Under the pieces are notes generated by a model. The model had not been told where the DNA came from. It did no database searches and saw nothing but the letters and a program-made list of their open reading frames with translations. This document shows positions 1-64,000 of a stretch of 64,000 nucleotides of DNA, one piece after another. Both the position numbers and the translations under genes were made by a program. The number at the start of each line of letters is the position of its first letter. The first letter of the stretch is position 1. Source of the stretch: Dialister hominis (GTDB lineage Bacteria; Bacillota; Negativicutes; Veillonellales; Dialisteraceae); assembly GCF_007164725.1 (NCBI RefSeq), contig NZ_AP019697.1:1709501-1773500 (forward strand), given 5' to 3'.

Positions 1-884
1 TTGCCATTAGCGTCCTTGCCAAATTCAAACCATTTATGTTCGATAATACGGGTCCATGGTGTTTCTCTGTCTGTATAGTTAACTGCGGCATTGCCCTGGA
101 AGTTTGGCTTATCCAGCACTTCGGTTTCAAAGCGAACACTTCTGTATTCCAACGGGCCCAGATTATAATTGAAGTAGGCATCTATCGGCCCGGTGTAAAC
201 CACCTTATCAGCCAGCTTATCCAGTTCTTCCTTGTTTTCCAGATAATCACAATTAAGCTTTACTGCGATTCCCTTAAGCATATTGGCAACCATATTGGTA
301 TATCCGCCCACAGGAATCCCCTGATACAGAGCGTTAAAATAGTTGTTATCAAACGTCAGACGAACTGGGAGACGCTTGATAATAAACGCCGGAAGTTCGG
401 TACAGGGACGCCCCCACTGCTTCTCCGTATAGCCTTTTATCAGTTTTTCGTAGATATCTGTCCCAACCAGGGAAATAGCCTGTTCTTCCAGATTCTTTGG
501 ATTTGTGATTCCAGCAGCTTTTCTCTGCCCTTCAATCTTAGCCGCTGCTTCGTCCGGAGTGACTACGCCCCACATTTTATTGAAGGTGTACATATTGAAA
601 GGAAGAGAATATAATTCGCCATGATAATTAGCTACCGGCGAGTTAGTGAATCGATTGAATTCTGCGAACTGATTTACATAATTCCATACTGTTCTATTGT
701 TGGTATGAAAAATATGGGCACCATATTTATGCACATGGATTCCTTCCACATCTTCTGTATATACATTACCGGCAATATGAGGCCGTTTGTCTACCACAAG
801 AACGGTTTTCCCAGCTTTTACTGCTTCATGGGCAAATACAGCTCCAAAAAGTCCTGCTCCAACAATCAGATAATCGTATTTCAC
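1..884 (-). CDS. glf: UDP-galactopyranose mutase, 3' end outside window
   Basis: Flavoenzyme that converts UDP-galactopyranose to UDP-galactofuranose, the donor for galactofuranose in surface polysaccharides. About 294 codons are present and the C-terminus lies beyond the left edge. The N-terminus carries the FAD-binding Rossmann motif (LIVGAGLFGAV) and the family block HKYGAHIFHTNN; further on are YTEKQWGR and the LPVRLTFDNNYFN region, all typical of Glf. The start is GTG at 884, with AAGGAT about 8 bases upstream. It is the last visible gene of the polysaccharide operon, 38 bases after galE, which fits galactose-nucleotide supply. The reading was made directly from the minus strand. Confidence 0.93.
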   Translation of the reverse strand, partial: MKYDYLIVGAGLFGAVFAHEAVKAGKTVLVVDKRPHIAGNVYTEDVEGIHVHKYGAHIFHTNNRTVWNYVNQFAEFNRFTNSPVANYHGELYSLPFNMYTFNKMWGVVTPDEAAAKIEGQRKAAGITNPKNLEEQAISLVGTDIYEKLIKGYTEKQWGRPCTELPAFIIKRLPVRLTFDNNYFNALYQGIPVGGYTNMVANMLKGIAVKLNCDYLENKEELDKLADKVVYTGPIDAYFNYNLGPLEYRSVRFETEVLDKPNFQGNAAVNYTDRETPWTRIIEHKWFEFGKDANG

Positions 885-922
885 GGATTATATCCTTTCT
901 ATGTACAACATTATTCCTACTA

Positions 923-1939
923 TTATTTTTTATATCCTTCTGGATTCTTAGACTGCCAGTTCCATGTATCCCGGCACATGTCTTCCAGAGTTCTTTCCGC
1001 ATGCCAGCCAAGTACATTCTGTGCCTTGGTTGAATCTGCCCAGAATTTCGGAAGATCTCCCGCTCTTCGTAGACCGATTTCGTACTTCACTTTAACCCCG
1101 GTAGCCTTTTCAAATGCATGAATGATATCGAGAACGCTGTAAGGAGTGCCTGTTCCCAGGTTAAACACTTCAACGCCCTTGTGGCTAGCTGCATATTCTA
1201 CTGCCTTTACATGGCCATTTGCCAGGTCCATCACATGAATATAGTCGCGAAGGCAGGTTCCATCTGGTGTGGGATAGTCTCCTCCAAACACCGTGAGATG
1301 GTCTCTTCTTCCCACCGCCACCTGAGCAATATAAGGCATCAGATTGTTGGGAATCCCCTGTGGATCTTCCCCAATCAGACCACTTTCATGGGCCCCAATT
1401 GGATTGAAATAACGGAGCAAAATGACGGATAATTTTGGATTCGCTTTAGCGGCATCTTCCAAGATTTGCTCCATCATAACCTTAGTCCACCCGTACGGGT
1501 TAGAACAGCTACCTCGATGCATGGTTTCCACATAAGGTGGTGTATTTTCTTCCCCGTACACCGTGGCTGAGGACGAGAATACAAACTGATTAACTCCTGC
1601 TTCTTCCATACACTCCAGAAGTGTCAGTGTGGTATCTATATTATTGCGATAATACTTCAGCGGAAGACGGACCGATTCCCCTACCGCCTTAAGACCTGCA
1701 AAATGAATGACACAGTCAATGTGATTTTTTGAAAAGATATGACGCATCTTTTCCTTATCCTTGACATCCGCTTCATAGGAGACTACTGACTTTCCTGTAA
1801 TCTTTTCTATTCTGCGGACAGCTTCCGGACTGCTGTTACTGTAATCATCCACAATTACCACCTGGTGACCAGCATTGAGCAATTCCACTGCGGTATGTGA
1901 ACCAATATATCCCGCACCACCGGCAAGTAATACATTCAT
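923..1939 (-). CDS. galE: UDP-glucose 4-epimerase
   Basis: NAD-dependent short-chain dehydrogenase/reductase that interconverts UDP-glucose and UDP-galactose in the cytoplasm. The 338-residue product has the usual length. It shows the NAD motif GGAGYIGS (residues 7-14), the Ser-rich FSSSATVYG strand and the catalytic Tyr149-x3-Lys153 (YGWTK). The first ATG at 1948 has almost no spacing from AAGGAG, so the ATG at 1939 is preferred. Located between galU and glf, it links UDP-glucose to UDP-galactofuranose, a coherent nucleotide-sugar route for the operon. Confidence 0.95.
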   Translation of the reverse strand: MNVLLAGGAGYIGSHTAVELLNAGHQVVIVDDYSNSSPEAVRRIEKITGKSVVSYEADVKDKEKMRHIFSKNHIDCVIHFAGLKAVGESVRLPLKYYRNNIDTTLTLLECMEEAGVNQFVFSSSATVYGEENTPPYVETMHRGSCSNPYGWTKVMMEQILEDAAKANPKLSVILLRYFNPIGAHESGLIGEDPQGIPNNLMPYIAQVAVGRRDHLTVFGGDYPTPDGTCLRDYIHVMDLANGHVKAVEYAASHKGVEVFNLGTGTPYSVLDIIHAFEKATGVKVKYEIGLRRAGDLPKFWADSTKAQNVLGWHAERTLEDMCRDTWNWQSKNPEGYKK

Positions 1940-1997
1940 TATGTTCATACTCCTTTACTCAAAATCACACTATCTTATTACCCATATTGGAATAATA

Positions 1998-2876
1998 TCA
2001 AGACAGATTTCTTACCACATCAGACAGATAATTTTTAAATGCCGGGCCCAGATCATCCCTGCGAAGTGCATATTCTACGGTAGCTTTAAGGAACCCCAGC
2101 TTATTACCTGTATCATAACGCTTGCCCTTGAAATTGTAAGCATATACATTGCTGTTGTGCGCCATAATCCTCAATGCATCAGTAAGCTGGATTTCTCCCC
2201 CTTTTCCTGGCTTTGTATGTTCCAGTATCTCAAATACATCCGGGGTAATGACATATCTTCCCAGAGCTGCCAGCCGGCTCGGTGCCTCTTCTATTTTAGG
2301 CTTTTCCACCATATCTTCTACAAGAACAAGGTCAGAGTTTTCCGTAAGATTCCCTTTTATGATTCCGTAGGAGGAAACCTGTTCTCTTTCAACCAGCTGA
2401 CAACCCACAATAGTGCCTCCGGTTTTTTCATATTGTTCAAGCAGCTGTCCCAGGGCCGGTGTATCATCTCCGTTATACACCAGGTCATCCCCCAGAATAA
2501 CTCCAAAAGGTTCCCCATCAGTAAAATCTTTAGCACAGAGTATAGCATCTCCCAATCCTCTCATGTGCTGCTGCCGAATATAATGTACTTTAATATTCGC
2601 TACTTTACGCACTTCGTCCAGTAATTCCATCTTGTTGTGCTCAAATAAATGCTGTTCAAGTTCCGGTGATGAATCAAAGTGATCTTCAATGGCACGTTTT
2701 GCATGTCCGCTGATTATCAGTATATCTTCAATTCCACTGTCTAATATTTCTTCCACTATATATTGAATTGTCGGTTTATCTACAATAGGAAGCATTTCCT
2801 TTGGCATGGCTTTTGTTTCTGGCAAAAAACGAGTTCCAAATCCTGCCGCTGGAATGACTGCTTTACGAATTTTCAA
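1998..2876 (-). CDS. galU: UTP-glucose-1-phosphate uridylyltransferase
   Basis: Makes UDP-glucose from UTP and glucose-1-phosphate. The 292-residue protein has the nucleotidyltransferase signature GTRFLPETKAMPKEML near the N-terminus, the Mg-binding GVILGDD region and VEKPKIEEAPS, all characteristic of bacterial GalU. The start codon is TTG at 2876 with AAGGATGG upstream; no better ATG exists in frame. It sits 23 bases downstream of the sugar-phosphate transferase gene and 58 bases upstream of galE in one minus-strand unit. Codon use is AT-richer than in the genes beyond 7.4 kb. Confidence 0.95.
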   Translation of the reverse strand: MKIRKAVIPAAGFGTRFLPETKAMPKEMLPIVDKPTIQYIVEEILDSGIEDILIISGHAKRAIEDHFDSSPELEQHLFEHNKMELLDEVRKVANIKVHYIRQQHMRGLGDAILCAKDFTDGEPFGVILGDDLVYNGDDTPALGQLLEQYEKTGGTIVGCQLVEREQVSSYGIIKGNLTENSDLVLVEDMVEKPKIEEAPSRLAALGRYVITPDVFEILEHTKPGKGGEIQLTDALRIMAHNSNVYAYNFKGKRYDTGNKLGFLKATVEYALRRDDLGPAFKNYLSDVVRNLS

Positions 2877-2899
2877 TTTTTATCCATCCTTATATCTGA

Positions 2900-4357
2900 T
2901 TAATAAGCACCACGGCTGTGAATTACTGCGAACAATGTGCGCCAGATGAGAATGATATCAAGCCATACACTCCAGTTATGAACGTACCACATATCCATGG
3001 CCACGCGCTCAGGATATGTGGTATCACTTCGACCACTCACCTGCCAGAGGCCTGTGATTCCAGGGAGTACCATGTAGTATTCTTTAATATACTGTTCATA
3101 CCTAGGCACTTCTTTCTGTACAATCGGACGGGGACCTACCAGGGACATTTCCCCCTTCAGTACATTGAGAAGCTGCGGAAGTTCATCAAGACTGGTCTTT
3201 CGAAGAAAAGCACCACTTTTCGTAATACGTGGATCATTTTTCAGTTTAAAATCCCGTTCCCATTCTTCTTTTGCCTTTGGATCTGTGGCCAGAAGTTTTT
3301 CCAGTCGTTCTTTCGAATCTACGACCATAGAGCGGAATTTGTAGCAGTCGAATTCTTTTCCATCCTTGCCCACCCGACGCTGTTTATAGATTGCCGGTCC
3401 TTGCGAATCCGTTTTTATCCATACACAAATTCCAAGAAATAATGGGAGCAGGAATAAACCTCCACTAAGCGTCAGAACAACATCAAATATCCGCTTAATA
3501 ATCTGATTCAGCCGAAACGCCAAATTATTTTTAATATTTAAGAGCATAATCCGGGTGTCAAAGAAAGATTCCACTTCCACATTTGACATCGGTACGCCTA
3601 CCAGATTTGGAACTACGCTTACATAGGGAACCAGTGTCTGTGCCCGATAGAGGAGATGATTCATCTGGTCCTGTGGAAGTCCCGGTGCTGTGATGATTAT
3701 ATCCTGAATCCCGGTTTCAGCAATTACCTTTTCCAGATCATTAAAACCTCCAAGAATCGGATATACATCGGCATAGCGGGAAGATGGTTCAAAGTCCTCA
3801 AGGAATCCTCCTACCCGATAGTTGATGAATACGTTACTCTTCCCTTCATCAATCGCCGCATCTGCCGTCTTTCCGGCACCTACTACCAGAACAGGAATCT
3901 GAAGTCCTGGCATCTTACGGATACATAAGGCGGTAATATATTTTTCAACTACCAGGAACAGGTAGACGATGACCGCAAAAAGCCCTACATACAGACGGGA
4001 TACCTGTCCAGACACCTGGGTAAGGAACATGAGGATGATGGAAAATGCAATAGCCCCCAGGCAGGCTTTAAACAGTTTTTCCAACATCTGTGCACTGGTA
4101 TAATGTTTGGAATATATTCCGGCAAATGCCAGCGCCAGAAGGAATACGGCAGGTGTCACTATATAGATGTATATGGAGTTTACCTGAAATATATTGCCCA
4201 TCAGCAAATTTCTGGTATGGAAGGCTATCCATTCAGCCAATAAAATTCCCACATAATCTCCGCAAAGATATATGGCTTTGCTTATAAGACGAATCAGAGA
4301 AGCACTGCGAGGCTTCTTTTTCTGTTTTCTTCCTGCATGGTTAATCCACTGCTGCAT
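2900..4357 (-). CDS. polyprenyl-phosphate sugar-1-phosphate transferase (WbaP/CpsE-like)
   Basis: Membrane enzyme that starts a polysaccharide repeat unit by moving a sugar-1-phosphate from a UDP-sugar to undecaprenyl phosphate. The 485 residues fall into an N-terminal block of hydrophobic segments (about 25-150), a central Rossmann-like domain (about 160-260, with VLVVGAGKTAD) and the C-terminal bacterial sugar transferase domain with KRIFDV, YKQRRVGKDG, DELPQLLNVLKGEMSLVGPRP(split here: SLVGPRP) and PGITGLWQVSGRSD. The ATG at 4357 is chosen because GGAGG lies just upstream, inside the longer frame. The sugar (galactose or glucose) cannot be told from sequence. Confidence 0.9.
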   Translation of the reverse strand: MQQWINHAGRKQKKKPRSASLIRLISKAIYLCGDYVGILLAEWIAFHTRNLLMGNIFQVNSIYIYIVTPAVFLLALAFAGIYSKHYTSAQMLEKLFKACLGAIAFSIILMFLTQVSGQVSRLYVGLFAVIVYLFLVVEKYITALCIRKMPGLQIPVLVVGAGKTADAAIDEGKSNVFINYRVGGFLEDFEPSSRYADVYPILGGFNDLEKVIAETGIQDIIITAPGLPQDQMNHLLYRAQTLVPYVSVVPNLVGVPMSNVEVESFFDTRIMLLNIKNNLAFRLNQIIKRIFDVVLTLSGGLFLLPLFLGICVWIKTDSQGPAIYKQRRVGKDGKEFDCYKFRSMVVDSKERLEKLLATDPKAKEEWERDFKLKNDPRITKSGAFLRKTSLDELPQLLNVLKGEMSLVGPRPIVQKEVPRYEQYIKEYYMVLPGITGLWQVSGRSDTTYPERVAMDMWYVHNWSVWLDIILIWRTLFAVIHSRGAY

Positions 4358-4371
4358 GCTTTCCTCCATTG

Positions 4372-5559
4372 TTAACTAGATATACAAATTTCGACATTCT
4401 CGTTATAGTCAAATAGGTATCCCCTTTCTTTAAATTGGAGATACCTATTTCGGTTCGTATTGCTTTCCAGCATATGGTCGAGTATCTGGACGATTTCGAG
4501 TGCGCTGTCCTTTTTATCATTGCCACAGGCAAGTGCCATTTGCTTGAGTTTATCTTCATTTTTCAGCAGACCGTCGACTGTGTCCGCCAGTTCATTTTTC
4601 CTAATCCAGACGGCACATCCCTGTTCTTCCAGATGCTGGGCGTTTGCCCGTTCCTGTCCGGGAAGGGCGTTGACCAAAACCATAGGCAGATTCATGGTCA
4701 GCGCTTCTGTACAGGTGAGCGCACCAGGTTTGGTGACGATGAGTTCACTCTTACTCATCATTTCTGCCACTTTATTGGTATAGCTGTGCAGATCCACCGG
4801 ATGCCGGAGGCTTGACCGGATAGATGCCACTTCTTCATATAGATTGATATTCTGTCCCGTAGCAATAATAAACTGGCTCACGGAATCAACCTTGTCCAGA
4901 CGTAGAAGAGTATCTGTAATATTTCCGAGTCCCAGGCCCCCACCCATGATGAGTACGGTCCTTTTTTCTTTAGGACTTGGATTTTTCAGTTCTTCATAGA
5001 AGGATTTGCGAACTGGGATTCCCGTGGTGTGAATAATATTTCTCGGCACATTATGGGCTTCCAGTTTACGCGCCACATCCTCGGAAGGGACGCAGTACAC
5101 ATCCAGATGTTTGTACACCCAGAGCTGATGAATATCAAAGTCGGTAATGACTCCGAGAAGAGGGGTATTAATGTCCCCTTCCTTCTTCAGCAGATTGGCT
5201 GCACAGGCCGGAAATGGATGGGTAAACAACAGGGCATCCGGTTTCAAGACGGTAATCAGCCTCTTCATCCGCTTTCGGAAACTCCAGGAAAGAAGACTCT
5301 GAAACGTTGCTCCTAAATGCCTGTTCTGTGAATTGCTATATAGACTATCGTACATTTCAGGGAATATACGAATCATTTTCAGGTAAGATTCTTTTAAGAC
5401 GTGATCAATGGAAAGAACATCCCTGGACAGAAAATCCAGCACGCGAACCGCATCATCGGGATGAACCTGTTTGATGGTCTCCGCAATAGCCCGAGCCGCC
5501 TGAGAATGCCCCTCTCCAATAGAAGCCGTCATGATGAAAAATTCACGTTTCTTCTGCAT
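4372..5559 (-). CDS. MGDG synthase/MurG-type (GT28) glycosyltransferase
   Basis: Predicted glycosyltransferase of the GT-B fold related to diacylglycerol glycosyltransferases. The 395 residues include the N-terminal MTASIGEGHSQAARAI block typical of the MGDG-synthase N domain, a FTHPFPA region, IMGGGLGLG at the domain junction and VTKPGALTCTEAL followed by PGQERAN in the C-terminal UDP-sugar domain. AGGAGA sits 4 bases before the ATG at 5559. It is the first gene of the polysaccharide operon, 14 bases before the sugar-phosphate transferase. The acceptor could be a lipid or a polyprenyl-linked sugar; sequence alone does not decide. Confidence 0.8.
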   Translation of the reverse strand: MQKKREFFIMTASIGEGHSQAARAIAETIKQVHPDDAVRVLDFLSRDVLSIDHVLKESYLKMIRIFPEMYDSLYSNSQNRHLGATFQSLLSWSFRKRMKRLITVLKPDALLFTHPFPACAANLLKKEGDINTPLLGVITDFDIHQLWVYKHLDVYCVPSEDVARKLEAHNVPRNIIHTTGIPVRKSFYEELKNPSPKEKRTVLIMGGGLGLGNITDTLLRLDKVDSVSQFIIATGQNINLYEEVASIRSSLRHPVDLHSYTNKVAEMMSKSELIVTKPGALTCTEALTMNLPMVLVNALPGQERANAQHLEEQGCAVWIRKNELADTVDGLLKNEDKLKQMALACGNDKKDSALEIVQILDHMLESNTNRNRYLQFKERGYLFDYNENVEICISS

Positions 5560-5612
5560 TTTTCTCCTCATATACATTTATATATTTTAGCATAAAAGTA
5601 AGACTCTGTGCA
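5560..5612 (-). promoter_or_regulatory. probable promoter of the polysaccharide operon
   Basis: On the minus strand an extended -10-like sequence TGCTAAAAT lies just upstream of the first gene (about 5585-5593). No good -35 hexamer is visible. This is a weak, position-based call. Confidence 0.3.
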
Positions 5613-5887
5613 GGAGAAGATGAGCGGAGTTCAAGGTCGGTGCAAATTCTTAAAAAATTTGCAGGTCGGCAAGAATTTATACTCTAAAAATTGTCGTGCT
5701 GCCATTTATCAAGCTTTTTAGCAGACCGGGCTTCCTTTTGTAAAAATCAAGGATTTGAAGTTAGAAATGGCAAACCATTGTCATTTCTCTGCAAGCCTTC
5801 GGCTCGGGACAGCAAAATCTTCCATTGGAAGATTTCGAGGGAAAAATTCTGCGAATAGCTTTTTATAAATTCCCCTCATCATCTCCC
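5613..5887. repeat. MITE-like non-coding element with inverted termini and serial hairpins
   Basis: This gene-free stretch begins at 5613 with GGAGAAGATGAGCGGAGTT and ends at 5887 with the complement of GGAGATGATGAGGGGAATT, 16 of 19 positions matching as terminal inverted repeats. Between them are several hairpins in series: GCAAATT/AATTTGC near 5643-5662, AAATGGCAA/TTGTCATTT near 5766-5787, a GCCTTCGGC tetraloop near 5797, and AAATCTTCC/GGAAGATTT near 5816-5835. No open frame of note is present. It could be a miniature transposable element or a structured RNA; no target duplication was confirmed. Confidence 0.45.
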
Positions 5888-5940
5888 AAAACATTTCATT
5901 TTGTTCAGTTCCTGAATAAGATTGATCTTAGCATTTATTT

Positions 5941-7402
5941 GGTTCTTCACGCTTTTTTGTGGGATAAAAATAATAACATATAAAATTGGCATTGAAAAAG
6001 AGCATTATCTACTCCAAAATGTAAGTTGCCTAAAACTACGCGCGGAGGTCGAATAATGCTCTTTTATTACCATAATGAAATCACTTTTAATTGTCAATAT
6101 TATCGTACAGAAAATATCACTAACCATCCAAATCCTCATTGCCATACCCGAGTTACCAGTCTACGGACTGCCAGAGATTTTTCCTGTCCGCACTGTCACT
6201 CCCGTATGTATAGTTATGGGGCTTTTTCTGTACTCATCAAGGATTTTCCAGATCTTCCTAAGCAAAAGAAGTATATAGAGTTCTCGGGGCACAGATTCCG
6301 CTGCACATCCTGCGGGGAGACCATAACGGAAGATATCCCCTGCCAATGCCCTTTCACACGCGTTACTTGGGATATGGCCTTGTGGATTATCCATCTGCTT
6401 AAGTGTCATACATCCATTTCTGCCATTTCGGCCATGCTCTCTGTACATTGGAGTACCATACAGAAAATATAAAAGCATATCATGGATAAGGCGTTGGCTG
6501 CCTTTGAAACCTGCCTGAAGAAAAGTAACTATTGCCCACGGTATTTGGCCGTAGATGAGTTCGCTATCCATAAGGGCCATCGCTATGCCACCTGCGTTAT
6601 GGATTTGGAAACGGGATTCATCTTGTGGGCCGGCCTGGGCCGCTCCATGGCAGATTTTGAGCACTTCTTTAAGAGCATTGACCTTTCGCTTCTTTCCAGG
6701 CTAAAAGCGGTGGCCATGGATATGAACGCATCCTTTAACAGGCTGTTCCAGAAATATTGTCCGAAGGTCCCCATCGTTTATGACCGGTACCATATGCAGG
6801 CACAGTTTGGGCGTGATGTTATGGGAGCCGTGCGCCTGGAGGAAGCACAAAAGCATAGGCAGGAAGCAGAAGCATTAAAGGAATATACGAAAGAAACTAA
6901 TAATCCAGAGCTCCAGAAGATGGCCAGGGAAAAGAGCCATGAAGAAAGGAAGCTTTATACCGAATTGAAGAAATCCCGATGGATACTGTTAAAGAAGGAC
7001 GACCACCTGAATGAAAGGCAGAAAACTCATCTGTTGGATATCCTGAGCGAGCATAGGGATTTGGCGATTTGTTATGCCATGAAGCAGGAGATGACTCGTC
7101 TGTTCACATTGACTGACTATGAAGAAGCTCTCGCCGGATGGACAAAATGGATTCAGGCTGGACTGGAGAGCGGGATTCCTGCCCTGGTAAAGTTTGCCCG
7201 GCAAAAGCAGAAGCGAATCAAGGGACTGGCTGCTCATGCCCTGTATCCTATCAATACGGGGAAGCTTGAAGGATTCAATAATAAGATCAAGGTACTAAAA
7301 AGAATCGGATATGGGTACCGAAACATGGATTATTTCTTTACCCTTATCCGATTCCATTCTTTACCTAAAAATTATTCATCCCTCAAATTTCCGTGAAGAG
7401 CC
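5941..7402 (+). mobile_element. ISL3-family insertion sequence
   Basis: The element is bounded by imperfect terminal inverted repeats: left 5941 onwards GGTTCTTCACGCTTTTTTG, right end (complement from 7402) GGCTCTTCACGGAAATTTG. These match the GGCTCTTC termini usual for ISL3. The 8 bases outside each end are ATTTATTT (5933-5940) and ATTTATCA (7403-7410), which agree at 6 of 8 and may be a decayed target duplication. It carries a single transposase frame broken by a stop codon. It lies between the polysaccharide operon and the hydrolase genes. Confidence 0.85.
6056..7396 (+). pseudogene. ISL3 transposase interrupted by an in-frame TAA
   Basis: The frame from ATG 6056 (GGAGG upstream) to 7396 encodes an ISL3 DDE transposase of normal length (about 446 codons) except for TAA at 6470-6472. 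Upstream of the stop are zinc-finger cysteine pairs (CPHCHSRM, CTSCGE) and a helix-turn-helix; downstream, in the same frame, follow YLAVDEFAIHKGH, VAMDMNASF and YDRYHM with the catalytic acidic residues, and NTGKLEGFNNKIK near the C-terminus. The second part can begin at ATG 6482. A single nonsense change is the simplest reading, so the element is probably unable to move by itself. Confidence 0.85.
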
Positions 7403-7412
7403 ATTTATCAAT

Positions 7413-8366
7413 TCACTTTTCAGTCTGTTTTGGCTGGGTCGTTTCCGGGTTCCTTACTTCTGCGTTGTCCCATGCGGGGTTCCTCAGGATTTCGGGGGCT
7501 TTGCCTGTGAAGACTCTTTTGGCGTAGATGTCGTCATCGAGCTGCCATCTGAGCCAGGCGGTGATGTAGGCGTCGGCGGCGGTCTGGATGTCCAGGTGGT
7601 CTGCGTCTTTTCTTCTTCCCAAGGCGGCTGTCTTTGACTGGATTTTGCTGTAGTTTTCCTTCATTTCATCGAGCGGTGTGATAAGTTTCCTGTCAAGGAT
7701 GCCTGTGCCGGCTGCCATGAAGACGGGGATAGTGACTTTGGACGGGTCGTAGATCCAGACGGGCAGGTGGAGTTTTTCTCCGATGGATTCCGTGACGCCT
7801 GAAACGGTGACCATGGTCTTGAATTTATCGCCGTCTTTCCCTTCAAGTGTATTGTAAGCACCGGCACCTCCCTGAGAGTAGCCTACGATGCCGATTTCCT
7901 TTTCATCGATCTGATGATAAAGAGGGCTTTTGGAATCCTGATTGGCCGCAAGGGCCTGATCGAGTGTCCATTCGGCAGAGAAGCCCGTCGCTGTCTGCGC
8001 ATCCGTATTTCCTGCCACGACGAAGCCCCAGGAGGCGAGATGCCTGAAGATGGGTTCGTCCTTGTCGCAGGATCCGCCGGTGCCGTTCAGGGTGATGACG
8101 AGGGGTCGGGGCCTTTCGCGCCCTGCCTGCTGCACGGGATACCAGACTTTGTACTTGTAATTTCCATATTTCGCTTCACCGTCAGAGAGGACGACGGACT
8201 TCACCTCGTAGGGCCCGTGCCAGCGGTAGCGCTGCTCGATTTTCCCCGGGTCGTTGTACTTCATGGTGTAATCGGGGTCGATTTCGTAGGCCGCCATGGC
8301 AGGCGTGAGATAGAGTGAAGCGGCGAGACAAATGCCCGCCGCCAGAATTTTCTTTATATGTTTCAT
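7413..8366 (-). CDS. secreted alpha/beta hydrolase (dienelactone hydrolase/chlorophyllase-like)
   Basis: Predicted exported serine hydrolase of 317 residues. A signal peptide (basic start, hydrophobic core, cleavage after TPAMA near residue 25) precedes the domain. The nucleophile elbow is GYSQG with Ser164; LNGTGGSC probably forms the oxyanion region, and DADHL supplies a candidate catalytic His. The substrate is not known; distant relatives cleave carboxylic esters. The ATG overlaps the stop of the upstream paralogue by 4 bases, so the two are translationally coupled at the end of the queuosine operon. Confidence 0.75.
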   Translation of the reverse strand: MKHIKKILAAGICLAASLYLTPAMAAYEIDPDYTMKYNDPGKIEQRYRWHGPYEVKSVVLSDGEAKYGNYKYKVWYPVQQAGRERPRPLVITLNGTGGSCDKDEPIFRHLASWGFVVAGNTDAQTATGFSAEWTLDQALAANQDSKSPLYHQIDEKEIGIVGYSQGGAGAYNTLEGKDGDKFKTMVTVSGVTESIGEKLHLPVWIYDPSKVTIPVFMAAGTGILDRKLITPLDEMKENYSKIQSKTAALGRRKDADHLDIQTAADAYITAWLRWQLDDDIYAKRVFTGKAPEILRNPAWDNAEVRNPETTQPKQTEK

Positions 8367-9325
8367 TCGTTTCCTTCCAAGGGAATTCCCTTGATGCTTT
8401 TATCTGTCCAGCCTGCATTCTTCATGAATTCACCGTCTTTTCCAAAGATGGAGGCTGCTTTTTCATCGCCAGAAAGGATCATGCGGAACCATGCTGTCAT
8501 GTATGCGTCGGCGCGTGTCATGACGCGGAGGTGGTCCTCGCCTTTCATGCGTCCGATGACGGCCGGTCCTTTTACGGCCTGATAAATGCCTTCCATGTCT
8601 TCCTTAGGAGCGAGAATGCCATTTTCGATGCCGTCTCCGCCTGAGGCGATGAATACGGGAACCGTAATCTGGGACGGGTCGTATGACCATGCAGCAGCTT
8701 TTGCTTTCTCGATGAAGGAAAGCGTCATGGGGCTTGCCAGGTACAGCGCACTGTAATGGTCCTTGTTCTTCGAGATGGTCGCCTGACGGATAGCGCCGGC
8801 GCCTCCCTGGAAGTAGCCGATGCCTCCGATGTGATCCAGATCGATGCGGTCATGGAAAAGGCTTCCCTGCTTTTCGTTTTCAGAGAGCATTTTCTCGAGC
8901 GTCTTGGCCGCTGTTTCGCCGCTTCCCGAGTTCAGTGCATCGTTGCCGGCTGCAATGAAGCCCCAGGAGGCAAGGTGCTGGAGAATCGCGATAAAAGAGG
9001 TGCAGGAGAATTCCATGCCATTGGAAATGATGAGAAGCGGGTATTTCTTCCCTTCTTCCATGGATGCAGGGTACCAGACGTGAATGTTCTGGACGCCTTT
9101 GGGATCGGTATTTCCTGTCTTGAAGATTTTCTCTTCGACCTTTTCAGGACCGTCCGCCGCATATTCCATTTCGAGGGCGCCGCGGTTTCTGCTGCCGCGT
9201 CCATAGCCCGGGTGCACCGGGGTCTTCATTTCATTAGCATAGGCGTAGTCACAGAAGAGCGCAGCCGATGCGCGTCCGGAGACGAGCTTGACGGCGCGCG
9301 CGGTGAATTTCTTGAAAATATCCAT
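8363..9325 (-). CDS. alpha/beta hydrolase paralogue lacking the catalytic serine
   Basis: A 320-residue tandem paralogue of the next gene: both share HLASWGF, GGAGA after the elbow, SYDPSQ/YDPSKVTIPVF-like strands and the DHL His region. Here the elbow reads GYFQG, with Phe172 (TTC, 8810-8812) where the partner has Ser, so a normal serine-hydrolase mechanism is not possible. A single C-to-T change from TCC would explain it. No other damage is visible and the frame is intact, so it may be a binding protein, a recent loss or a base-call error. It starts 24 bases after folE; AAAGGA precedes the ATG. Confidence 0.75.
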   Translation of the reverse strand: MDIFKKFTARAVKLVSGRASAALFCDYAYANEMKTPVHPGYGRGSRNRGALEMEYAADGPEKVEEKIFKTGNTDPKGVQNIHVWYPASMEEGKKYPLLIISNGMEFSCTSFIAILQHLASWGFIAAGNDALNSGSGETAAKTLEKMLSENEKQGSLFHDRIDLDHIGGIGYFQGGAGAIRQATISKNKDHYSALYLASPMTLSFIEKAKAAAWSYDPSQITVPVFIASGGDGIENGILAPKEDMEGIYQAVKGPAVIGRMKGEDHLRVMTRADAYMTAWFRMILSGDEKAASIFGKDGEFMKNAGWTDKSIKGIPLEGNE

Positions 9326-9349
9326 AGTCGTCCTTTCCCGGTATGTCCG

Positions 9350-9916
9350 TTACTTGCCTGCGAGCATGAGGAATTCCTTGCGGAGTTCGATGTCTTTCTT
9401 AAAAGCACCGGAGACGGATACCGTCCTGGTGCGGGTGCCCGGCTTCTTGATGCCGCGGGCGGTCATGCAGGAGTGTTCGCCGTCGATCAGGACAGCGACG
9501 TCGTCAGAGCCCGTGACTTTCTTCATGATGTCACGGATGTCGGTGCCGATGCGTTCCTGAATCTGGAAGCGGCGGGATACGGCGTCTGCGATGCGGGCGA
9601 TCTTGGAAAGTCCAATGACGCGGCCTTTCGGCATATATCCGACGGTGACTTTCATATTGTACATGAGAGCGATATGGTGTTCGCAGTGGGAGAAGATTTC
9701 AATGTCTTTCACGACGACCATGTCGCTTTCCGGTGATTCGAAGGTCTTGTCGAATTCGCGGGCGATTTCGTCATTGGAGATGCTGCAGTACTTGAACTGT
9801 TCTTCCATCATGTCTGCGAAGCGTTTCGGCGTCTCCAGGAGGCCTTCCCTTCCGGGGTCGTCTCCGACTGCTTCAATGATGAGGCGGGCTGCCTCTTCGA
9901 GTTTCTTTCGATCCAT
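9350..9916 (-). CDS. folE: GTP cyclohydrolase I
   Basis: Converts GTP to 7,8-dihydroneopterin triphosphate, the first step to both folate and queuosine. The 188-residue product has the family length and motifs: SHCEHHIALM (zinc-binding Cys and His), GYMPKGRVIGLSK, RRFQIQERI and GEHSCMTARGI with the second zinc Cys. It follows queE by 2 bases and precedes the hydrolase pair. In this context its main role is probably to feed QueD in preQ1 synthesis. Confidence 0.95.
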   Translation of the reverse strand: MDRKKLEEAARLIIEAVGDDPGREGLLETPKRFADMMEEQFKYCSISNDEIAREFDKTFESPESDMVVVKDIEIFSHCEHHIALMYNMKVTVGYMPKGRVIGLSKIARIADAVSRRFQIQERIGTDIRDIMKKVTGSDDVAVLIDGEHSCMTARGIKKPGTRTRTVSVSGAFKKDIELRKEFLMLAGK

Positions 9917-9918
9917 TT

Positions 9919-10602
9919 TTATACGCCCCTTCTGTTCGGGTCCCAGATGATCTTGTGAAGCTGCACCTGCACCCTCACGCGGCTCAGCCGGTTTTCCCTG
10001 ACATACTCTACCAATTCCGCCGGCGTGATTTTCCCCCAGACGGGAGAAACGAAGAATTCCGGATGGTCTTTTCTTTCGAAGTACGTCTTTGTGATTTCCT
10101 TCATTTCATCCAGGTCTTCCTTCGAGCCGACGACAAATTTCAACACGTCTTTTTCTTTCAGGATGGGGAAATTTTCTTTCCTCATGGATTCTTTCATGCC
10201 GCTTCCCGAGCACTTGAAGTCCATCGTGTAGAAAACGCCGGACGGGCGGTCTTCCCAAAGGGGAACGGCGCCGTTCGTTTCTATATTGATGTCATAGCCT
10301 TCTTCGGAGAGTCTTTCGCAGAGATGGCGGAGCGGATGAAGCATCGGCTCGCCGCCGGTCAGTGTGATGTTCTTCCAAGGGAAGGCGTGGATGCGGCGGA
10401 TGAGTTCATCTTCCGTCAGCGCTTCCTTTGTGTCGGAAAGTTCAAGCGAGTAAGCGGTGTCGCAGTACGTGCAGCGCAGGTTGCAGCCTGCCAGTCTTAC
10501 GAAAATGGCCATGCAGCCGGTTCTTTTTCCTTCGCCGTCGATGCTGTCGAAGATCTCGGTCACATGGAAAAGTCCGTCGTCATAGCGGTACTCACTTTTC
10601 AT
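9919..10602 (-). CDS. queE: 7-carboxy-7-deazaguanine synthase (radical SAM)
   Basis: Radical SAM enzyme that rearranges 6-carboxytetrahydropterin to 7-carboxy-7-deazaguanine. The 227-residue protein has the QueE cluster motif C40-x3-C44-x2-C47 (CNLRCTYC), preceded by DSIDGEGKRTG, and the TLTGGEPMLHP SAM-binding block. The start is ATG 10602, which overlaps the queD stop by 11 bases; a longer upstream frame is only read-through of queD sequence. Its place between queD and folE matches the pathway order. Confidence 0.94.
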   Translation of the reverse strand: MKSEYRYDDGLFHVTEIFDSIDGEGKRTGCMAIFVRLAGCNLRCTYCDTAYSLELSDTKEALTEDELIRRIHAFPWKNITLTGGEPMLHPLRHLCERLSEEGYDINIETNGAVPLWEDRPSGVFYTMDFKCSGSGMKESMRKENFPILKEKDVLKFVVGSKEDLDEMKEITKTYFERKDHPEFFVSPVWGKITPAELVEYVRENRLSRVRVQVQLHKIIWDPNRRGV

Positions 10603-10921
10603 AGGTGGCCACGTTTCCTTCCGTTTCCTGTACGGATACGCGTACACAGTGCGGGATGCGGTCGCAGAGCCACTTGGCCATGTTTTCGGCGGTCGGGTTG
10701 ATATCCCCCATGACGTCATTGATGAGGGCGTGGTCGAAGCGGTTCACGATTTCCTTGATCTTGCTGAAATCGACGACCATGCCGTTGTGGTCGACTTCCT
10801 CGCTCTGGACGGTGACGGTGATGATCCAGTTATGGCCATGCAGGTTCGTGCACTTGCTTTCATAATCGAGGTGCAGGTAATGCGCCCCGGATACTTCCAT
10901 TCTCTTTGTTACGGTAAACAT
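10592..10921 (-). CDS. queD: 6-carboxytetrahydropterin synthase
   Basis: Converts dihydroneopterin triphosphate to 6-carboxy-5,6,7,8-tetrahydropterin for queuosine synthesis. The 109-residue protein belongs to the PTPS fold: SGAHYL and LHGHNW provide zinc histidines, the Cys in ESKCTN is the catalytic cysteine, and FDHALIND and PTAENMA are conserved blocks. It is slightly short for the family but complete at both ends. It starts 17 bases after queC and overlaps queE. Confidence 0.93.
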   Translation of the reverse strand: MFTVTKRMEVSGAHYLHLDYESKCTNLHGHNWIITVTVQSEEVDHNGMVVDFSKIKEIVNRFDHALINDVMGDINPTAENMAKWLCDRIPHCVRVSVQETEGNVATYEK

Positions 10922-10938
10922 AATATTCCTTTCTCGGC

Positions 10939-11628
10939 TCAGAGGGCCGGGTCTTTAACGCCGTTCGCAGCAAACGCAGCTGCACGGTCTATACAGGTCC
11001 CGCAGGTTCCGCAGGGTTTCTCGCCGCCTTCATAGCAGCTCCATGTGAGTTCATAAGGTGTCTTGAGCTTAAGGCCCATAGCTACGACGCCTGCCTTGTT
11101 CAGCTTGGCGAAGGGGAATGCCAGATGGACTTTTCCGTATGTGCCGATGGAAACTGCATCTCCCATAGCTTTCAGGAATGGCTCGCTGCAGTCGGCATAC
11201 GCATCGCCGGCCGCATCATCGGCATGGGCGCCGATATAAATATCTACGTCGTCGTCTTCAAAGAGGCTGGCTGCCAGCGAAGCCGCTGTGGAGAGCATCA
11301 GTCCGTTTCTGAAGGGGACGTACGTGGAAACTTTTCCTTCTCCGTTCTTCTCAATCTGCTCGGCATAGCTTTCATGCACGATTTCCTGCGTGGAGCCTTC
11401 AAGGAGCGAGCAGTTCGAATACTGGAAGAGGGAGGAAAGATCGAATTCATAATGCCGTAGGTGGTAGTATTCTGCCACTTTGCGCGCGGCCAGGATTTCT
11501 TTCTTATGTTTCTGGCCATAAAAAATAGAAGCAGTCACAACATTGTCTGCTCCCAGTCTGTCGACAGCCAGGGATACGCACGTCGTGGAATCGACGCCCC
11601 CGCTGGATAATATGATTGCCTTTTTCAT
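10939..11628 (-). CDS. queC: 7-cyano-7-deazaguanine (preQ0) synthase
   Basis: ATP-dependent enzyme that turns 7-carboxy-7-deazaguanine into preQ0. The 229 residues begin with the PP-loop SSGGVDSTTC and end with the zinc cysteine cluster SCYEGGEKPCGTCGTC. Two ATG codons are adjacent (11631 and 11628); the second has the better 4-base spacing from AGGAGG. It is the first gene of the operon queC-queD-queE-folE-hydrolase-hydrolase. A likely preQ1-I riboswitch covers its ribosome binding site, so the end product can shut off translation. Confidence 0.95.
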   Translation of the reverse strand: MKKAIILSSGGVDSTTCVSLAVDRLGADNVVTASIFYGQKHKKEILAARKVAEYYHLRHYEFDLSSLFQYSNCSLLEGSTQEIVHESYAEQIEKNGEGKVSTYVPFRNGLMLSTAASLAASLFEDDDVDIYIGAHADDAAGDAYADCSEPFLKAMGDAVSIGTYGKVHLAFPFAKLNKAGVVAMGLKLKTPYELTWSCYEGGEKPCGTCGTCIDRAAAFAANGVKDPAL

Positions 11629-11631
11629 CAT

Positions 11632-11670
11632 TCCTCCTGTTTTTTTAAGTTGGTTGACAGCTGACAACTG
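11632..11670 (-). promoter_or_regulatory. preQ1-I riboswitch overlapping the queC ribosome binding site
   Basis: Read on the minus strand from 11670: P1 AGTTG (11669-11665) pairs with CAACT (11652-11648); the loop contains CTG (11660-11658), which can pair with CAG (11639-11637) across an A-rich tail of seven A (11646-11640), forming the H-type pseudoknot. The cytosine before the 3' P1 strand (11653) is in the place of the preQ1-pairing base. The CAG is the start of the Shine-Dalgarno CAGGAGG, as in translational preQ1-I switches. Position before queC supports the call strongly; ligand binding is inferred. Confidence 0.75.
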
Positions 11671-11686
11671 AATATCGTATTTAACT

Positions 11687-11695
11687 ATTATACCA
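11687..11695 (-). promoter_or_regulatory. extended -10 promoter of the que operon
   Basis: TGGTATAAT on the minus strand gives a perfect TATAAT (11692-11687) with the TGn extension; no good -35 is present. A start near 11680 would give a leader of about 50 bases that contains the preQ1 switch. Confidence 0.6.
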
Positions 11696-11751
11696 CGACG
11701 GGCAAGTGCGAAAAAGGCAAGGGCATCCTACCGCTTCCCGCGGATTTCCTG

Positions 11752-11757
11752 TATAAT
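11752..11757 (+). promoter_or_regulatory. -10 element for the small downstream gene
   Basis: TATAAT at 11752-11757 lies 37 bases before the ATG of the 100-residue gene. The -35 region is poor. It is divergent from the que promoter. Confidence 0.5.
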
Positions 11758-11794
11758 AAAGACGTCCAATATAGTTAAGAACAAGGAGGACAAT

Positions 11795-12097
11795 ATGCAG
11801 GGCGGCGACGCAGATGAATTTATCGACTTTATGAATGACGGGGAAGCTTCCGTCAGGCACAAGAGCTATGTGTACCGTTTCTCGGGGCTGAAGTTCCATC
11901 CGGGAAGGGACACTAACAGCATCAGCGTGGAGAAGTACCGCTTCACGGGCGAGCCTTTCGAAGAGTTCATGGAAATGGTGTACTACTACGAAAGTGACGA
12001 CGCGGAAGATGTGCTGAACCATCTCACCGAAGATATCCTCTGGGATGGCAAGACCTTCTACGAACTGGAAAAAGCACTCACATGGATTGACTGGTGA
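11795..12097 (+). CDS. small acidic protein of unknown function
   Basis: A 100-residue cytoplasmic protein with no recognised family. It is rich in Asp, Glu and aromatic residues, with no membrane segment or signal peptide. The ATG is preceded by AAGGAGG at good spacing and by a perfect -10, and the gene ends just before a hairpin terminator, so it is probably expressed as a single-gene unit. A compact alpha/beta protein with an acidic helix (FEEFMEMVYYYESDDAEDV) is suggested by the sequence pattern only. Confidence 0.65.
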   Translation: MQGGDADEFIDFMNDGEASVRHKSYVYRFSGLKFHPGRDTNSISVEKYRFTGEPFEEFMEMVYYYESDDAEDVLNHLTEDILWDGKTFYELEKALTWIDW

Positions 12098-12103
12098 TGA
12101 AAT

Positions 12104-12147
12104 GAAAAAAGGCTGCAGCGAGATATATCTTTCGCCGCAGCCTTTTC
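12104..12147. terminator. bidirectional terminator
   Basis: AAAAAAGGCTGC and GCAGCCTTTT enclose an inner GATATATC palindrome. It serves the small + gene and the convergent hydrolase gene. Confidence 0.75.
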
Positions 12148-12167
12148 AAGTGCTTACTTTTAAGTTC

Positions 12168-13097
12168 TTACATTCCTACTGTTTCATCGAGCGGTTCTTC
12201 GCAGAAGAGTTTCATGGCGCCTTCTGCCATCTTGCCGCCTTCGTGGGCAGCGCCTTCTACGACGCCTTTCTTCCAGTTGAAGGGAACGCCGAGTTCTTCG
12301 GCTTTCTTCTGGCAGGCATCGAAGTAATGGAGGCAGCGTTCCATGCGGTTCTTGCCCTGTGCATCGGCCTCGGGGGTCGCGCGGAAAGGCTGCTCTCTGG
12401 AAACGTCCTCGCTTCCCATCAGCATGATGACGGGGAGAGCAAAGGCAGAAGCCAGACCGGCATCAGAAAGGCCGAGGCCCTTTGTGCCGTACGGGTAGCA
12501 GGTGGTATCGTCAGGCATCGTGAACCATCCCGCATTGGCGCAGACGATGGCATCGACGTCCGCTCTTCCATCAAGAAGGCTGTAGCGATGCATGAACTGG
12601 CCGCCGGCAGAATGGCCGAAAATGATGACCTTTCCCTTGGCATGGGTTCTTGCGCGGACAGCGGCAACGATATGGTTCACGGCATCGAAGGACCAGTGGT
12701 TTCTTGGCTGGATCGTTCCTTCCTCGCCTTCCTTGTCCTGCACGTTTCCTTCCTGATACCAGCGCGCGCCCGGATATTTCTTCGTCGAGAATTCAGGGCA
12801 TGCGATCAGCATGTTGTACTTCACGGCAAGGCTTTCCATATGGCGTTCGAATTTCTCTGCGCGGCGTGTCACGTCCGGGAAGGAAATGAAGACGGGCTGG
12901 TCCTCGGTCCAGGTAGCCGGACGGTAGTAGTAGACCGGAATCGGATCGCGGCAAGTGCCTGTCTGTTCCGCCAGAAAACGGAAGCTCTCTCCCACGGGAA
13001 GGCGCTTCTTTTCTTTTCCTTTTTTATGTTTCGGCAGAAGATACGCCGTCAGCGCGCCTGCAGTCAGAGCCGCCAGCGCTTTTATCAATGTGCTCAT
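12168..13097 (-). CDS. alpha/beta hydrolase, membrane-anchored or exported
   Basis: A 309-residue hydrolase with an N-terminal hydrophobic segment (about residues 3-20, LIKALAALTAGALTAYLL) followed by a lysine-rich stretch, suggesting a signal anchor. The nucleophile elbow is GHSAGG; GSEDV and GAAHEGG are candidate Asp and His positions. It is more distant from the tandem pair at 7.4-9.3 kb than they are from each other. The ATG at 13097 has AAGGAG upstream and gives a sensible N-terminus; the longer frame adds unlikely residues. Substrate unknown; esterase or peptidase-type activity is possible. Confidence 0.7.
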   Translation of the reverse strand: MSTLIKALAALTAGALTAYLLPKHKKGKEKKRLPVGESFRFLAEQTGTCRDPIPVYYYRPATWTEDQPVFISFPDVTRRAEKFERHMESLAVKYNMLIACPEFSTKKYPGARWYQEGNVQDKEGEEGTIQPRNHWSFDAVNHIVAAVRARTHAKGKVIIFGHSAGGQFMHRYSLLDGRADVDAIVCANAGWFTMPDDTTCYPYGTKGLGLSDAGLASAFALPVIMLMGSEDVSREQPFRATPEADAQGKNRMERCLHYFDACQKKAEELGVPFNWKKGVVEGAAHEGGKMAEGAMKLFCEEPLDETVGM

Positions 13098-13278
13098 GAA
13101 ATGCTCCTTATCACAGGCTTTCACCTGATTGAATGATTTCTGAGAAAGTATCGCAACGCCCTCATTATACCATGAACTCATAGAAATGCTAGAGTGAAAG
13201 ATTTCTATTTTTCGTTGGTCGAAAATCAGTCACTTCTCTTTATTTGTATATACTTATATATAAGGAAATGGGGAATAA

Positions 13279-13322
13279 GAAAAAGAGCTGTGGAAGGATT
13301 CCTCCCTGCACAGCCCTTTTTA
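13279..13322 (-). terminator. terminator of the trp operon
   Basis: On the minus strand GGGCTGTG and CACAGCTC flank a 16-base loop and are followed by TTTTTC. It lies 7 bases beyond the trpA stop. Confidence 0.75.
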
Positions 13323-13328
13323 TATTGC

Positions 13329-14114
13329 TTATTTCCCTTCTGCTTTTTCCACGCCGTCTTTCATGGAGCGGATGTATGCGGCAAGCGGCTCGTCTGCTTT
13401 GCTGCCATGCTCTTCGATGATCTTGACGATGGCGCTTCCCACGATGGCGCCGTCAGAAGCTCCCGCCATGTCTTCCGCCTGATCGGGCGTTGCAATGCCG
13501 AAGCCAACGGCGACGGGAACGTCCGTGTACTTCCTGATCGTATCGGTGATGGCTTTGACGTTCGTCGTGATTTCGCTCCTGACGCCTGTGACCCCCATGG
13601 AGGAAACGAGGTAGATGAAGCCTTCTGCATCTCTCGCAATCATGCCGACGCGGCCTTCAGAGGTCGGGGCGATGAGGGAGATGATCTTCACGCCATGCGC
13701 TCTGGCGGGTTCTGCGAGTTCTCCTTTTTCTTCATATGGCATGTCTGGAACGATGATGCCGGAGATGCCTGCCTTCTCGCAGCGGGCAAAGAATTTCTCT
13801 GCGCCGTAGACGTAGACCGGATTGAGGTAGGTCATGAAGACGAGAGGAATATCGATTTTCAGAGCGACTCTTTCTACCATGTCGAAGATCTTGTCTGTCG
13901 TGGTGCCGGCAGCAAGGGCGCGGATGGTCGCTTTCTGGATGACTTCCCCTTCTGCCACAGGATCGGAGAAAGGAATACCAATTTCAATCAGGTCGCACCC
14001 GGACTTTGCCATGATTTCTATATACCGCTCGGTATCTTCCAGACTCGGGTCGCCTGCTGTCAGGAAACCGATGAATGCTTTGTGCCCGTCGAAGGCTTTT
14101 TCTAATTTATTCAT
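13329..14114 (-). CDS. trpA: tryptophan synthase alpha subunit
   Basis: Cleaves indole-3-glycerol phosphate to indole, which passes to TrpB. The 261-residue TIM barrel has the TrpA motif [19 protein letters not shown] (catalytic Glu in the second strand), the catalytic Asp in [15 protein letters not shown] regions, and the phosphate-binding GFGI and GAIVGSAIV segments. The ATG overlaps the end of trpB by 8 bases, and AGAGGGGTGG provides the ribosome binding site. It is the last gene of the trp operon. Confidence 0.96.
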
Positions 14115-15306
14115 GAATGTCCACCCCTCTGTATCTTGCCATGGCTGCTACGTCCTTGTCGCCGCGGCCGGAAATGCAAATGATCATGATGTCGTCTTTC
14201 TTCATCGTCGGTGCCAGCTTGATGGCTTCTGCGACGGCATGCGCGCTTTCGATGGCCGGAATGATGCCTTCCGTCCTTGACAGGTATTCGAAGGCGTCGA
14301 CGGCTTCGTCGTCAGTGATCGGCACGTATTCAGCGCGGCCGATGTCCTTCAGGTAGGAGTGTTCGGGTCCTACGCCCGGATAGTCGAGGCCGGCGGAAAC
14401 GGAGTAGACCGGTGCGATCTGTCCGTATTCATCCTGCACGAAGTAGGATTTCATGCCGTGGAAGATGCCTTCGGTCCCCATCGTGAGGGTCGCCGCATGC
14501 TTTCCTGTATGGATGCCCCTTCCTGCCGCTTCGCATCCGATGAGGCGGACGCCTTCGTCTGGGATGAAATGGTAGAAGGTGCCAATGGCGTTGCTGCCGC
14601 CTCCGACGCAGGCAAGGACAGCGGCCGGGAGTTTCCCTTCCGCTTCCAGGATCTGCGCTCTGGCTTCCTTGCTGATGATGGCCTGGAAATCGCGGACGAT
14701 CATCGGGAACGGATGCGGGCCGACGGCCGATCCCATGATGTAGTAGGTGTCGTCGAGACGTCTCGTCCATTCGCGGAGCGTTTCGCTGACGGCATCCTTC
14801 AGTGTCATGGTCCCGGAGGTGACGGGATGGACCTTGGCGCCGAGGAGACGCATGCGGTAGACATTCAGTGCCTGACGCTCGGTATCTTCCTTGCCCATGA
14901 AGACTTCGCATTCCATGCCGAAGAGGGCAGCGGCCGTTGCGGCAGCTACGCCGTGCTGGCCTGCGCCGGTCTCGGCAATGATTCTTGTCTTGCCCATTCT
15001 CTTGGCAAGGAGTGCCTGGCCAAGGACGTTATTGATCTTGTGGGCGCCTGTGTGGTTGAGGTCTTCTCTCTTGAGATAGATCTTCGCTCCGCCCAGGTCT
15101 TCACTCATTTTCTTGGCATAGTAGAGGAGCGAGGGGCGGCCTGTGTAATTCCTGTTCAGGTCGTCGAGTTCCTTATTGAAATCCGGATCATTCTTGTACT
15201 TTTCATACGCTTCCTCGACCTCGAGGACTGCATTCATCAATGTTTCCGGGACATACTGTCCGCCGTGCACGCCGTAGCGTCCTTCTCTTTTCGTCATACC
15301 TTTCAT
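14107..15306 (-). CDS. trpB: tryptophan synthase beta subunit
   Basis: PLP enzyme that condenses indole with serine to give tryptophan. The 399-residue protein is of the standard TrpB1 type. Lys90 in [10 protein letters not shown] forms the Schiff base, [10 protein letters not shown] binds the PLP phosphate, and GGQYVPE is present near the N-terminus. The first ATG overlaps the trpCF stop as ATGA; an ATG three codons later has better spacing from GGAAAGG, so the true start may be 15297. Confidence 0.96.
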
Positions 15307-16718
15307 CCTTTCCGCAGGCCCGACCGGGCCAAAAGACGGATTACCGCCTGTATTTTCTCTTTATCTTTCATGCCGTCCGTTTCAACGCCGCTGTTCACGT
15401 CGACCGCGAAGGGCCTTGCGATGCGCGCTGCCCGGACGATATTTTCACAATTCATGCCGCCCGCCAGAAGGAAGGGCTTCCTTACCGCTCTGGCGAAATT
15501 TGGATCGATGCGCTTTCCTGTGCCGCCTCTCTTCCCCATGACTTTCGCATCAAGGAGAAGGGCATCGGCCGGCGAATCGTTCCATGGAAGAATGTCTTCC
15601 TCGCTTCCTGCCCGGATGGCTTTCCAGACGGGAAGTCCTGTCCTTTCCTTCACTTCGCGGATCGTTTCAAAATCCTCATCCCCGTGGAGCTGGATGACGG
15701 AGAGATGGGTTTTCTTTGCAATGTCTGCTATGGTCTCTGTCGTTTCATTCACAAAGACGCCGACCGCCTTGATCCGTGGATCCAGCAAACTGATGAGGCC
15801 GGCCGCTTTATCGGGCGTCACCTTCCTCGGGCTTCTTGCAAAGATGAAGCCTGCGTAATCGGGAAGGGCATCGTTTAAGAAATCGATATCCCTTTCCCTT
15901 GAAATCCCGCAGATCTTGCACTGGACCCGTGGCTCTTCCCCGATGAACTCAGCAAGTTTTTCTGCCTTGTCCTCGGCCTTCATCATGGCTTCCCCGATGA
16001 GGAAATTTCGGATGCCGGCCGCAAGGAACTCTTCGATGTCTTCCCTCTTCTGTATGCCGCTTTCTGCAATGAAGAGGGTATCTTCGGGGACTAGCGAATG
16101 CAGCCTTGCTGCGCGGGTATTGTCGATGGAGAAATCACGGAGGTCTCGGTTATTGACGCCTATGATTCTTGCCCCTGCGAGGACGGCTCTCCGTATTTCT
16201 TCTTCCGTCCTTGTCTCGATAAGCGCCGAGAGGCCGAGGCCTTTGGCCGTCCGGATGAACCTTGTAAGCTCTTCATCCGTCAGGATCGAAACGATGAGGA
16301 GGATGGCCGAGGCGCCCAGGAGCTTGGATTCGTAGATCTGGACTTCGGATACGATGAAGTCTTTCCGAAGGATCGGAATCTGCACTGCGCGGGAGATTTT
16401 CTTCAGGTAGAGCCCGCTTCCAAGAAAGTAGTCCGGCTCGGTCAGGACGGATATGGCGGCCGCCCCTGCCCTTTCGTAGTCCCTGGCTATTTCAAGGTAG
16501 GGAAAGTGATCAGCGATGATGCCTTTGGAAGGCGATGCTTTCTTGACTTCGCAGATGATGTTCACGCCTTCTGCCCGGAGATTTCTCTCGAAGGGAAAAT
16601 CATGGACGTCTTCATCAAGCGCTCTTGCTATCGCCGCTTCCCTGATGCCTTCGCCGTCAGCTTCTTCCAGGACCCTGGCCCGCCGCCTCGCGCCTTTTGC
16701 CAGTGTGTCGAGGATCAT
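15303..16718 (-). CDS. trpCF: fused indole-3-glycerol phosphate synthase / phosphoribosylanthranilate isomerase
   Basis: A 471-residue bifunctional protein for two consecutive steps of tryptophan synthesis. The N-terminal half (about 1-255) is Trp[33 protein letters not shown] and IGVNNRDL. The C-terminal half (about 258-471) is Trp[12 protein letters not shown], the Cys/Asp catalytic region, GVFVNET, LHGDED and LLLDAK, and a closing LAGGMN segment. Such fusions are known in enterobacteria and some Firmicutes. It overlaps both trpD and trpB by 4 bases, so translation is coupled. Confidence 0.95.
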
Positions 16719-17728
16719 TGTGCCGCCTCCCTTGAGAGTCTGATGAAGCGTTCCATGAAGGCAAGGGCTTTGCCGCTGTCGATGAGGTCCGCTGCCTTCT
16801 GGATGCCTTCAGCAAGGGACATGCCCTCTGCAAGGTGGAAGCTCATGCCAGCATTCAGGAGAACTGCATTTCTCTTCGGTCCCTTTTCTCCGGAGAGGAC
16901 GGTTCTTGTGATTTCTGCATTTTCCCGGCTGTCCCCGCCCTTGAGGTCGCCCGGATGCGCAAGCTCCATGCCGTAGTCACGGGGATCTAATAGGTACTTC
17001 TGGAAGAGGCCGTTCTTGAATTCGCAGACGAGCGTCCTGTCGCAGGCGGTGATTTCGTCCAGCCCGTCCATGCCGTAGACGACAGCGCCTCTCTTGACGC
17101 CCAGGTTCGAAAGGACTTTAGCCATCGGTTCGACGAGCTTTTCTTCATAGACGCCCATGAGCTGCATCGTCGCGCCGGCCGGATTTCCAAGCGGTCCCAG
17201 GATGTTGAACACGGTGCGGAAACCGAGGGCTTTCCTGACCGGGGCCGCATACTTCATGGAACTGTGGTAGACGGGAGCAAACATGAAGCACATGCCTGCT
17301 TTCTTCAAAAGCTCGGTGTTTTCCTTGCCGGTCAAAGCCAGGTTGACACCGAGCGCTTCGAGGCAGTCCGCCGCGCCGCAGCGGGAGGAAACGCTCCTGT
17401 TGCCATGCTTGGCGACGGCGACGCCACCGGATGCGATGACGAAGCCGGATGTGGTGGAAATGTTGAAGGTGTCTGCTCCGTCTCCCCCGGTCCCTACGAT
17501 TTCAAAGACTTCTCCTTCATGGGAGACCGGCACGCATGCGTCTCTCATGGCTCTGGCAAATCCTGTAATTTCCCCGACGGTCTCGCCTTTCAGTGAAAGA
17601 GCAGCAAGGAAGGCGCCGATCTGCGCTTCCGATGCTTTCCCGCTCATGATTTCCCCCATGGATTCTCTCGCTGTTTCAAATGGCAGTTCGCTGCCCTTTA
17701 CGATGGTTTTGATTGCTTCCTGTATCAT
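16715..17728 (-). CDS. trpD: anthranilate phosphoribosyltransferase
   Basis: Transfers phosphoribose from PRPP to anthranilate. The 337-residue product has the PRPP-binding GTGGDGADTFNIST, KHGNRSVSSRCGAAD and the FAPVYHSSMKY and RTVFNILGPLGNPA blocks of the family. The ATG at 17728 follows CAGGGGG, whereas the earlier in-frame ATG has no ribosome binding site. It is 25 bases after trpG and overlaps trpCF by 4. Confidence 0.96.
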   Translation of the reverse strand: MIQEAIKTIVKGSELPFETARESMGEIMSGKASEAQIGAFLAALSLKGETVGEITGFARAMRDACVPVSHEGEVFEIVGTGGDGADTFNISTTSGFVIASGGVAVAKHGNRSVSSRCGAADCLEALGVNLALTGKENTELLKKAGMCFMFAPVYHSSMKYAAPVRKALGFRTVFNILGPLGNPAGATMQLMGVYEEKLVEPMAKVLSNLGVKRGAVVYGMDGLDEITACDRTLVCEFKNGLFQKYLLDPRDYGMELAHPGDLKGGDSRENAEITRTVLSGEKGPKRNAVLLNAGMSFHLAEGMSLAEGIQKAADLIDSGKALAFMERFIRLSREAAQ

Positions 17729-17753
17729 GATAGATTCCCCCTGATTCACTCAT

Positions 17754-18320
17754 TCACTGCTGTAAGAAATTGCTAAGTATCGTTCCGCCCTTTGGCGTCA
17801 ATATGGATTCCGGATGAAACTGGACGCCGTAGACTTTTCTTTTGCTGTCTTCGACGGCCATCACCTCGCCGTCATCGGAAACGGCTGTCACCGTGAGGTC
17901 TCCCGCAATCGTTTCCGGGTCGATCGCAAGAGAGTGGTATCTGGCCCCTTCGAAGGATGTCCCGAGCCCTTCAAAGAGCGGCGTTTCTTTGATGACTTCT
18001 ATGTCTGAGGATTTCCCGTGAAGGATTTCCCGAGCGCTTATGACCTTTGCCCCGTAGACTTCGCCGATCGCCTGATGGCCTAGGCAGACGCCTAATATCG
18101 GGATTTTTCCCCTGAGCTTTTCAATCACTTCTTCGTAGACGCCTGCATTTTCCGGCCGCCCCGTTCCCGGTGAAAGGATGATGTGGGAAGGATTGAGATT
18201 TTCTATTTCCTTCACGGTGAGCTCGTCGCTCCGGATGACTTTGATGTCCGAAGAAAGGCTTCCTACGAGCTGGTAGAGGTTGAAGGAAAAGCTGTCGTAA
18301 TGGTCAATGAGTAAAATCAT
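17754..18320 (-). CDS. trpG: anthranilate synthase glutamine amidotransferase subunit
   Basis: Supplies ammonia from glutamine to TrpE. The 188-residue class I amidotransferase has the nucleophile Cys in ILGVCLGHQAIGE, the catalytic His-x-Glu in VQFHPES and the LSPGTGRPENAG oxyanion region. The start at 18320 (MILLIDHYDSF) is typical for the family. It overlaps the trpE 3' end by 17 bases. It could also act as the PabA partner for folate, as often happens, but no pab gene is in view. Confidence 0.95.
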   Translation of the reverse strand: MILLIDHYDSFSFNLYQLVGSLSSDIKVIRSDELTVKEIENLNPSHIILSPGTGRPENAGVYEEVIEKLRGKIPILGVCLGHQAIGEVYGAKVISAREILHGKSSDIEVIKETPLFEGLGTSFEGARYHSLAIDPETIAGDLTVTAVSDDGEVMAVEDSKRKVYGVQFHPESILTPKGGTILSNFLQQ

Positions 18321-19785
18321 AATCCCCCGCCTCCTGTCCTTTCCTGACTGCTTCAATCATGGCTTCTGCCTTGTTCCTTGTTTCCCTGTATTCGCTCTTC
18401 GGAACGCTGTCCTTGACGATGCCTGCGCCGGCTCTCACGAATACCCGTCCCCCTTTGGCGGCTGCCATGCGGATGCCGATGCACATGTCCATATTTCCTG
18501 TGAGGCTCAGGTATCCGACGGCGCCTGCGTAGACGCCTCTAGGCGATTTCTCCATCCCGTGGAGGATTTCCATCGCCTTGATCTTTGGCGCTCCTGACAT
18601 CGTGCCTGCCGGAAGCGCGGCGGCCAGGGCATCGAGCGCATCCTTTCCTTCCTGGATCTTCCCCGTGACCAAGGAGCAGAGGTGCATCACGTGGGAGAAG
18701 CGCTTCACTTTCCGAAGCTCCCTCACCCTGACGGATCCGAAGCGGCTGATCTTTCCGATATCGTTCCTTCCTAGGTCGACCAGCATATTGTGCTCGGCAA
18801 GTTCCTTCTTGTCACTGACCAGCCTTTCTTCGAGTGCTTCGTCTTCCTCGTCTGTCTTTCCCCTTGGCATCGTGCCTGCGATCGGGAAGGTTTCAAGCTC
18901 GCCGCCCGTCAGCTTGATGAGCGTCTCGGGCGATGCACCGGCGAGCTCTATGTCGTGGCCTGAAAGGTAGAACATGTAGGGCGAAGGATTGATTGTCCGA
19001 AGCACCCGGTAAGCATTGAGGAGGCTTCCTTCAAAAGCGGCGCTCCTGCCGTTGGAAAGGACGGCCTGGAAAATGTCTCCGTCATGGATCCGCTGCTGGA
19101 TTTCTCTGACGAGCGCTTCGTACTCTTTTTCGGTGAACTCGTCTTTGAAATCGCTGAGGAGCTTTCCTTCCGGAATGTCCGCTTCCTTTCCATAAGCGAT
19201 GAGCTCTGCCATTTCATCGAGCTCCCTCACCGCTTTTTCGTAATTCGTCTCGATCTCGCTCGTGTCGACGTTTGTGATGAGGATGATCGTTTTCCTGTAA
19301 TGGTCGAATGCGATGACCTTGTCAAAAAGCATGAGGTCCGCATCGTTGAAGGAAATATCCGGTTCCTTTTCCTCTTTGAAATAGAGTTTCTTCTCCGAGT
19401 ACCTCGCGTACTCATAGGCGAAGTATCCGACAAGCCCGCCGGTAAATGTTGGCATGCCCGGGATTTCCGGAGAGTGATATTCGTGAAGGACTTTCCTGAT
19501 GACGGAGGCCGGGTCGTCTGTCTCAAATGTTTCTGTGACGGCGCCCTTGACGGTCATCTTTCCGTTCTTCACGAAGAGCTCAAGCTTTGGATCATATCCC
19601 AGGAAGGAATAGCGTCCCCATCGCTCGGTATTGTCCGCGCTTTCGAAGAGGAATGCTGTCCTGCTGACTTTCTTCAGGACTCTCAATGTCCCGATGACAG
19701 TGCGGACATCTGCGAAGATTTCCTTAGCGATCGGAACTCTTCTGTAGTCTTTCGCATAGGCTTTGATTCTTTCCAACTGTTCCAT
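18304..19785 (-). CDS. trpE: anthranilate synthase component I
   Basis: Makes anthranilate from chorismate; first step and usual feedback point of the pathway. The 493 residues show the chorismate-binding C-terminal domain with REIQQRIHDGDIFQAVLS, LAGASPETL, PIAGTMPRG, EHNMLVDLGRNDIG and AGTMSGAPKIKAMEI. The N-terminal LLES-type tryptophan site reads FLFESAD here. Start ATG 19785 follows AAAGGAG. The gene is preceded by a T-box leader that senses uncharged tRNA-Trp. Confidence 0.96.
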   Translation of the reverse strand: MEQLERIKAYAKDYRRVPIAKEIFADVRTVIGTLRVLKKVSRTAFLFESADNTERWGRYSFLGYDPKLELFVKNGKMTVKGAVTETFETDDPASVIRKVLHEYHSPEIPGMPTFTGGLVGYFAYEYARYSEKKLYFKEEKEPDISFNDADLMLFDKVIAFDHYRKTIILITNVDTSEIETNYEKAVRELDEMAELIAYGKEADIPEGKLLSDFKDEFTEKEYEALVREIQQRIHDGDIFQAVLSNGRSAAFEGSLLNAYRVLRTINPSPYMFYLSGHDIELAGASPETLIKLTGGELETFPIAGTMPRGKTDEEDEALEERLVSDKKELAEHNMLVDLGRNDIGKISRFGSVRVRELRKVKRFSHVMHLCSLVTGKIQEGKDALDALAAALPAGTMSGAPKIKAMEILHGMEKSPRGVYAGAVGYLSLTGNMDMCIGIRMAAAKGGRVFVRAGAGIVKDSVPKSEYRETRNKAEAMIEAVRKGQEAGDYDFTH

Positions 19786-19813
19786 CCTGTTTCTCCTTTC
19801 CGCTTCCGGATAA

Positions 19814-20157
19814 CAAAAAAGACCCGCCCTCGACAAAAGTAAATTTGTCAAGGACGGGTCTCTATTTCAAAGTCCGGATGCCCGGTACTCATTCATATAC
19901 ACTCGCGGTACCACCTTAATTGGATTTCTCCCTCTCTCGCAGGGTACTAACATACCCCTCATCAATAACGCAGATGATGCGTCGCTGAATACTAGGGATT
20001 TCTCCTTTTGACAGCGCCCTCGGCGGTCCATTTAACGGGCTGCGTACTGCGGGTTCCCATCGATCCCCGCTCTCTGGAAGTGCATTTCCTGTTTTTATCT
20101 CCGCCTCACCGGTTTGTAAGGTCTTTATTCAGTTTCTTAAGTGATTTCCTTAAGTTG
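19814..20157 (-). promoter_or_regulatory. T-box leader, tryptophan specific
   Basis: The minus strand carries the T-box antiterminator bulge AAGGTGGTACCGCG (about 19903-19916), an AGAGAG stem-I element near 20075-20080, and a likely specifier TGG followed by A at 20030-20028, matching tRNA-Trp. The leader ends in a strong terminator stem (GACCCGTCCTTGACAAA with TTTGTCGAGGGCGGGTC, then T6) at 19860-19814, 29 bases before trpE. Uncharged tRNA-Trp should prevent termination. The specifier assignment is by alignment with stem I architecture, not modelled. Confidence 0.93.
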
Positions 20158-20163
20158 GTTATG

Positions 20164-20192
20164 ATATTACGCTCATCGCAAATGCTTGTCAA
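20164..20192 (-). promoter_or_regulatory. promoter of the trp operon
   Basis: A perfect -35 TTGACA (20192-20187) and TAATAT -10 (20169-20164) are spaced by exactly 17 bases on the minus strand, placing the start near 20157. Confidence 0.85.
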
Positions 20193-20216
20193 GAAAAATT
20201 TTTGTAAAGAAATAAT

Positions 20217-20873
20217 TCAGTCCCTCTGGATCCTGCGGAAACGGCGGTGCGGATGATAGAGCTGCCAGTGGTAATGGATGGCAAGAAAACGGAGGAGCAG
20301 GACGAAGGCAAAGGAAATCCAGGAGGCGAGCGGCGTGCCCAATGGCTCTCTCAAAGCGCAGAGGAGAAGGCCGCCTGCAATCGATGCGATGGCATAGACG
20401 TCCATGTAAAGGACGACGGGCATGCGGCGCGCCATCATATCGCGGATGATGCCGCCTCCGACAGCGGTGATGAGCCCCAGCATAACGGGAAGGACGATGT
20501 CGTAGCCAGGATAGCGGTAGAACGCAGTGAGCGCCCCTGTCACGGTGAAAGCGGCAAGGCCGATCGTATCGGACAAGTGGTACAGGATCGTGATGACCCA
20601 TTTCCCGCTCTTCGGGATGCGGAAAAGAGGATAGCCGAAGCCGACGACAAGCGCCGTCACGATCGACACGATGAGCCCTTCCGGAGAACGGAGGACTGAT
20701 GGCGGCGTGATGCCACAGAGGACATCGCGGATCATTCCCCCGCCGACCGCCGTCATGACGGAGAGCACCGTGATGCCGAAAATATCCATTCTTTTGTAGA
20801 GCCCGACAGCAGCGCCGGAAAAAGCAAAGGCAATCGTCCCTGCCATTTCGAAAATCAGCCAGGTAGTAATCAT
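20217..20873 (-). CDS. TRIC/UPF0126-family membrane protein
   Basis: A 218-residue integral membrane protein of the YicG/UPF0126 family, structurally related to trimeric intracellular cation channels. Two repeats are visible, each with a glycine-rich kink: TAVGGGMIRDVLCG in the first half and TAVGGGIIRDMMA in the second, with about seven hydrophobic segments. Cargo in bacteria is uncertain; cation passage or glycine-related transport has been suggested for relatives. The ATG at 20873 has AAGGAGG upstream. It stands alone between the trp leader and a terminator. Confidence 0.85.
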   Translation of the reverse strand: MITTWLIFEMAGTIAFAFSGAAVGLYKRMDIFGITVLSVMTAVGGGMIRDVLCGITPPSVLRSPEGLIVSIVTALVVGFGYPLFRIPKSGKWVITILYHLSDTIGLAAFTVTGALTAFYRYPGYDIVLPVMLGLITAVGGGIIRDMMARRMPVVLYMDVYAIASIAGGLLLCALREPLGTPLASWISFAFVLLLRFLAIHYHWQLYHPHRRFRRIQRD

Positions 20874-20932
20874 GATGTCCTCCTTCCACGAGAATTTATT
20901 TTTCATTATACATCAGGCGGCGGAAAAAGCAT

Positions 20933-20979
20933 AAAAAAGAGCCGTGAAAATGACGGATCATTTCACAGCTCTTTTTTTG
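20933..20979. terminator. bidirectional terminator
   Basis: AAAAAAGAGC...GCTCTTTTTTT flank GTGAAAATGA and TCATTTCAC. It lies upstream of the TRIC gene and downstream of the M50 protease gene, so it mainly serves the latter. Confidence 0.7.
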
Positions 20980-21047
20980 TTTTGCACCTTTTGTCCGGTT
21001 CGAAGAGTTTCATCGTCCGTTATGGGAATTAACTCTATTCCCGCCAA

Positions 21048-21677
21048 CTATAGCAGGATGTAGGTAATGTTGTAGCAGAGGGTTACGAAGAGGTTGGAGA
21101 GCGGGCTCAGGAATTTGTTGGCAACTCCGGAGAATACAACGACCATGAGGATGATGAAGCCGTATTGTGCGTTGAAGTTTTCAAATTTCCAGGAGAGTTC
21201 GCCAGGAAGAAGCATGCTGACGACTTTGGAGCCGTCGAGCGGCGGGACCGGGATGAGGTTGAAGAAGGCGAACCATACGTTGTAAAGCATGATCCAGTAA
21301 AGAAACTGGTATCCGCCCATGCCGAGCATGCCGAATCTCTGCAAGAGCCCCATGAGAAAGATGGAAATGAAGCAGAGAAGAAGGTTGCCGCCGGGGCCTG
21401 CCAGGGATACTTTGAGGACGCCGGAGCGGTAGTTTTTGTAATAGCGCGGGTCGATCATGACGGGCTTCGCCCAGCCAAATCCGCAGAGGACAAGCAGCAG
21501 CGTGCCCACAGCATCAAGGTGCGCCAGCGGGTTCATCGTCAGACGGCCCGTGGCAGAAGGCGTGGGATCTCCGAGCGAGTCGGATACGACGGCGTGCGCG
21601 TATTCATGGAAGGAGAGCGCCAGAAGAAGCGCTGGTACGCGGTAGATCAGCGTAGACAGGTCAAGAAAATCGAACAT
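21048..21677 (-). CDS. site-2-protease-type membrane metallopeptidase (M50B)
   Basis: A 209-residue membrane protein with the zinc motif HEYAH (residues 24-28, SFHEYAHAVV) in the first membrane helix and the third ligand in IPVPPLDGSK near residue 150. Four to six hydrophobic segments are present. Short members of this family lack a PDZ domain, as here, and their substrates are mostly unknown. The start at 21677 is preceded by AAAGGAG. It is transcribed alone, downstream of gltS. Confidence 0.88.
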   Translation of the reverse strand: MFDFLDLSTLIYRVPALLLALSFHEYAHAVVSDSLGDPTPSATGRLTMNPLAHLDAVGTLLLVLCGFGWAKPVMIDPRYYKNYRSGVLKVSLAGPGGNLLLCFISIFLMGLLQRFGMLGMGGYQFLYWIMLYNVWFAFFNLIPVPPLDGSKVVSMLLPGELSWKFENFNAQYGFIILMVVVFSGVANKFLSPLSNLFVTLCYNITYILL

Positions 21678-21757
21678 AAGTGTACTCCTTTGGAGAATGC
21701 ATCATTCAATGGTAAATCATTCTTATTATATCATGAATGAAACCGCCCCGCCGATTG

Positions 21758-22972
21758 TCACTTCAGGATATTCATGAAGACCATGAGGACGGATGCATTC
21801 AGGAAATCGACGACGAAAGCGCCGATGAGCGGAATGACGAAGTAAGCGGTATGCGCCGGGCCGAATCTTTCGCACATGGCGTTCATATTCGCGATGGCGT
21901 TCGGTGTGGCACCAAGGCCGAAGCCGCAGCTGCCGGATGCCATGACGGCTGCTTCGTAATTTCTTCCCATGACGCGGAAGATGACGAAGTAAGCGAAGAG
22001 GCCCATGATGGAAACCTGCACGATGAGCGTTGCAATCAGCGGAATAGCAAGGTCTGCCAGCTGCCAGAGTTTCAGGCTCATGAGCGCACAGGAAAGGAAT
22101 ACGTTCAGGCAGATGCCGCCAAGGACTTCACTTTCCCTCTGGTAGCATCCGAAAAGCCCGGTCATGTCGGAAATATTCCTGATGACGGCAGCAACGAGCA
22201 TGGCGCCGATGTATCCCGGGAATACGAGACCGATATTGATGAAGAACTGGCTGACATATGTGCCAAGTCCCATGGCAAGGAGGAGCTGTCCGAAAGCGTA
22301 CATGAAGCGGTCCATATTGAGGTAAGCGGCTGCATCATCACCTTCGATTTCATGTTCCGTGCGGTTTTCCGGGACTTCATCTCCGTTTTCATCTTCATCG
22401 GATTTCAGATGGAAGCGACGGATCAAAAGCTCTCCGACCGGGCCGCCAAGGAAACTCCCCGAGACAAGGCCGAAGGTAGCGGCAGCAAAAGCAATCGTTG
22501 TCGCATCCTTAAGACCCAGTGCTTCAAGGACAGGACCGAAGGAGCCGGATGTGCCGTGACCGCCGACAAGCGGTATCGAACCATCTGCAAGACCCATGAG
22601 CGGATTCAGCGAGAAGGCATTGGCAAAAGTGACACCGACCAGATCCTGAATGACAATCAGGAGGAAGACAAGAAAGGCCATCTTGACGACAAGGAGTCCG
22701 CCCTTCTTGATGAGACGGATGCTTGCCATGTAGCCGATACTGGTGAAGAAGAGCATCATGCACCAGTTCTGCATGACGGTATCCTGCGAATAGTTCCAGA
22801 TGCCCTGCGTGTAAAGGATGCAGTTCACGATCGAGAAAATCGTCCCGCCGATGACAGGCGCAGGAATGCAGTATTTCCTGAAAATGCTGACCCTGTCCTT
22901 CAGGAAGCTTCCCAGGAAGAAGACGGCGACAGCGGCTGCCAGCGTCTGGTACAAATTAAGTTCTATTGTCAT
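21758..22972 (-). CDS. gltS: sodium/glutamate symporter
   Basis: A 404-residue inner-membrane carrier of the GltS (ESS) family that imports glutamate with sodium. Two inverted halves can be recognised; the first has GGHGTSGSFGPVLE and the second GSCGFGLGATPNAIANMNA, the paired re-entrant motifs of the family. A charged, Asp/Glu-rich cytoplasmic loop (KSDEDENGDEVPENRTEHE) separates them. It lies upstream of the M50 gene; an Lrp-type regulator is encoded just upstream in the same direction and may control it. Confidence 0.93.
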   Translation of the reverse strand: MTIELNLYQTLAAAVAVFFLGSFLKDRVSIFRKYCIPAPVIGGTIFSIVNCILYTQGIWNYSQDTVMQNWCMMLFFTSIGYMASIRLIKKGGLLVVKMAFLVFLLIVIQDLVGVTFANAFSLNPLMGLADGSIPLVGGHGTSGSFGPVLEALGLKDATTIAFAAATFGLVSGSFLGGPVGELLIRRFHLKSDEDENGDEVPENRTEHEIEGDDAAAYLNMDRFMYAFGQLLLAMGLGTYVSQFFINIGLVFPGYIGAMLVAAVIRNISDMTGLFGCYQRESEVLGGICLNVFLSCALMSLKLWQLADLAIPLIATLIVQVSIMGLFAYFVIFRVMGRNYEAAVMASGSCGFGLGATPNAIANMNAMCERFGPAHTAYFVIPLIGAFVVDFLNASVLMVFMNILK

Positions 22973-23108
22973 AGTATTCCTTCTTTCTATGATAAGTTGT
23001 ATTTGCTATGCACATTTTGAAAGTATAGCCTAAATAAGAATGATTTGCAAGCATCAGTGCCGGATGGCGGGAGCGGTGCGAAGGCGCCCCGGGTATAAAA
23101 AGCAATAA

Positions 23109-23136
23109 AAAAGGAGGCCCTTCCGAGTCTCCTTAT
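23109..23136 (-). terminator. terminator after the Lrp-type gene
   Basis: Minus strand AAGGAG...CTCCTT with a partly paired loop is followed by TTTTTTA. Confidence 0.55.
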
Positions 23137-23159
23137 AAATTGTAAAACAGCGTGGATGA

Positions 23160-23618
23160 TCATTCATCTACGGGGTGAAGGCCCTGGATTTCTTCCATGA
23201 CCTGATGTGTCGTAAGGCGGCCGAATGCGGAAACTTCACGGATGAAGTCCGCTCTGGATTTTTCGCTGTGGAAGTGCGCATCAAGAAAGAAGCGGTATGC
23301 GCCGTCCACGCGGTAGCAGTGGAAAATATGGTATTCTGTATGTTTCATGAATTCGAGGAAGCCTTCCCTCGTCTTCTCATCTGTCACGAGCTCGAAGACG
23401 CAGTGGATCGTGTAGCCGAAGAGCGGACAGTTCACGTTCACCGTGTAGCGCTCCACGACGCCCAAGTCCTGCAGCCTTGCAATGCGGTTCTTCACGGCCT
23501 GGCTCGTCATGAAGACTTCCTTGCCCAGCTCTGTCATAGAAATGCGTCCGTTCTTTCGAAGGGCGTGGATGATTTTCATATCCGTCTCATCCAGTTCCTT
23601 CGGAATCATCTCCCACAT
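23160..23618 (-). CDS. Lrp/AsnC-family transcriptional regulator
   Basis: A 152-residue regulator with an N-terminal winged helix-turn-helix (about residues 8-60: LDETDMKIIHALRKNGR, LGKEVFMTSQAVKNRIARL) and a C-terminal RAM-like ligand domain. Lrp-type proteins sense amino acids and form octamers; glutamate is a plausible effector because gltS is adjacent, but this is inference. GGGGAGG precedes the ATG at 23618. Confidence 0.88.
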   Translation of the reverse strand: MWEMIPKELDETDMKIIHALRKNGRISMTELGKEVFMTSQAVKNRIARLQDLGVVERYTVNVNCPLFGYTIHCVFELVTDEKTREGFLEFMKHTEYHIFHCYRVDGAYRFFLDAHFHSEKSRADFIREVSAFGRLTTHQVMEEIQGLHPVDE

Positions 23619-23638
23619 AGTTTCCTCCCCAGGTCACT

Positions 23639-23669
23639 AAAAAAACCGCGGCACGAAGCCGCGGCTCTT
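23639..23669 (-). terminator. terminator of the HicB-like gene
   Basis: Minus strand CCGCGGC, TTCGT loop, GCCGCGG, then TTTTTT, 3 bases after the stop. A compact and strong hairpin. Confidence 0.85.
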
Positions 23670-23671
23670 GA

Positions 23672-24052
23672 TTACCTTAATCCGAAGACTCTTGCCAGAA
23701 TTCCGACTCGTCTTGTCTTGCGGGCTGTCTCTGCCCATACCGCCGTCTGATGATCGGCGGCTCTTACTTTATATTCACGGTATTCACGGTAGGTTTCCAT
23801 ATTGACCAGAATGGTGCAGCAGCGGCTGCCGCCATAACGGAGACGAAAAAGTCTTTCATCCGATGCCGGCGGAATTTCAAGGCCCTTTTCTTCCATTTCC
23901 AGAAGAGAGGCTGCCAGAGCTTCCCTTGCCTTTAGAACTGCTTCCTCAGCAGTGCGCCCCTGCGCCTGACATCCATTCAGATCCGGGAATATGACAGAGA
24001 AAATTCCTCCTTTTGCATCATGCTTGACTATTGCAGGATAGAAATATTCCAT
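23672..24052 (-). CDS. orphan HicB-like protein
   Basis: A 126-residue protein whose first 70 residues match the partial RNase H fold of HicB antitoxins: FYPAIVKHDAKGGIFSVIFPDLNGCQ followed by AQGRTAEEAVLKAREALA. No HicA toxin frame (about 60 residues with a conserved His) is visible next to it, upstream or downstream. The C-terminal part is basic (RKTRRVGILARVFGLR), and might bind nucleic acid. ATG 24052 is used; GTG 24055 is also possible. Function unknown; such orphans are common. Confidence 0.75.
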   Translation of the reverse strand: MEYFYPAIVKHDAKGGIFSVIFPDLNGCQAQGRTAEEAVLKAREALAASLLEMEEKGLEIPPASDERLFRLRYGGSRCCTILVNMETYREYREYKVRAADHQTAVWAETARKTRRVGILARVFGLR

Positions 24053-24256
24053 CACAAATCCCCTTTCCAGTGAATACGTTGACGTTCTCTTTACACCGTT
24101 ATTATTTTATACCATTTGGCTCGATAGTTCCAATACAAATTACGGTTTTTTCGATAAAATTTTGTTACAACTCTGAATTTTTTTAATCTTTCTTTCTCGT
24201 TATCGAAGAATATAAATACAGATTTAAGGATTTTAACCCGTTTTTGTCAAGACATG

Positions 24257-24302
24257 GAAAAAGGCTGCGGCAAAATGTTTTTGCATTTTGTCACAGCCCC
24301 TT
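24257..24302 (-). terminator. terminator of gyrB, member of the GGCTG-CAAAATG hairpin family
   Basis: Arms GGCTGCGGCAAAATG (24263-24277) and CATTTTGTCACAGCC (24284-24298) flank a six-base loop. On the minus strand the stem is followed by TTTTTCC. Confidence 0.85.
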
Positions 24303-24306
24303 CTGA

Positions 24307-26379
<2,073 letters not shown>

Positions 26380-26558
26380 TCAGAGACTTTGGAAAGGCAT
26401 CAGGAAAGATATTTCCCTTTTTATCCTTCGATTGGCAGGAAAAAGCCTTTTAAAATCATCAGGGGCCATTTCTTCCCATTTTTCCCTTTTCTTTTCCTAT
26501 GATACAATAAAGAACAGAATATCTACGGGAAATATCCCGTTTTCAGGGAAGGAATACA

Positions 26559-27473
26559 ATGAAACGACTTTTCATGCTTATCGTTCTGGCCTGCGCCGTC
26601 TACTGGGGTTTCTCTCAGGGAAGCGGCATCGAGAAGTACATTCCGGCCAGTCTTACAGGAAGCGCGCCCAAAGCGGCTTCTTCTGCGCCTTCATCCGCCA
26701 AGAAGGATGACTCCCTCTACGGCGAGGTGACGGACATGGTTTCCACCTTCGCATCCGGCGTGACAGGAACGACGGATTCCGGCAAGGTCACAGTCAATAA
26801 ATCCAAGGACGCACCGAATGCAACGGTCGCCAAGGAGCAGGACATCCAGACGCTCCGCCAGGAATACCACGACCTCACGAATTTCAAGGAAGCACTCGAA
26901 TCCCGCGTCCACCGCGAGAACTTCGTTCCATTCAAGGACATCCCGCAGTACCTCATCGACGGTGTCGTTGCGACCGAAGACCGCCGCTTCTATGACCATG
27001 GCGCCATGGATCCGATCGGCGTCGCCCGCGCGATGGTGACGAACTACATGGCAGGCGAAACGCTCGAAGGCGGCAGCACGATCGACCAGCAGACGGTCAA
27101 GAACATTTTCCTCTCGCCGGAGCGCACAATGAGCCGCAAGATTGAAGAGCTCGCCCTTGCCGTCCAGCTTGACCGCTACTACACGAAGCAGGAAATCCTT
27201 GAGCTCTACCTCAATACCATTTACTTCGGTCACGGGGCATACGGCCTCAGGGAAGCCAGCCACACGTACTTTGGCAAGGAGCCGAAGGAGCTCGACCTTT
27301 CCCAGTGCGCCATGCTTGCAGGACTTCCGCAGGCGCCTTCTGCCTATGATCCCATCGATCACCCCAAGGCCGGCACCGAGCGCATGACCGTCGTCCTGAC
27401 GCTCATGGCGCAGGAAGGCTACATCACGCACGAGCAGGCAGCGCATGCCGCCGCCAACTTATGGCTTCGCTAA
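26559..27473 (+). CDS. monofunctional peptidoglycan glycosyltransferase (GT51)
   Basis: A 304-residue membrane-anchored enzyme that polymerises lipid II glycan chains outside the inner membrane. An N-terminal signal anchor (residues 3-19) and a Ser/Ala/Lys-rich linker (about 30-85) lead to the GT51 domain from about residue 110: ATEDRRFYDHGAMDPIG contains the catalytic Glu, GGSTIDQQTVKNIFL the second motif and ELYLNTIYFGHGAYG the third. No transpeptidase domain follows. The second motif has Asp where Thr is usual (STITQQ). Its stop overlaps the convergent LysR gene by 15 bases. Confidence 0.9.
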   Translation: MKRLFMLIVLACAVYWGFSQGSGIEKYIPASLTGSAPKAASSAPSSAKKDDSLYGEVTDMVSTFASGVTGTTDSGKVTVNKSKDAPNATVAKEQDIQTLRQEYHDLTNFKEALESRVHRENFVPFKDIPQYLIDGVVATEDRRFYDHGAMDPIGVARAMVTNYMAGETLEGGSTIDQQTVKNIFLSPERTMSRKIEELALAVQLDRYYTKQEILELYLNTIYFGHGAYGLREASHTYFGKEPKELDLSQCAMLAGLPQAPSAYDPIDHPKAGTERMTVVLTLMAQEGYITHEQAAHAAANLWLR

Positions 27474-28409
27474 GGGAAACTTCTTCCCGCGGCTTTTGAA
27501 AGCCTCTTCTATGAAACGACCGATCATACTCCACCGTTCAGCACTTTTCTGGTACCCGAAGGAAATCTCGTACTTCCCGTCCTCGAAGGTGATGCGGTGG
27601 AGTTTTTTTTGCGCGCTTCTCGGAAGGAGCTTCTCCGCCAGACTTTCGGGGCAGAAGTAAGCGCCGGCCCCGTCCACGCAGAGCTTCAGCATCGTGCCCA
27701 TGCTTTCCGACTCGACAGCAATGACGGGATCGATAGCGGCGTCCCTGAAAAGGCGGCGTGCAAGAGCCCCCGTGATGTCGCTCTCGCTGTTCAAGAGGAA
27801 GGGACATTCGGCAAAGGATTCAGGAAGCTCCCTGTTTCTTTCAGAAAGGGAAGAGAGGATTTCTCCCTTCTTCTCTCCCCAGAGCGCCTCCGCCAGATCA
27901 TCGGAGAGGTAGAGGACGGAATACTCTTCGGCAAAGGGAATACATGCGATGCCGGGAAGCGCTTCCGGCGCACGGGCGAGGACGAGGTCGATCTCATCTC
28001 TTGCCAGTGCTGTCCAGAGCATGTCATTTGCCATTTCGACAAGGCGGATGCGGATGCCCGGACAGGATTTCCGGAAGGATTCAATGACGGGCGTAAGGAC
28101 GACCTGCCCTCTTGAAGGAGCAACGCCGATCCGAAGCGTCCCCCTCCCCATGCCGGCCGCATCGGTCAGCTCCCTTTCAAGCGCCATTTCATTTCTGCGG
28201 ATGATCCTGGCATAGCGGTAGAAGACGCGGCCTGCGTCCGTCAGCTCAAGCGGCACATGGCGGATGAAGAGTTTGGCGCCTGATTCCTTCTCAAGCCCTG
28301 CCACATGCGCGGAAAGTGTCTGCTGCGTCACGTGGAGCTTTTCCGCTGCTTTCGTGAAGCTCCCTTCTTCGGCCAGCACGACGAAGTATTTCATGGATAG
28401 AAAATTCAT
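27459..28409 (-). CDS. LysR-family transcriptional regulator
   Basis: A 316-residue regulator with an N-terminal winged helix (MKYFVVLAEEGSFTKAAEKLHVTQQTLSAHV split: KAAEKLHVTQQTLS) and a C-terminal substrate-binding-protein-like effector domain. It is divergent from the SLC13-type carrier gene with a 153-base interval between them, the classic arrangement of a LysR activator and its target. The effector may be a dicarboxylate or related anion; this is inference from context. Confidence 0.88.
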   Translation of the reverse strand: MNFLSMKYFVVLAEEGSFTKAAEKLHVTQQTLSAHVAGLEKESGAKLFIRHVPLELTDAGRVFYRYARIIRRNEMALERELTDAAGMGRGTLRIGVAPSRGQVVLTPVIESFRKSCPGIRIRLVEMANDMLWTALARDEIDLVLARAPEALPGIACIPFAEEYSVLYLSDDLAEALWGEKKGEILSSLSERNRELPESFAECPFLLNSESDITGALARRLFRDAAIDPVIAVESESMGTMLKLCVDGAGAYFCPESLAEKLLPRSAQKKLHRITFEDGKYEISFGYQKSAERWSMIGRFIEEAFKSRGKKFPLAKP

Positions 28410-28562
28410 AGGCCCTCTTGTTACAACTATATACTTGTATTATAAACAAGAATTAACAGTTTTTAAATGGTTATGCGCCTTATTATAATTAAAGACAGAT
28501 AAAGAAAAAATAACGGAACTCGGAAGGCCCGGTCTCCGGGCGCATGTGAGGCGGTATGCATT

Positions 28563-29969
28563 TTGGCAAAGGTATGGAAAATTCTCATCGGTCCGGCATC
28601 ATTCTTCTTGTCGGCTTTTCTTCTTTGGGGCACGTTCACGCCCGCGGCCTCGTTCGCCATCGCAACGGCCGTCTGGATGGCGCTCTGGTGGATCATCAGG
28701 CCTGTATCTATTTACGTCACAGCCTTCGTGCCGATTGTCGTCAATGCCTTCTTCAACCTGATCCCGAATTCCCACGTCATCAGCCAGTACTTTTCGGAAA
28801 TCGCCGTCATGCTCTTGGGATCCGATCTCATCTGTCTGACATGGACGACGACGGGCCTCGACAAGCGCGTGTCGGTCAAAGCGCTCTGCTTCATCGGGAC
28901 TTCGATGAAAAACCAGATTTTCGTCTGGTTCCTCGCATCGACCGTCCTTTCCATTTTCCTTCCAAACGTCGTCGTGGCCGCTATCTTCTGTCCGATTGCC
29001 GTCGCCATGCTGCGCTCGGTCGGCGAGGATGACGTGACGGAAAGCCGCATGGCGCTCTCGATCCTGCTTGCCATCGGCTGGGGAAGCGGTATCGGCGGTT
29101 TCGGCTCGCCGATCGGATCCTCTGCGAACCTTGTCGCCGTTTCCTACATCGAAAAGCTGACCGGCCATGAATTCATGTACTATGACTGGGTCATCCGTTT
29201 CCTTCCGCTCCTTGCGATCGTCTTCCTCCTGAACCTCATCTTCCTCTGGCTCATCCCGGCTCCGGCCAAGGACCTTCCGGGGACGCGCGCTTACTTCCGT
29301 GAAATGTACAGCAAGTTCGGCACCATGAGAAGGGGCGAGAAGATCGGCCTTTACCTCTTTATATTAGCGACCGCCCTCGCCTTCATCCGTCCGCTCTTCG
29401 CTTCATTCCTTCCTGCCATGAAGCCTGCTTACGTCTTCCTCGTCATCGGCATGCTGATGTTCTTCCTGCATGATGAAAATGGCAAGACGATGCTTGACTG
29501 GCAGTACGCAGAAAGCCACGCCATGTGGGGCATGATTTTCCTCTTCGCAAGTGGTCTTGCTTTGGGCCGTCTCGTCATTGAAACGGGCGCCATCGACCGC
29601 CTCGCTGTCATCATCGTAGGCCTCCAGCTTCCGCCAGGACTCATGACCATGGCTATTTCCTGTACCTTCGCCTGCTTCCTCTCCGAACTTTCGAGCAACA
29701 CGGCCGCCGCTTCGATTTCCATCCCTGTCGTGACCGGCATCACAGGCGTCATGGGCGTCAACCCCATCCCGTATATCCTGGGGACCATCGTTGCCGCCAA
29801 CTGCGCATACATTCTCCCCGTTTCCACAAGAGCGATTCCAGTCGGCTACGGTTTGAATCCATCGCTGCAGATCAAGTACGGCATCCGCCTTTCCATCCTG
29901 ACCTGCGCGACGACCATCATCATCTGCACGCTCTTCATGAATTATTCGCCGCTCTTCAACGAGCTGTAA
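28563..29969 (+). CDS. SLC13/DASS-type anion carrier
   Basis: A 468-residue integral membrane protein with about 11 hydrophobic segments. The repeated re-entrant motifs resemble the divalent anion:Na symporter family: GGFGSPIGSSANLVAVSYIE in the first half and FLSELSSNTAAASISIPV in the second, close to the family SNT signatures. Likely substrates are C4-dicarboxylates or similar anions. The start appears to be TTG at 28563 (MAKVWK), preceded by GTGAGGCGG. It is divergent from a LysR gene and ends at a long perfect hairpin. Confidence 0.82.
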   Translation: MAKVWKILIGPASFFLSAFLLWGTFTPAASFAIATAVWMALWWIIRPVSIYVTAFVPIVVNAFFNLIPNSHVISQYFSEIAVMLLGSDLICLTWTTTGLDKRVSVKALCFIGTSMKNQIFVWFLASTVLSIFLPNVVVAAIFCPIAVAMLRSVGEDDVTESRMALSILLAIGWGSGIGGFGSPIGSSANLVAVSYIEKLTGHEFMYYDWVIRFLPLLAIVFLLNLIFLWLIPAPAKDLPGTRAYFREMYSKFGTMRRGEKIGLYLFILATALAFIRPLFASFLPAMKPAYVFLVIGMLMFFLHDENGKTMLDWQYAESHAMWGMIFLFASGLALGRLVIETGAIDRLAVIIVGLQLPPGLMTMAISCTFACFLSELSSNTAAASISIPVVTGITGVMGVNPIPYILGTIVAANCAYILPVSTRAIPVGYGLNPSLQIKYGIRLSILTCATTIIICTLFMNYSPLFNEL

Positions 29970-29980
29970 ATTTGCCCTCT

Positions 29981-30038
29981 CAATAGAAAAAGAGGCTGTA
30001 GAAATGTGCGATCATTTCTACAGCCTCTTTTTCTATTG
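29981..30038 (+). terminator. 26-bp perfect hairpin, terminator and repeat-family member
   Basis: Arms 29981-30006 and 30013-30038 are perfect complements, with a six-base loop. The core GGCTGTAGAAATG and the T-rich 3' arm act as a terminator 12 bases after the carrier gene. The arm end plus following bases CTATTGGAATAT recur at 43405-43416. Confidence 0.8.
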
Positions 30039-30082
30039 GAATATTCGATTGGAGGATTATCCCACCCAAGTGTTTCGGGGCT

Positions 30083-31426
30083 TATAGGACATTTCGTGTT
30101 GGTTTTAATGCCGATGGAACCCGTATTTATCGGGATCCATCGGCATTTTAAGATTTTCAGTGATTCTTAAAGGGTGGACAAAACGTGTTGGTAAAAAGTC
30201 TCAGACACCTTGTAAATACGGGCTAAAATGGTATTTTATCTTTCCTAGGGAATGAATTATTTTCTAGGAGGTTATTTTATGAAAGAAGTTAGATGTCGTT
30301 ATTGTGGTTTTACCTGCTACAAATATGGAAAAACACGGGCAGGAACACAACGCTGGAAGTGCCGAGAATGTGGGAATGTATTTACTCTTCCTATTAATCG
30401 TGATGCGAAGGATTTCAGTATGTTTCTTGATTGGTTATTCAGCAAGGATACACAGAAGGATATGACAGGTGAAGGGCGTAATTTCCGAAGAGAAACAGCG
30501 AAATTTTGGGATATCTGGGCCATGCCGCCGAAGATTGAAGAACTGAGGGAAACTGTATATGTTGATGGCATTTATCTTGCCAGAAAAGCCTGCATTCTGA
30601 TCCGTTGTGATGAGCATCATGTATTAGGATGGTATTTATGTAGATATGAACGTGCTTTTGCCTGGGAAGCCCTGATGAGTCGTATTGCTGAACCACGTAT
30701 AGTCGTTTCTGACGGTGGTCCGGGTTTCCAAAAGGCATTAAAAAAAGTCTGGCCAAATGCCAGACTGCAGCGCTGCATATTTCATGTATTTTGCCAGGTA
30801 CGACGTTACACAACGACTCGTCCAAAAACCCTTGCCGGTGCCCAGCTGTATATGCTTGCCAGGGATTTGTTGGAGATAAAAACTCTTAAAAAAGCAGAAA
30901 AATGGGTAAGCCGATTTGAATCTTGGACAATGAAGCATAAGGAATTTCTAAAAGAAATGACAATGGACGATAGAGGCGTAATGCGACACACCCACGAACG
31001 CCTCATAAAGGCAAAAACATCGCTCATTAGCCTGATAAAATCCGGGAATCTTTTCACCTATCTGAAAGAGGCTGATGAATTCCCAAGTCCTTATCCGGCG
31101 ACAAATAATCTCATAGAGGGCGGTGTAAATGCACAGCTTCGAGCGATGCTCAGAAACCATCGTGGATTATCCGTTGAAAGACGAATAAAAGCGGTTTTCT
31201 GGTGGTGTTACATGCACTCACCGAAACCGCTTTCACTCTCAGAAATACTCAAGGTTATGCCGACCGATAAAAGCATCTCTACTATCTATAATAGCATAAG
31301 CTCACAACAAAGACTGGCAGATTCAATCCCAGCTTGGGGTGATGCCATAATGTGGGACGAATTACATAATTCTGGATTTAATCCCAGCCATGACTGGGAT
31401 TAATTACCAACACGTTTTGTCCTATA
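30083..31426 (+). mobile_element. IS1249-family (IS256 group) insertion sequence
   Basis: The right end is GGACAAAACGTGTTGGTAA (complement of 31404-31422), followed outward by TATAA. On the left the same sequence occurs at 30176-30194, and a second copy, TATAGGACATTTCGTGTTGGT, lies further out at 30083-30103. A long hairpin (30107-30147, ATGCCGATGG/CCATCGGCAT) sits between the two left copies, and a smaller hairpin AATCCCAG/CTGGGATT (31380-31401) sits inside the right end. The outer copy is taken as the boundary because it shares TATAGGACA with the right end. No clear target duplication was found. Confidence 0.75.
30279..31403 (+). CDS. IS1249-family transposase
   Basis: A 374-residue transposase. 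An N-terminal zinc ribbon (CRYCGFTCYKYGKTRAG, KCRECGNVF) is followed by a DDE domain: TVYVDGIYLA (first Asp), VVSDGGPGFQKAL (second Asp) and NNLIEGGVNAQLRAMLRNHRG (catalytic Glu region), typical of the IS1249 branch of IS256. TAGGAGG precedes ATG 30279. The frame is intact, so the protein could be active. Base composition is AT-richer than host genes around it. Confidence 0.88.
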   Translation: MKEVRCRYCGFTCYKYGKTRAGTQRWKCRECGNVFTLPINRDAKDFSMFLDWLFSKDTQKDMTGEGRNFRRETAKFWDIWAMPPKIEELRETVYVDGIYLARKACILIRCDEHHVLGWYLCRYERAFAWEALMSRIAEPRIVVSDGGPGFQKALKKVWPNARLQRCIFHVFCQVRRYTTTRPKTLAGAQLYMLARDLLEIKTLKKAEKWVSRFESWTMKHKEFLKEMTMDDRGVMRHTHERLIKAKTSLISLIKSGNLFTYLKEADEFPSPYPATNNLIEGGVNAQLRAMLRNHRGLSVERRIKAVFWWCYMHSPKPLSLSEILKVMPTDKSISTIYNSISSQQRLADSIPAWGDAIMWDELHNSGFNPSHDWD

Positions 31427-31488
31427 ATCCTATTTCGGGCTAATTGAAAACCATACAACCGGACTTCGTCCGTGGAAATCAAGGGGAC

Positions 31489-33209
31489 GCGGACAAAAAG
31501 TTGGACCAATTGACAGAGGTGTCAGGAGGTCAATTTATGTATTCGCATGAAGAGCGCTTAAAGGCAGTCAAACTGCACGTCGATTCGGGCATGGGGCTCA
31601 AAGGCATTATGAGAACGCTCGGCTATCCTCACGACATAAAAGTGTTGCGTCAATGGTGCCGGGAATTCAAGTTCTCCAGAGAGATTCACGAAGTAGACGG
31701 ATTTGATGACGGATATTCTCTCAAACAAAAAACATTAGCCGTCAAATACTTCGTAAATTGCGGCGATCTGCGGCGCACCATCAGGGAAATAGGCTATCCC
31801 AGCAGCACGCAGAGATTGAAAATATGGGTTGAGAAATACAACCTTAACGAAAACGATCATTGGCAAGCTGACCAGAACCCTGTAAAATGGGGGCAAGATC
31901 GACAGACGGGAAGCAGTCCACTGATTCAGGAGAATCCATTCGAAGAAATTGAGATAGCCTCTAACGCTATCTACAAGGACTTAGGCTTCCTCGAGGAATT
32001 GTTCCAAAGGAGGCTGGCAACAATGTCTAAAAAGGACTCGGAAGTAACGATTGAATCTTTAAAAGAAGAAATGCAAGTACTGCTTAGAAATATGGAAAAC
32101 CTCCGCAAAGAGAATAAAGCATTGCTGAAAGCCAATCAGTCACTGGGAGAGAAGACGAAGTCTCTTGATGAAAAGTGCCAGACACTTGCGAAAGAGTATA
32201 AGGAGCTTGGCGAGCAGACTCTTATTAAACGGATCGAGTACGAAGCCCTCGAGATAGCTGCAGAAACAATAAAAAAAGAAGAGGGCATCAGTCTAAAAAC
32301 ACTGACCAATCGGGAAAAAGCCATCGTGATTGATGCCCTTCTGAGCCGCAGCAAGTATCCCCTGAAGAAACTGCTGACGGTGCTAAATATGGCTAAAGCC
32401 TCATATTTCTACCAGAAATCCGCTATGAAGGCGGGAGATAAATATGCGGAAATACGCGAAACCATCAAAGACAAATTTAAGAAGAACCGGTCGGTTTATG
32501 GTTACCGGAGAATCTGGTTAGCGCTCAGAAAAGATGGGAAAATTCTTTCTGAGAAGCTCGTCCGCCGCTTTATGAAAGAGGATCATCTGGTTCCATACCG
32601 CAAAAAAGCTAAAAAGTATAGCTCCTACAAAGGAGAAATTTCACCTGCCCCTAATCTCGTTAACAGGAATTTTCATGCCGACGAATTAGGAAAGCTGCTT
32701 CTCACAGATATTACGGAATTCCACATATCTGCAGGGAAAGTATACCTGTCAGCTATAACTGACGTCTTTGACGGCAAGATTGTCGCATGGACGATCGGCA
32801 CGTCGCCGAATGCCAAACTGGTCAATACCATGCTGGTAAAAGCGAGAGAGGCCCTGGGCGATGACAAGCATCCTATCGTTCATTCAGACCGCGGTATACA
32901 TTACCAATGGCCTGGATGGATCGCCTTGATGAAGAAATTCGGCTGGACAAGATCCATGTCGAAAAAAGGGTGCTCGCCGGATAATGCTGCTTGTGAAGGT
33001 GTCTTTGGAAGAGTAAAAAACGAAATGTTCTATAATAGAAGCTGGATAGGTGTATCCATTAAAGAATTCATAGCTTACCTAGACGATTATCTTCATTGGT
33101 ATAATGAAGACCGAATTAAAATTACCTTGGGCGGCATGAGTCCAGTAGAATACAGAGAAAGCTTAGGGATAATGTAAGTACTACCAGAATGGTCCAAAAA
33201 AATATCCGC
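31489..33209 (+). mobile_element. IS3-family insertion sequence
   Basis: Terminal inverted repeats are GCGGACAAAAAGTTGGACCA at the left (31489-31508) and GCGGATATTTTTTTGGACCA read inward from the right (33209-33190). One fused transposase frame lies within. The left end is only about 65 bases from the IS1249 element, so the two sit in tandem between the SLC13 and Dcu carrier genes. No target duplication was identified. Confidence 0.82.
31537..33177 (+). CDS. IS3-family transposase, single fused frame
   Basis: A 546-residue transposase in which the usual OrfA and OrfB parts are joined in one frame with no programmed frameshift. The first 120 residues have two helix-turn-helix units (AVKLHVDSGMGLKGIMRTLG and AVKYFVNCGDLRRTIREIG), followed by a long coiled coil (about 200-260) and the integrase domain with DITEFHI, HSDRGIHY and CEGVFGRVKNE (D, D, E). 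AGGAGG is 7 bases before ATG 31537. The frame is intact. Confidence 0.9.
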   Translation: MYSHEERLKAVKLHVDSGMGLKGIMRTLGYPHDIKVLRQWCREFKFSREIHEVDGFDDGYSLKQKTLAVKYFVNCGDLRRTIREIGYPSSTQRLKIWVEKYNLNENDHWQADQNPVKWGQDRQTGSSPLIQENPFEEIEIASNAIYKDLGFLEELFQRRLATMSKKDSEVTIESLKEEMQVLLRNMENLRKENKALLKANQSLGEKTKSLDEKCQTLAKEYKELGEQTLIKRIEYEALEIAAETIKKEEGISLKTLTNREKAIVIDALLSRSKYPLKKLLTVLNMAKASYFYQKSAMKAGDKYAEIRETIKDKFKKNRSVYGYRRIWLALRKDGKILSEKLVRRFMKEDHLVPYRKKAKKYSSYKGEISPAPNLVNRNFHADELGKLLLTDITEFHISAGKVYLSAITDVFDGKIVAWTIGTSPNAKLVNTMLVKAREALGDDKHPIVHSDRGIHYQWPGWIALMKKFGWTRSMSKKGCSPDNAACEGVFGRVKNEMFYNRSWIGVSIKEFIAYLDDYLHWYNEDRIKITLGGMSPVEYRESLGIM

Positions 33210-33303
33210 ACCCCCCAACCCTATCCCCCGCGTTCCGCGGTCCCCCTTCCCCGTCTGGGAAGGCAAGTCCGAACTCCTACAGCCCCTTTGAAATTGGTGC
33301 TGA

Positions 33304-34644
33304 TCAGTAAAGAATATGAGCGATGATGAAGCCGGCAACGCAGGCTGTGAACACGCCGGTGAGGCCCGGGAGCATGAAGCTGTGGTTCAGTACGAAGCGG
33401 CCGATTTTTGTGGTGCCGGAACGGTCGAAGCCGATGCAGGCAAGGTCCGACGGATAGGTCGGAAGGAAGAAGTAGCCGTAGCAAGCCGGAATGAAGGACA
33501 GGACCATGACCGGGTCCATTCCTACGTTCAAAGCGATCGGCATGACGATGGCAACGGCTGCGCCCTGGGAATTGACGAGCTTGGATGTCAGGAACAGGAC
33601 GAGCGCATACGCCCATGGGTATTCGGTGACAGCAGCGCCGAGGAATGTCTTCAGGACTGCCATGTGGTTGGCAAAGTATGTATCAGCCATCCATGCAACG
33701 CCGTAAACGGATACGAGTGCGACGATGCCTGCGCGGAAGACCTGGCTGTTGCCGACTTCCTTGGCTTTGGTGTGGCAGACGAAGAGGATAATCGAAGAAA
33801 CGAAGAGCATGACCATCTGGATGACGGTTGTCATGGAAATGGCTTGCATCTTGCCTTTGGCATCAGCGAAGTGCGGGAGCAGATCCGGGAAATTGCCGAG
33901 GACTGCGATGCAGAGGATGCCGACGAGGAAAATGATGGTAGCGTGGTAGTAAGAAGACGGAAGTTCCTTGCCCTGCAGGGATTCGTTTTCACCGTACACA
34001 TATTTCTTCTGTTCCGGATCTTTGATCATTTCCTGGAATTCTTTGTCGTCAGCGAGGTCCTTGCCTCTTCTGTAGCTCATGAGAGCAGCTGCGATGACGC
34101 CGATCAGGGTTGCCGGAATGGATACGGCAAGAATCTGGAGCAGGGAGTAGGTATAGCCTGCAGCTGCCATGAATCCGACGATGGAAACGACAGCAACGGA
34201 TACCGGGGATGCAGAGATGCCCATCTGGGATGCGATGGAAGAAACGGCCATCGGGCGTTCCGGACGAATATTTTCCTTGATGGAAATATCATAAATGATC
34301 GGGAACATGGTGTAGACGACATGGCCTGTGCCGCAGAGGACAGTCAGGAGCCATGTGGTGACCGGAGCCAGAATCGTGATATGCTTCGGGTTATTTCTGA
34401 GGAAGCGTTCCGCATACTTCAGCATGACGGTCAGACCGCCGGATGTCTGCAGGAAGCCTGCGCAGGTAACAACTGCCATGATTGTCAGCATAACGCCGAT
34501 AGGCGGGCTGCCCGGCTTGTATCCGAAAAGGAATGTATAAGCCATCAGACCGATGCCGCTGATGACCGCCAATCCGATCCCGCCATGCTTGATTCCAAGG
34601 AACAGGCAGGCAAGGAGCACCATAAATCCTAAAAACATTTCCAT
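33304..34644 (-). CDS. anaerobic C4-dicarboxylate carrier (DcuA/DcuB family)
   Basis: A 446-residue inner-membrane exchanger expected to swap fumarate, malate or aspartate for succinate in anaerobic growth. It has the family pattern LFLGIKHGGIGLAV, YKPGSPPIGVMLTIMAVVT, CGTGHVVYTMFPIIYD and the C-terminal FLPTYPSDLACIGFDRSGTTKIG. About 11 hydrophobic segments are seen. DcuA and DcuB cannot be told apart by eye. The gene stands alone with its own promoter; the two IS elements lie just beyond its 3' end. Confidence 0.92.
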   Translation of the reverse strand: MEMFLGFMVLLACLFLGIKHGGIGLAVISGIGLMAYTFLFGYKPGSPPIGVMLTIMAVVTCAGFLQTSGGLTVMLKYAERFLRNNPKHITILAPVTTWLLTVLCGTGHVVYTMFPIIYDISIKENIRPERPMAVSSIASQMGISASPVSVAVVSIVGFMAAAGYTYSLLQILAVSIPATLIGVIAAALMSYRRGKDLADDKEFQEMIKDPEQKKYVYGENESLQGKELPSSYYHATIIFLVGILCIAVLGNFPDLLPHFADAKGKMQAISMTTVIQMVMLFVSSIILFVCHTKAKEVGNSQVFRAGIVALVSVYGVAWMADTYFANHMAVLKTFLGAAVTEYPWAYALVLFLTSKLVNSQGAAVAIVMPIALNVGMDPVMVLSFIPACYGYFFLPTYPSDLACIGFDRSGTTKIGRFVLNHSFMLPGLTGVFTACVAGFIIAHILY

Positions 34645-34698
34645 AATTGTTTCCTCCTGAATTGAAGAATATACTTATTCCTTCGGGTGATAATGTAT

Positions 34699-34727
34699 AG
34701 TATACCGTATGTAAAATTTTTATCAAA
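34699..34727 (-). promoter_or_regulatory. promoter of the Dcu gene
   Basis: TTTGAT (34727-34722) and TATACT (34704-34699) on the minus strand are 17 bases apart. The rest of the 349-base interval to 34993 is AT-rich without a gene, apart from the terminator near 34950. Confidence 0.55.
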
Positions 34728-34927
34728 TTCTCTTTAATCATGAATTTTATGTTATGGATGCCTTTTTATCATCCATACTTGCTCTATGCGGAACTTACCT
34801 GCACATGAAATCTCCTTTATTCTCCTTTATCCTTCCATATTCATATCCATCTCTTTGATTTTCATGGAAACAGTTTCCACTTTTCATTTTCGCTTACTTT
34901 CGATACACTAAAAATTTTGGGCAGCCA

Positions 34928-34970
34928 AAAAGAGCCTTATTGGAGAATAATGACTCCAATAAAGCTCTTT
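34928..34970 (-). terminator. terminator of the beta-helix gene
   Basis: AAAGAGC(C)TTATTGGAG and CTCCAATAA(A)GCTCTTT flank an eight-base loop, 24 bases beyond the stop. Confidence 0.8.
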
Positions 34971-34993
34971 CTTTGTACTTTTATTTTTGATTT

Positions 34994-36373
34994 TTACGCT
35001 TTCAATACAGTCAGGGTATGACCATTCTTCAAAATGGTGCCGTGGTTTTCAAGCGTCGTGACAGTGCTGTCGCCGGTGAGCGCCCAGGAGGATCCTTCAT
35101 CGATCTTGACATTGACAGTTCCCTTGGGATCCGTGGCTGCTGCATTCTTATCAATGGAAAGAGCACCCGTCCAGCGGGTATTCTTGAGAGTAAGATTCAG
35201 CATCGAAATATCATCGGCTATGATGTTTCCCTTAATTTTTTCATTTTCAAGGAGAACGTCCGCATTGCCGCCGTTGGCGCCTTTCTTCCCCCAGCCTCTC
35301 GATGCGCTGTTCCCGACGACGCAAAGGAGAGCGCCATCTGCATCATCGCTCGTGATTTCCGTATCCTTCAGCTTGATATTGCAGTCCGTATTCGTCACGT
35401 AGATGACGTCGCCGGCTCTCGAATGGAGTGTGCTTCCTTCCATAGAGAAATCAGAGCGGCCCTTTTCCGCATCCCCGCTCATGGACTGGTAAATCATGAC
35501 AGTGTGGACATTTTCTTCGGTCATGGTGCGGTCACCCATTTTGCAGACCGCATTCATGTGGCCGTCGAGCGTGGAATCCTTGAGGGAAATGCTGTTCTTC
35601 CCTTCAATGACAGCGCCTTCGGAAGATGTGGCTAAGAGGTCTGCCCCTTCCACGCGGATATCTGCTGTCGAGTAGATGGCAGGCGAGCCGGAACCGCCCG
35701 TCTTGAACGATCCGCCCTTCACGATGACCGTGCCGCCTCCGCGGTCGCTCCGGATAGCGGCCGAAGAATTTCCTTCGGTCACGATCGTCAGATTTCTGGC
35801 TTCGGTATATCCGCCGCCCGTCGTCTGGATGCCGCCGGAATTATCCTTGTGCGTCGTGATGACGGTATCTTCGACGTAGACCTTCGTTCCCTTGCCATAG
35901 CTGAATACGCCGTTCCCGTTCTGCGCATTCGAAGTGACAAAGGAATTCTTCAGGGAAACCTTTGCACCGTCAGTGGCAAGGAGGGCCGCGTTCTGTCCGT
36001 AGAAATCGCCTGCTTCGGTATTGGACGTAGCGCCCGATATCTTTTCTGCGACGATGCGGTCAAGAGAAACGTCTGCGCCCGTAATCCGAAGCGCATTCTC
36101 ATTGTCTCCCTTGGACATGTAAACAGCGCCTTTGACGGTTTCATTTTTGGAAATCGTATTGGCAGAAGTCCCCTGCGTGACTTCTCCTGGCGGATTGAAA
36201 CCTCCAGGCGGCATCATCCCTTCCGGGGGCTGTCCTTCTGGCATCTGTCCCTGCTGCATCCCCTGCTCCATGGCAGGAGCTGTGGCATCGGCAGCATCTG
36301 CTGCAAAAGCAGAACTAAAAGGCAGCGAAAGCAGGGCTGCTGTCACCCATATTGCTAAATGATTCTTTTTCAT
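34994..36373 (-). CDS. secreted beta-helix-like repeat protein, possible adhesin
   Basis: A 459-residue exported protein. The signal peptide (residues 1-24, cleavage after SAFA) is followed by a Met/Gln/Pro/Gly-rich linker (about 35-70: MEQGMQQGQMPEGQPPEG). The rest is made of short beta-strand units with repeated NTxISKNETVKGAVYMSK, VSLKNSFVTSNA, VYVEDTVITT, VIVKGGSFKTGG and VLLENEKIKGNI, the rhythm of a right-handed beta-helix. No autotransporter, sortase or S-layer anchor is evident at the C-terminus. It may be a surface adhesin or a polysaccharide-binding protein; role unknown. Confidence 0.75.
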   Translation of the reverse strand: MKKNHLAIWVTAALLSLPFSSAFAADAADATAPAMEQGMQQGQMPEGQPPEGMMPPGGFNPPGEVTQGTSANTISKNETVKGAVYMSKGDNENALRITGADVSLDRIVAEKISGATSNTEAGDFYGQNAALLATDGAKVSLKNSFVTSNAQNGNGVFSYGKGTKVYVEDTVITTHKDNSGGIQTTGGGYTEARNLTIVTEGNSSAAIRSDRGGGTVIVKGGSFKTGGSGSPAIYSTADIRVEGADLLATSSEGAVIEGKNSISLKDSTLDGHMNAVCKMGDRTMTEENVHTVMIYQSMSGDAEKGRSDFSMEGSTLHSRAGDVIYVTNTDCNIKLKDTEITSDDADGALLCVVGNSASRGWGKKGANGGNADVLLENEKIKGNIIADDISMLNLTLKNTRWTGALSIDKNAAATDPKGTVNVKIDEGSSWALTGDSTVTTLENHGTILKNGHTLTVLKA

Positions 36374-36436
36374 ATGAATTCCTTCTTTCATCCAAAGAAC
36401 CTTCCCTATCCATCTATTGTAACCCGATACCGGTCA

Positions 36437-36475
36437 TAAAAAAAGACCCGCGGTCAATTCCGCGAGGCTTTTTTG
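36437..36475 (-). terminator. terminator-like hairpin between crcB and the beta-helix gene
   Basis: GCCTCGCGG, AATTGA and CCGCGGGTC form a stem followed by TTTTTTT on the minus strand, about 64 bases before the beta-helix ATG. Confidence 0.6.
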
Positions 36476-36532
36476 CTGAATTTAGTGTAGATAAGCATAT
36501 CATACATATAAGTATTATATAATAGCATTTTT

Positions 36533-36696
36533 ACCGGTTAACTCTATTACATGATGTTTCTGCCGCTGCGCGAGGCTCCGCGGCAGCTTCCCCTAACAAA
36601 TCTCACTTTCTGTTCTTACCAGTTAACTCTATTTACTCCACCCCTTCTGCCACTACGCACAGCTACGCGGCAGCTCCCCCGTGGGGGAGCCTTTTC
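36533..36696. repeat. two imperfect 62-base repeats with palindromic cores
   Basis: Units at 36533-36594 and 36618-36680 (period 85) each open with ACC(G/A)GTTAACTCTATT and close with CTGCC(G/A)C...GCGGCAGCT(T/C)CCCC. Each closing part folds as CTGCCGC/GCGGCAG. The second is followed by CCCCCGTGGGGG. No gene lies in this 322-base interval except the terminator above. Confidence 0.6.
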
Positions 36697-37082
36697 TAAA
36701 GGAACACCCTAGTTCCTATAAACCACCCTAGCATGACGAAGAGGAGGCCGCCGGCGAGCTGGAGGAAGAGGTAGAGGAAGCCCTGGAGGATGTCGCCTGC
36801 CTGGAGGTACTGCATGGTTTCGTTCATGAAGGAGGAAAAGGTGGTGAGGCCGCCGAGGAAGCCTGTGATGAGGAAGGCGGCAGCGGCGGGATTGGGATAG
36901 GCTTTGACAAGAAGGACTGACAAGAGTCCGATCAGGAAGGATCCTGCGCCATTGACGGCAAGTGTCCCGAAGGGAAAGTAGGTGCCTGCCATTCTTGCCA
37001 TGTAAATCGTCGTGCCATAGCGGCAGAGGGAACCTAGGGCGCCTCCAAGGGCTACCCAGAGTGGGAATAAGTAGTTCTGCAT
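36696..37082 (-). CDS. crcB: fluoride efflux channel
   Basis: A 128-residue four-helix membrane protein of the Fluc/CrcB family that exports fluoride. It has GGALGSLCRYGTTIY near the N-terminus, NGAGSFLIGLL (pore Asn) and the GFLGGLTTFSSFMNE motif that includes the Phe box and central sodium site. AAGGAGA precedes the ATG. A fluoride riboswitch is located directly upstream, which confirms the role. Only one crcB copy is seen, so a homodimer is expected. Confidence 0.95.
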   Translation of the reverse strand: MQNYLFPLWVALGGALGSLCRYGTTIYMARMAGTYFPFGTLAVNGAGSFLIGLLSVLLVKAYPNPAAAAFLITGFLGGLTTFSSFMNETMQYLQAGDILQGFLYLFLQLAGGLLFVMLGWFIGTRVFL

Positions 37083-37099
37083 GTTGTCTCCTTAAACAA

Positions 37100-37177
37100 A
37101 AAACTCCTGCCCCGGTTAAGGGACAGGAGTCATCAGCGCGAAGCGTTCGGCATATGCCCGGCGAACTCCATCGCCGT
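37100..37177 (-). promoter_or_regulatory. fluoride riboswitch with intrinsic terminator
   Basis: On the minus strand GGCGATGGAGTTCGCC (37175-37160) followed by GCTGATGACTCCTG (about 37137-37124) matches the crcB-motif aptamer, including its pseudoknot. The 3' aptamer strand CTCCTGTCCC is also the left arm of a terminator with GGGGCAGGAG and T6 (37131-37100). Fluoride binding should block termination and switch crcB on. Confidence 0.93.
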
Positions 37178-37194
37178 CTTTCTTAAGTGAGCTC

Positions 37195-37223
37195 ATTATA
37201 GCATGCGTGGATGCTTCCTGCAA
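37195..37223 (-). promoter_or_regulatory. promoter of crcB
   Basis: TTGCAG (37223-37218) and TATAAT (37200-37195) are 17 bases apart on the minus strand, just upstream of the aptamer and overlapping the esterase stop region. Confidence 0.75.
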
Positions 37224-37922
37224 CTAAAGGGAGAACTCGCCCTTCCATTCTGCGCCGGAGAGGAGGTAGCGGAGCGCTTCTTCGAGCCTTTCTCCCCGAT
37301 GGACGTAGTGTCCGCCCCGGTTCATTTGGAGAATGGCTTCCTTTCCTTCCTCCCTGACGATACCAAGGACATCCTCTGTTCTTTCCAGAATCGTATTCAA
37401 TGGTTTCCTTCTCGTTTTCGGTTCCTTGGCACCGAGCGACAGGTAGACGCGCCTGACCGCAGGCGACAAAGGATGGCTCCTGTAATAGTCAAGGAGTCCT
37501 GTAAACCAGAAGGAACCTGAAATGGAGGCGATGCCGGAGAATGCATCGGTATGGCAGGCCGCATAAAGCGCAAACATGCCGGATAAGGAAATACCGACGA
37601 GCTGCCTTTCGGGATTATCAAGACCCGCTCTTTTTTCAGTGTCTGGAAGAATCGTTTCAAGGAAGAATTTTTCAAAGACGTCGGCCCCTCCTCCAAAATC
37701 GCCTTCCCTTTTGAAGATGCCAGGCGCTTCCCATGGCGAAAGGTCATTGCTCCAGTCAAGGCCGTCTATGGCAGCAATGGCGATTTCAAGCCTATCCGCC
37801 AGACTTTCATTCTCCGAAGCAATATCGGCAGGCTGGATGAAGTAGCAGATCCCCTTCGTATTCACTTCGGGCGTGTAGAGCGTGACCCGGTATGGTCCTT
37901 CCTGAAACGATTCCTTCTTCAT
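37224..37922 (-). CDS. putative esterase (IroE/Fes-like alpha/beta hydrolase)
   Basis: A 232-residue cytoplasmic protein with the esterase fold. The nucleophile elbow is GISLSG (VGISLSGMFALYAA), followed by FSGIASISGSFWF; GGHYVHRG offers the catalytic His. No signal peptide is seen. Relatives hydrolyse siderophore or other esters, but the substrate here is not known. The ATG at 37922 has AGAAAGGAAA upstream; a longer frame overlaps the crotonase gene and is rejected. It lies 13 bases after the crotonase gene, so they form an operon. Confidence 0.78.
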   Translation of the reverse strand: MKKESFQEGPYRVTLYTPEVNTKGICYFIQPADIASENESLADRLEIAIAAIDGLDWSNDLSPWEAPGIFKREGDFGGGADVFEKFFLETILPDTEKRAGLDNPERQLVGISLSGMFALYAACHTDAFSGIASISGSFWFTGLLDYYRSHPLSPAVRRVYLSLGAKEPKTRRKPLNTILERTEDVLGIVREEGKEAILQMNRGGHYVHRGERLEEALRYLLSGAEWKGEFSL

Positions 37923-37935
37923 GATTTCCTTTCTA

Positions 37936-38733
37936 TTAACGTCCTTTGAACTGCGGTTTTCTCTTTTCGAGGAATGCGGTGATGCCTTCCTTGAAGTCTT
38001 CGCTGGCAGAGCATTCGCCGACGAGGCCTGCTTCCTGCTTGGAGTAGTCTTCAAAACCCTGATAGAGGCTGATGTACATGAGCTTCTTGATATTCTGGTA
38101 AGCAAGGAGCGGTCCTTCGGTCAGTTTCTTGGCAAAGGCATGGACGGTTTCATCCAGCTTCTCCTTTGGAACGACTTCTTTGACAAGGCCGATAGCAAGA
38201 GCTTCGTCTGCCTTGACCTGACGGCCGGAAACGAAGAGGTCGAGGGCGCGGTTGGCGCCGATGATTCTCGGGAGGAGGAAGACAGCTCCCGTATCCGGGC
38301 AGAGGGCAATGCCTGCAAAGGCCTGGATGAATTTGGCATCATCAGAGCAGATGACATAGTCAGCGCCCAGTGCCAGGTTCATTCCGCCACCGGCGCATGC
38401 ACCGTGGACAGCGCAGACGATGATCTTGGAAAGTTTCTTCATATGGATGATGTCTTCTGCCAGTTTCCCTGCCAGGGCTGCCATGGATTTCGTGGCAAAG
38501 TCCGGTTCCTCGCAGTGCGCTTTCATGTAGCGGATGTCGCCGCCTGCGCTGAAGGCGCGTCCTGCACCTTCCATGACAATGACCTTCACTTCTTCGTCCT
38601 TGTCAGCTTTGGTGAGCGCATCTTCGAGTTCCAGTGCCATCGTGAGATCGACTGCGTTCAGCGTCTGCTGGTAGTCGAGTGTAATCGTTTCAATGCCGTC
38701 TTCGACTTTTGTCCTGATTCTCGTATAGTCCAT
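37936..38733 (-). CDS. enoyl-CoA hydratase/isomerase family protein
   Basis: A 265-residue crotonase-fold enzyme acting on acyl-CoA thioesters. The two oxyanion segments are visible: GRAFSAGGDIRYM and HGACAGGGMNLALGADYV. The residue at the usual second catalytic Glu is within LCPDTGAVFLL, more like isomerase-type members, so hydratase or isomerase activity cannot be chosen by eye. It starts the two-gene unit with the esterase. No other beta-oxidation gene is nearby. Confidence 0.85.
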   Translation of the reverse strand: MDYTRIRTKVEDGIETITLDYQQTLNAVDLTMALELEDALTKADKDEEVKVIVMEGAGRAFSAGGDIRYMKAHCEEPDFATKSMAALAGKLAEDIIHMKKLSKIIVCAVHGACAGGGMNLALGADYVICSDDAKFIQAFAGIALCPDTGAVFLLPRIIGANRALDLFVSGRQVKADEALAIGLVKEVVPKEKLDETVHAFAKKLTEGPLLAYQNIKKLMYISLYQGFEDYSKQEAGLVGECSASEDFKEGITAFLEKRKPQFKGR

Positions 38734-39052
38734 GGATATTTCCTCCTGTCATGGCAGATCTGCCAAAAATGATTCCCGGATCTTCCGGGTTTCTCAACTG
38801 GATTCACTGTTTTTATTATATCACGGAGGGATTCTTTCATTTCCATTTCTCTATATAAAAAGGAAGGAACTCTTGATTTACCATGGTATAATAATGAGGT
38901 ATCTCTGTCTCTCTTTCCAAAGGCGCACCGCCCCGGGCGGTCTCCTCTGCGCAGCAGAAAAAATGACGGGGTCGCATCCTTCGGACTTTCACTCCGATGA
39001 GATTTCTCCGGAAATGCTTCCGGGAATGATGGTTTTCAGAAAGGATTTTATT
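38734..39052 (+). other. mnmA upstream region with nested hairpin
   Basis: This 319-base interval holds no gene. GCGCA...TGCGC (about 38925-38953) encloses a CCGCCC/GGGCGG stem near 38930-38941, followed by A-rich sequence. A tATAATAATG tract near 38888 may be a -10. The hairpin could be a leader structure of mnmA; no known riboswitch class was recognised. Confidence 0.35.
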
Positions 39053-40111
39053 ATGGCAGAAAAGAAGAAAGTCGTCGTGGCGATGTCCGGCGGCGTGGAT
39101 TCCACGCTGACCGCGCGCCTCCTGCTCGATCAGGGCTATGAGGTTTACGGCGCTACCATGTATCAGTTTGACGGGCAGGACGAGGAGATCGAAGGCGCCC
39201 GCAAGATGGCGGAATTCATCGGGATTCCGTTCAAGGTCATCGATGTGAGAGAGGCGTACCAGAAGTTCGTCCTCAATTATTTCATCGAGTCCTACGCAGC
39301 AGGGATGACGCCGAATCCCTGCATGATGTGCGATTTCAAGGTGAAGTTCGGTCTCTTCTATGATGAAGTGAGAAAGGCATTCGACGCGCCTTACTTTGCG
39401 ACCGGCCACTACGCGCGCATCGTCTACAATCCGGAAACGGAATTGTTTGAGGTCAGAAAGGGTCTGGACATCGCCAAGGATCAGTCCTACATGATGTACC
39501 ACCTGACCCAGGAACAGCTTTCGCATATTATTTTCCCGCTTGGCCGCACGTTCAAGAAGGATACGCGCCTTATTTCCAAGGAAAAGGGCCTTCCGACTTA
39601 CAACAAGGCAGAGTCTCAGGATATCTGCTTCCTGACCAGCGAAAAATCGTACGTGGAATTCCTCGAGAACCACGCGCCGGAAGCGTTCCAGCCAGGAAAT
39701 ATCGTCGACAAAAAGGGCCATGTGCTCGGCCAGCACAAGGGCATCCCTTATTATACGATCGGCCAGAGAAAGGGCCTGGGCATCGCTGCCAGGACGCCGC
39801 TTTACGTCATCGAGCTGCGTCCTGACACGAGAGAAGTCGTCGTCGGATCGAATGAAGATCTCTTCCGCACGCGCCTTCTCGCCAACGAACTCCATTTCTA
39901 CGACGACAAGATCCCGCAGGAAGAGTTCCGCTGCCAGGCAAAGATCCGCTATGGCGTCCGTGTCCATGACTGCTCCGTGAAGGTCGGAGACGACGGACGC
40001 GCTGTCGTCACGTTCGATGAACCGCAGCGCGCTGTCACAACCGGCCAGTCTGTCGTCTTCTATGACGGCGACCTCCTCCTGGGCGGCGGCACAATCGTCA
40101 GAGCGCTCTAA
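39053..40111 (+). CDS. mnmA: tRNA-specific 2-thiouridylase
   Basis: Thiolates U34 of tRNAs for Glu, Gln and Lys using sulfur from a cysteine desulfurase relay. The 352-residue product begins with the ATP PP-loop AMSGGVDSTLTARLL, has the first catalytic Cys in TPNPCMMCDFKVKFG and the second in ESQDICFL, and the GQRKGLGI region before the C-terminal beta-barrel. The ATG at 39053 follows AAAGGA. A strong hairpin terminator follows. It is transcribed alone. Confidence 0.94.
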   Translation: MAEKKKVVVAMSGGVDSTLTARLLLDQGYEVYGATMYQFDGQDEEIEGARKMAEFIGIPFKVIDVREAYQKFVLNYFIESYAAGMTPNPCMMCDFKVKFGLFYDEVRKAFDAPYFATGHYARIVYNPETELFEVRKGLDIAKDQSYMMYHLTQEQLSHIIFPLGRTFKKDTRLISKEKGLPTYNKAESQDICFLTSEKSYVEFLENHAPEAFQPGNIVDKKGHVLGQHKGIPYYTIGQRKGLGIAARTPLYVIELRPDTREVVVGSNEDLFRTRLLANELHFYDDKIPQEEFRCQAKIRYGVRVHDCSVKVGDDGRAVVTFDEPQRAVTTGQSVVFYDGDLLLGGGTIVRAL

Positions 40112-40140
40112 AAGTCATCCCTTGTGGATACCGGATGGAA

Positions 40141-40170
40141 GATGACTCTCTTTTGAGAGTCATTTTTTCA
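40141..40170 (+). terminator. terminator of mnmA
   Basis: ATGACTCTC, TTTT loop, GAGAGTCAT, then TTTTTTC, 30 bases after the stop. Confidence 0.85.
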
Positions 40171-40388
40171 TTGCCCGGACTTTTAAAGAGGATTTTCAGA
40201 TTATTCTATATGGGTTTATTAGTCACTATAAATTTTTTCCATATCGAAATATATCTTGTGAAACACACGGCAGGAAGGCGTTTCCGGCGTCCTTCTTAAA
40301 GGAGCTTCGCCGAACGTTACATTAGAAATAAAAAGAAGGGCTTTTTCTCTATTCCCTTTTTCCGCCTGTTGTTGTAGAATAGATTTCG

Positions 40389-40435
40389 GCACAAGATATT
40401 GTGCGTCATTATGTGCGCTTATCAATATTTTGTAT
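40389..40435 (+). promoter_or_regulatory. pair of NrdR-like boxes upstream of nrdD
   Basis: Box 1 GCACAAGATATTGTGC (40389-40404) agrees with the NrdR consensus ACACwATATATwGwGT at 13 of 16 positions; box 2 TATCAATATTTTGTAT (40420-40435) agrees at 11. The boxes start exactly 31 bases apart, the three-turn spacing at which NrdR binds. This implies ATP/dATP-dependent repression of nrdDG. The remaining interval 40171-40519 is AT-rich and gene-free. Confidence 0.75.
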
Positions 40436-40519
40436 TTATTTTAACTAGAATGAGAAACTTATATAAATAGAGAAAACAAAAGAAAAAATGGGATTTTGAA
40501 AGCATTAGGGGTGTTATGA

Positions 40520-42718
40520 ATGGAAGAAATGGAAATGAACGTCAAGATGAATGTCATTAAGAGAAACGGCCAGGAAGTACCTTTTGACATCACCAAGATC
40601 GTGAACGCTATCGGCAAGGCCAATAACGAAGTCGATCACGTCCACCAGATGAATGATTACCAGATCCGCGCTGTCGCAGACAACATTGCGCACAAGATCG
40701 CAGGCTACTCCCACGCAGCCAATGTCGAAGACATTCAGGATATGGTCGAAACGGGCATCATGGAAATGCGCGGCTATGAAGTAGCGCAGAAGTATGTCCG
40801 CTATCGTTACAAGAGAGAAATCTCCCGCAAGAGCAACACAACCGATGACGGCATTCTTTCCCTGATCGACCTCTCCAATGAAGAAGTCAAACAGGAAAAT
40901 TCCAACAAGAACCCTGTCATCAATTCCACCCAGCGCGACTACATGGCCGGCGAAGTGTCCAAGGATCTGACAAAGCGTCTGCTCCTCCCCGAAGAAATCG
41001 TGAAGGCGCATGAAGCAGGCATCATCCATTTCCACGACGCTGACTACTATGCGCAGAGAGAACATAACTGCGACCTGATCAATCTGGAAGACATGCTGCA
41101 GAACGGCACCGTCATCAGCCAGACCATGATTGAAAAGCCGCATTCCTTCTTCACTGCCTGCAACGTAACGACACAGATCGTCGCTCAGGTAGCATCCAAC
41201 CAGTACGGCGGACAGTCCTTCACACTGGCGCACCTGGCTCCATTCGTAGATATCAGCCGCCAGAAGATCAAGAAGGAAGTCATCGCTGAACGCAAGGAAA
41301 CCGGTGAATCCATGGACGAATCCATCATCGAAAAGATCGTGGAGCGTCGTCTGAAGGAAGAAATCAAATCCGGCATCCAGACCATCCAGTACCAGCTGAT
41401 CACCCTCATGACCTGCAACGGCCAGGCTCCATTCGTCACCATGTTCATGTACCTGGACGAAGTTCCGGACGGACGTACCCGCAAGGATCTGGCCATGATC
41501 ATCGAAGAAGTCCTCCGCCAGAGAATGCAGGGCGTCAAGAATGAAAAGGGCATCTGGATCACTCCGGCATTCCCGAAACTGATCTACGTTCTCGACGAAG
41601 ACAACATTCATGATGATTCCCCGTACTATTACCTGACCAGACTTGCTGCTGAATGTACAGCAAAGAGAATGGTTCCTGACTATATTTCCGCCAAGATCAT
41701 GAAGAACCTGAAGCACGGCGACGTTTACCCATGCATGGGCTGCCGCTCCTTCCTCACCCCGGATACCGAGGGCCTTGGCGAAAACGGAAAGCATAAATAC
41801 TACGGCCGCTTCAATCAGGGCGTCGTCACCATCAACCTCGTCGATGTGGCATGCTCCTCTGGCGGCGATATGGATAAATTCTGGGAAATCCTGGAAGACC
41901 GCCTCGAACTCTGCCACAGAGCGCTCCGCTGCCGCCATGAAAGACTGCTCGGCACCGTCTCCGACGTGGCTCCGATCCTCTGGCAGTACGGCGCTATCGC
42001 TCGTCTCAAGAAGGGCGAAACGATCGACAAGCTCCTCTTCAACAACTACAGCACCATTTCCCTCGGCTATGCAGGCCTCTATGAAATGTGCGTCCGCATG
42101 CTCGGCGTATCCCATACAACGGATGAAGGCAGAAAATTTGCCCTCGCTGTCATGCAGAAACTGAACGACAAGTGCTCCGAATGGAGAGCTGCTGAAAACA
42201 TCTCCTACTCCGTATACGGCACACCGATGGAATCCACCACCTACAAGTTCGCTAAATGCCTCCAGAAACGCTTCGGCATCATCCCGGGCGTAACGGACAA
42301 GAACTACATCACCAACAGCTACCACGTCCATGTTTCTGAACACATCGACGCATTCCATAAGCTGAAATTCGAATCCGACTTCCAGAGACTCTCCCCGGGC
42401 GGCGCTATTTCCTACATCGAAGTACCGAATATGCAGACGAACATCCCGGCAGTCCTGACCGTCATGAAGTACATCTATGAAAACATCATGTACGCAGAAC
42501 TGAACACGAAGAGCGACTACTGCATGGCATGCGGCTATGACGGAGAAATCCGCATCATCGAAGATGAAACCGGCAAACTCATCTGGGAATGCCCGAACTG
42601 CGGCAACCGCGACCAGCACAAGATGAGCGTCGCAAGAAGAACCTGCGGCTACATCGGCACCCAGTTCTGGAACCAGGGCCGTACACAGGAAATCAAGGAC
42701 AGAGTCCTCCACCTGTAA
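40520..42718 (+). CDS. nrdD: anaerobic (class III) ribonucleoside-triphosphate reductase
   Basis: Glycyl-radical enzyme that makes deoxynucleoside triphosphates without oxygen. The 732 residues include an N-terminal ATP-cone (about 8-100), the ten-stranded barrel core, a zinc site CMACG...CPNCG near residues 672-696, and the glycyl radical motif RRTCGYIG with Gly710 near the C-terminus. No class I or II reductase is in the window. It is followed by its activase nrdG and preceded by NrdR-like boxes. Confidence 0.96.
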   Translation: MEEMEMNVKMNVIKRNGQEVPFDITKIVNAIGKANNEVDHVHQMNDYQIRAVADNIAHKIAGYSHAANVEDIQDMVETGIMEMRGYEVAQKYVRYRYKREISRKSNTTDDGILSLIDLSNEEVKQENSNKNPVINSTQRDYMAGEVSKDLTKRLLLPEEIVKAHEAGIIHFHDADYYAQREHNCDLINLEDMLQNGTVISQTMIEKPHSFFTACNVTTQIVAQVASNQYGGQSFTLAHLAPFVDISRQKIKKEVIAERKETGESMDESIIEKIVERRLKEEIKSGIQTIQYQLITLMTCNGQAPFVTMFMYLDEVPDGRTRKDLAMIIEEVLRQRMQGVKNEKGIWITPAFPKLIYVLDEDNIHDDSPYYYLTRLAAECTAKRMVPDYISAKIMKNLKHGDVYPCMGCRSFLTPDTEGLGENGKHKYYGRFNQGVVTINLVDVACSSGGDMDKFWEILEDRLELCHRALRCRHERLLGTVSDVAPILWQYGAIARLKKGETIDKLLFNNYSTISLGYAGLYEMCVRMLGVSHTTDEGRKFALAVMQKLNDKCSEWRAAENISYSVYGTPMESTTYKFAKCLQKRFGIIPGVTDKNYITNSYHVHVSEHIDAFHKLKFESDFQRLSPGGAISYIEVPNMQTNIPAVLTVMKYIYENIMYAELNTKSDYCMACGYDGEIRIIEDETGKLIWECPNCGNRDQHKMSVARRTCGYIGTQFWNQGRTQEIKDRVLHL

Positions 42719-42730
42719 TCTGAATATCTG

Positions 42731-42757
42731 AAGGGCGGCGTCCGCCGCCCTTTTTCT
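42731..42757 (+). terminator. hairpin between nrdD and nrdG
   Basis: GGGCGGCG, TCC loop, CGCCGCCC, then TTTTTCTTTC, 12 bases after nrdD. It looks like a full intrinsic terminator inside the pair, so nrdG may be made at a lower level through read-through. Confidence 0.8.
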
Positions 42758-42790
42758 TTCTTTCATTCCAACATTTCAAAGGAAATCAAC

Positions 42791-43345
42791 ATGAACTACG
42801 CCAATTTCAAAGAATATGATATTGCAAACGGCCCCGGCATCCGCTTCTCTCTCTTCGTTTCCGGCTGCACCCATCACTGCAAGGGATGCTTCAACCAGGA
42901 AACATGGGACTTCAACTACGGAAAGCCTTTCACCAAAGAAACTGAAGACTACATCTTGAAGGAAGTCGGACAGGAATTCTATGAAGGCCTCACCCTCCTC
43001 GGCGGCGAACCGATGGAACCGGCCAATCAGAAGGCGCTCCTCTCCCTTGTCACCCGTTTCAAGGAAATGTATCCGCAGAAGAACCTCTGGTGCTTCACCG
43101 GCTACCTCTATGACAGGGATCTCCTTGATAACTTTGCCAAGAAGATGCCTGAAACTATGGAACTTCTGAAACGCATCGACGTTCTGGTAGATGGTGAATT
43201 CGTCCTTGAAAAGAAGGATGTCACCCTCCTCTTCAAAGGCTCCTCCAACCAGAGAACCATCGACGTGCAGAAGAGCCTGGCTTCTGGCACCGTCGTCCCG
43301 TGGGATCCGAGAGACACCAGCATGTCCCCGAACTCGAAGATCTGA
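42791..43345 (+). CDS. nrdG: anaerobic ribonucleotide reductase activating enzyme
   Basis: Radical SAM activase that installs the glycyl radical on NrdD. The 184-residue protein has the family motif C26-x3-C30-x2-C33 (CTHHCKGC), preceded by ANGPGIRFSLFVSG, and the LLGGEPMEPAN SAM block. It lies 72 bases after nrdD, with a hairpin in between. Confidence 0.95.
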   Translation: MNYANFKEYDIANGPGIRFSLFVSGCTHHCKGCFNQETWDFNYGKPFTKETEDYILKEVGQEFYEGLTLLGGEPMEPANQKALLSLVTRFKEMYPQKNLWCFTGYLYDRDLLDNFAKKMPETMELLKRIDVLVDGEFVLEKKDVTLLFKGSSNQRTIDVQKSLASGTVVPWDPRDTSMSPNSKI

Positions 43346-43356
43346 TTTACCAACTG

Positions 43357-43405
43357 AAAAGGAGCTGTGGCAAAATGATTACACATTTTGCCACAGGTCC
43401 TTTTT
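43357..43405 (+). terminator. terminator of nrdG, hairpin-family member
   Basis: GGAGCTGTGGCAAAATG (43361-43377) and CATTTTGCCACAGGTCC (43384-43400) pair with one mismatch around a six-base loop, followed by TTTTTC. The 3' flank CTATTGGAATAT is shared with the element at 29981. Confidence 0.85.
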
Positions 43406-43439
43406 CTATTGGAATATGCCATTAAAGAATTATCTAGCA

Positions 43440-43626
43440 TCTATATGCATTGATTTTGTTTGAACACCTAAAAACCTCGCTACGCTCGAGAACTACTGTA
43501 TTCCCCGGCTTCGCCGGGACCTTCTCCTTCGGAGCAAGGTTAACACCCTTAAACCTCGCTTCGCTCGAGAATAGAAAAAAGCACCGTTTTAACGGATTTT
43601 GTCACAGCCCCTTTTTAATGTCTTCA
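43440..43626. repeat. cluster of short GC hairpins and a partial terminator arm
   Basis: Four small hairpins stand in series: CTCGCTACGCTCGAG (43473-43488 region), CCCCGGCTTCGCCGGG (43504-43519 region), TCTCCTTCGGAGCA, and CTCGCTTCGCTCGAG (43556-43570 region); the first and last are near-copies. At 43596-43616 lies ATTTTGTCACAGCCCCTTTTT, the right arm only of the hairpin family, next to a CCGTT/AACGG stem that may terminate the cstA remnant. No gene is present. Confidence 0.55.
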
Positions 43627-43627
43627 C

Positions 43628-45381
43628 TTATTCTTCTACTTCAAGGTCAGGCAGTCTTTCTGCTTTATCTCCGCCGCCTTTTCTGCCGCGCATGACGGTA
43701 CGGTAACCTTCTACGGCAAGTTCAAGGGCAAGGACGATGAGGAGGGTGCCGATGCCGGCCTGTGCGTACGGGCCCCAGTCTGCTCCGCCTTTCATGATCA
43801 TGCCGATCTGGTTCCTGACGATGATGACGAGGGATGCAAGGGTGACGATCATCATGAAGGTCATCGAGAAGAGGAACATCTTATTGTTCTTCCCTGCATT
43901 GCCCAGCCATGCGGCTACGGCAAGGAGGCCGATTCCGGCGAGGAGCTGGTTGGCTGCGCCGAAGAGACCTCAGATCTTCATGAAGCCGTTCATGCCAAGA
44001 AGGACGCCCAGGACAACGGTCAGGATCGTAGCAAAGTACGGATTGACCATCAGTTTCTTGAATCCGCCCTTGATGTCCTTCGGTGTTTCGCCTGGTTCGA
44101 GCCAGAATTCCTGGAACATGAAACGGGCCAGTCTTGTCGCTGTATCAAGGGATGTCAGGCAGAATGCGGAGTATGTCAGGACAAGGAGCGTGTACATCAT
44201 CGTTTCTGCTCCTTCCAGGCCCGGAATCTTGGCAATCATGGCAGCGATGCCGCCGGCGAAGATATCCGTTGCGCCGTGGATATGGCCTGTTTCCCTGGCA
44301 TACGCAATCGCGCAGAGGGTAATGATGGCAAGAACACATTCCAGAAGCATGCCGCCGTATGCGATCGGCTTGGCGTCGGATTCCTTATCGAGCTGTTTGG
44401 ACGTCGTGCCGGAAGATACAAGGGAATGGAAGCCGGAAATCGCGCCGCAGGCAACGGTCGTGAAGAGGATCGGGAACAGGTACTGTACGCCGTTTCCATT
44501 GTCCACGGAGAAGCCTGTGTAAGCCGGGAAGAGGTTCGGATCGATATCAGGATGCGCGCCTACGATGCCGACGACGGCAACGATGAGCATCGCATAGAGA
44601 AGGAACGAACTCAGGTAGTCACGTGGCTGGAGCAGGATCCATACCGGAGTGACGGAAGCAATCGTAATGTAAAGGCCGATCAGCCACATCCATGTCGTCT
44701 AGGAGAAGTAAATCGGATGGAAGTTCATGCCGATGCCCATGCAGAGGACGATAGCGCCGATAGCCATCACTGTGGATACTGCCATGGATACATGGAAACG
44801 GTATACGATAAGGCCGAAAATGACGGCAGCCACAATGAAGAGCATCGAAACCATGGCAACGGATGCTTTGACAGCACTCTTTTCCATATTGACCGCGCCG
44901 TTTTCAATCGTTGCGCCGAACGTGGAAGCAACGATGGCAGCAAAGACTGCAACGACAAGGATCAGTGTCAGGTAAGAGAATATGATGAAGAGCTGCTTGG
45001 CTCTCTTAGACATATTCGCTGAAATGATTTCCCCGATGGACTGCCCGTTGTGGCGGACAGATGCAAAGAGCGCGCCGAAGTCATGGACGCCGCCAAAGAA
45101 TATGCCGCCGACGAGAACCCAGAGCGTGACAGGCAGCCATCCGAACATGGCAGCCCCGATCGGTCCCGTGATAGGGCCTGCGCCTGCAATCGAGGAAATA
45201 TGGTGCCCCATGAGCGCCGGAGCTTTAGCGGGGACTAGTCAATCCCGTCTTCCATTGTATGAGCAGGTGTCGGGATATTTCCCTCACCCACGCCCCACTG
45301 TTTCACCAGCCAGCGGCCGTAGAAAATATAGCCGCAGAGGAGAATAGCGAGACAAACCGCGAGCAGTACAAGCGTATTCAA
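43628..45381 (-). pseudogene. cstA: carbon starvation protein CstA, inactivated
   Basis: A CstA-type peptide or pyruvate carrier of about 584 codons can be read from TTG 45381 (GGGAGG upstream) to 43628, but with three lesions. The first frame stops at TAG 45237-45235 (GAC TAG TCCCC); one missing base explains it, since the next frame resumes with PAKAPALMGHHISSIAGAGP. In that frame TAG at 44701-44699 interrupts FS*TTWMWL before LLQPRDYLSSF, and TGA at 43972-43970 replaces the expected Trp in KI*GLFGAANQLLAG. The remaining sequence is well conserved and membrane-spanning, so decay is recent or the lesions are sequence errors. Confidence 0.88.
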
Positions 45382-45409
45382 TGAAGTGACCTCCCTTCAA
45401 ATCCCGGCC

Positions 45410-45994
45410 TCACGCGAGACCGGCCTTCCGTCCTTCCCACACCTTCATCATTTCCGGCTGCATTCTCCGCCCTGCCCTGTTGAAGAGGAATTTTTCCCTC
45501 GACAGGTCCAGGCAGCTGGCCCGGTACTCGAGCCATCCGTGGATCATGAAGCAGAACGTTTTCGTGTAACTTGATTTCTTCAATGCCTTTTCTGCTGCTT
45601 CATCAGCATCATCACAGATGATGACAGAGGAAACTCCTGTGCACATATGGCCCGGTCCTATATGAGCCATCTTCTTGCCTTCCCGGCAGACAAATTCCTT
45701 CACGGCCTCATGGACCGCCTCCGTCAGACGCGGGCAGGTGAAGAGGAAAATGAACTCCTCCTGCTCCGACGTCCATAGTTCGTTGGACCGAAGCAGGAAA
45801 TAGCCGCCGTCCCTCTCATAGTATTCGCACACAGCCGTAAGCTCTGCGCCGCCCGGCAGGAGCGGAACAGAAAGCTTTAGAGCTTCCCTGACTCCTTCCG
45901 TCTCCGGAGCGTCCATCCCGTCGAAACGGGTGATTCCGTAAAATCTGCTGTACGATGCAAGCAGCCTCTCAGCAGCGTTTCTTCTTCGATCCAT
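45410..45994 (-). CDS. conserved-looking protein of unknown function
   Basis: A 194-residue cytoplasmic protein with no family recognised. AAGGAGG precedes ATG 45994. It contains no membrane segment or signal peptide. A Cys-containing middle (GPGHMCTGVSSVIICDDADEAAEKALKK) and an aromatic C-terminal part (SYTKTFCFMIHGWLEYRAS) are the main features. It lies 28 bases upstream of the broken cstA on the same strand, so the two were one transcript. A role linked to the carrier is possible but unsupported. Confidence 0.6.
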   Translation of the reverse strand: MDRRRNAAERLLASYSRFYGITRFDGMDAPETEGVREALKLSVPLLPGGAELTAVCEYYERDGGYFLLRSNELWTSEQEEFIFLFTCPRLTEAVHEAVKEFVCREGKKMAHIGPGHMCTGVSSVIICDDADEAAEKALKKSSYTKTFCFMIHGWLEYRASCLDLSREKFLFNRAGRRMQPEMMKVWEGRKAGLA

Positions 45995-46219
45995 CGCGTC
46001 CTCCTTCCTTATCTCTTAATCTCATTATTTGATGAGATATAATTATATTAACTTGATTATACCTTACTTCAAATAATTTCTGTAATAAAAGATACTTATA
46101 CCTATTCGCAAGTATTGAAAAGTATACTATATTTTAAAAATCAAATTTAAGTAGACATATGACATTTCACCACAGAATGTCTTGCAAAACATTTCTATTT
46201 TTATTTCTCTATATATCTA

Positions 46220-46276
46220 AAAACTTGAAATTTTCAAGTTTTATCCCCTTGTACATACTTCAAAATATGTTATAAT
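46220..46276 (+). promoter_or_regulatory. trxA promoter with an upstream 23-base dyad
   Basis: TTGTAC (46249-46254) and TATAAT (46271-46276) are 16 bases apart. Just before them AAAACTTGAAA T TTTCAAGTTTT (46220-46242) is a perfect 11+1+11 inverted repeat, a candidate operator. The rest of the interval 45995-46343 is AT-rich and gene-free. Confidence 0.6.
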
Positions 46277-46343
46277 AGTCATATAGAAAGAATTAAATGC
46301 AGCGTTGCTTTTTGAAGCGCGGACGAAAAGGAGCGATCGACTT

Positions 46344-46667
46344 ATGATCACAGAAATTCACAACCAGGCAGATTTCGAAAGAGAAATTGTAAACCACAAA
46401 GGTTACAGCATTATTGACTTCTGGGCAACTTGGTGCGGCCCCTGCCGCATGATGGCCCCGGTCATGGACCATGCCTCCGAGCTGCTCGGAGATAAAGTCA
46501 ACTTCACCAAAGTTGATACCGATGAAATGCAGGAACTCGCAGGAAAGTTCAACATCATGTCCATTCCGACCATCATCCTCTTCAAGGACGGCCAGGAAGT
46601 ACACCGCATGATCGGCGCTGTACCGCAGGAAGCATTCCTCGAAGAACTGAAGAAGTTCCTCGCTTAA
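46344..46667 (+). CDS. trxA: thioredoxin
   Basis: A 107-residue cytoplasmic disulfide reductase. The active site is W30-C31-G-P-C34 in FWATWCGPC, the cis-Pro is in MSIPTIILF, and the C-terminal GAVPQEAFLEEL helix is typical. The ATG at 46344 follows AAAAGGAG; the longer frame is not supported. The gene stands alone with its own promoter and terminator. No reductase gene is adjacent. Confidence 0.96.
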   Translation: MITEIHNQADFEREIVNHKGYSIIDFWATWCGPCRMMAPVMDHASELLGDKVNFTKVDTDEMQELAGKFNIMSIPTIILFKDGQEVHRMIGAVPQEAFLEELKKFLA

Positions 46668-46677
46668 TGAATTGCAC

Positions 46678-46711
46678 TAAAAAGGAGTCCGGATATCCGG
46701 GCTCTTTTTTC
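46678..46711 (+). terminator. terminator of trxA
   Basis: AAAAGGAGTCCGGAT and ATCCGGGCTCTTTTTT form a short palindromic stem directly after the stop. Confidence 0.75.
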
Positions 46712-46933
46712 ATGCCTGATTTTATTCATATGTCTTTCGCTTCATTTCCATCCCCATCCATAGATTTTGATGCACATATACTCCATTATATATGCAATTT
46801 ATTCGCATATTACAAATTTTTATAACTTAGAATCTTCCTTTAGTATTTTTTATGTAAAGTTTTGTTTATACTCTTGATTATTTGATAATATTTATTTATA
46901 CTGATAATAGTAATTTAAGAATTTTCCGTATCT

Positions 46934-46994
46934 GAGTGGGTGACGATATGCCATTCATTCGCTTCACGGCCTGTATCACCGCAGTCACCCATTC
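46934..46994 (+). other. branched inverted repeat upstream of the LysR gene
   Basis: GAGTGGGTGAC (46934-46944) pairs with GTCACCCATTC (46984-46994) at 10 of 11 positions. Inside, GATA/TATC and GCC/GGC can pair, giving a branched fold of about 60 bases. It lies in the 480-base gap between trxA and LysR, which otherwise holds only AT-rich sequence. No known RNA class was recognised. Confidence 0.4.
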
Positions 46995-47147
46995 ATTCTG
47001 ATTGATGTGCATGTATTGTTCGTTAAAAGATATGGATGATTTGCGGGCTTTTTAATTGTATCACCTTTGCACCACCGGTCATTCTGCCTGAAATTCTCAG
47101 CTGAACCGGTTTGTTTCCTGTCATGGAATTTCAAGGAGGCAATCGCT

Positions 47148-48080
47148 ATGACACTTAATCAGCTGGAATACTTTTGCGCCGTGTGCCGTTATCACAGCAT
47201 CACCCGCGCTGCGGAATCCCTTTTCGTTTCACAGCCGACAATATCGACTTCGATCCGTAATCTGGAAAAGGAGTTTCACCTTAGACTTTTCACCCATGGC
47301 CAGAACCGGATCACACTGACCAATGACGGCTCTCTTTTTTATAAGAAAGCCGAATATATCCTTCACAGAGCGCATGAGATGTACACGGATTTCTCTGACA
47401 AGGACACGAACAAGGCACCGCTTCGGATCGGCATCACTTCGACCCCGAGCGCCCTGCTTCTGCCGTCCCTTGCCATGGAGTTTGAAGAGAAATACGGCAT
47501 CCCCGTGAAGCTCATGGAATGCTCTTCCATGCACGCCCGCGAGCTTGTCGATAATGATGAACTGGATGTGGCTATCGCCAATCTGGATTTCTACAATCTG
47601 GATAACTACGATTACCACACCGTCATTGAAGATACGTACGTGTACTGTGTAGACAAGAATCATCACCTGGCTAAGGAACCATCCGTTTCCTTCGAAACAC
47701 TGAAGGAAGAGCCGATCATTCTTTTCAACACGGACTCCGTCCAGTCTCACACCGTCATCACCGGCTTCCGTTCCGAAGGAGCAACTCCGCATATCAAAAT
47801 GTACTGCAGCCAGCTGACGACAGTCCTCAACTGTCTTTCTGCCGGCAACTGTGGTGCCTTCCTCTACTCGGCAATGACCCTTCCGGAAAACATCGTGAAG
47901 ATTCCTGTCGAGCCAAGGATCAGCAACCAGTTTGGCCTGCTGTGGAAGAAAGGCGTCTTCATCACCGACCACCTCGGAAAATTCATCCAGTACATGGGAA
48001 ATTACAAATTCACTTCTACGAATCTTCGCCCTGTCATTGCAGAACCTAGCGTTGCTGCAGCCAGTGCTGAGGCTGAGTAG
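47148..48080 (+). CDS. LysR-family transcriptional regulator
   Basis: A 310-residue regulator with the N-terminal winged helix (LNQLEYFCAVCRYHS, RAAESLFVSQPTISTSIRNLEKE split here: SQPTISTSIRNL) and a periplasmic-binding-like effector domain from about residue 90. AAGGAGG precedes ATG 47148. The convergent neighbour is a nitroreductase and the upstream neighbour is trxA. No divergent target is adjacent, so the regulated genes cannot be named. A weak redox connection is suggested only by context. Confidence 0.87.
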   Translation: MTLNQLEYFCAVCRYHSITRAAESLFVSQPTISTSIRNLEKEFHLRLFTHGQNRITLTNDGSLFYKKAEYILHRAHEMYTDFSDKDTNKAPLRIGITSTPSALLLPSLAMEFEEKYGIPVKLMECSSMHARELVDNDELDVAIANLDFYNLDNYDYHTVIEDTYVYCVDKNHHLAKEPSVSFETLKEEPIILFNTDSVQSHTVITGFRSEGATPHIKMYCSQLTTVLNCLSAGNCGAFLYSAMTLPENIVKIPVEPRISNQFGLLWKKGVFITDHLGKFIQYMGNYKFTSTNLRPVIAEPSVAAASAEAE

Positions 48081-48147
48081 AAGGGAAAAACGTCCGCTGA
48101 AAGGCGGGTGTTTTTGCTTTCCCTTCATATCCATTTTCCCCACAATA

Positions 48148-48178
48148 AAACTCTGCTGGTTTTCCAGCAGAGTTTCTT
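48148..48178. terminator. terminator between the LysR and nitroreductase genes
   Basis: AAACTCTGCTGG, TTTT, CCAGCAGAGTTT: perfect 12-base stem that can serve both convergent genes. Confidence 0.8.
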
Positions 48179-48193
48179 TAACCCCCGCGGCGG

Positions 48194-48712
48194 TCACTTT
48201 TTGTGGTTTGTATACAGGTCGTATGATACTTCTCTTTCATCAAAGCGGTTCAGTACGACTGGTTTCCTTTCGGCATAGCCGATGACTACGATGCAGAATG
48301 GATCAAGTTCAGTCGGGATATCGAGGATGTTGCAGAGGTGGATCTTTCTGTCCTGATATGGATAAACCTGCAGCCAGAGGCTCCCCAGCCCCAGGTGTTC
48401 CGCTTCGAGCAGGATGTTTTCTGCGGCAGCTGCGCAGTCGAAGGACCATTCGTCAGGGAAGCTGACGCCTTCTTTCTTGCCTACGATAACGATTGCAGCA
48501 GATGCTTTTCTCGCCGGGCCTGCTACGATGCTGTTGTGAGAAATGGCTTTGACGAGGTCTTCTCTTGTTACGATGATGAAGTCTCTGTCTTTCTGATTTC
48601 CTACGGATCTGGCCTGCATGCCTGCCTTGACGAGTGTCAGGAGCTGTTCATCCGGTACTGGTGTCAGCTCTTTGAAATTACGGCATTCGCCTCTTCTGAA
48701 AATTTCATCCAT
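48194..48712 (-). CDS. nitroreductase-family flavoprotein
   Basis: A 172-residue FMN-dependent oxidoreductase of the NADH oxidase/nitroreductase fold. MDEIFRRGECRNF near the start fits the RRSxRxF-type FMN-binding segment, with AAAAENILLEAEHLGLGSLWLQ as the conserved dimer helix and GYAERKP near the end. These proteins reduce nitroaromatics, quinones or flavin, and the natural substrate is usually unknown. ATG 48712 has GGAGGAG upstream. Confidence 0.85.
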   Translation of the reverse strand: MDEIFRRGECRNFKELTPVPDEQLLTLVKAGMQARSVGNQKDRDFIIVTREDLVKAISHNSIVAGPARKASAAIVIVGKKEGVSFPDEWSFDCAAAAENILLEAEHLGLGSLWLQVYPYQDRKIHLCNILDIPTELDPFCIVVIGYAERKPVVLNRFDEREVSYDLYTNHKK

Positions 48713-48897
48713 GCCCAATCTCCTCCTCCAATAAGCGTTACGCTTGGAAATATATTCAAATGAAATTCTTCATATTGTTATTATGTTTATTATGCCTTTA
48801 TATTTATTATACCTTTTATTGATGAAACTGTCGACTGCTGAAAGGGACATACGCGCATCAAAAAAGGGGATGTGACAAAATTCATCCCAACAAAAAG

Positions 48898-48933
48898 GGC
48901 TCTGCCCCGGATCATTTGGTCCGGGGCAGAGCC
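48898..48933 (+). terminator. 14-base-pair perfect hairpin upstream of the IS1182 transposase
   Basis: GGCTCTGCCCCGGA (48898-48911) and TCCGGGGCAGAGCC (48920-48933) pair perfectly around TCATTTGG. It sits 22 bases before the transposase ATG and may insulate the element from outside transcription. The adjacent GGGGATGTGACAAAATTCATCCC is gene-free. Confidence 0.65.
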
Positions 48934-48955
48934 TTTCGTGTTATAATTTTTTACA

Positions 48956-50533
48956 ATGAAAAATAACAACACTAGCAATCATTTTACCGCAGAACAAGGC
49001 ATTTTGCCAATGTTTCCCTCTGAGATTCTCAATGTCGATGATCCTGTTTTAATGTATGACAGATTTATGGAGGAAATCGATCTTAAAAAGTACCTTCGTT
49101 ACATACCGACGCGTGGCGCTGGCAGACCCAGGTATAATCCCGTCAACATGCTGAAAACGATCATCTATGGTTTCGCAGAAGAAGGATATTGCTCTTTTAG
49201 AAAACTTGAAGATAATTGCAGGGTTAATATCAGATATATGTACCTGATGAATTATGAAGCCCCATCCTATCGGACATTCTGTCATTTCGTGAAGGGCTTT
49301 CTTAAGTATTCTCTCAAGGATATCTTTTATTCAATTACGAAAGAACTCTGCGGCAAACTCAACGTGGATTTGCAGCATATATATATTGACGGTTCCAAGT
49401 TTGAAGCGAACGCAAATAAATACAGCTGGGTATGGAAGAAATCCGCTGAAAAATCCCGCTACAAGCTTTTTGCCAAGATTACCAGCCTTTTTGAGTTACT
49501 CAATGATGATCTTAAGTATGACCATATGAGTGTAAACATCAATACAGAATACGCTCCGGACTATCTGCGTCTGGTATTGGATAAATTAAAAGAAATCTGG
49601 CAGATTGATGAGACGGCCTTTGTTCATGGAAGCGGGCATCGCAAGTCCGATCATCAACGCAAGTATGAGCAGCTTAAGGCATATACATCAAAACTTGAAG
49701 AATATGTTGAGAAGATACAGATATGCGGTACTTCCAGAAACAGTTATTCGAAGACCGATACGGATGCAACATTCATGCGAATCAAGTCGGACTACATGGG
49801 AAATGATCAGCTTCTGCCTGCATACAATGTCCAAATAGGTGTTGCCGATGAATTTATTGCCGTAATTGATGTTAACCAGTATCGTTCAGATATGGATTGC
49901 TTCGTACCGCTGATGGAGGAATTCCACGAAGTCTATGGGGCTTATCCTAAGTATCCTGTGGCAGATGCAGGATATGGATCTTTCAACAATTACATCTATT
50001 GCGAGCAGCACGGTATGGAAAAGTATATGAAATTCCCCATGTACAAGAAAGAAACGAAAGACAAGAAATACCATACCAATCCGTTTCGGCCAATAAACTT
50101 TAGAGTTGATGAGAATGGAACCATCCGTTGTCCAAATGACAGGGCTTTCAAATTTATCTATAGACATCTGGTCAGAGGGAACTTATACGGCAGGCAGGAG
50201 GAAGTATTTGAATGCGAAGACTGCCAAGGATGCCCGCTGGCAGAGCAATGTAAAAAGACCCCGAAGAACAAAAGAATCTCATTGAGCAGAGAACGGAATA
50301 ACATGTACCAGGAGGTTCAGGATAATCTGGAAAGCATCCATGGAGCCCTGCTAAGAATGAACCGGTCAATCCAGGCTGAAGGAACTTTTGGAATCATGAA
50401 ACATGACAGATGGTACAAAAGAATCGTCAGAAAAGGGATAGATTCTGTAAAAGCCGAGTTATACCTGGTAGCACTTGGCTATAATTTAAGGAAATACATC
50501 ACAAAAATAATGCGTATAAGGATTGCCGCCTAA
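48956..50533 (+). CDS. IS1182-family transposase
   Basis: A 525-residue intact transposase. The N-terminal RGAGRPRYNPVNMLKTIIYGF and FRKLEDNCRVNIRYMYL region is typical, followed by the DDE core: IYIDGSKFEANANKY (first Asp), VADAGYGSFNNY (second Asp) and QAEGTFGIMKHDRWYKR (Glu). A zinc-type CEDCQGCPLAEQCK cluster is at about residues 420-435. No strong ribosome binding site is seen before ATG 48956. Composition is AT-richer than host genes. Confidence 0.9.
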   Translation: MKNNNTSNHFTAEQGILPMFPSEILNVDDPVLMYDRFMEEIDLKKYLRYIPTRGAGRPRYNPVNMLKTIIYGFAEEGYCSFRKLEDNCRVNIRYMYLMNYEAPSYRTFCHFVKGFLKYSLKDIFYSITKELCGKLNVDLQHIYIDGSKFEANANKYSWVWKKSAEKSRYKLFAKITSLFELLNDDLKYDHMSVNINTEYAPDYLRLVLDKLKEIWQIDETAFVHGSGHRKSDHQRKYEQLKAYTSKLEEYVEKIQICGTSRNSYSKTDTDATFMRIKSDYMGNDQLLPAYNVQIGVADEFIAVIDVNQYRSDMDCFVPLMEEFHEVYGAYPKYPVADAGYGSFNNYIYCEQHGMEKYMKFPMYKKETKDKKYHTNPFRPINFRVDENGTIRCPNDRAFKFIYRHLVRGNLYGRQEEVFECEDCQGCPLAEQCKKTPKNKRISLSRERNNMYQEVQDNLESIHGALLRMNRSIQAEGTFGIMKHDRWYKRIVRKGIDSVKAELYLVALGYNLRKYITKIMRIRIAA

Positions 50534-50630
50534 GACAATATAATTAAAAGTCTTATGGGGGTAAGGGGGCTTACGCGCATTTTTACGTAAAAGGCTTACA
50601 GCAGAGCTAAAAATGATGAAATAAAGACGC

Positions 50631-50680
50631 AAAAAAGAGGCTGCAACAAAATGATTAACCATTTTGTCACAGCCCCCTTT
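50631..50680 (-). terminator. terminator of the ATP synthase operon, hairpin-family member
   Basis: GGCTGCAACAAAATG (50639-50653) and CATTTTGTCACAGCC (50660-50674) flank a six-base loop. On the minus strand it is followed by TCTTTTTTG, 8 bases beyond atpC. Confidence 0.85.
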
Positions 50681-50687
50681 TATTTGA

Positions 50688-51107
50688 TTAGAGATTTCTA
50701 GTCGTTTTGAGACGAACCAGGGCACGCATGAGCGCGAGTCTGGCGCGATCTACATCGACGTCTTCTTTCTTAAAAGCCAGTCTGTCTTCAGCGCGTTTCT
50801 TAGCTGCCTGAGCGCGGGCAACGTCGATGTTGTCTGCGAGTTCAGCAAGAGGAGCGATGATGTTGACGTGGTTGTCATTGACTTCAAGGAAGCCGCCGAA
50901 TACGGCAACTCTCTGTTCCTTGTCACCTGTCTTTATGCGCACGCAGCACATTTCGAGAGCAGCAGCAAGGGGAAGGTGGCGCTTTTCGATACCGAATTCG
51001 CCGTCTTCCGCACGGGCAACCACCAGATCCACGCCGTCCTGTGTAAAAATAGGACCGTCTGGACTGATGACTTCGACGTGCATTGGATTTTCAAGGGTAT
51101 CAGCCAT
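50688..51107 (-). CDS. atpC: ATP synthase epsilon subunit
   Basis: Central-stalk subunit that couples rotation to the catalytic head and can inhibit ATP hydrolysis. The 139-residue protein has the N-terminal beta-sandwich (MHVEVISPDGPIF, EDGEFGI, HLPLAAAL) and a C-terminal helical hairpin rich in Arg and Ala (ARAQAAKKRAEDRLA, ARLALMRALVRL). It is the last gene of the operon, 3 bases after atpD. Confidence 0.95.
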   Translation of the reverse strand: MADTLENPMHVEVISPDGPIFTQDGVDLVVARAEDGEFGIEKRHLPLAAALEMCCVRIKTGDKEQRVAVFGGFLEVNDNHVNIIAPLAELADNIDVARAQAAKKRAEDRLAFKKEDVDVDRARLALMRALVRLKTTRNL

Positions 51108-51110
51108 GGC

Positions 51111-52568
<1,458 letters not shown>

Positions 52569-52577
52569 TTAAGCGGT

Positions 52578-53459
52578 TTATTCAAGCGCAGCTGCGCCGC
52601 CGACGATTTCGGAAATTTCGTTGGTGACCTGAGCCTGACGTGCTTTGTTGTACGTGAGGTTGAGGTCGGCGATTCTTTCCGTAGCGTTGTCGGTTGCAGC
52701 GGACATGGCAGCCATACGGCTTCCAAGTTCGGAAGCAGCGGACTGGAGCATGGCGTTGTAAACCTTGACCTGTACGTATTCCGGAAGGAGTCTGGAGAGA
52801 ACTGTGTGAGCGTCAGGCATGAAAATGTATGGCGCTTCTTTCCATTTCTTTTCAGATCCGTTGCCGGTTTCCTCATCTGCCTCAGGAGCTTCGACGGGAA
52901 GAATCTTCTCGACGAGTACCTGCTGATGCAGAGCGGTGATGAATTTCGTGTAAATCACATAAACTTCGTCCACTTCCTCGGTCACGAAGTAGTCAACCAT
53001 TTCCTTCGCGAGATCGATGGAATCCTGGGCGGTAGGTTTATCAGAAAAGCCGAAATGATAGGAATCAAGATCGTATCCACGGAATTTCAGGTAGTTTCTA
53101 CCCTGTTTTCCGCAAACGTAAAGAGCGTATTCGGAACGATCCCTTCCGGAGATTTCTTGCAGTGTCCGCTTCATAACGTTGGAGTTAAAAGCGCCCGCAA
53201 GGCCTTTATCGGCGCTGATGACCAGATAGCCGACCTTCTTTACCTTGCCTGTTCTGAAGAGCGAGCTGGTAAAATCGGGAGTTACCGAAGAAGCACGGCG
53301 CAAGAGCTCTCCGATCTTTTCAGCATAAGGACGAGAGCCGTTTGCTTTTTCTTCTGCTTTGCGCAGACGGGCAGCGGCAACCATCTTCATTGCTTTTGTG
53401 ATCTGCTGGATGTTGGTGACAGATTTAATGCGCCCTTTTATATCACGCGTACTTTCCAA
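52578..53459 (-). CDS. atpG: ATP synthase gamma subunit
   Basis: Rotor shaft of F1, 293 residues. MESTRDIKGRIKSVTNIQQITKAM-type N-terminal helix (first part STRDIKGRIKSVTNIQQ) and the matching C-terminal helix (LNLTYNKARQAQVTNEISEI) form the coiled coil, with SADKGLAGAFNSN between. An acidic insert near residues 190-205 (EAPEADEETGNGSEKKWKE) makes it slightly longer than many relatives. Confidence 0.96.
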   Translation of the reverse strand: MESTRDIKGRIKSVTNIQQITKAMKMVAAARLRKAEEKANGSRPYAEKIGELLRRASSVTPDFTSSLFRTGKVKKVGYLVISADKGLAGAFNSNVMKRTLQEISGRDRSEYALYVCGKQGRNYLKFRGYDLDSYHFGFSDKPTAQDSIDLAKEMVDYFVTEEVDEVYVIYTKFITALHQQVLVEKILPVEAPEADEETGNGSEKKWKEAPYIFMPDAHTVLSRLLPEYVQVKVYNAMLQSAASELGSRMAAMSAATDNATERIADLNLTYNKARQAQVTNEISEIVGGAAALE

Positions 53460-53464
53460 TCAGA

Positions 53465-55009
53465 TCACCCCTCTACCGTTTCAGACTTATCCTGGGATTT
53501 CGTAGCTGCGTAACGTTCCTTGAATTCAAGAATAGCTGCTTTCAGTTTCTCTTCGTTTGCTTCTGTCAGCTTCTTGTTCTTCACGATGTCTTCTCCGATT
53601 TCCGGATGGGTGCTGTGGAGGAATGCAAGGATGCGGTGTTCGAAATCAACGACTTCGTCAACTGCAACATCATCGAAGTAGCCTTTAACTGCTACGTAGA
53701 GGACCTGTACCTGGTCTTCGACCGGGTATGGGGTGTACTGCGGCTGTTTCAGGATTTCAGTCGTTCTCTGACCGCGGTCAATCTGTGCCTTGGTTGCAGC
53801 GTCCAGGTCGGAACCGAACTGAGCGAATGCAGCAAGTTCGCGGTACTGTGCCAGATCCAGACGCAGGGTACCTGCGACCTGTTTCATAGCTTTGATCTGT
53901 GCGGAACCACCTACACGGGATACGGACAGACCTACGTTGATAGCCGGACGGATACCGGAATAGAAGAGTGCGGTTTCCAGATAAATCTGGCCGTCGGTGA
54001 TGGAAATAACGTTGGTCGGAATGTATGCGCCTACGTCGCCTGCCAATGTTTCGATGATCGGCAGTGCGGTGATGGAGCCGCCGCCCAGTTCATTGGAGAG
54101 GCGGGCAGCACGTTCCAGCAGACGGGAGTGCAGATAGAATACGTCGCCTGGATAAGCTTCACGTCCTGGCGGACGGCGGAGCAGCAGGGACATTGCGCGG
54201 TATGCTACTGCGTGTTTGGAGAGGTCATCATAAATAATGAGGACGTCTTTGCCCTGATGCATGAAGTGTTCAGCGATGGATACACCAGAGTATGGTGCGA
54301 GGTACTGCATCGGGGAACCTTCGGATGCGCCGGCATGAACGATGATGGAGTAATCCATAGCGCCGGCCTGTTTCAATTTTTCATATACACGGACAACGTT
54401 GGAGTTTTTCTGTCCGATGGATACGTAAATGCAGATAACGTTCTGACCCTTCTGGTTCAGGATGGTATCGATGCCGATAGCCGTCTTACCAGTACCACGG
54501 TCGCCGATGATCAGTTCGCGCTGGCCGCGGCCGATCGGAACCATGGAGTCAATGGATTTCAGACCTGTCTGCAGCGGTACATTAACTGGCTGTCTGTCAG
54601 CAATGCCCGGTGCTTTGATTTCAATGTCGCGATATTCGTCGGTTTTGATTTCGCCTTTGCCGTCGATTGGCTGTCCGAGCGCGTTTACTACGCGTCCGAT
54701 AACTGCATCGCCTACCGGAACCTGCATCAGGTGACCTGTTCTCTTAACAACGTCGCCTTCCTTAATGGTTTCGGAGCGACCCAGAAGAACGGCACCTACG
54801 TTGCTTTCTTCCAGGTTGAGTGCCATGCCGTATACGCCGTTCGGAAGTTCGAGCAGTTCGCCGGCCATGCAATTCTGAAGGCCGTACACATGGGCAATGC
54901 CATCGCCGACTTCAAGAACCGTACCTACTTCATCGACATTGAGGTCTACTTTGTAGTTTTCAATCTGTTTTTTAATGACAGATGTAATTTCATCTGAACT
55001 GATTTTCAT
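53465..55009 (-). CDS. atpA: ATP synthase alpha subunit
   Basis: Non-catalytic nucleotide-binding subunit of F1. The 514 residues have the P-loop GDRGTGKT (near residue 170), the [21 protein letters not shown] block (shown in part: [10 protein letters not shown]) and the signature [13 protein letters not shown]. Encoded 5 bases before atpG and 15 after atpH. Confidence 0.97.
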
Positions 55010-55024
55010 TTCCTAGAAGTCACC

Positions 55025-55570
55025 TCAATCTCTTTGTTTCATAATATGTTTCAAAGTCTGCAGCTGTCTAGCCACGGATCCATCGATCAGGCGATCGCCT
55101 ACTTGGACGGTAAAACCACCAATCAACGCCGAGTCTACCTTCTGCTTCATGACAATCTTCTTTCCAGTGATTTCGGAAAGTTTTGCCTTCAGGGCTTCGA
55201 CCTGGGTTTTGGTGAGCGGAAGAGCGGATGTAACCACTGCTTCTTCAATTCCCATGCCTTCATTAGCCAGAGCCTCATAGACGTCGACCATTGCCGGGAA
55301 ATCGGTGAAACGGTCTTTGTCGATGACGACATAGCAGAACTGCAGAACTACAGGCTGAACCTTATCTGCAAATAATTTATTTAATGTATCTTTCTTGACA
55401 TCCTTCGCAAGCAGAGGATGGAAAAGAAGCTGCTTCAGTTCATCGTTCCCCATGATGGTGTCAGCGATTAAGTGAAGTTCTTCTCCAGTTTTTTCAAGGC
55501 TGTTTTGTTCAGCGGCTATTTCATAGATGGCGCGACCGTATTTTCTTGCAAGAACTACGTTCTTATCCAT
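55025..55570 (-). CDS. atpH: ATP synthase delta subunit
   Basis: Peripheral stalk subunit, 181 residues, joining the b subunits to the top of F1. The N-terminal helical domain has ARKYGRAIYEIAAEQNSL; the C-terminal part has TSALPLTKTQVEALKAKLSEITGK and the GGFTVQVGDRLIDGSV motif typical of OSCP/delta. It is 2 bases after atpF. Confidence 0.95.
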   Translation of the reverse strand: MDKNVVLARKYGRAIYEIAAEQNSLEKTGEELHLIADTIMGNDELKQLLFHPLLAKDVKKDTLNKLFADKVQPVVLQFCYVVIDKDRFTDFPAMVDVYEALANEGMGIEEAVVTSALPLTKTQVEALKAKLSEITGKKIVMKQKVDSALIGGFTVQVGDRLIDGSVARQLQTLKHIMKQRD

Positions 55571-55572
55571 GA

Positions 55573-56067
55573 TTATTTACCCGCTTTTTTAGCATCCAGC
55601 TTGGCGATGCTTTCCGCGATGAGCCGGTCGTTTGCGTCCGGTGTCATGTTCTTACTGATGATCTTAGCAGCGATTTCGCAGGAAAGGTCAGCTACCTGAG
55701 CCTTCAGATCTTCGAGAGCGTCCTTACGTTCTCTTTCGATCTGCTGGGTAGCCTGGTCCTTAAACTTCTGAATAGCTGCATGTGCTTCGTCAATCTGTGC
55801 CTGCGCCTGTACTTTGGCTTCCTTGACTGCTTTGTCTACAATCTCCTGTGCTCTGACTTCTGCGTCACGGAGCTGAGCTTCATAGCTTTCTTTCAGCTTT
55901 TCAGCGTCTGCTCTGTTGTTTGCAGCAGAATCCAGATCATTTTTAATGTGCTGCTTGCGTTCGTCCAGCACTTTAATGACCGGTTTGTAGCAGAAATGGC
56001 CCAAAATGGCAACAAAGATGAGGAAGTTAACGATCTGAATCAGCAGTGTACCGTTAATGTCTACCAA
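55573..56067 (-). CDS. atpF: ATP synthase b subunit
   Basis: Peripheral stalk subunit, 164 residues. One membrane helix near the N-terminus (LLIQIVNFLIFVAILGHF) is followed by a long charged coiled coil rich in Lys, Glu and Ala to the end. The start is TTG at 56067 with GGAGGGAG upstream; no ATG fits. A single b-type gene is present, so a homodimer is expected. Confidence 0.94.
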   Translation of the reverse strand: MVDINGTLLIQIVNFLIFVAILGHFCYKPVIKVLDERKQHIKNDLDSAANNRADAEKLKESYEAQLRDAEVRAQEIVDKAVKEAKVQAQAQIDEAHAAIQKFKDQATQQIERERKDALEDLKAQVADLSCEIAAKIISKNMTPDANDRLIAESIAKLDAKKAGK

Positions 56068-56109
56068 TGAGCTCCCTCCTTAGTGAAATAACTCAATCGT
56101 TATGAATTA

Positions 56110-56361
56110 TTATCCAAGGAATGGGTTAGCGAATACGAGGACAATAGCGATGACGATAGCGATAATCGGAATAGATTCGATCAGACCGATAGCAACGAGC
56201 ATGTTGGTGAACAGGGAGCCTGCCATTTCAGGCTGGCGGGTCATGCCCTCGAGAGCGGAGCTTGCTGCACGGGAGTCAGAGAATGCTGCTGCCAGAGAAG
56301 CGCATCCAGAGATGATTGCTGCTGCAATAAGAGAATACTGAACGATAATGGCCTGTTCCAT
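56110..56361 (-). CDS. atpE: ATP synthase c subunit
   Basis: Ring-forming proteolipid of 83 residues with two membrane helices joined by the polar loop RQPE (residues 42-45). The cation site has Glu62-Ser63 (GLIES), as in sodium-binding rings such as that of Ilyobacter. At the place of their Gln32 there is Asp29 (FSDSRA), an acidic residue in the first helix. Sodium or proton use cannot be settled from this. Lies between atpB and atpF. Confidence 0.96.
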   Translation of the reverse strand: MEQAIIVQYSLIAAAIISGCASLAAAFSDSRAASSALEGMTRQPEMAGSLFTNMLVAIGLIESIPIIAIVIAIVLVFANPFLG

Positions 56362-56493
56362 AATGATTAATTCCTCCTGAGGATAATTTGAATTTTCCGG
56401 GGCATCCGGATGATTTTAAGTACCGTTTGGACGGACGGCGCCGTGTTAAACAAAATAGGTACCGGTTTACGCAGACGGCGCTGCCATGGACGA

Positions 56494-57156
56494 TCACAAA
56501 CTATGTTTCAGATACACAGAAGACAATGTCGTGAAAATATACGCCTGTACGCACCCTACAAAGACGCTGAATGCGATCCAGATGATCGGTATGAGCCAGG
56601 GGCACAGAGCGTACAGCAGTTCCAAAAGAATTTCGCCGGCCAGAATATTGCCGAATAGACGCATAGCCAGTGTAACTGGTCTTGAGATTTCTTCTACCAA
56701 ATTGATGAAGACGAATACGGGGAACGGTTCAAAGAAGTGCTTGATCCATTTCCCAACGCCTTGATTGGCAATAAACAGGACGTGAATGAGGAGCGTGACC
56801 GCAAGCGCCAGGCCCAGTGTCGTATTGATATCACTGGTCGGTGATGCTGTCAGGTGTTCCGTCGGCAGAAGCCCGAGCTGGTTAGCTGTCAAGATGAACA
56901 GGAACAGCGTCAGCAGAGCCGGCACGACTTGTCTGTACTTAGGTCCTACGTTCTTTTCGAACTGGGAAAGCAGGCCCTCAACAAGGATTTCAACGCAGTT
57001 CTGAACCCCGGTCGGGACCAGTTTCTTTCCGCGGGATGCGGCAAAGACAACAAGGAAAACAATGAGTGCAGTCAGCCATGTTGTAAAAATGGTGTCCATG
57101 TTGACCTGCATCCCAAGCAACTGTTGTACAGCATGCGTACCTGTATGAAGATGCAT
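56494..57156 (-). CDS. atpB: ATP synthase a subunit
   Basis: Stator membrane subunit that forms the ion half-channels, 220 residues with about five helices. The essential Arg is in LAMRLFGNILAGEI, and the last helices contain PIIWIAFSVFVGCVQAYIF. GGGG-type ribosome binding signals lie upstream of ATG 57156. It follows atpI by 44 bases. Confidence 0.95.
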   Translation of the reverse strand: MHLHTGTHAVQQLLGMQVNMDTIFTTWLTALIVFLVVFAASRGKKLVPTGVQNCVEILVEGLLSQFEKNVGPKYRQVVPALLTLFLFILTANQLGLLPTEHLTASPTSDINTTLGLALAVTLLIHVLFIANQGVGKWIKHFFEPFPVFVFINLVEEISRPVTLAMRLFGNILAGEILLELLYALCPWLIPIIWIAFSVFVGCVQAYIFTTLSSVYLKHSL

Positions 57157-57200
57157 AATCTCACCCCCTCTCTCTTACTGGAATGTCAAGAAAAAAACAG

Positions 57201-57584
57201 TTATTCCTTAATAGCACTGGCGATTCGCTCCCAATAGGTTGCAGCCACCAGTGATAGTAAGCCAGCTAAAAAACCTAAAATGTTCAGCGGCGTGAATACC
57301 ACGACGAGAACACAAAGCAGGATTTCAATGAAAAACCGGCCGGAAGCAAATCCCGCGATGCGGCGGCCGATGAATAAGTTATCTCTGCCGGTTTCTGTCC
57401 AGAAGAGATACATTTTTCTAAGAAACAGGAAAAAGGCAGCGTGAAAAAGAGCCGCCAGCGAAAAAGCGACACTAACCCGCCACCCCCAGATCAACTGAGT
57501 GACGATCCCGCCAACAGCGGCGAGAACCAGCAGAAGATATGTAATTTTCTTTGTGTAATCCGGAAATGCAGAATCACAGTTCAT
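57201..57584 (-). CDS. atpI: ATP synthase subunit I
   Basis: A 127-residue protein with four hydrophobic segments, matching the AtpI family that helps assemble the c ring. RKMYLFWTETGRDNLF is the cytoplasmic loop. It is 7 bases after the atpZ gene. AtpI proteins diverge rapidly, so the call relies on position, length and topology as well as sequence. Confidence 0.8.
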   Translation of the reverse strand: MNCDSAFPDYTKKITYLLLVLAAVGGIVTQLIWGWRVSVAFSLAALFHAAFFLFLRKMYLFWTETGRDNLFIGRRIAGFASGRFFIEILLCVLVVVFTPLNILGFLAGLLSLVAATYWERIASAIKE

Positions 57585-57591
57585 TTTCAGT

Positions 57592-57828
57592 TTATTTCCC
57601 CAGCATCTGTTTCACGACGGACCAGAGTCCGCTGGCGGCACCTACAATGGACAGAACAATCAATCCGAAGGGCTTCGTGCCAAAATACTTATCACATTTA
57701 AGCCCAAGCCAGACGCCCACGCCGATCGACGACAGCAATGTGAATCCGGCGCCCGTAGCTACAGCTATACTATGGAGAGCATCAAAATCAGAAACAGGTT
57801 TGTTTTTCTTCTTCGGCTTCTCATCCAT
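57592..57828 (-). CDS. atpZ: AtpZ/AtpI-type small membrane protein
   Basis: A 78-residue protein with a lysine-rich cytoplasmic start and two membrane helices (SIAVATGAGFTLLSSIGVGVW in part, FGLIVLSIVGAASGLWSVV). This is the AtpZ pattern; AtpZ and AtpI together have been linked to divalent-cation uptake or c-ring assembly. It is the first gene of the ATP synthase operon. Confidence 0.8.
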   Translation of the reverse strand: MDEKPKKKNKPVSDFDALHSIAVATGAGFTLLSSIGVGVWLGLKCDKYFGTKPFGLIVLSIVGAASGLWSVVKQMLGK

Positions 57829-57916
57829 ATTCGCTCCGGAACGGGATTATCTCATCAAATTGCGCCCCTTCAGTAATGAACAAGACGCAAAAAATTATTT
57901 ATACTGTTTCAGTATA

Positions 57917-59074
57917 TCATAATGATTCTTTATTGGCTATAAATTTCATAGGTTTTTTGCCGCTGATTCTTTCCTTCCAAAGTAAATAATCAACGATGCG
58001 TGCTGCAGATTTGCCGTCGCCATATGGATTGACTGCTTCTGCCATTGCTTTGTATTCTTTTTCATCGGTAAGAAGCTTGTACGCCGTCTGGAATACTTTT
58101 TCCTCATCCGTGCCGACTAAGCGGACCGTGCCGGCTTCGACGGCTTCGGGTCTTTCGGTCGTGTCGCGAAGGACGAGGACCGGTTTCCCGAGGCTCGGCG
58201 CCTCTTCCTGGATTCCGCCGGAATCGGTGAGGACGATGGCAGCGCGCGCCATGAGGTTTGTGAATGGTTCATATTCCATCGGGTCGACGAGATGGATGCC
58301 CGGAACTCCTTCGAGTTCTTCGGAAACAGCTTCGCGTACGAGCGGATTCCTGTGAACCGGGAAGACGACTTCCGTATCCGGCACGGATTCCACAAGGCGG
58401 CGGAGCGCTCTGTAGACGTGGTGCATGGGGTCGCCCAGGTTTTCTCTTCGATGCGTCGTCACGAGGATGACTCTCTTGTGTTCTTCAATGGCTTCGATTT
58501 CCGGATCTTCGAAATGGTAATCCTTCTTGACGGTTGTAAGGAGCGCGTCGATGACGGTATTGCCTGTTACGAAAATGGAATCATCGCTCTTGTTTTCACG
58601 GAGAAGGTTCTGACGGGCTGTTTCTGTCGGTGCGAAGTTCACATTAGCAAGAACGCCTGTCAGCTGGCGGTTCGCTTCTTCCGGGAACGGGGAAAGAAGA
58701 TTTCCCGTGCGCAGGCCTGCTTCGACGTGTCCGATGCGGATCTGCTGGTAGAAAGCGGCAAGAGCGGCCGTGAAGGTCGTCGTCGTGTCGCCGTGGACAA
58801 GGACGTAATCCGGTTTTTCCTTCTTCAGTACATCTTCCAGGCCGCGGAGGACGCGGGCGGTGATGTCATAGAGAGACTGTCCGCTCTTCATGATGTCGAG
58901 ATCATAGTCGACAGGCAGTCCGAAGAGGTCGACGACCTGATCGAGCATTTCCCTGTGCTGGGCGGTCAGGCAGACCTTGGTATCAATTTCTTCATGCTTC
59001 AGCAGTTCCCTGACAAGGGGCGCCATCTTGATGGCTTCCGGTCTGGTGCCGAATATCGTCATTACCTTTAACAT
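57917..59074 (-). CDS. wecB: UDP-N-acetylglucosamine 2-epimerase (non-hydrolysing)
   Basis: Interconverts UDP-GlcNAc and UDP-ManNAc for envelope polysaccharides. The 385 residues show GTRPEAIKMAPL at the start, LVHGDTTTTF, GHVEAGLRTGN with catalytic acidic residues, THRREN and the UDP-binding DSGGIQEEAPSLGKP. It is 34 bases after the MraY/WecA-family gene and 88 bases before atpZ on the same strand, so co-transcription with the ATP synthase operon is possible. Confidence 0.94.
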   Translation of the reverse strand: MLKVMTIFGTRPEAIKMAPLVRELLKHEEIDTKVCLTAQHREMLDQVVDLFGLPVDYDLDIMKSGQSLYDITARVLRGLEDVLKKEKPDYVLVHGDTTTTFTAALAAFYQQIRIGHVEAGLRTGNLLSPFPEEANRQLTGVLANVNFAPTETARQNLLRENKSDDSIFVTGNTVIDALLTTVKKDYHFEDPEIEAIEEHKRVILVTTHRRENLGDPMHHVYRALRRLVESVPDTEVVFPVHRNPLVREAVSEELEGVPGIHLVDPMEYEPFTNLMARAAIVLTDSGGIQEEAPSLGKPVLVLRDTTERPEAVEAGTVRLVGTDEEKVFQTAYKLLTDEKEYKAMAEAVNPYGDGKSAARIVDYLLWKERISGKKPMKFIANKESL

Positions 59075-59108
59075 ATCCCTTATCTCCCTTGATTCCGGTC
59101 GCCCGGAT

Positions 59109-60221
59109 TTATTTCAGTGCCGGCTTTTCTTCCGGCCCTTTCGACTTGGATTCTTTACCCTTTTCTTCCTTTTCCTTCTTCATTTTCATCTGGTAAGGGG
59201 AAGGAACGATTTCCTTCATGACCCCGAGTTTCCTTGCCCAGAGGATGAAGAGGATGAGAGCAGCTGCCACGATGGCAATCCCTGCCCAGAGGCTCAGGTG
59301 GATGACAACGAGAGCGATGCAGGAGAAGAAGGCGGTCAGTGCGTACATGATGAGGACAACCTGCTTCTGATTGAGGCCCTTGGCAAGGAGCCTGTGATGC
59401 AGGTGGTTCTTATCCGGCGAGAAAATCGGAACGCCGCTGCTCTTCCTGCGGACGATTGCAAGAAGCGTATCCGTGATCGGCACGGCAAGCGCAACGAGCG
59501 GAACGATCAGGACGGCAGCCGCAGCTGTCTTCATAGATCCCATGACGGAAACAGCCGCAATGATGTAGCCCAGGAACATCGAGCCCGTATCTCCCATGAA
59601 AATCTTAGCCGGGTTGAAGTTGTACTGCAGGAATGCCAGGCATGCGCCGGTCATGGCGACCATGGCTGCCGCTGCTGTCCACTGTCCCATCTGGAAAGCC
59701 AGAAGGGCGATGGCAATGGATGCGATCGTCGCAATCCCGGCAGCAAGGCCGTCGAGCCCGTCGATCAGGTTCACCGTATTGATGAAGCCGATGATCCAGA
59801 AAATCGTAAGCGGGATGGAAATGACAGCCGGCAGGTAGACGATGCCATGCCATGGCACATTGATCCAGTCAATATTGATGTTGAAAATCACGACAGGAAT
59901 CGCTGCCGCAATGATCTGCCCCAGAAGCTTGACCTTCGGGCGCAGGGAAACGACGTCGTCCGCAACGCCGACAATGATCAGGAACGTAGCGCCGGCCATG
60001 ATGCCGACCATCTCATACGTAAAACCGATCGTCGTGATCGCAGAGACCATGAAGCCCGCGTAAATCGCAAGGCCTCCGAGCCGGGGTACCAGCCCGTGAT
60101 GCACCTTCCTGGCGTCAGGCTTGTCTACGGCTCCGATGCGGATGGCGAAGTTCTTCACGACAGGCGTCAGTACGAACGTGACGGCAAGCGCGACAAGAAA
60201 CGTGAACGCATAAGCGAACAA
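59109..60221 (-). CDS. MraY/WecA-family polyprenyl-phosphate sugar-phosphate transferase
   Basis: A 370-residue membrane enzyme with about ten helices that loads a HexNAc-1-phosphate onto undecaprenyl phosphate, like WecA or TagO. Motifs include DKPDARKVHHGL, VGVADDVVSL (metal-binding Asp pair), NLIDGLDGLAAG, GDTGSMFLGY and DKNHLHHRL (HxxH). The start is TTG at 60221, because AGGAGG lies between it and an upstream ATG at 60245 that would place the ribosome site inside the gene. With wecB next to it, it probably begins a ManNAc- or GlcNAc-based polymer. Confidence 0.9.
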   Translation of the reverse strand: MFAYAFTFLVALAVTFVLTPVVKNFAIRIGAVDKPDARKVHHGLVPRLGGLAIYAGFMVSAITTIGFTYEMVGIMAGATFLIIVGVADDVVSLRPKVKLLGQIIAAAIPVVIFNINIDWINVPWHGIVYLPAVISIPLTIFWIIGFINTVNLIDGLDGLAAGIATIASIAIALLAFQMGQWTAAAAMVAMTGACLAFLQYNFNPAKIFMGDTGSMFLGYIIAAVSVMGSMKTAAAAVLIVPLVALAVPITDTLLAIVRRKSSGVPIFSPDKNHLHHRLLAKGLNQKQVVLIMYALTAFFSCIALVVIHLSLWAGIAIVAAALILFILWARKLGVMKEIVPSPYQMKMKKEKEEKGKESKSKGPEEKPALK

Positions 60222-60465
60222 CGTAACACCTCCTAAAAAAGACATTTCAAGTCCATTCTACCACAGAGCGCGGTCAAGAGAAATGAGAAAAGCATACGCT
60301 TTTTAAATTTCTTTTTCCAAAAAGACAGGAAACATCGGATTTCATTTGCCTTTTCTCCTATCCATGAATACCGCTTTCCCGATAAAATCATAGCATGTAA
60401 TGTAATTTCGATAATTCTTATCAAATTCTAATTGAAATATATTTTCAAAATCGAAAATTATATGA
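60222..60465. other. gene-free AT-rich upstream region
   Basis: Holds the upstream region of the MraY/WecA-family gene and the region before the small RNA candidate. Poly-A and poly-T runs are frequent; no other feature was recognised. Confidence 0.4.
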
Positions 60466-60620
60466 TATACTCTCTTTGAAGGCAAATCCGGATGTACGGA
60501 TCCTGATTTGTCCTCACAATTAGCAGCCTCTTACGTTTCTCACATAAGAGGTTCACTCCTTATATCCCTTTTCCTTTGTTTTATTTTTGGGGACCGGCGC
60601 GAACCGGTCCTCTTTTTCTT
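60466..60620 (+). ncRNA. candidate orphan structured small RNA
   Basis: An extended -10 (TGATATACT, TATACT at 60466-60471) precedes a gene-free stretch with three hairpins: SL1 60481-60512, 12 base pairs with one mismatch and a GTACGG loop; SL2 60527-60551, CCTCTTA/TAAGAGG; and a terminator 60591-60610, GGACCGG/CCGGTCC with a T-rich run. A pyrimidine-rich single-stranded region (60552-60590) lies between SL2 and the terminator. The transcript would be about 140 bases. No + strand gene follows, so it is not an obvious leader. It matches no class I know. Confidence 0.5.
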
Positions 60621-60756
60621 TGTCCAAAAGTTGATGAATCCTTCTTCCCATAACCTCCCCGTCATTGTTTTCGCTTTCTGATTGATGAATATGGATTTCT
60701 TTTATTTATTATTATCTACTATGTATAATATAAAGCAGGGATGTAAAAGAAATGCA

Positions 60757-60800
60757 AAAGGGCTGCAGCAGAATGTGAAATCATCCTGCTGCAGCCCTTT
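60757..60800 (-). terminator. terminator of the C26 hydrolase gene
   Basis: AAAGGGCTGCAGCAG and CTGCTGCAGCCCTTT pair perfectly over 15 bases around a 14-base loop. Confidence 0.85.
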
Positions 60801-60803
60801 CTT

Positions 60804-61541
60804 TTATTCTTCTATGCCCATATGTTTCAGGACTCTGTCCATGAAAGCGCGGAAGAGGGGGTCCATGGTTTCCGGGTCCATGTTTTCCGGATGCCACTGG
60901 ACGGCGGCAAGGAGGTCGCCTTCTTCGCTTTCGACGGCTTCGATGACGCCGTCTCTTGTCCTTGCGGCCGGGCGGAGGCCCTGGGCGAGTTTCTTGATGC
61001 CTTCTCTGTGGCGGGAGTTGACGTAGAGGCCCTCGCCTAAGATGTCCATCAGTCTTGTATCTTTCTCAACTTCGATATAGTGCGTCGCGATATTTCCCGG
61101 TGCTCTCTGCATGTGCTGGATGAAGGCGCCTGAATTCTGCGACTGCATGTCCTGCCAGAGGGTGCCGCCCAGAGCGACGTTCAGGATCTGCAGGCCGCGG
61201 CAGATGCCGAGGATCGGTTTTCCTGCCTTGATGCATGCCTGTATGAGGTCGATTTCGAACTTATCTCTCTTCTCATACGTCGGCCCGATGCTCCAGATCG
61301 GATCTTCATGGTAGAAGCGCGGCGTCGGATTCGGGCCGCCTGGAAGGACGAGGGCATCGAAGGTGCCGACGAGTTCTTCTGCTTCCGCATAGTCATTGTA
61401 TGGAAGGATTACGGGAAGGAATCCATTGCGTCCCAGCGCGTCGATCAAAGGTCTTGGCGCATAGTCCGCCATTTTCTGATTGATTGGCTTCATTTCAGCC
61501 AGAAGTGTATCGGCCGTAACGGCCACGATTGGTTTTCTCAT
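60804..61541 (-). CDS. gamma-glutamyl hydrolase-like class I amidotransferase (peptidase C26)
   Basis: A 245-residue protein of the PuuD family, which removes gamma-glutamyl groups such as from gamma-glutamyl-GABA. The nucleophile Cys is in ILGICRGLQILN, and the His-x-Glu pair in AVQWHPENM. LVLPGGPNPTP is the oxyanion segment. Start ATG 61541 follows GGAGG. No putrescine pathway gene is nearby, so the substrate remains open. A MarR-type gene lies upstream on the same strand, separated by a terminator. Confidence 0.88.
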   Translation of the reverse strand: MRKPIVAVTADTLLAEMKPINQKMADYAPRPLIDALGRNGFLPVILPYNDYAEAEELVGTFDALVLPGGPNPTPRFYHEDPIWSIGPTYEKRDKFEIDLIQACIKAGKPILGICRGLQILNVALGGTLWQDMQSQNSGAFIQHMQRAPGNIATHYIEVEKDTRLMDILGEGLYVNSRHREGIKKLAQGLRPAARTRDGVIEAVESEEGDLLAAVQWHPENMDPETMDPLFRAFMDRVLKHMGIEE

Positions 61542-61623
61542 TTTAACCTCCGTTCCCTTGTAGGGGGCTTTTCCGTTCATTATACAGCAAAACGAAGAAA
61601 ATGAAACTATAACTTGCGCAACA

Positions 61624-61658
61624 AAAAAGGATGCACCGCAAATCGTGTGCATCCTTTT
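61624..61658 (-). terminator. terminator of the MarR gene
   Basis: AAAGGATGCAC and GTGTGCATCCTTTT on the plus strand pair around CGCAAATC; on the minus strand the stem is followed by TTTTTTGT. Confidence 0.8.
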
Positions 61659-61669
61659 CCCGCTTCTTA

Positions 61670-62140
61670 TCAAACCATATCCAGATTCTTCGCAATCTGG
61701 CCAAGAACGCCCTTGAAAACTTTCAAATCGCTCTCTAATACGCCTTCATAGAAGGACTGGTCGAGTGTCTTGGCAGCCTGCAGGCTTGCCTTTTCGACCT
61801 GTTTTGCCTTCTCGGTCATGTACAGTCTGTACTTTCTTGCATCTTCCGGCACGCGTTCCTTGCGGATCAGGCCGTTGTCGATCATGGATTTGACCATGAC
61901 AGTAATGGTCGGATTCGTCAGGTGCAGATGTTCTTCCAGTGTCTTCTGGGTGACAACATCTTTTTTATGCGTGGAAAGGTAAGCGATAATCAGCGACTGA
62001 CGTGCGGTCAGGCCGAACTTCTTCATGATGCCCGACTGACGAAGAAGCATACGCTTGTGCACCTGCCCCAGGTTGTAGGTCAGCCCCAGCTTGTCGCTGT
62101 TGTTCAGATCTTCCGCTCTTAAATGAATCTGTTTCTTCAT
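61670..62140 (-). CDS. MarR-family transcriptional regulator
   Basis: A 156-residue regulator with the winged helix-turn-helix: FGLTARQSLIIAYLSTH, VTQKTLEEHLHLTNPTITVMVKSM (shown in part), and the wing LIRKERVPEDARKYRLYMTEK. Flanking helices form the dimer. The ATG at 62140 is preferred over GTG 62149. Target genes cannot be named; candidates are the C26 hydrolase gene and itself. An AT-rich interval to 62334 may hold its operator. Confidence 0.88.
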   Translation of the reverse strand: MKKQIHLRAEDLNNSDKLGLTYNLGQVHKRMLLRQSGIMKKFGLTARQSLIIAYLSTHKKDVVTQKTLEEHLHLTNPTITVMVKSMIDNGLIRKERVPEDARKYRLYMTEKAKQVEKASLQAAKTLDQSFYEGVLESDLKVFKGVLGQIAKNLDMV

Positions 62141-62334
62141 AGCTCTCACCCTTTCGATTATTGATTAACGCTCCATAAGGATAGGTATCCGGTCATGCGC
62201 TCTGGTCCATAGTCATGTAAATATGCAAATCATTCTTATAAAACAATTGCAATTATTATACTACGTTCCCCCGAATTAGAAAAGGCGGATTTCATGATTG
62301 TCATGAAGTCCCCTGTCACCGGGCCCGGCTTTTG

Positions 62335-62817
62335 TCAGGCATTCCACGATAATTCTATGGGATCCGAGGCAACGGGAAGACCGCTTTCCGTAACGGTCCA
62401 CCGGTCATCACGGCCGATTTCAGCGGAATACTCATGTTGACCCATGCGTATCTGAAAATAAACACGTCCATTCGATTCCCTTCTATAGACTGAGAACCGG
62501 TGATCCGTGACGCGGCAGCTTCCCTGCCAGACGACGTTCATGTTCTGCCGGATGATCAGAAACATCCTCGCGCCTTCTGTGTACTCATGAAATTCCGTCA
62601 GACGGCCGAAACCGTCATTAAAGAAAAACGTAGTCTCCTGCTTTCCCGTCCCGTCTTCCGTGAAGAGTGAACGAGTGCTGAATTCCTGATTTCCTTTTTC
62701 TTCCAGATCGTAAGCGGAATGAGCAATCACCGCCCTGTCCCCCGCCGCTTCTGCCTGCGTCCCGGCTGCTGCCAGGCCAAGTATTAGCACGATGCTCCAT
62801 ACACAGCGAAATTTCAT
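62335..62817 (-). CDS. secreted protein of unknown function
   Basis: A 160-residue exported protein with a signal peptide (residues 1-25, cleavage after AEA). The mature part is rich in beta-type sequence and aromatic residues (TTFFFNDGFGRLTEFHEY, RVYFQIRMGQHEY). It has one Cys (GSCRVTD) in the mature chain and no lipobox. No family recognised. It stands alone. Confidence 0.65.
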   Translation of the reverse strand: MKFRCVWSIVLILGLAAAGTQAEAAGDRAVIAHSAYDLEEKGNQEFSTRSLFTEDGTGKQETTFFFNDGFGRLTEFHEYTEGARMFLIIRQNMNVVWQGSCRVTDHRFSVYRRESNGRVYFQIRMGQHEYSAEIGRDDRWTVTESGLPVASDPIELSWNA

Positions 62818-63098
62818 GCATACCTCCTGCATGATTGGTATATAAGTATACTGTATATATTATAAAATATCGAACGCGCTATAGGAAGAAAAATATACGA
62901 TTTATTCACAGCGGATAAAAACCGCCAGAACATAGCTATCTATTATATATTTCACGTTTTCTTGTAATGGGGTATAAATAGATTTTATACAATGTGAAAT
63001 CCTTTTGCACGTGATATCCTGCATCTTGCCCCTTGATCGTTGACAAATTTAAATTTCCCTAAATTGAGTCATTGTCAACACGGTCAATTCTGTCATTC
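62818..63098. other. gene-free interval with a TTGACAA/TTGTCAA inverted repeat
   Basis: AT-rich. TTGACAA (63040-63046) and TTGTCAA (63072-63078) form an inverted repeat, and GTCAA/GTCAT words recur nearby. It may be an operator or chance. No gene is seen. Confidence 0.3.
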
Positions 63099-63590
63099 TC
63101 AAAATGTGAGGCGCATCTGGTACCAGGTGACATTCCCGTGGGAGGAGTTTGATTTTCCTTCATTTTCAAAGCCGAACTTTGCGTAATAGTGAATGAGCTC
63201 TTCTTTGCAGGTGAGAACGATTCCTTTCCTGCCCTGTTTTTTCGCGTCTTCTTTCATGGCTTCGATGAGGCGGCCGGCAAGACCAAGTCTCCGATAGGAT
63301 GGGAGTGTGTTCAGCCCGAATATCATCTGCCAGTCCCCCGCTTCATCATGGAGGGAGGCATCGGCATACATCTCATCCCTAAGGTCTTTCTCATTTGTCA
63401 CCATGCCGTCAATGAAGCCGGTCAAAATTCCGTCCGCATAAAGAAGGAAGAAATGGGAAGGATAGACGGAAAGGCGCGCAGCGATTTCTTCAGCCGTGGC
63501 AGCTTCTGCCGGCGGAAAGCATGCAGTCTCAACGTCCGCTAAATCCGCGGCATCGTCTGCTTTCCCTTTTCTTATCATGATTTCCATCAT
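63099..63590 (-). CDS. GNAT-family N-acetyltransferase
   Basis: A 163-residue acetyl-CoA-dependent acetyltransferase. The acetyl-CoA loop is LPSYRRLGLAGRLIEAM, matching the R/Q-x2-G-x-G/A motif, with YYAKFGFENEG near the C-terminus. Substrate unknown: small molecule or protein amine. GGAGG precedes ATG 63590. It stands between two AT-rich intervals. Confidence 0.87.
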   Translation of the reverse strand: MMEIMIRKGKADDAADLADVETACFPPAEAATAEEIAARLSVYPSHFFLLYADGILTGFIDGMVTNEKDLRDEMYADASLHDEAGDWQMIFGLNTLPSYRRLGLAGRLIEAMKEDAKKQGRKGIVLTCKEELIHYYAKFGFENEGKSNSSHGNVTWYQMRLTF

Positions 63591-63724
63591 TCATAACCTC
63601 CGCCAAACATTAATACATCTCGTATTATAGGTATGTATTCAGATACCCCATGGGTTATAATATACGTTTCATTTATATTGTATAAAATTTTATTATATCG
63701 CTTATGAATTTTTGCTATTAAAAA

Positions 63725-64000
63725 TCATCCATTTTGAGTTTGTGGGTTTGTGCTTTCGTCACTCAAATTTCTCTTTGTGTGACGTTCCGTCAAAAGGTAA
63801 ATCAATGGTACGACGACGAGTGTCAGAAGCGTCGAGGTTGTGAGACCACCGATCAAAACGACGCCCATGGACTGGCGGAGCTCTGCGCCGGCGCCAAGGC
63901 CGAGGGCGACAGGTAGCATGCCGAGGATGGTCGAGAGTGTTGTCATGCAGATCGGACGAAGACGGAGCGAGCACGCTTCAAGGATCGCAGACTTCACATC
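63725..64000 (-). CDS. RND efflux permease, C-terminal part only
   Basis: The C-terminal 91 or so residues of an AcrB-type multidrug or metabolite efflux pump; the rest is beyond the right edge. EACSLRLRPICMTTLSTILGMLPVALGLGAGAE (in parts) and the final helix GGLTTSTLLTLVVVPLIYLL match the last two membrane helices of the HAE1 group. The tail is short and polar. RND pumps of this type work with an outer membrane channel, so this supports a diderm cell envelope. Confidence 0.92.
   Translation of the reverse strand, partial: DVKSAILEACSLRLRPICMTTLSTILGMLPVALGLGAGAELRQSMGVVLIGGLTTSTLLTLVVVPLIYLLTERHTKRNLSDESTNPQTQNG

Follow-up and report, generated by a model that had tools for sequence, protein, structure and literature searches.

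The element at 60463–60617 on the plus strand, from promoter to terminator, of the 64 kb stretch of Dialister DNA analysed here (the window) is very probably a genuine and so far undescribed gene for a stand-alone small RNA, since a homologue was found in a different genus of the same family (genome G007), with a conserved hairpin tip, compensatory changes in the stem and a shared type of promoter and terminator. These features support the stand-alone RNA of about 140 nt that a preliminary description of the window had proposed. Because the counterpart lies at the same locus and a metal-sensor-like site stands in the promoter, the comparison also suggests that the product may be a small RNA for coping with scarce metal.

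Architecture and gene setting of the element

The window comes from a genome of 2.41 Mb, whose family includes Allisonella histaminiformans. The candidate RNA occupies a spacer of 558 bases between a WecA/TagO-type glycosyltransferase gene (PF00953, 59109–60245, minus strand) and a Peptidase_C26 gene (minus strand, ending at 60804), and it sits upstream of and divergent from the glycosyltransferase gene in the window and in G007 alike. It carries its own promoter and its own terminator, and the plus strand downstream of it holds no gene in the window, where the following genes lie on the minus strand, just as the preliminary description had stated. Its further claim, that no coding frame runs along the RNA, was also borne out: the only plus-strand ORFs of at least 50 aa nearby, 60508–60681 and 60682–61026, look spurious, one crossing the terminator and the other running antisense into the Peptidase_C26 gene, so that among such ORFs no credible gene overlaps or follows the RNA on this strand. 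A long inverted repeat at 60756–60801, with 20 pairs counted and readable on both strands, resembles a terminator and would belong to the Peptidase_C26 gene on the minus strand. In two relatives, G005 (L031) and G004 (L033), repetitive sequence takes up the spacer before the glycosyltransferase gene, with the Peptidase_C26 gene inverted relative to the window.

The extended −10, the 12-pair hairpin, the second hairpin, the pyrimidine-rich linker and the strong terminator of the preliminary description were all located, with one boundary revised. The extended −10 promoter TGATATACT (60463–60471, plus strand) reads TG-A-TATACT, with TG at 60463–60464 and TATACT at 60466–60471, and no good −35 precedes it. 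Hairpin 1 (60477–60516, plus strand) has a core of 12 pairs at 60481–60512, as claimed, and 15 pairs when the outer UGA/UCA (60477–60479/60514–60516) is counted; its tip GATGTACGGATC (60491–60502, plus strand) presents the loop GUACGG. Hairpin 2 (60525–60553, plus strand) is present but slightly longer than the 60527–60551 given earlier. The pyrimidine-rich linker between hairpin 2 and the terminator contains the word CACTCCTT (60554–60561, plus strand), which is complementary to the Shine-Dalgarno sequence AAGGAGTG, and the intrinsic terminator (60589–60617, plus strand) consists of a 9-pair stem at 60589–60612 followed by the T-tract TTTTTCTTTG. This conserved anti-Shine-Dalgarno word and a candidate Fur-type operator before the RNA are features beyond those in the preliminary description.

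The predicted minimum free energy is −45.4 kcal/mol, compared with −29.3 ± 3.2 for 200 dinucleotide shuffles (z = −5.1), none of which was as stable. Fold stability alone cannot assign the strand, because the minus strand of the element folds nearly as stably; the strand is assigned by the promoter, the terminator and the G007 homologue. The RNA class, which the preliminary description had not recognised, has no match in Rfam 15 at the gathering score, with nothing credible at E ≤ 10. The sole Rfam match of the window at the gathering score is a fluoride riboswitch at 37117–37184 (minus strand).

The homologue in G007 and the distribution of the RNA

The sequences upstream of the glycosyltransferase orthologues were read in all 12 genomes of the family, and one counterpart was obtained, in G007, with ten of the 12 having no such RNA at this place. 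The G007 element comprises, in order, TATGTTATAAT, in register with TATGATATACT of the window, a hairpin with the tip GATGTACGGATC, a second hairpin unrelated in sequence to that of the window, CACTCCTT in the linker, and a terminator. The hairpin-1 tip (GAUGUACGGAUC in the RNA, 12 bases) is identical in the two copies. The G007 element folds with a z of −3.9, and a covariance model of the window element, run against the two loci with filters off, scored it at 16.2 bits. The structural alignment was taken from cmsearch because MAFFT alone misplaced the hairpin gap. In this alignment of two sequences, fitted to the window structure, all 15 pairs of hairpin 1 are kept in G007, five of them with both partners changed, and all nine terminator pairs are kept, three through double-sided changes. 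Since the pair counts come from an alignment fitted in this way, the flanks of the tip were also shuffled, and only 8/5,000 and 9/5,000 shuffles reached the stability of the real flanks. A conserved secondary structure is thus present across the two sequences, and conservation and covariation in relatives, on which the preliminary description had made its reading depend, were found in the form of this one homologue with its compensatory changes. Both elements stand at one and the same position next to the glycosyltransferase gene, which makes common descent by far the simplest way to read the comparison. That promoter, hairpins and terminator merely came together by chance, with no functional RNA, is scarcely credible; the absence from the locus in most of the family would agree with such an accident, but the fold z of −5.1 and a same-locus homologue with compensatory changes argue strongly against it.

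Searches further afield were dominated by negative results. DNA similarity searches in the genus, family and order yielded no homologues, and no equivalent RNA was found upstream of the glycosyltransferase gene in more distant relatives. Among 380 genomes of the class, G007 is the only one, besides the genome of the window, where the loop motif stands in this setting. Four of these 380 genomes contain the exact tip with GATT directly after it, and in the two further ones no such stem, promoter or terminator was seen around it. Other matches to the loop pattern, in 61 genomes of the order, the 380 of the class and viral contigs, were chance or coding sequence, bar the two copies, and the family-wide matches of the single-sequence covariance model were unrelated terminators and hairpins. 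As this model did not recover the G007 copy genome-wide and ten family genomes have no RNA there, the RNA is patchily distributed or fast-evolving.

It is very improbable that the element acts as the leader, or an attenuator, of a downstream gene that has been displaced, or that it leads into a mini-ORF in the tip (ATG TAC GGA TCC TGA, MYGS-stop). A flavin-reductase-like gene does lie on the plus strand 3′ of the G007 terminator, and the tip encodes MYGS in both copies (G007 translated by eye). However, the genes after the element in the window are on the opposite strand, the G007 gene is preceded by the terminator, and a comparison with the known leaders in Rfam gave no match. No good Shine-Dalgarno sequence precedes the mini-ORF, its length is unequal between the window and G007, and its third codon positions are unchanged as well.

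Candidate operator, linker word and proposed mode of action

A Fur-type box, scored over the 12 scored positions of the consensus TGATAANNNTTATCA, a motif recognised after looking, was observed before both RNAs. In the window, box A, CGATAATTCTTATCA (60409–60423, unstranded), matches at 11/12 and is the sole site of at least 11/12 in the 64 kb; this score arose in 145 of 20,000 shuffled versions of the upstream region. Box A lies upstream of the −35 region and not over it, and a weaker palindrome, TTGAAATATATTTTCAA (60432–60448, unstranded, 9/12), covers the −35 region at the position of the G007 box, as compared by eye. The G007 promoter carries TGATAATGCTTTTCA over its −35 region, also at 11/12, a score reached by 67/20,000 shuffles. 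The motif occurs at a metal-uptake gene in the family, as a perfect box precedes the Nramp metal transporter gene of the relative G011. The only perfect box of the window's genome, TGATAATTATTATCA (L262:1501–1515; G000:C1:67977–67991), has no convincing gene adjoining it in an intergenic stretch of about L262:1313–2098, and it might serve a further metal-regulated RNA or a small ORF. The boxes of Fur, PerR and MntR are alike, and the reader of the candidate operator would be a Fur-family or similar metal-sensing repressor.

It is possible, if doubtful, that the element is a trans-acting small RNA without metal control, answering to another signal, with the palindromes being chance products of AT-rich DNA or the site of another regulator. 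The box motif was recognised post hoc, the boxes before the feo operons of the family are weak (9–10/12), and the exact-seed target candidates (below) do not add up to a set of iron proteins, all of which would suit such a reading. On the other side, both promoters have the box and the ten relatives without the RNA do not, their best site upstream of the same gene reaching at most 9/12, and the joint chance of both boxes is about 2.4e-5, before allowing for the choice of motif. The candidate operator is supported statistically, and the odds that the RNA is metal-regulated appear about even.

The linker word, CACUCCUU in the RNA, lies single-stranded in the folds predicted for the two RNAs and is the complement of the Shine-Dalgarno sequence AAGGAGUG. 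A shared word of this length was found in 282/20,000 shuffled linkers, which makes the word suggestive only as a functional seed. The search for targets covered exact-seed sites alone, namely AAGGAGTG before ATG in the window's genome and in G007. In the former, the mRNAs with this word include those for biotin synthase, a CbiK-like chelatase and several transporters (named by eye); the genes are mostly unrelated, with biotin synthase the one Fe-S enzyme (by eye), and no clear iron regulon was seen among the mRNAs with the exact complementary word. Ribosomal protein L16 (named by eye) is the only candidate common to both genomes.

We consider the chances evenly balanced that the element is a metal-repressed, trans-acting small RNA that keeps ribosomes off its target mRNAs in the manner of FsrA, IsrR or RyhB. 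Under plentiful metal, a Fur-family or similar repressor would keep the extended −10 promoter off; a shortage would let the RNA of about 140 nt be transcribed. Hairpin 1 would shield the 5′ end and present the invariant tip, and the single-stranded linker would pair via CACUCCUU with the Shine-Dalgarno sequences of its targets, so that translation is blocked. The protein bound at the operator, expression under scarce metal, base-pairing and the identity of the targets are all inferred here. The invariant loop is not accounted for by the logic of FsrA, IsrR and RyhB alone; it may serve as a further seed or bind a protein.

The tip is the sole long invariant stretch, GGA lies within it in the window and CGGAU is kept in G007, all of which would fit an RNA that works mainly by binding a partner RNA or a protein at the tip of hairpin 1 (as a CsrA-type GGA-loop sponge would, for example) and not through the linker. 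Known CsrA sponges carry several GGA loops, as against one such loop per RNA here, and we regard this mode of action as quite unlikely. It is rather unlikely, too, that the RNA belongs to a new family confined to this lineage whose working part is the invariant GUACGG tip and not the linker, joining a metal-sensing promoter to a protein or RNA partner with no equivalent known among other iron-responsive small RNAs.

Significance and comparison with known regulatory RNAs

The Negativicutes are Gram-negative-walled Firmicutes that are common in the human gut and mouth. Our literature searches found nothing on the candidate RNA itself, no small RNA from Dialister and no iron-responsive one from the Negativicutes. 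If confirmed, the metal-repressed RNA proposed above would count as a first iron- or metal-responsive small RNA in the Negativicutes, unrelated by sequence to RyhB and FsrA, and would offer a handle on how these bacteria respond to metal shortage in the host.

The gltD, ldh2, ilvD and potE motifs are structured RNAs found in the Negativicutes (PMC8632094), and thus come from the same bacterial class as the Dialister RNA. Compared by description, they lie upstream of particular genes, whereas the Dialister RNA has no downstream gene. RyhB of enterobacteria shares the proposed logic, being metal-repressed and trans-acting, but the Dialister RNA matches no Rfam family. In form, the Dialister element resembles FsrA of Bacillus subtilis and IsrR of Staphylococcus aureus, Fur-regulated iron-sparing small RNAs (PMC11257911): it too stands alone, its promoter carries a predicted Fur-type box, and a single-stranded, pyrimidine-rich stretch could pair with ribosome-binding sites. 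However, no sequence relationship to either was found, the Dialister RNA has a different hairpin with an invariant tip, and it carries one CUCC word, compared with the three C-rich regions of IsrR (PMC11257911). The sequence family is new, while the kind of RNA is one already known.
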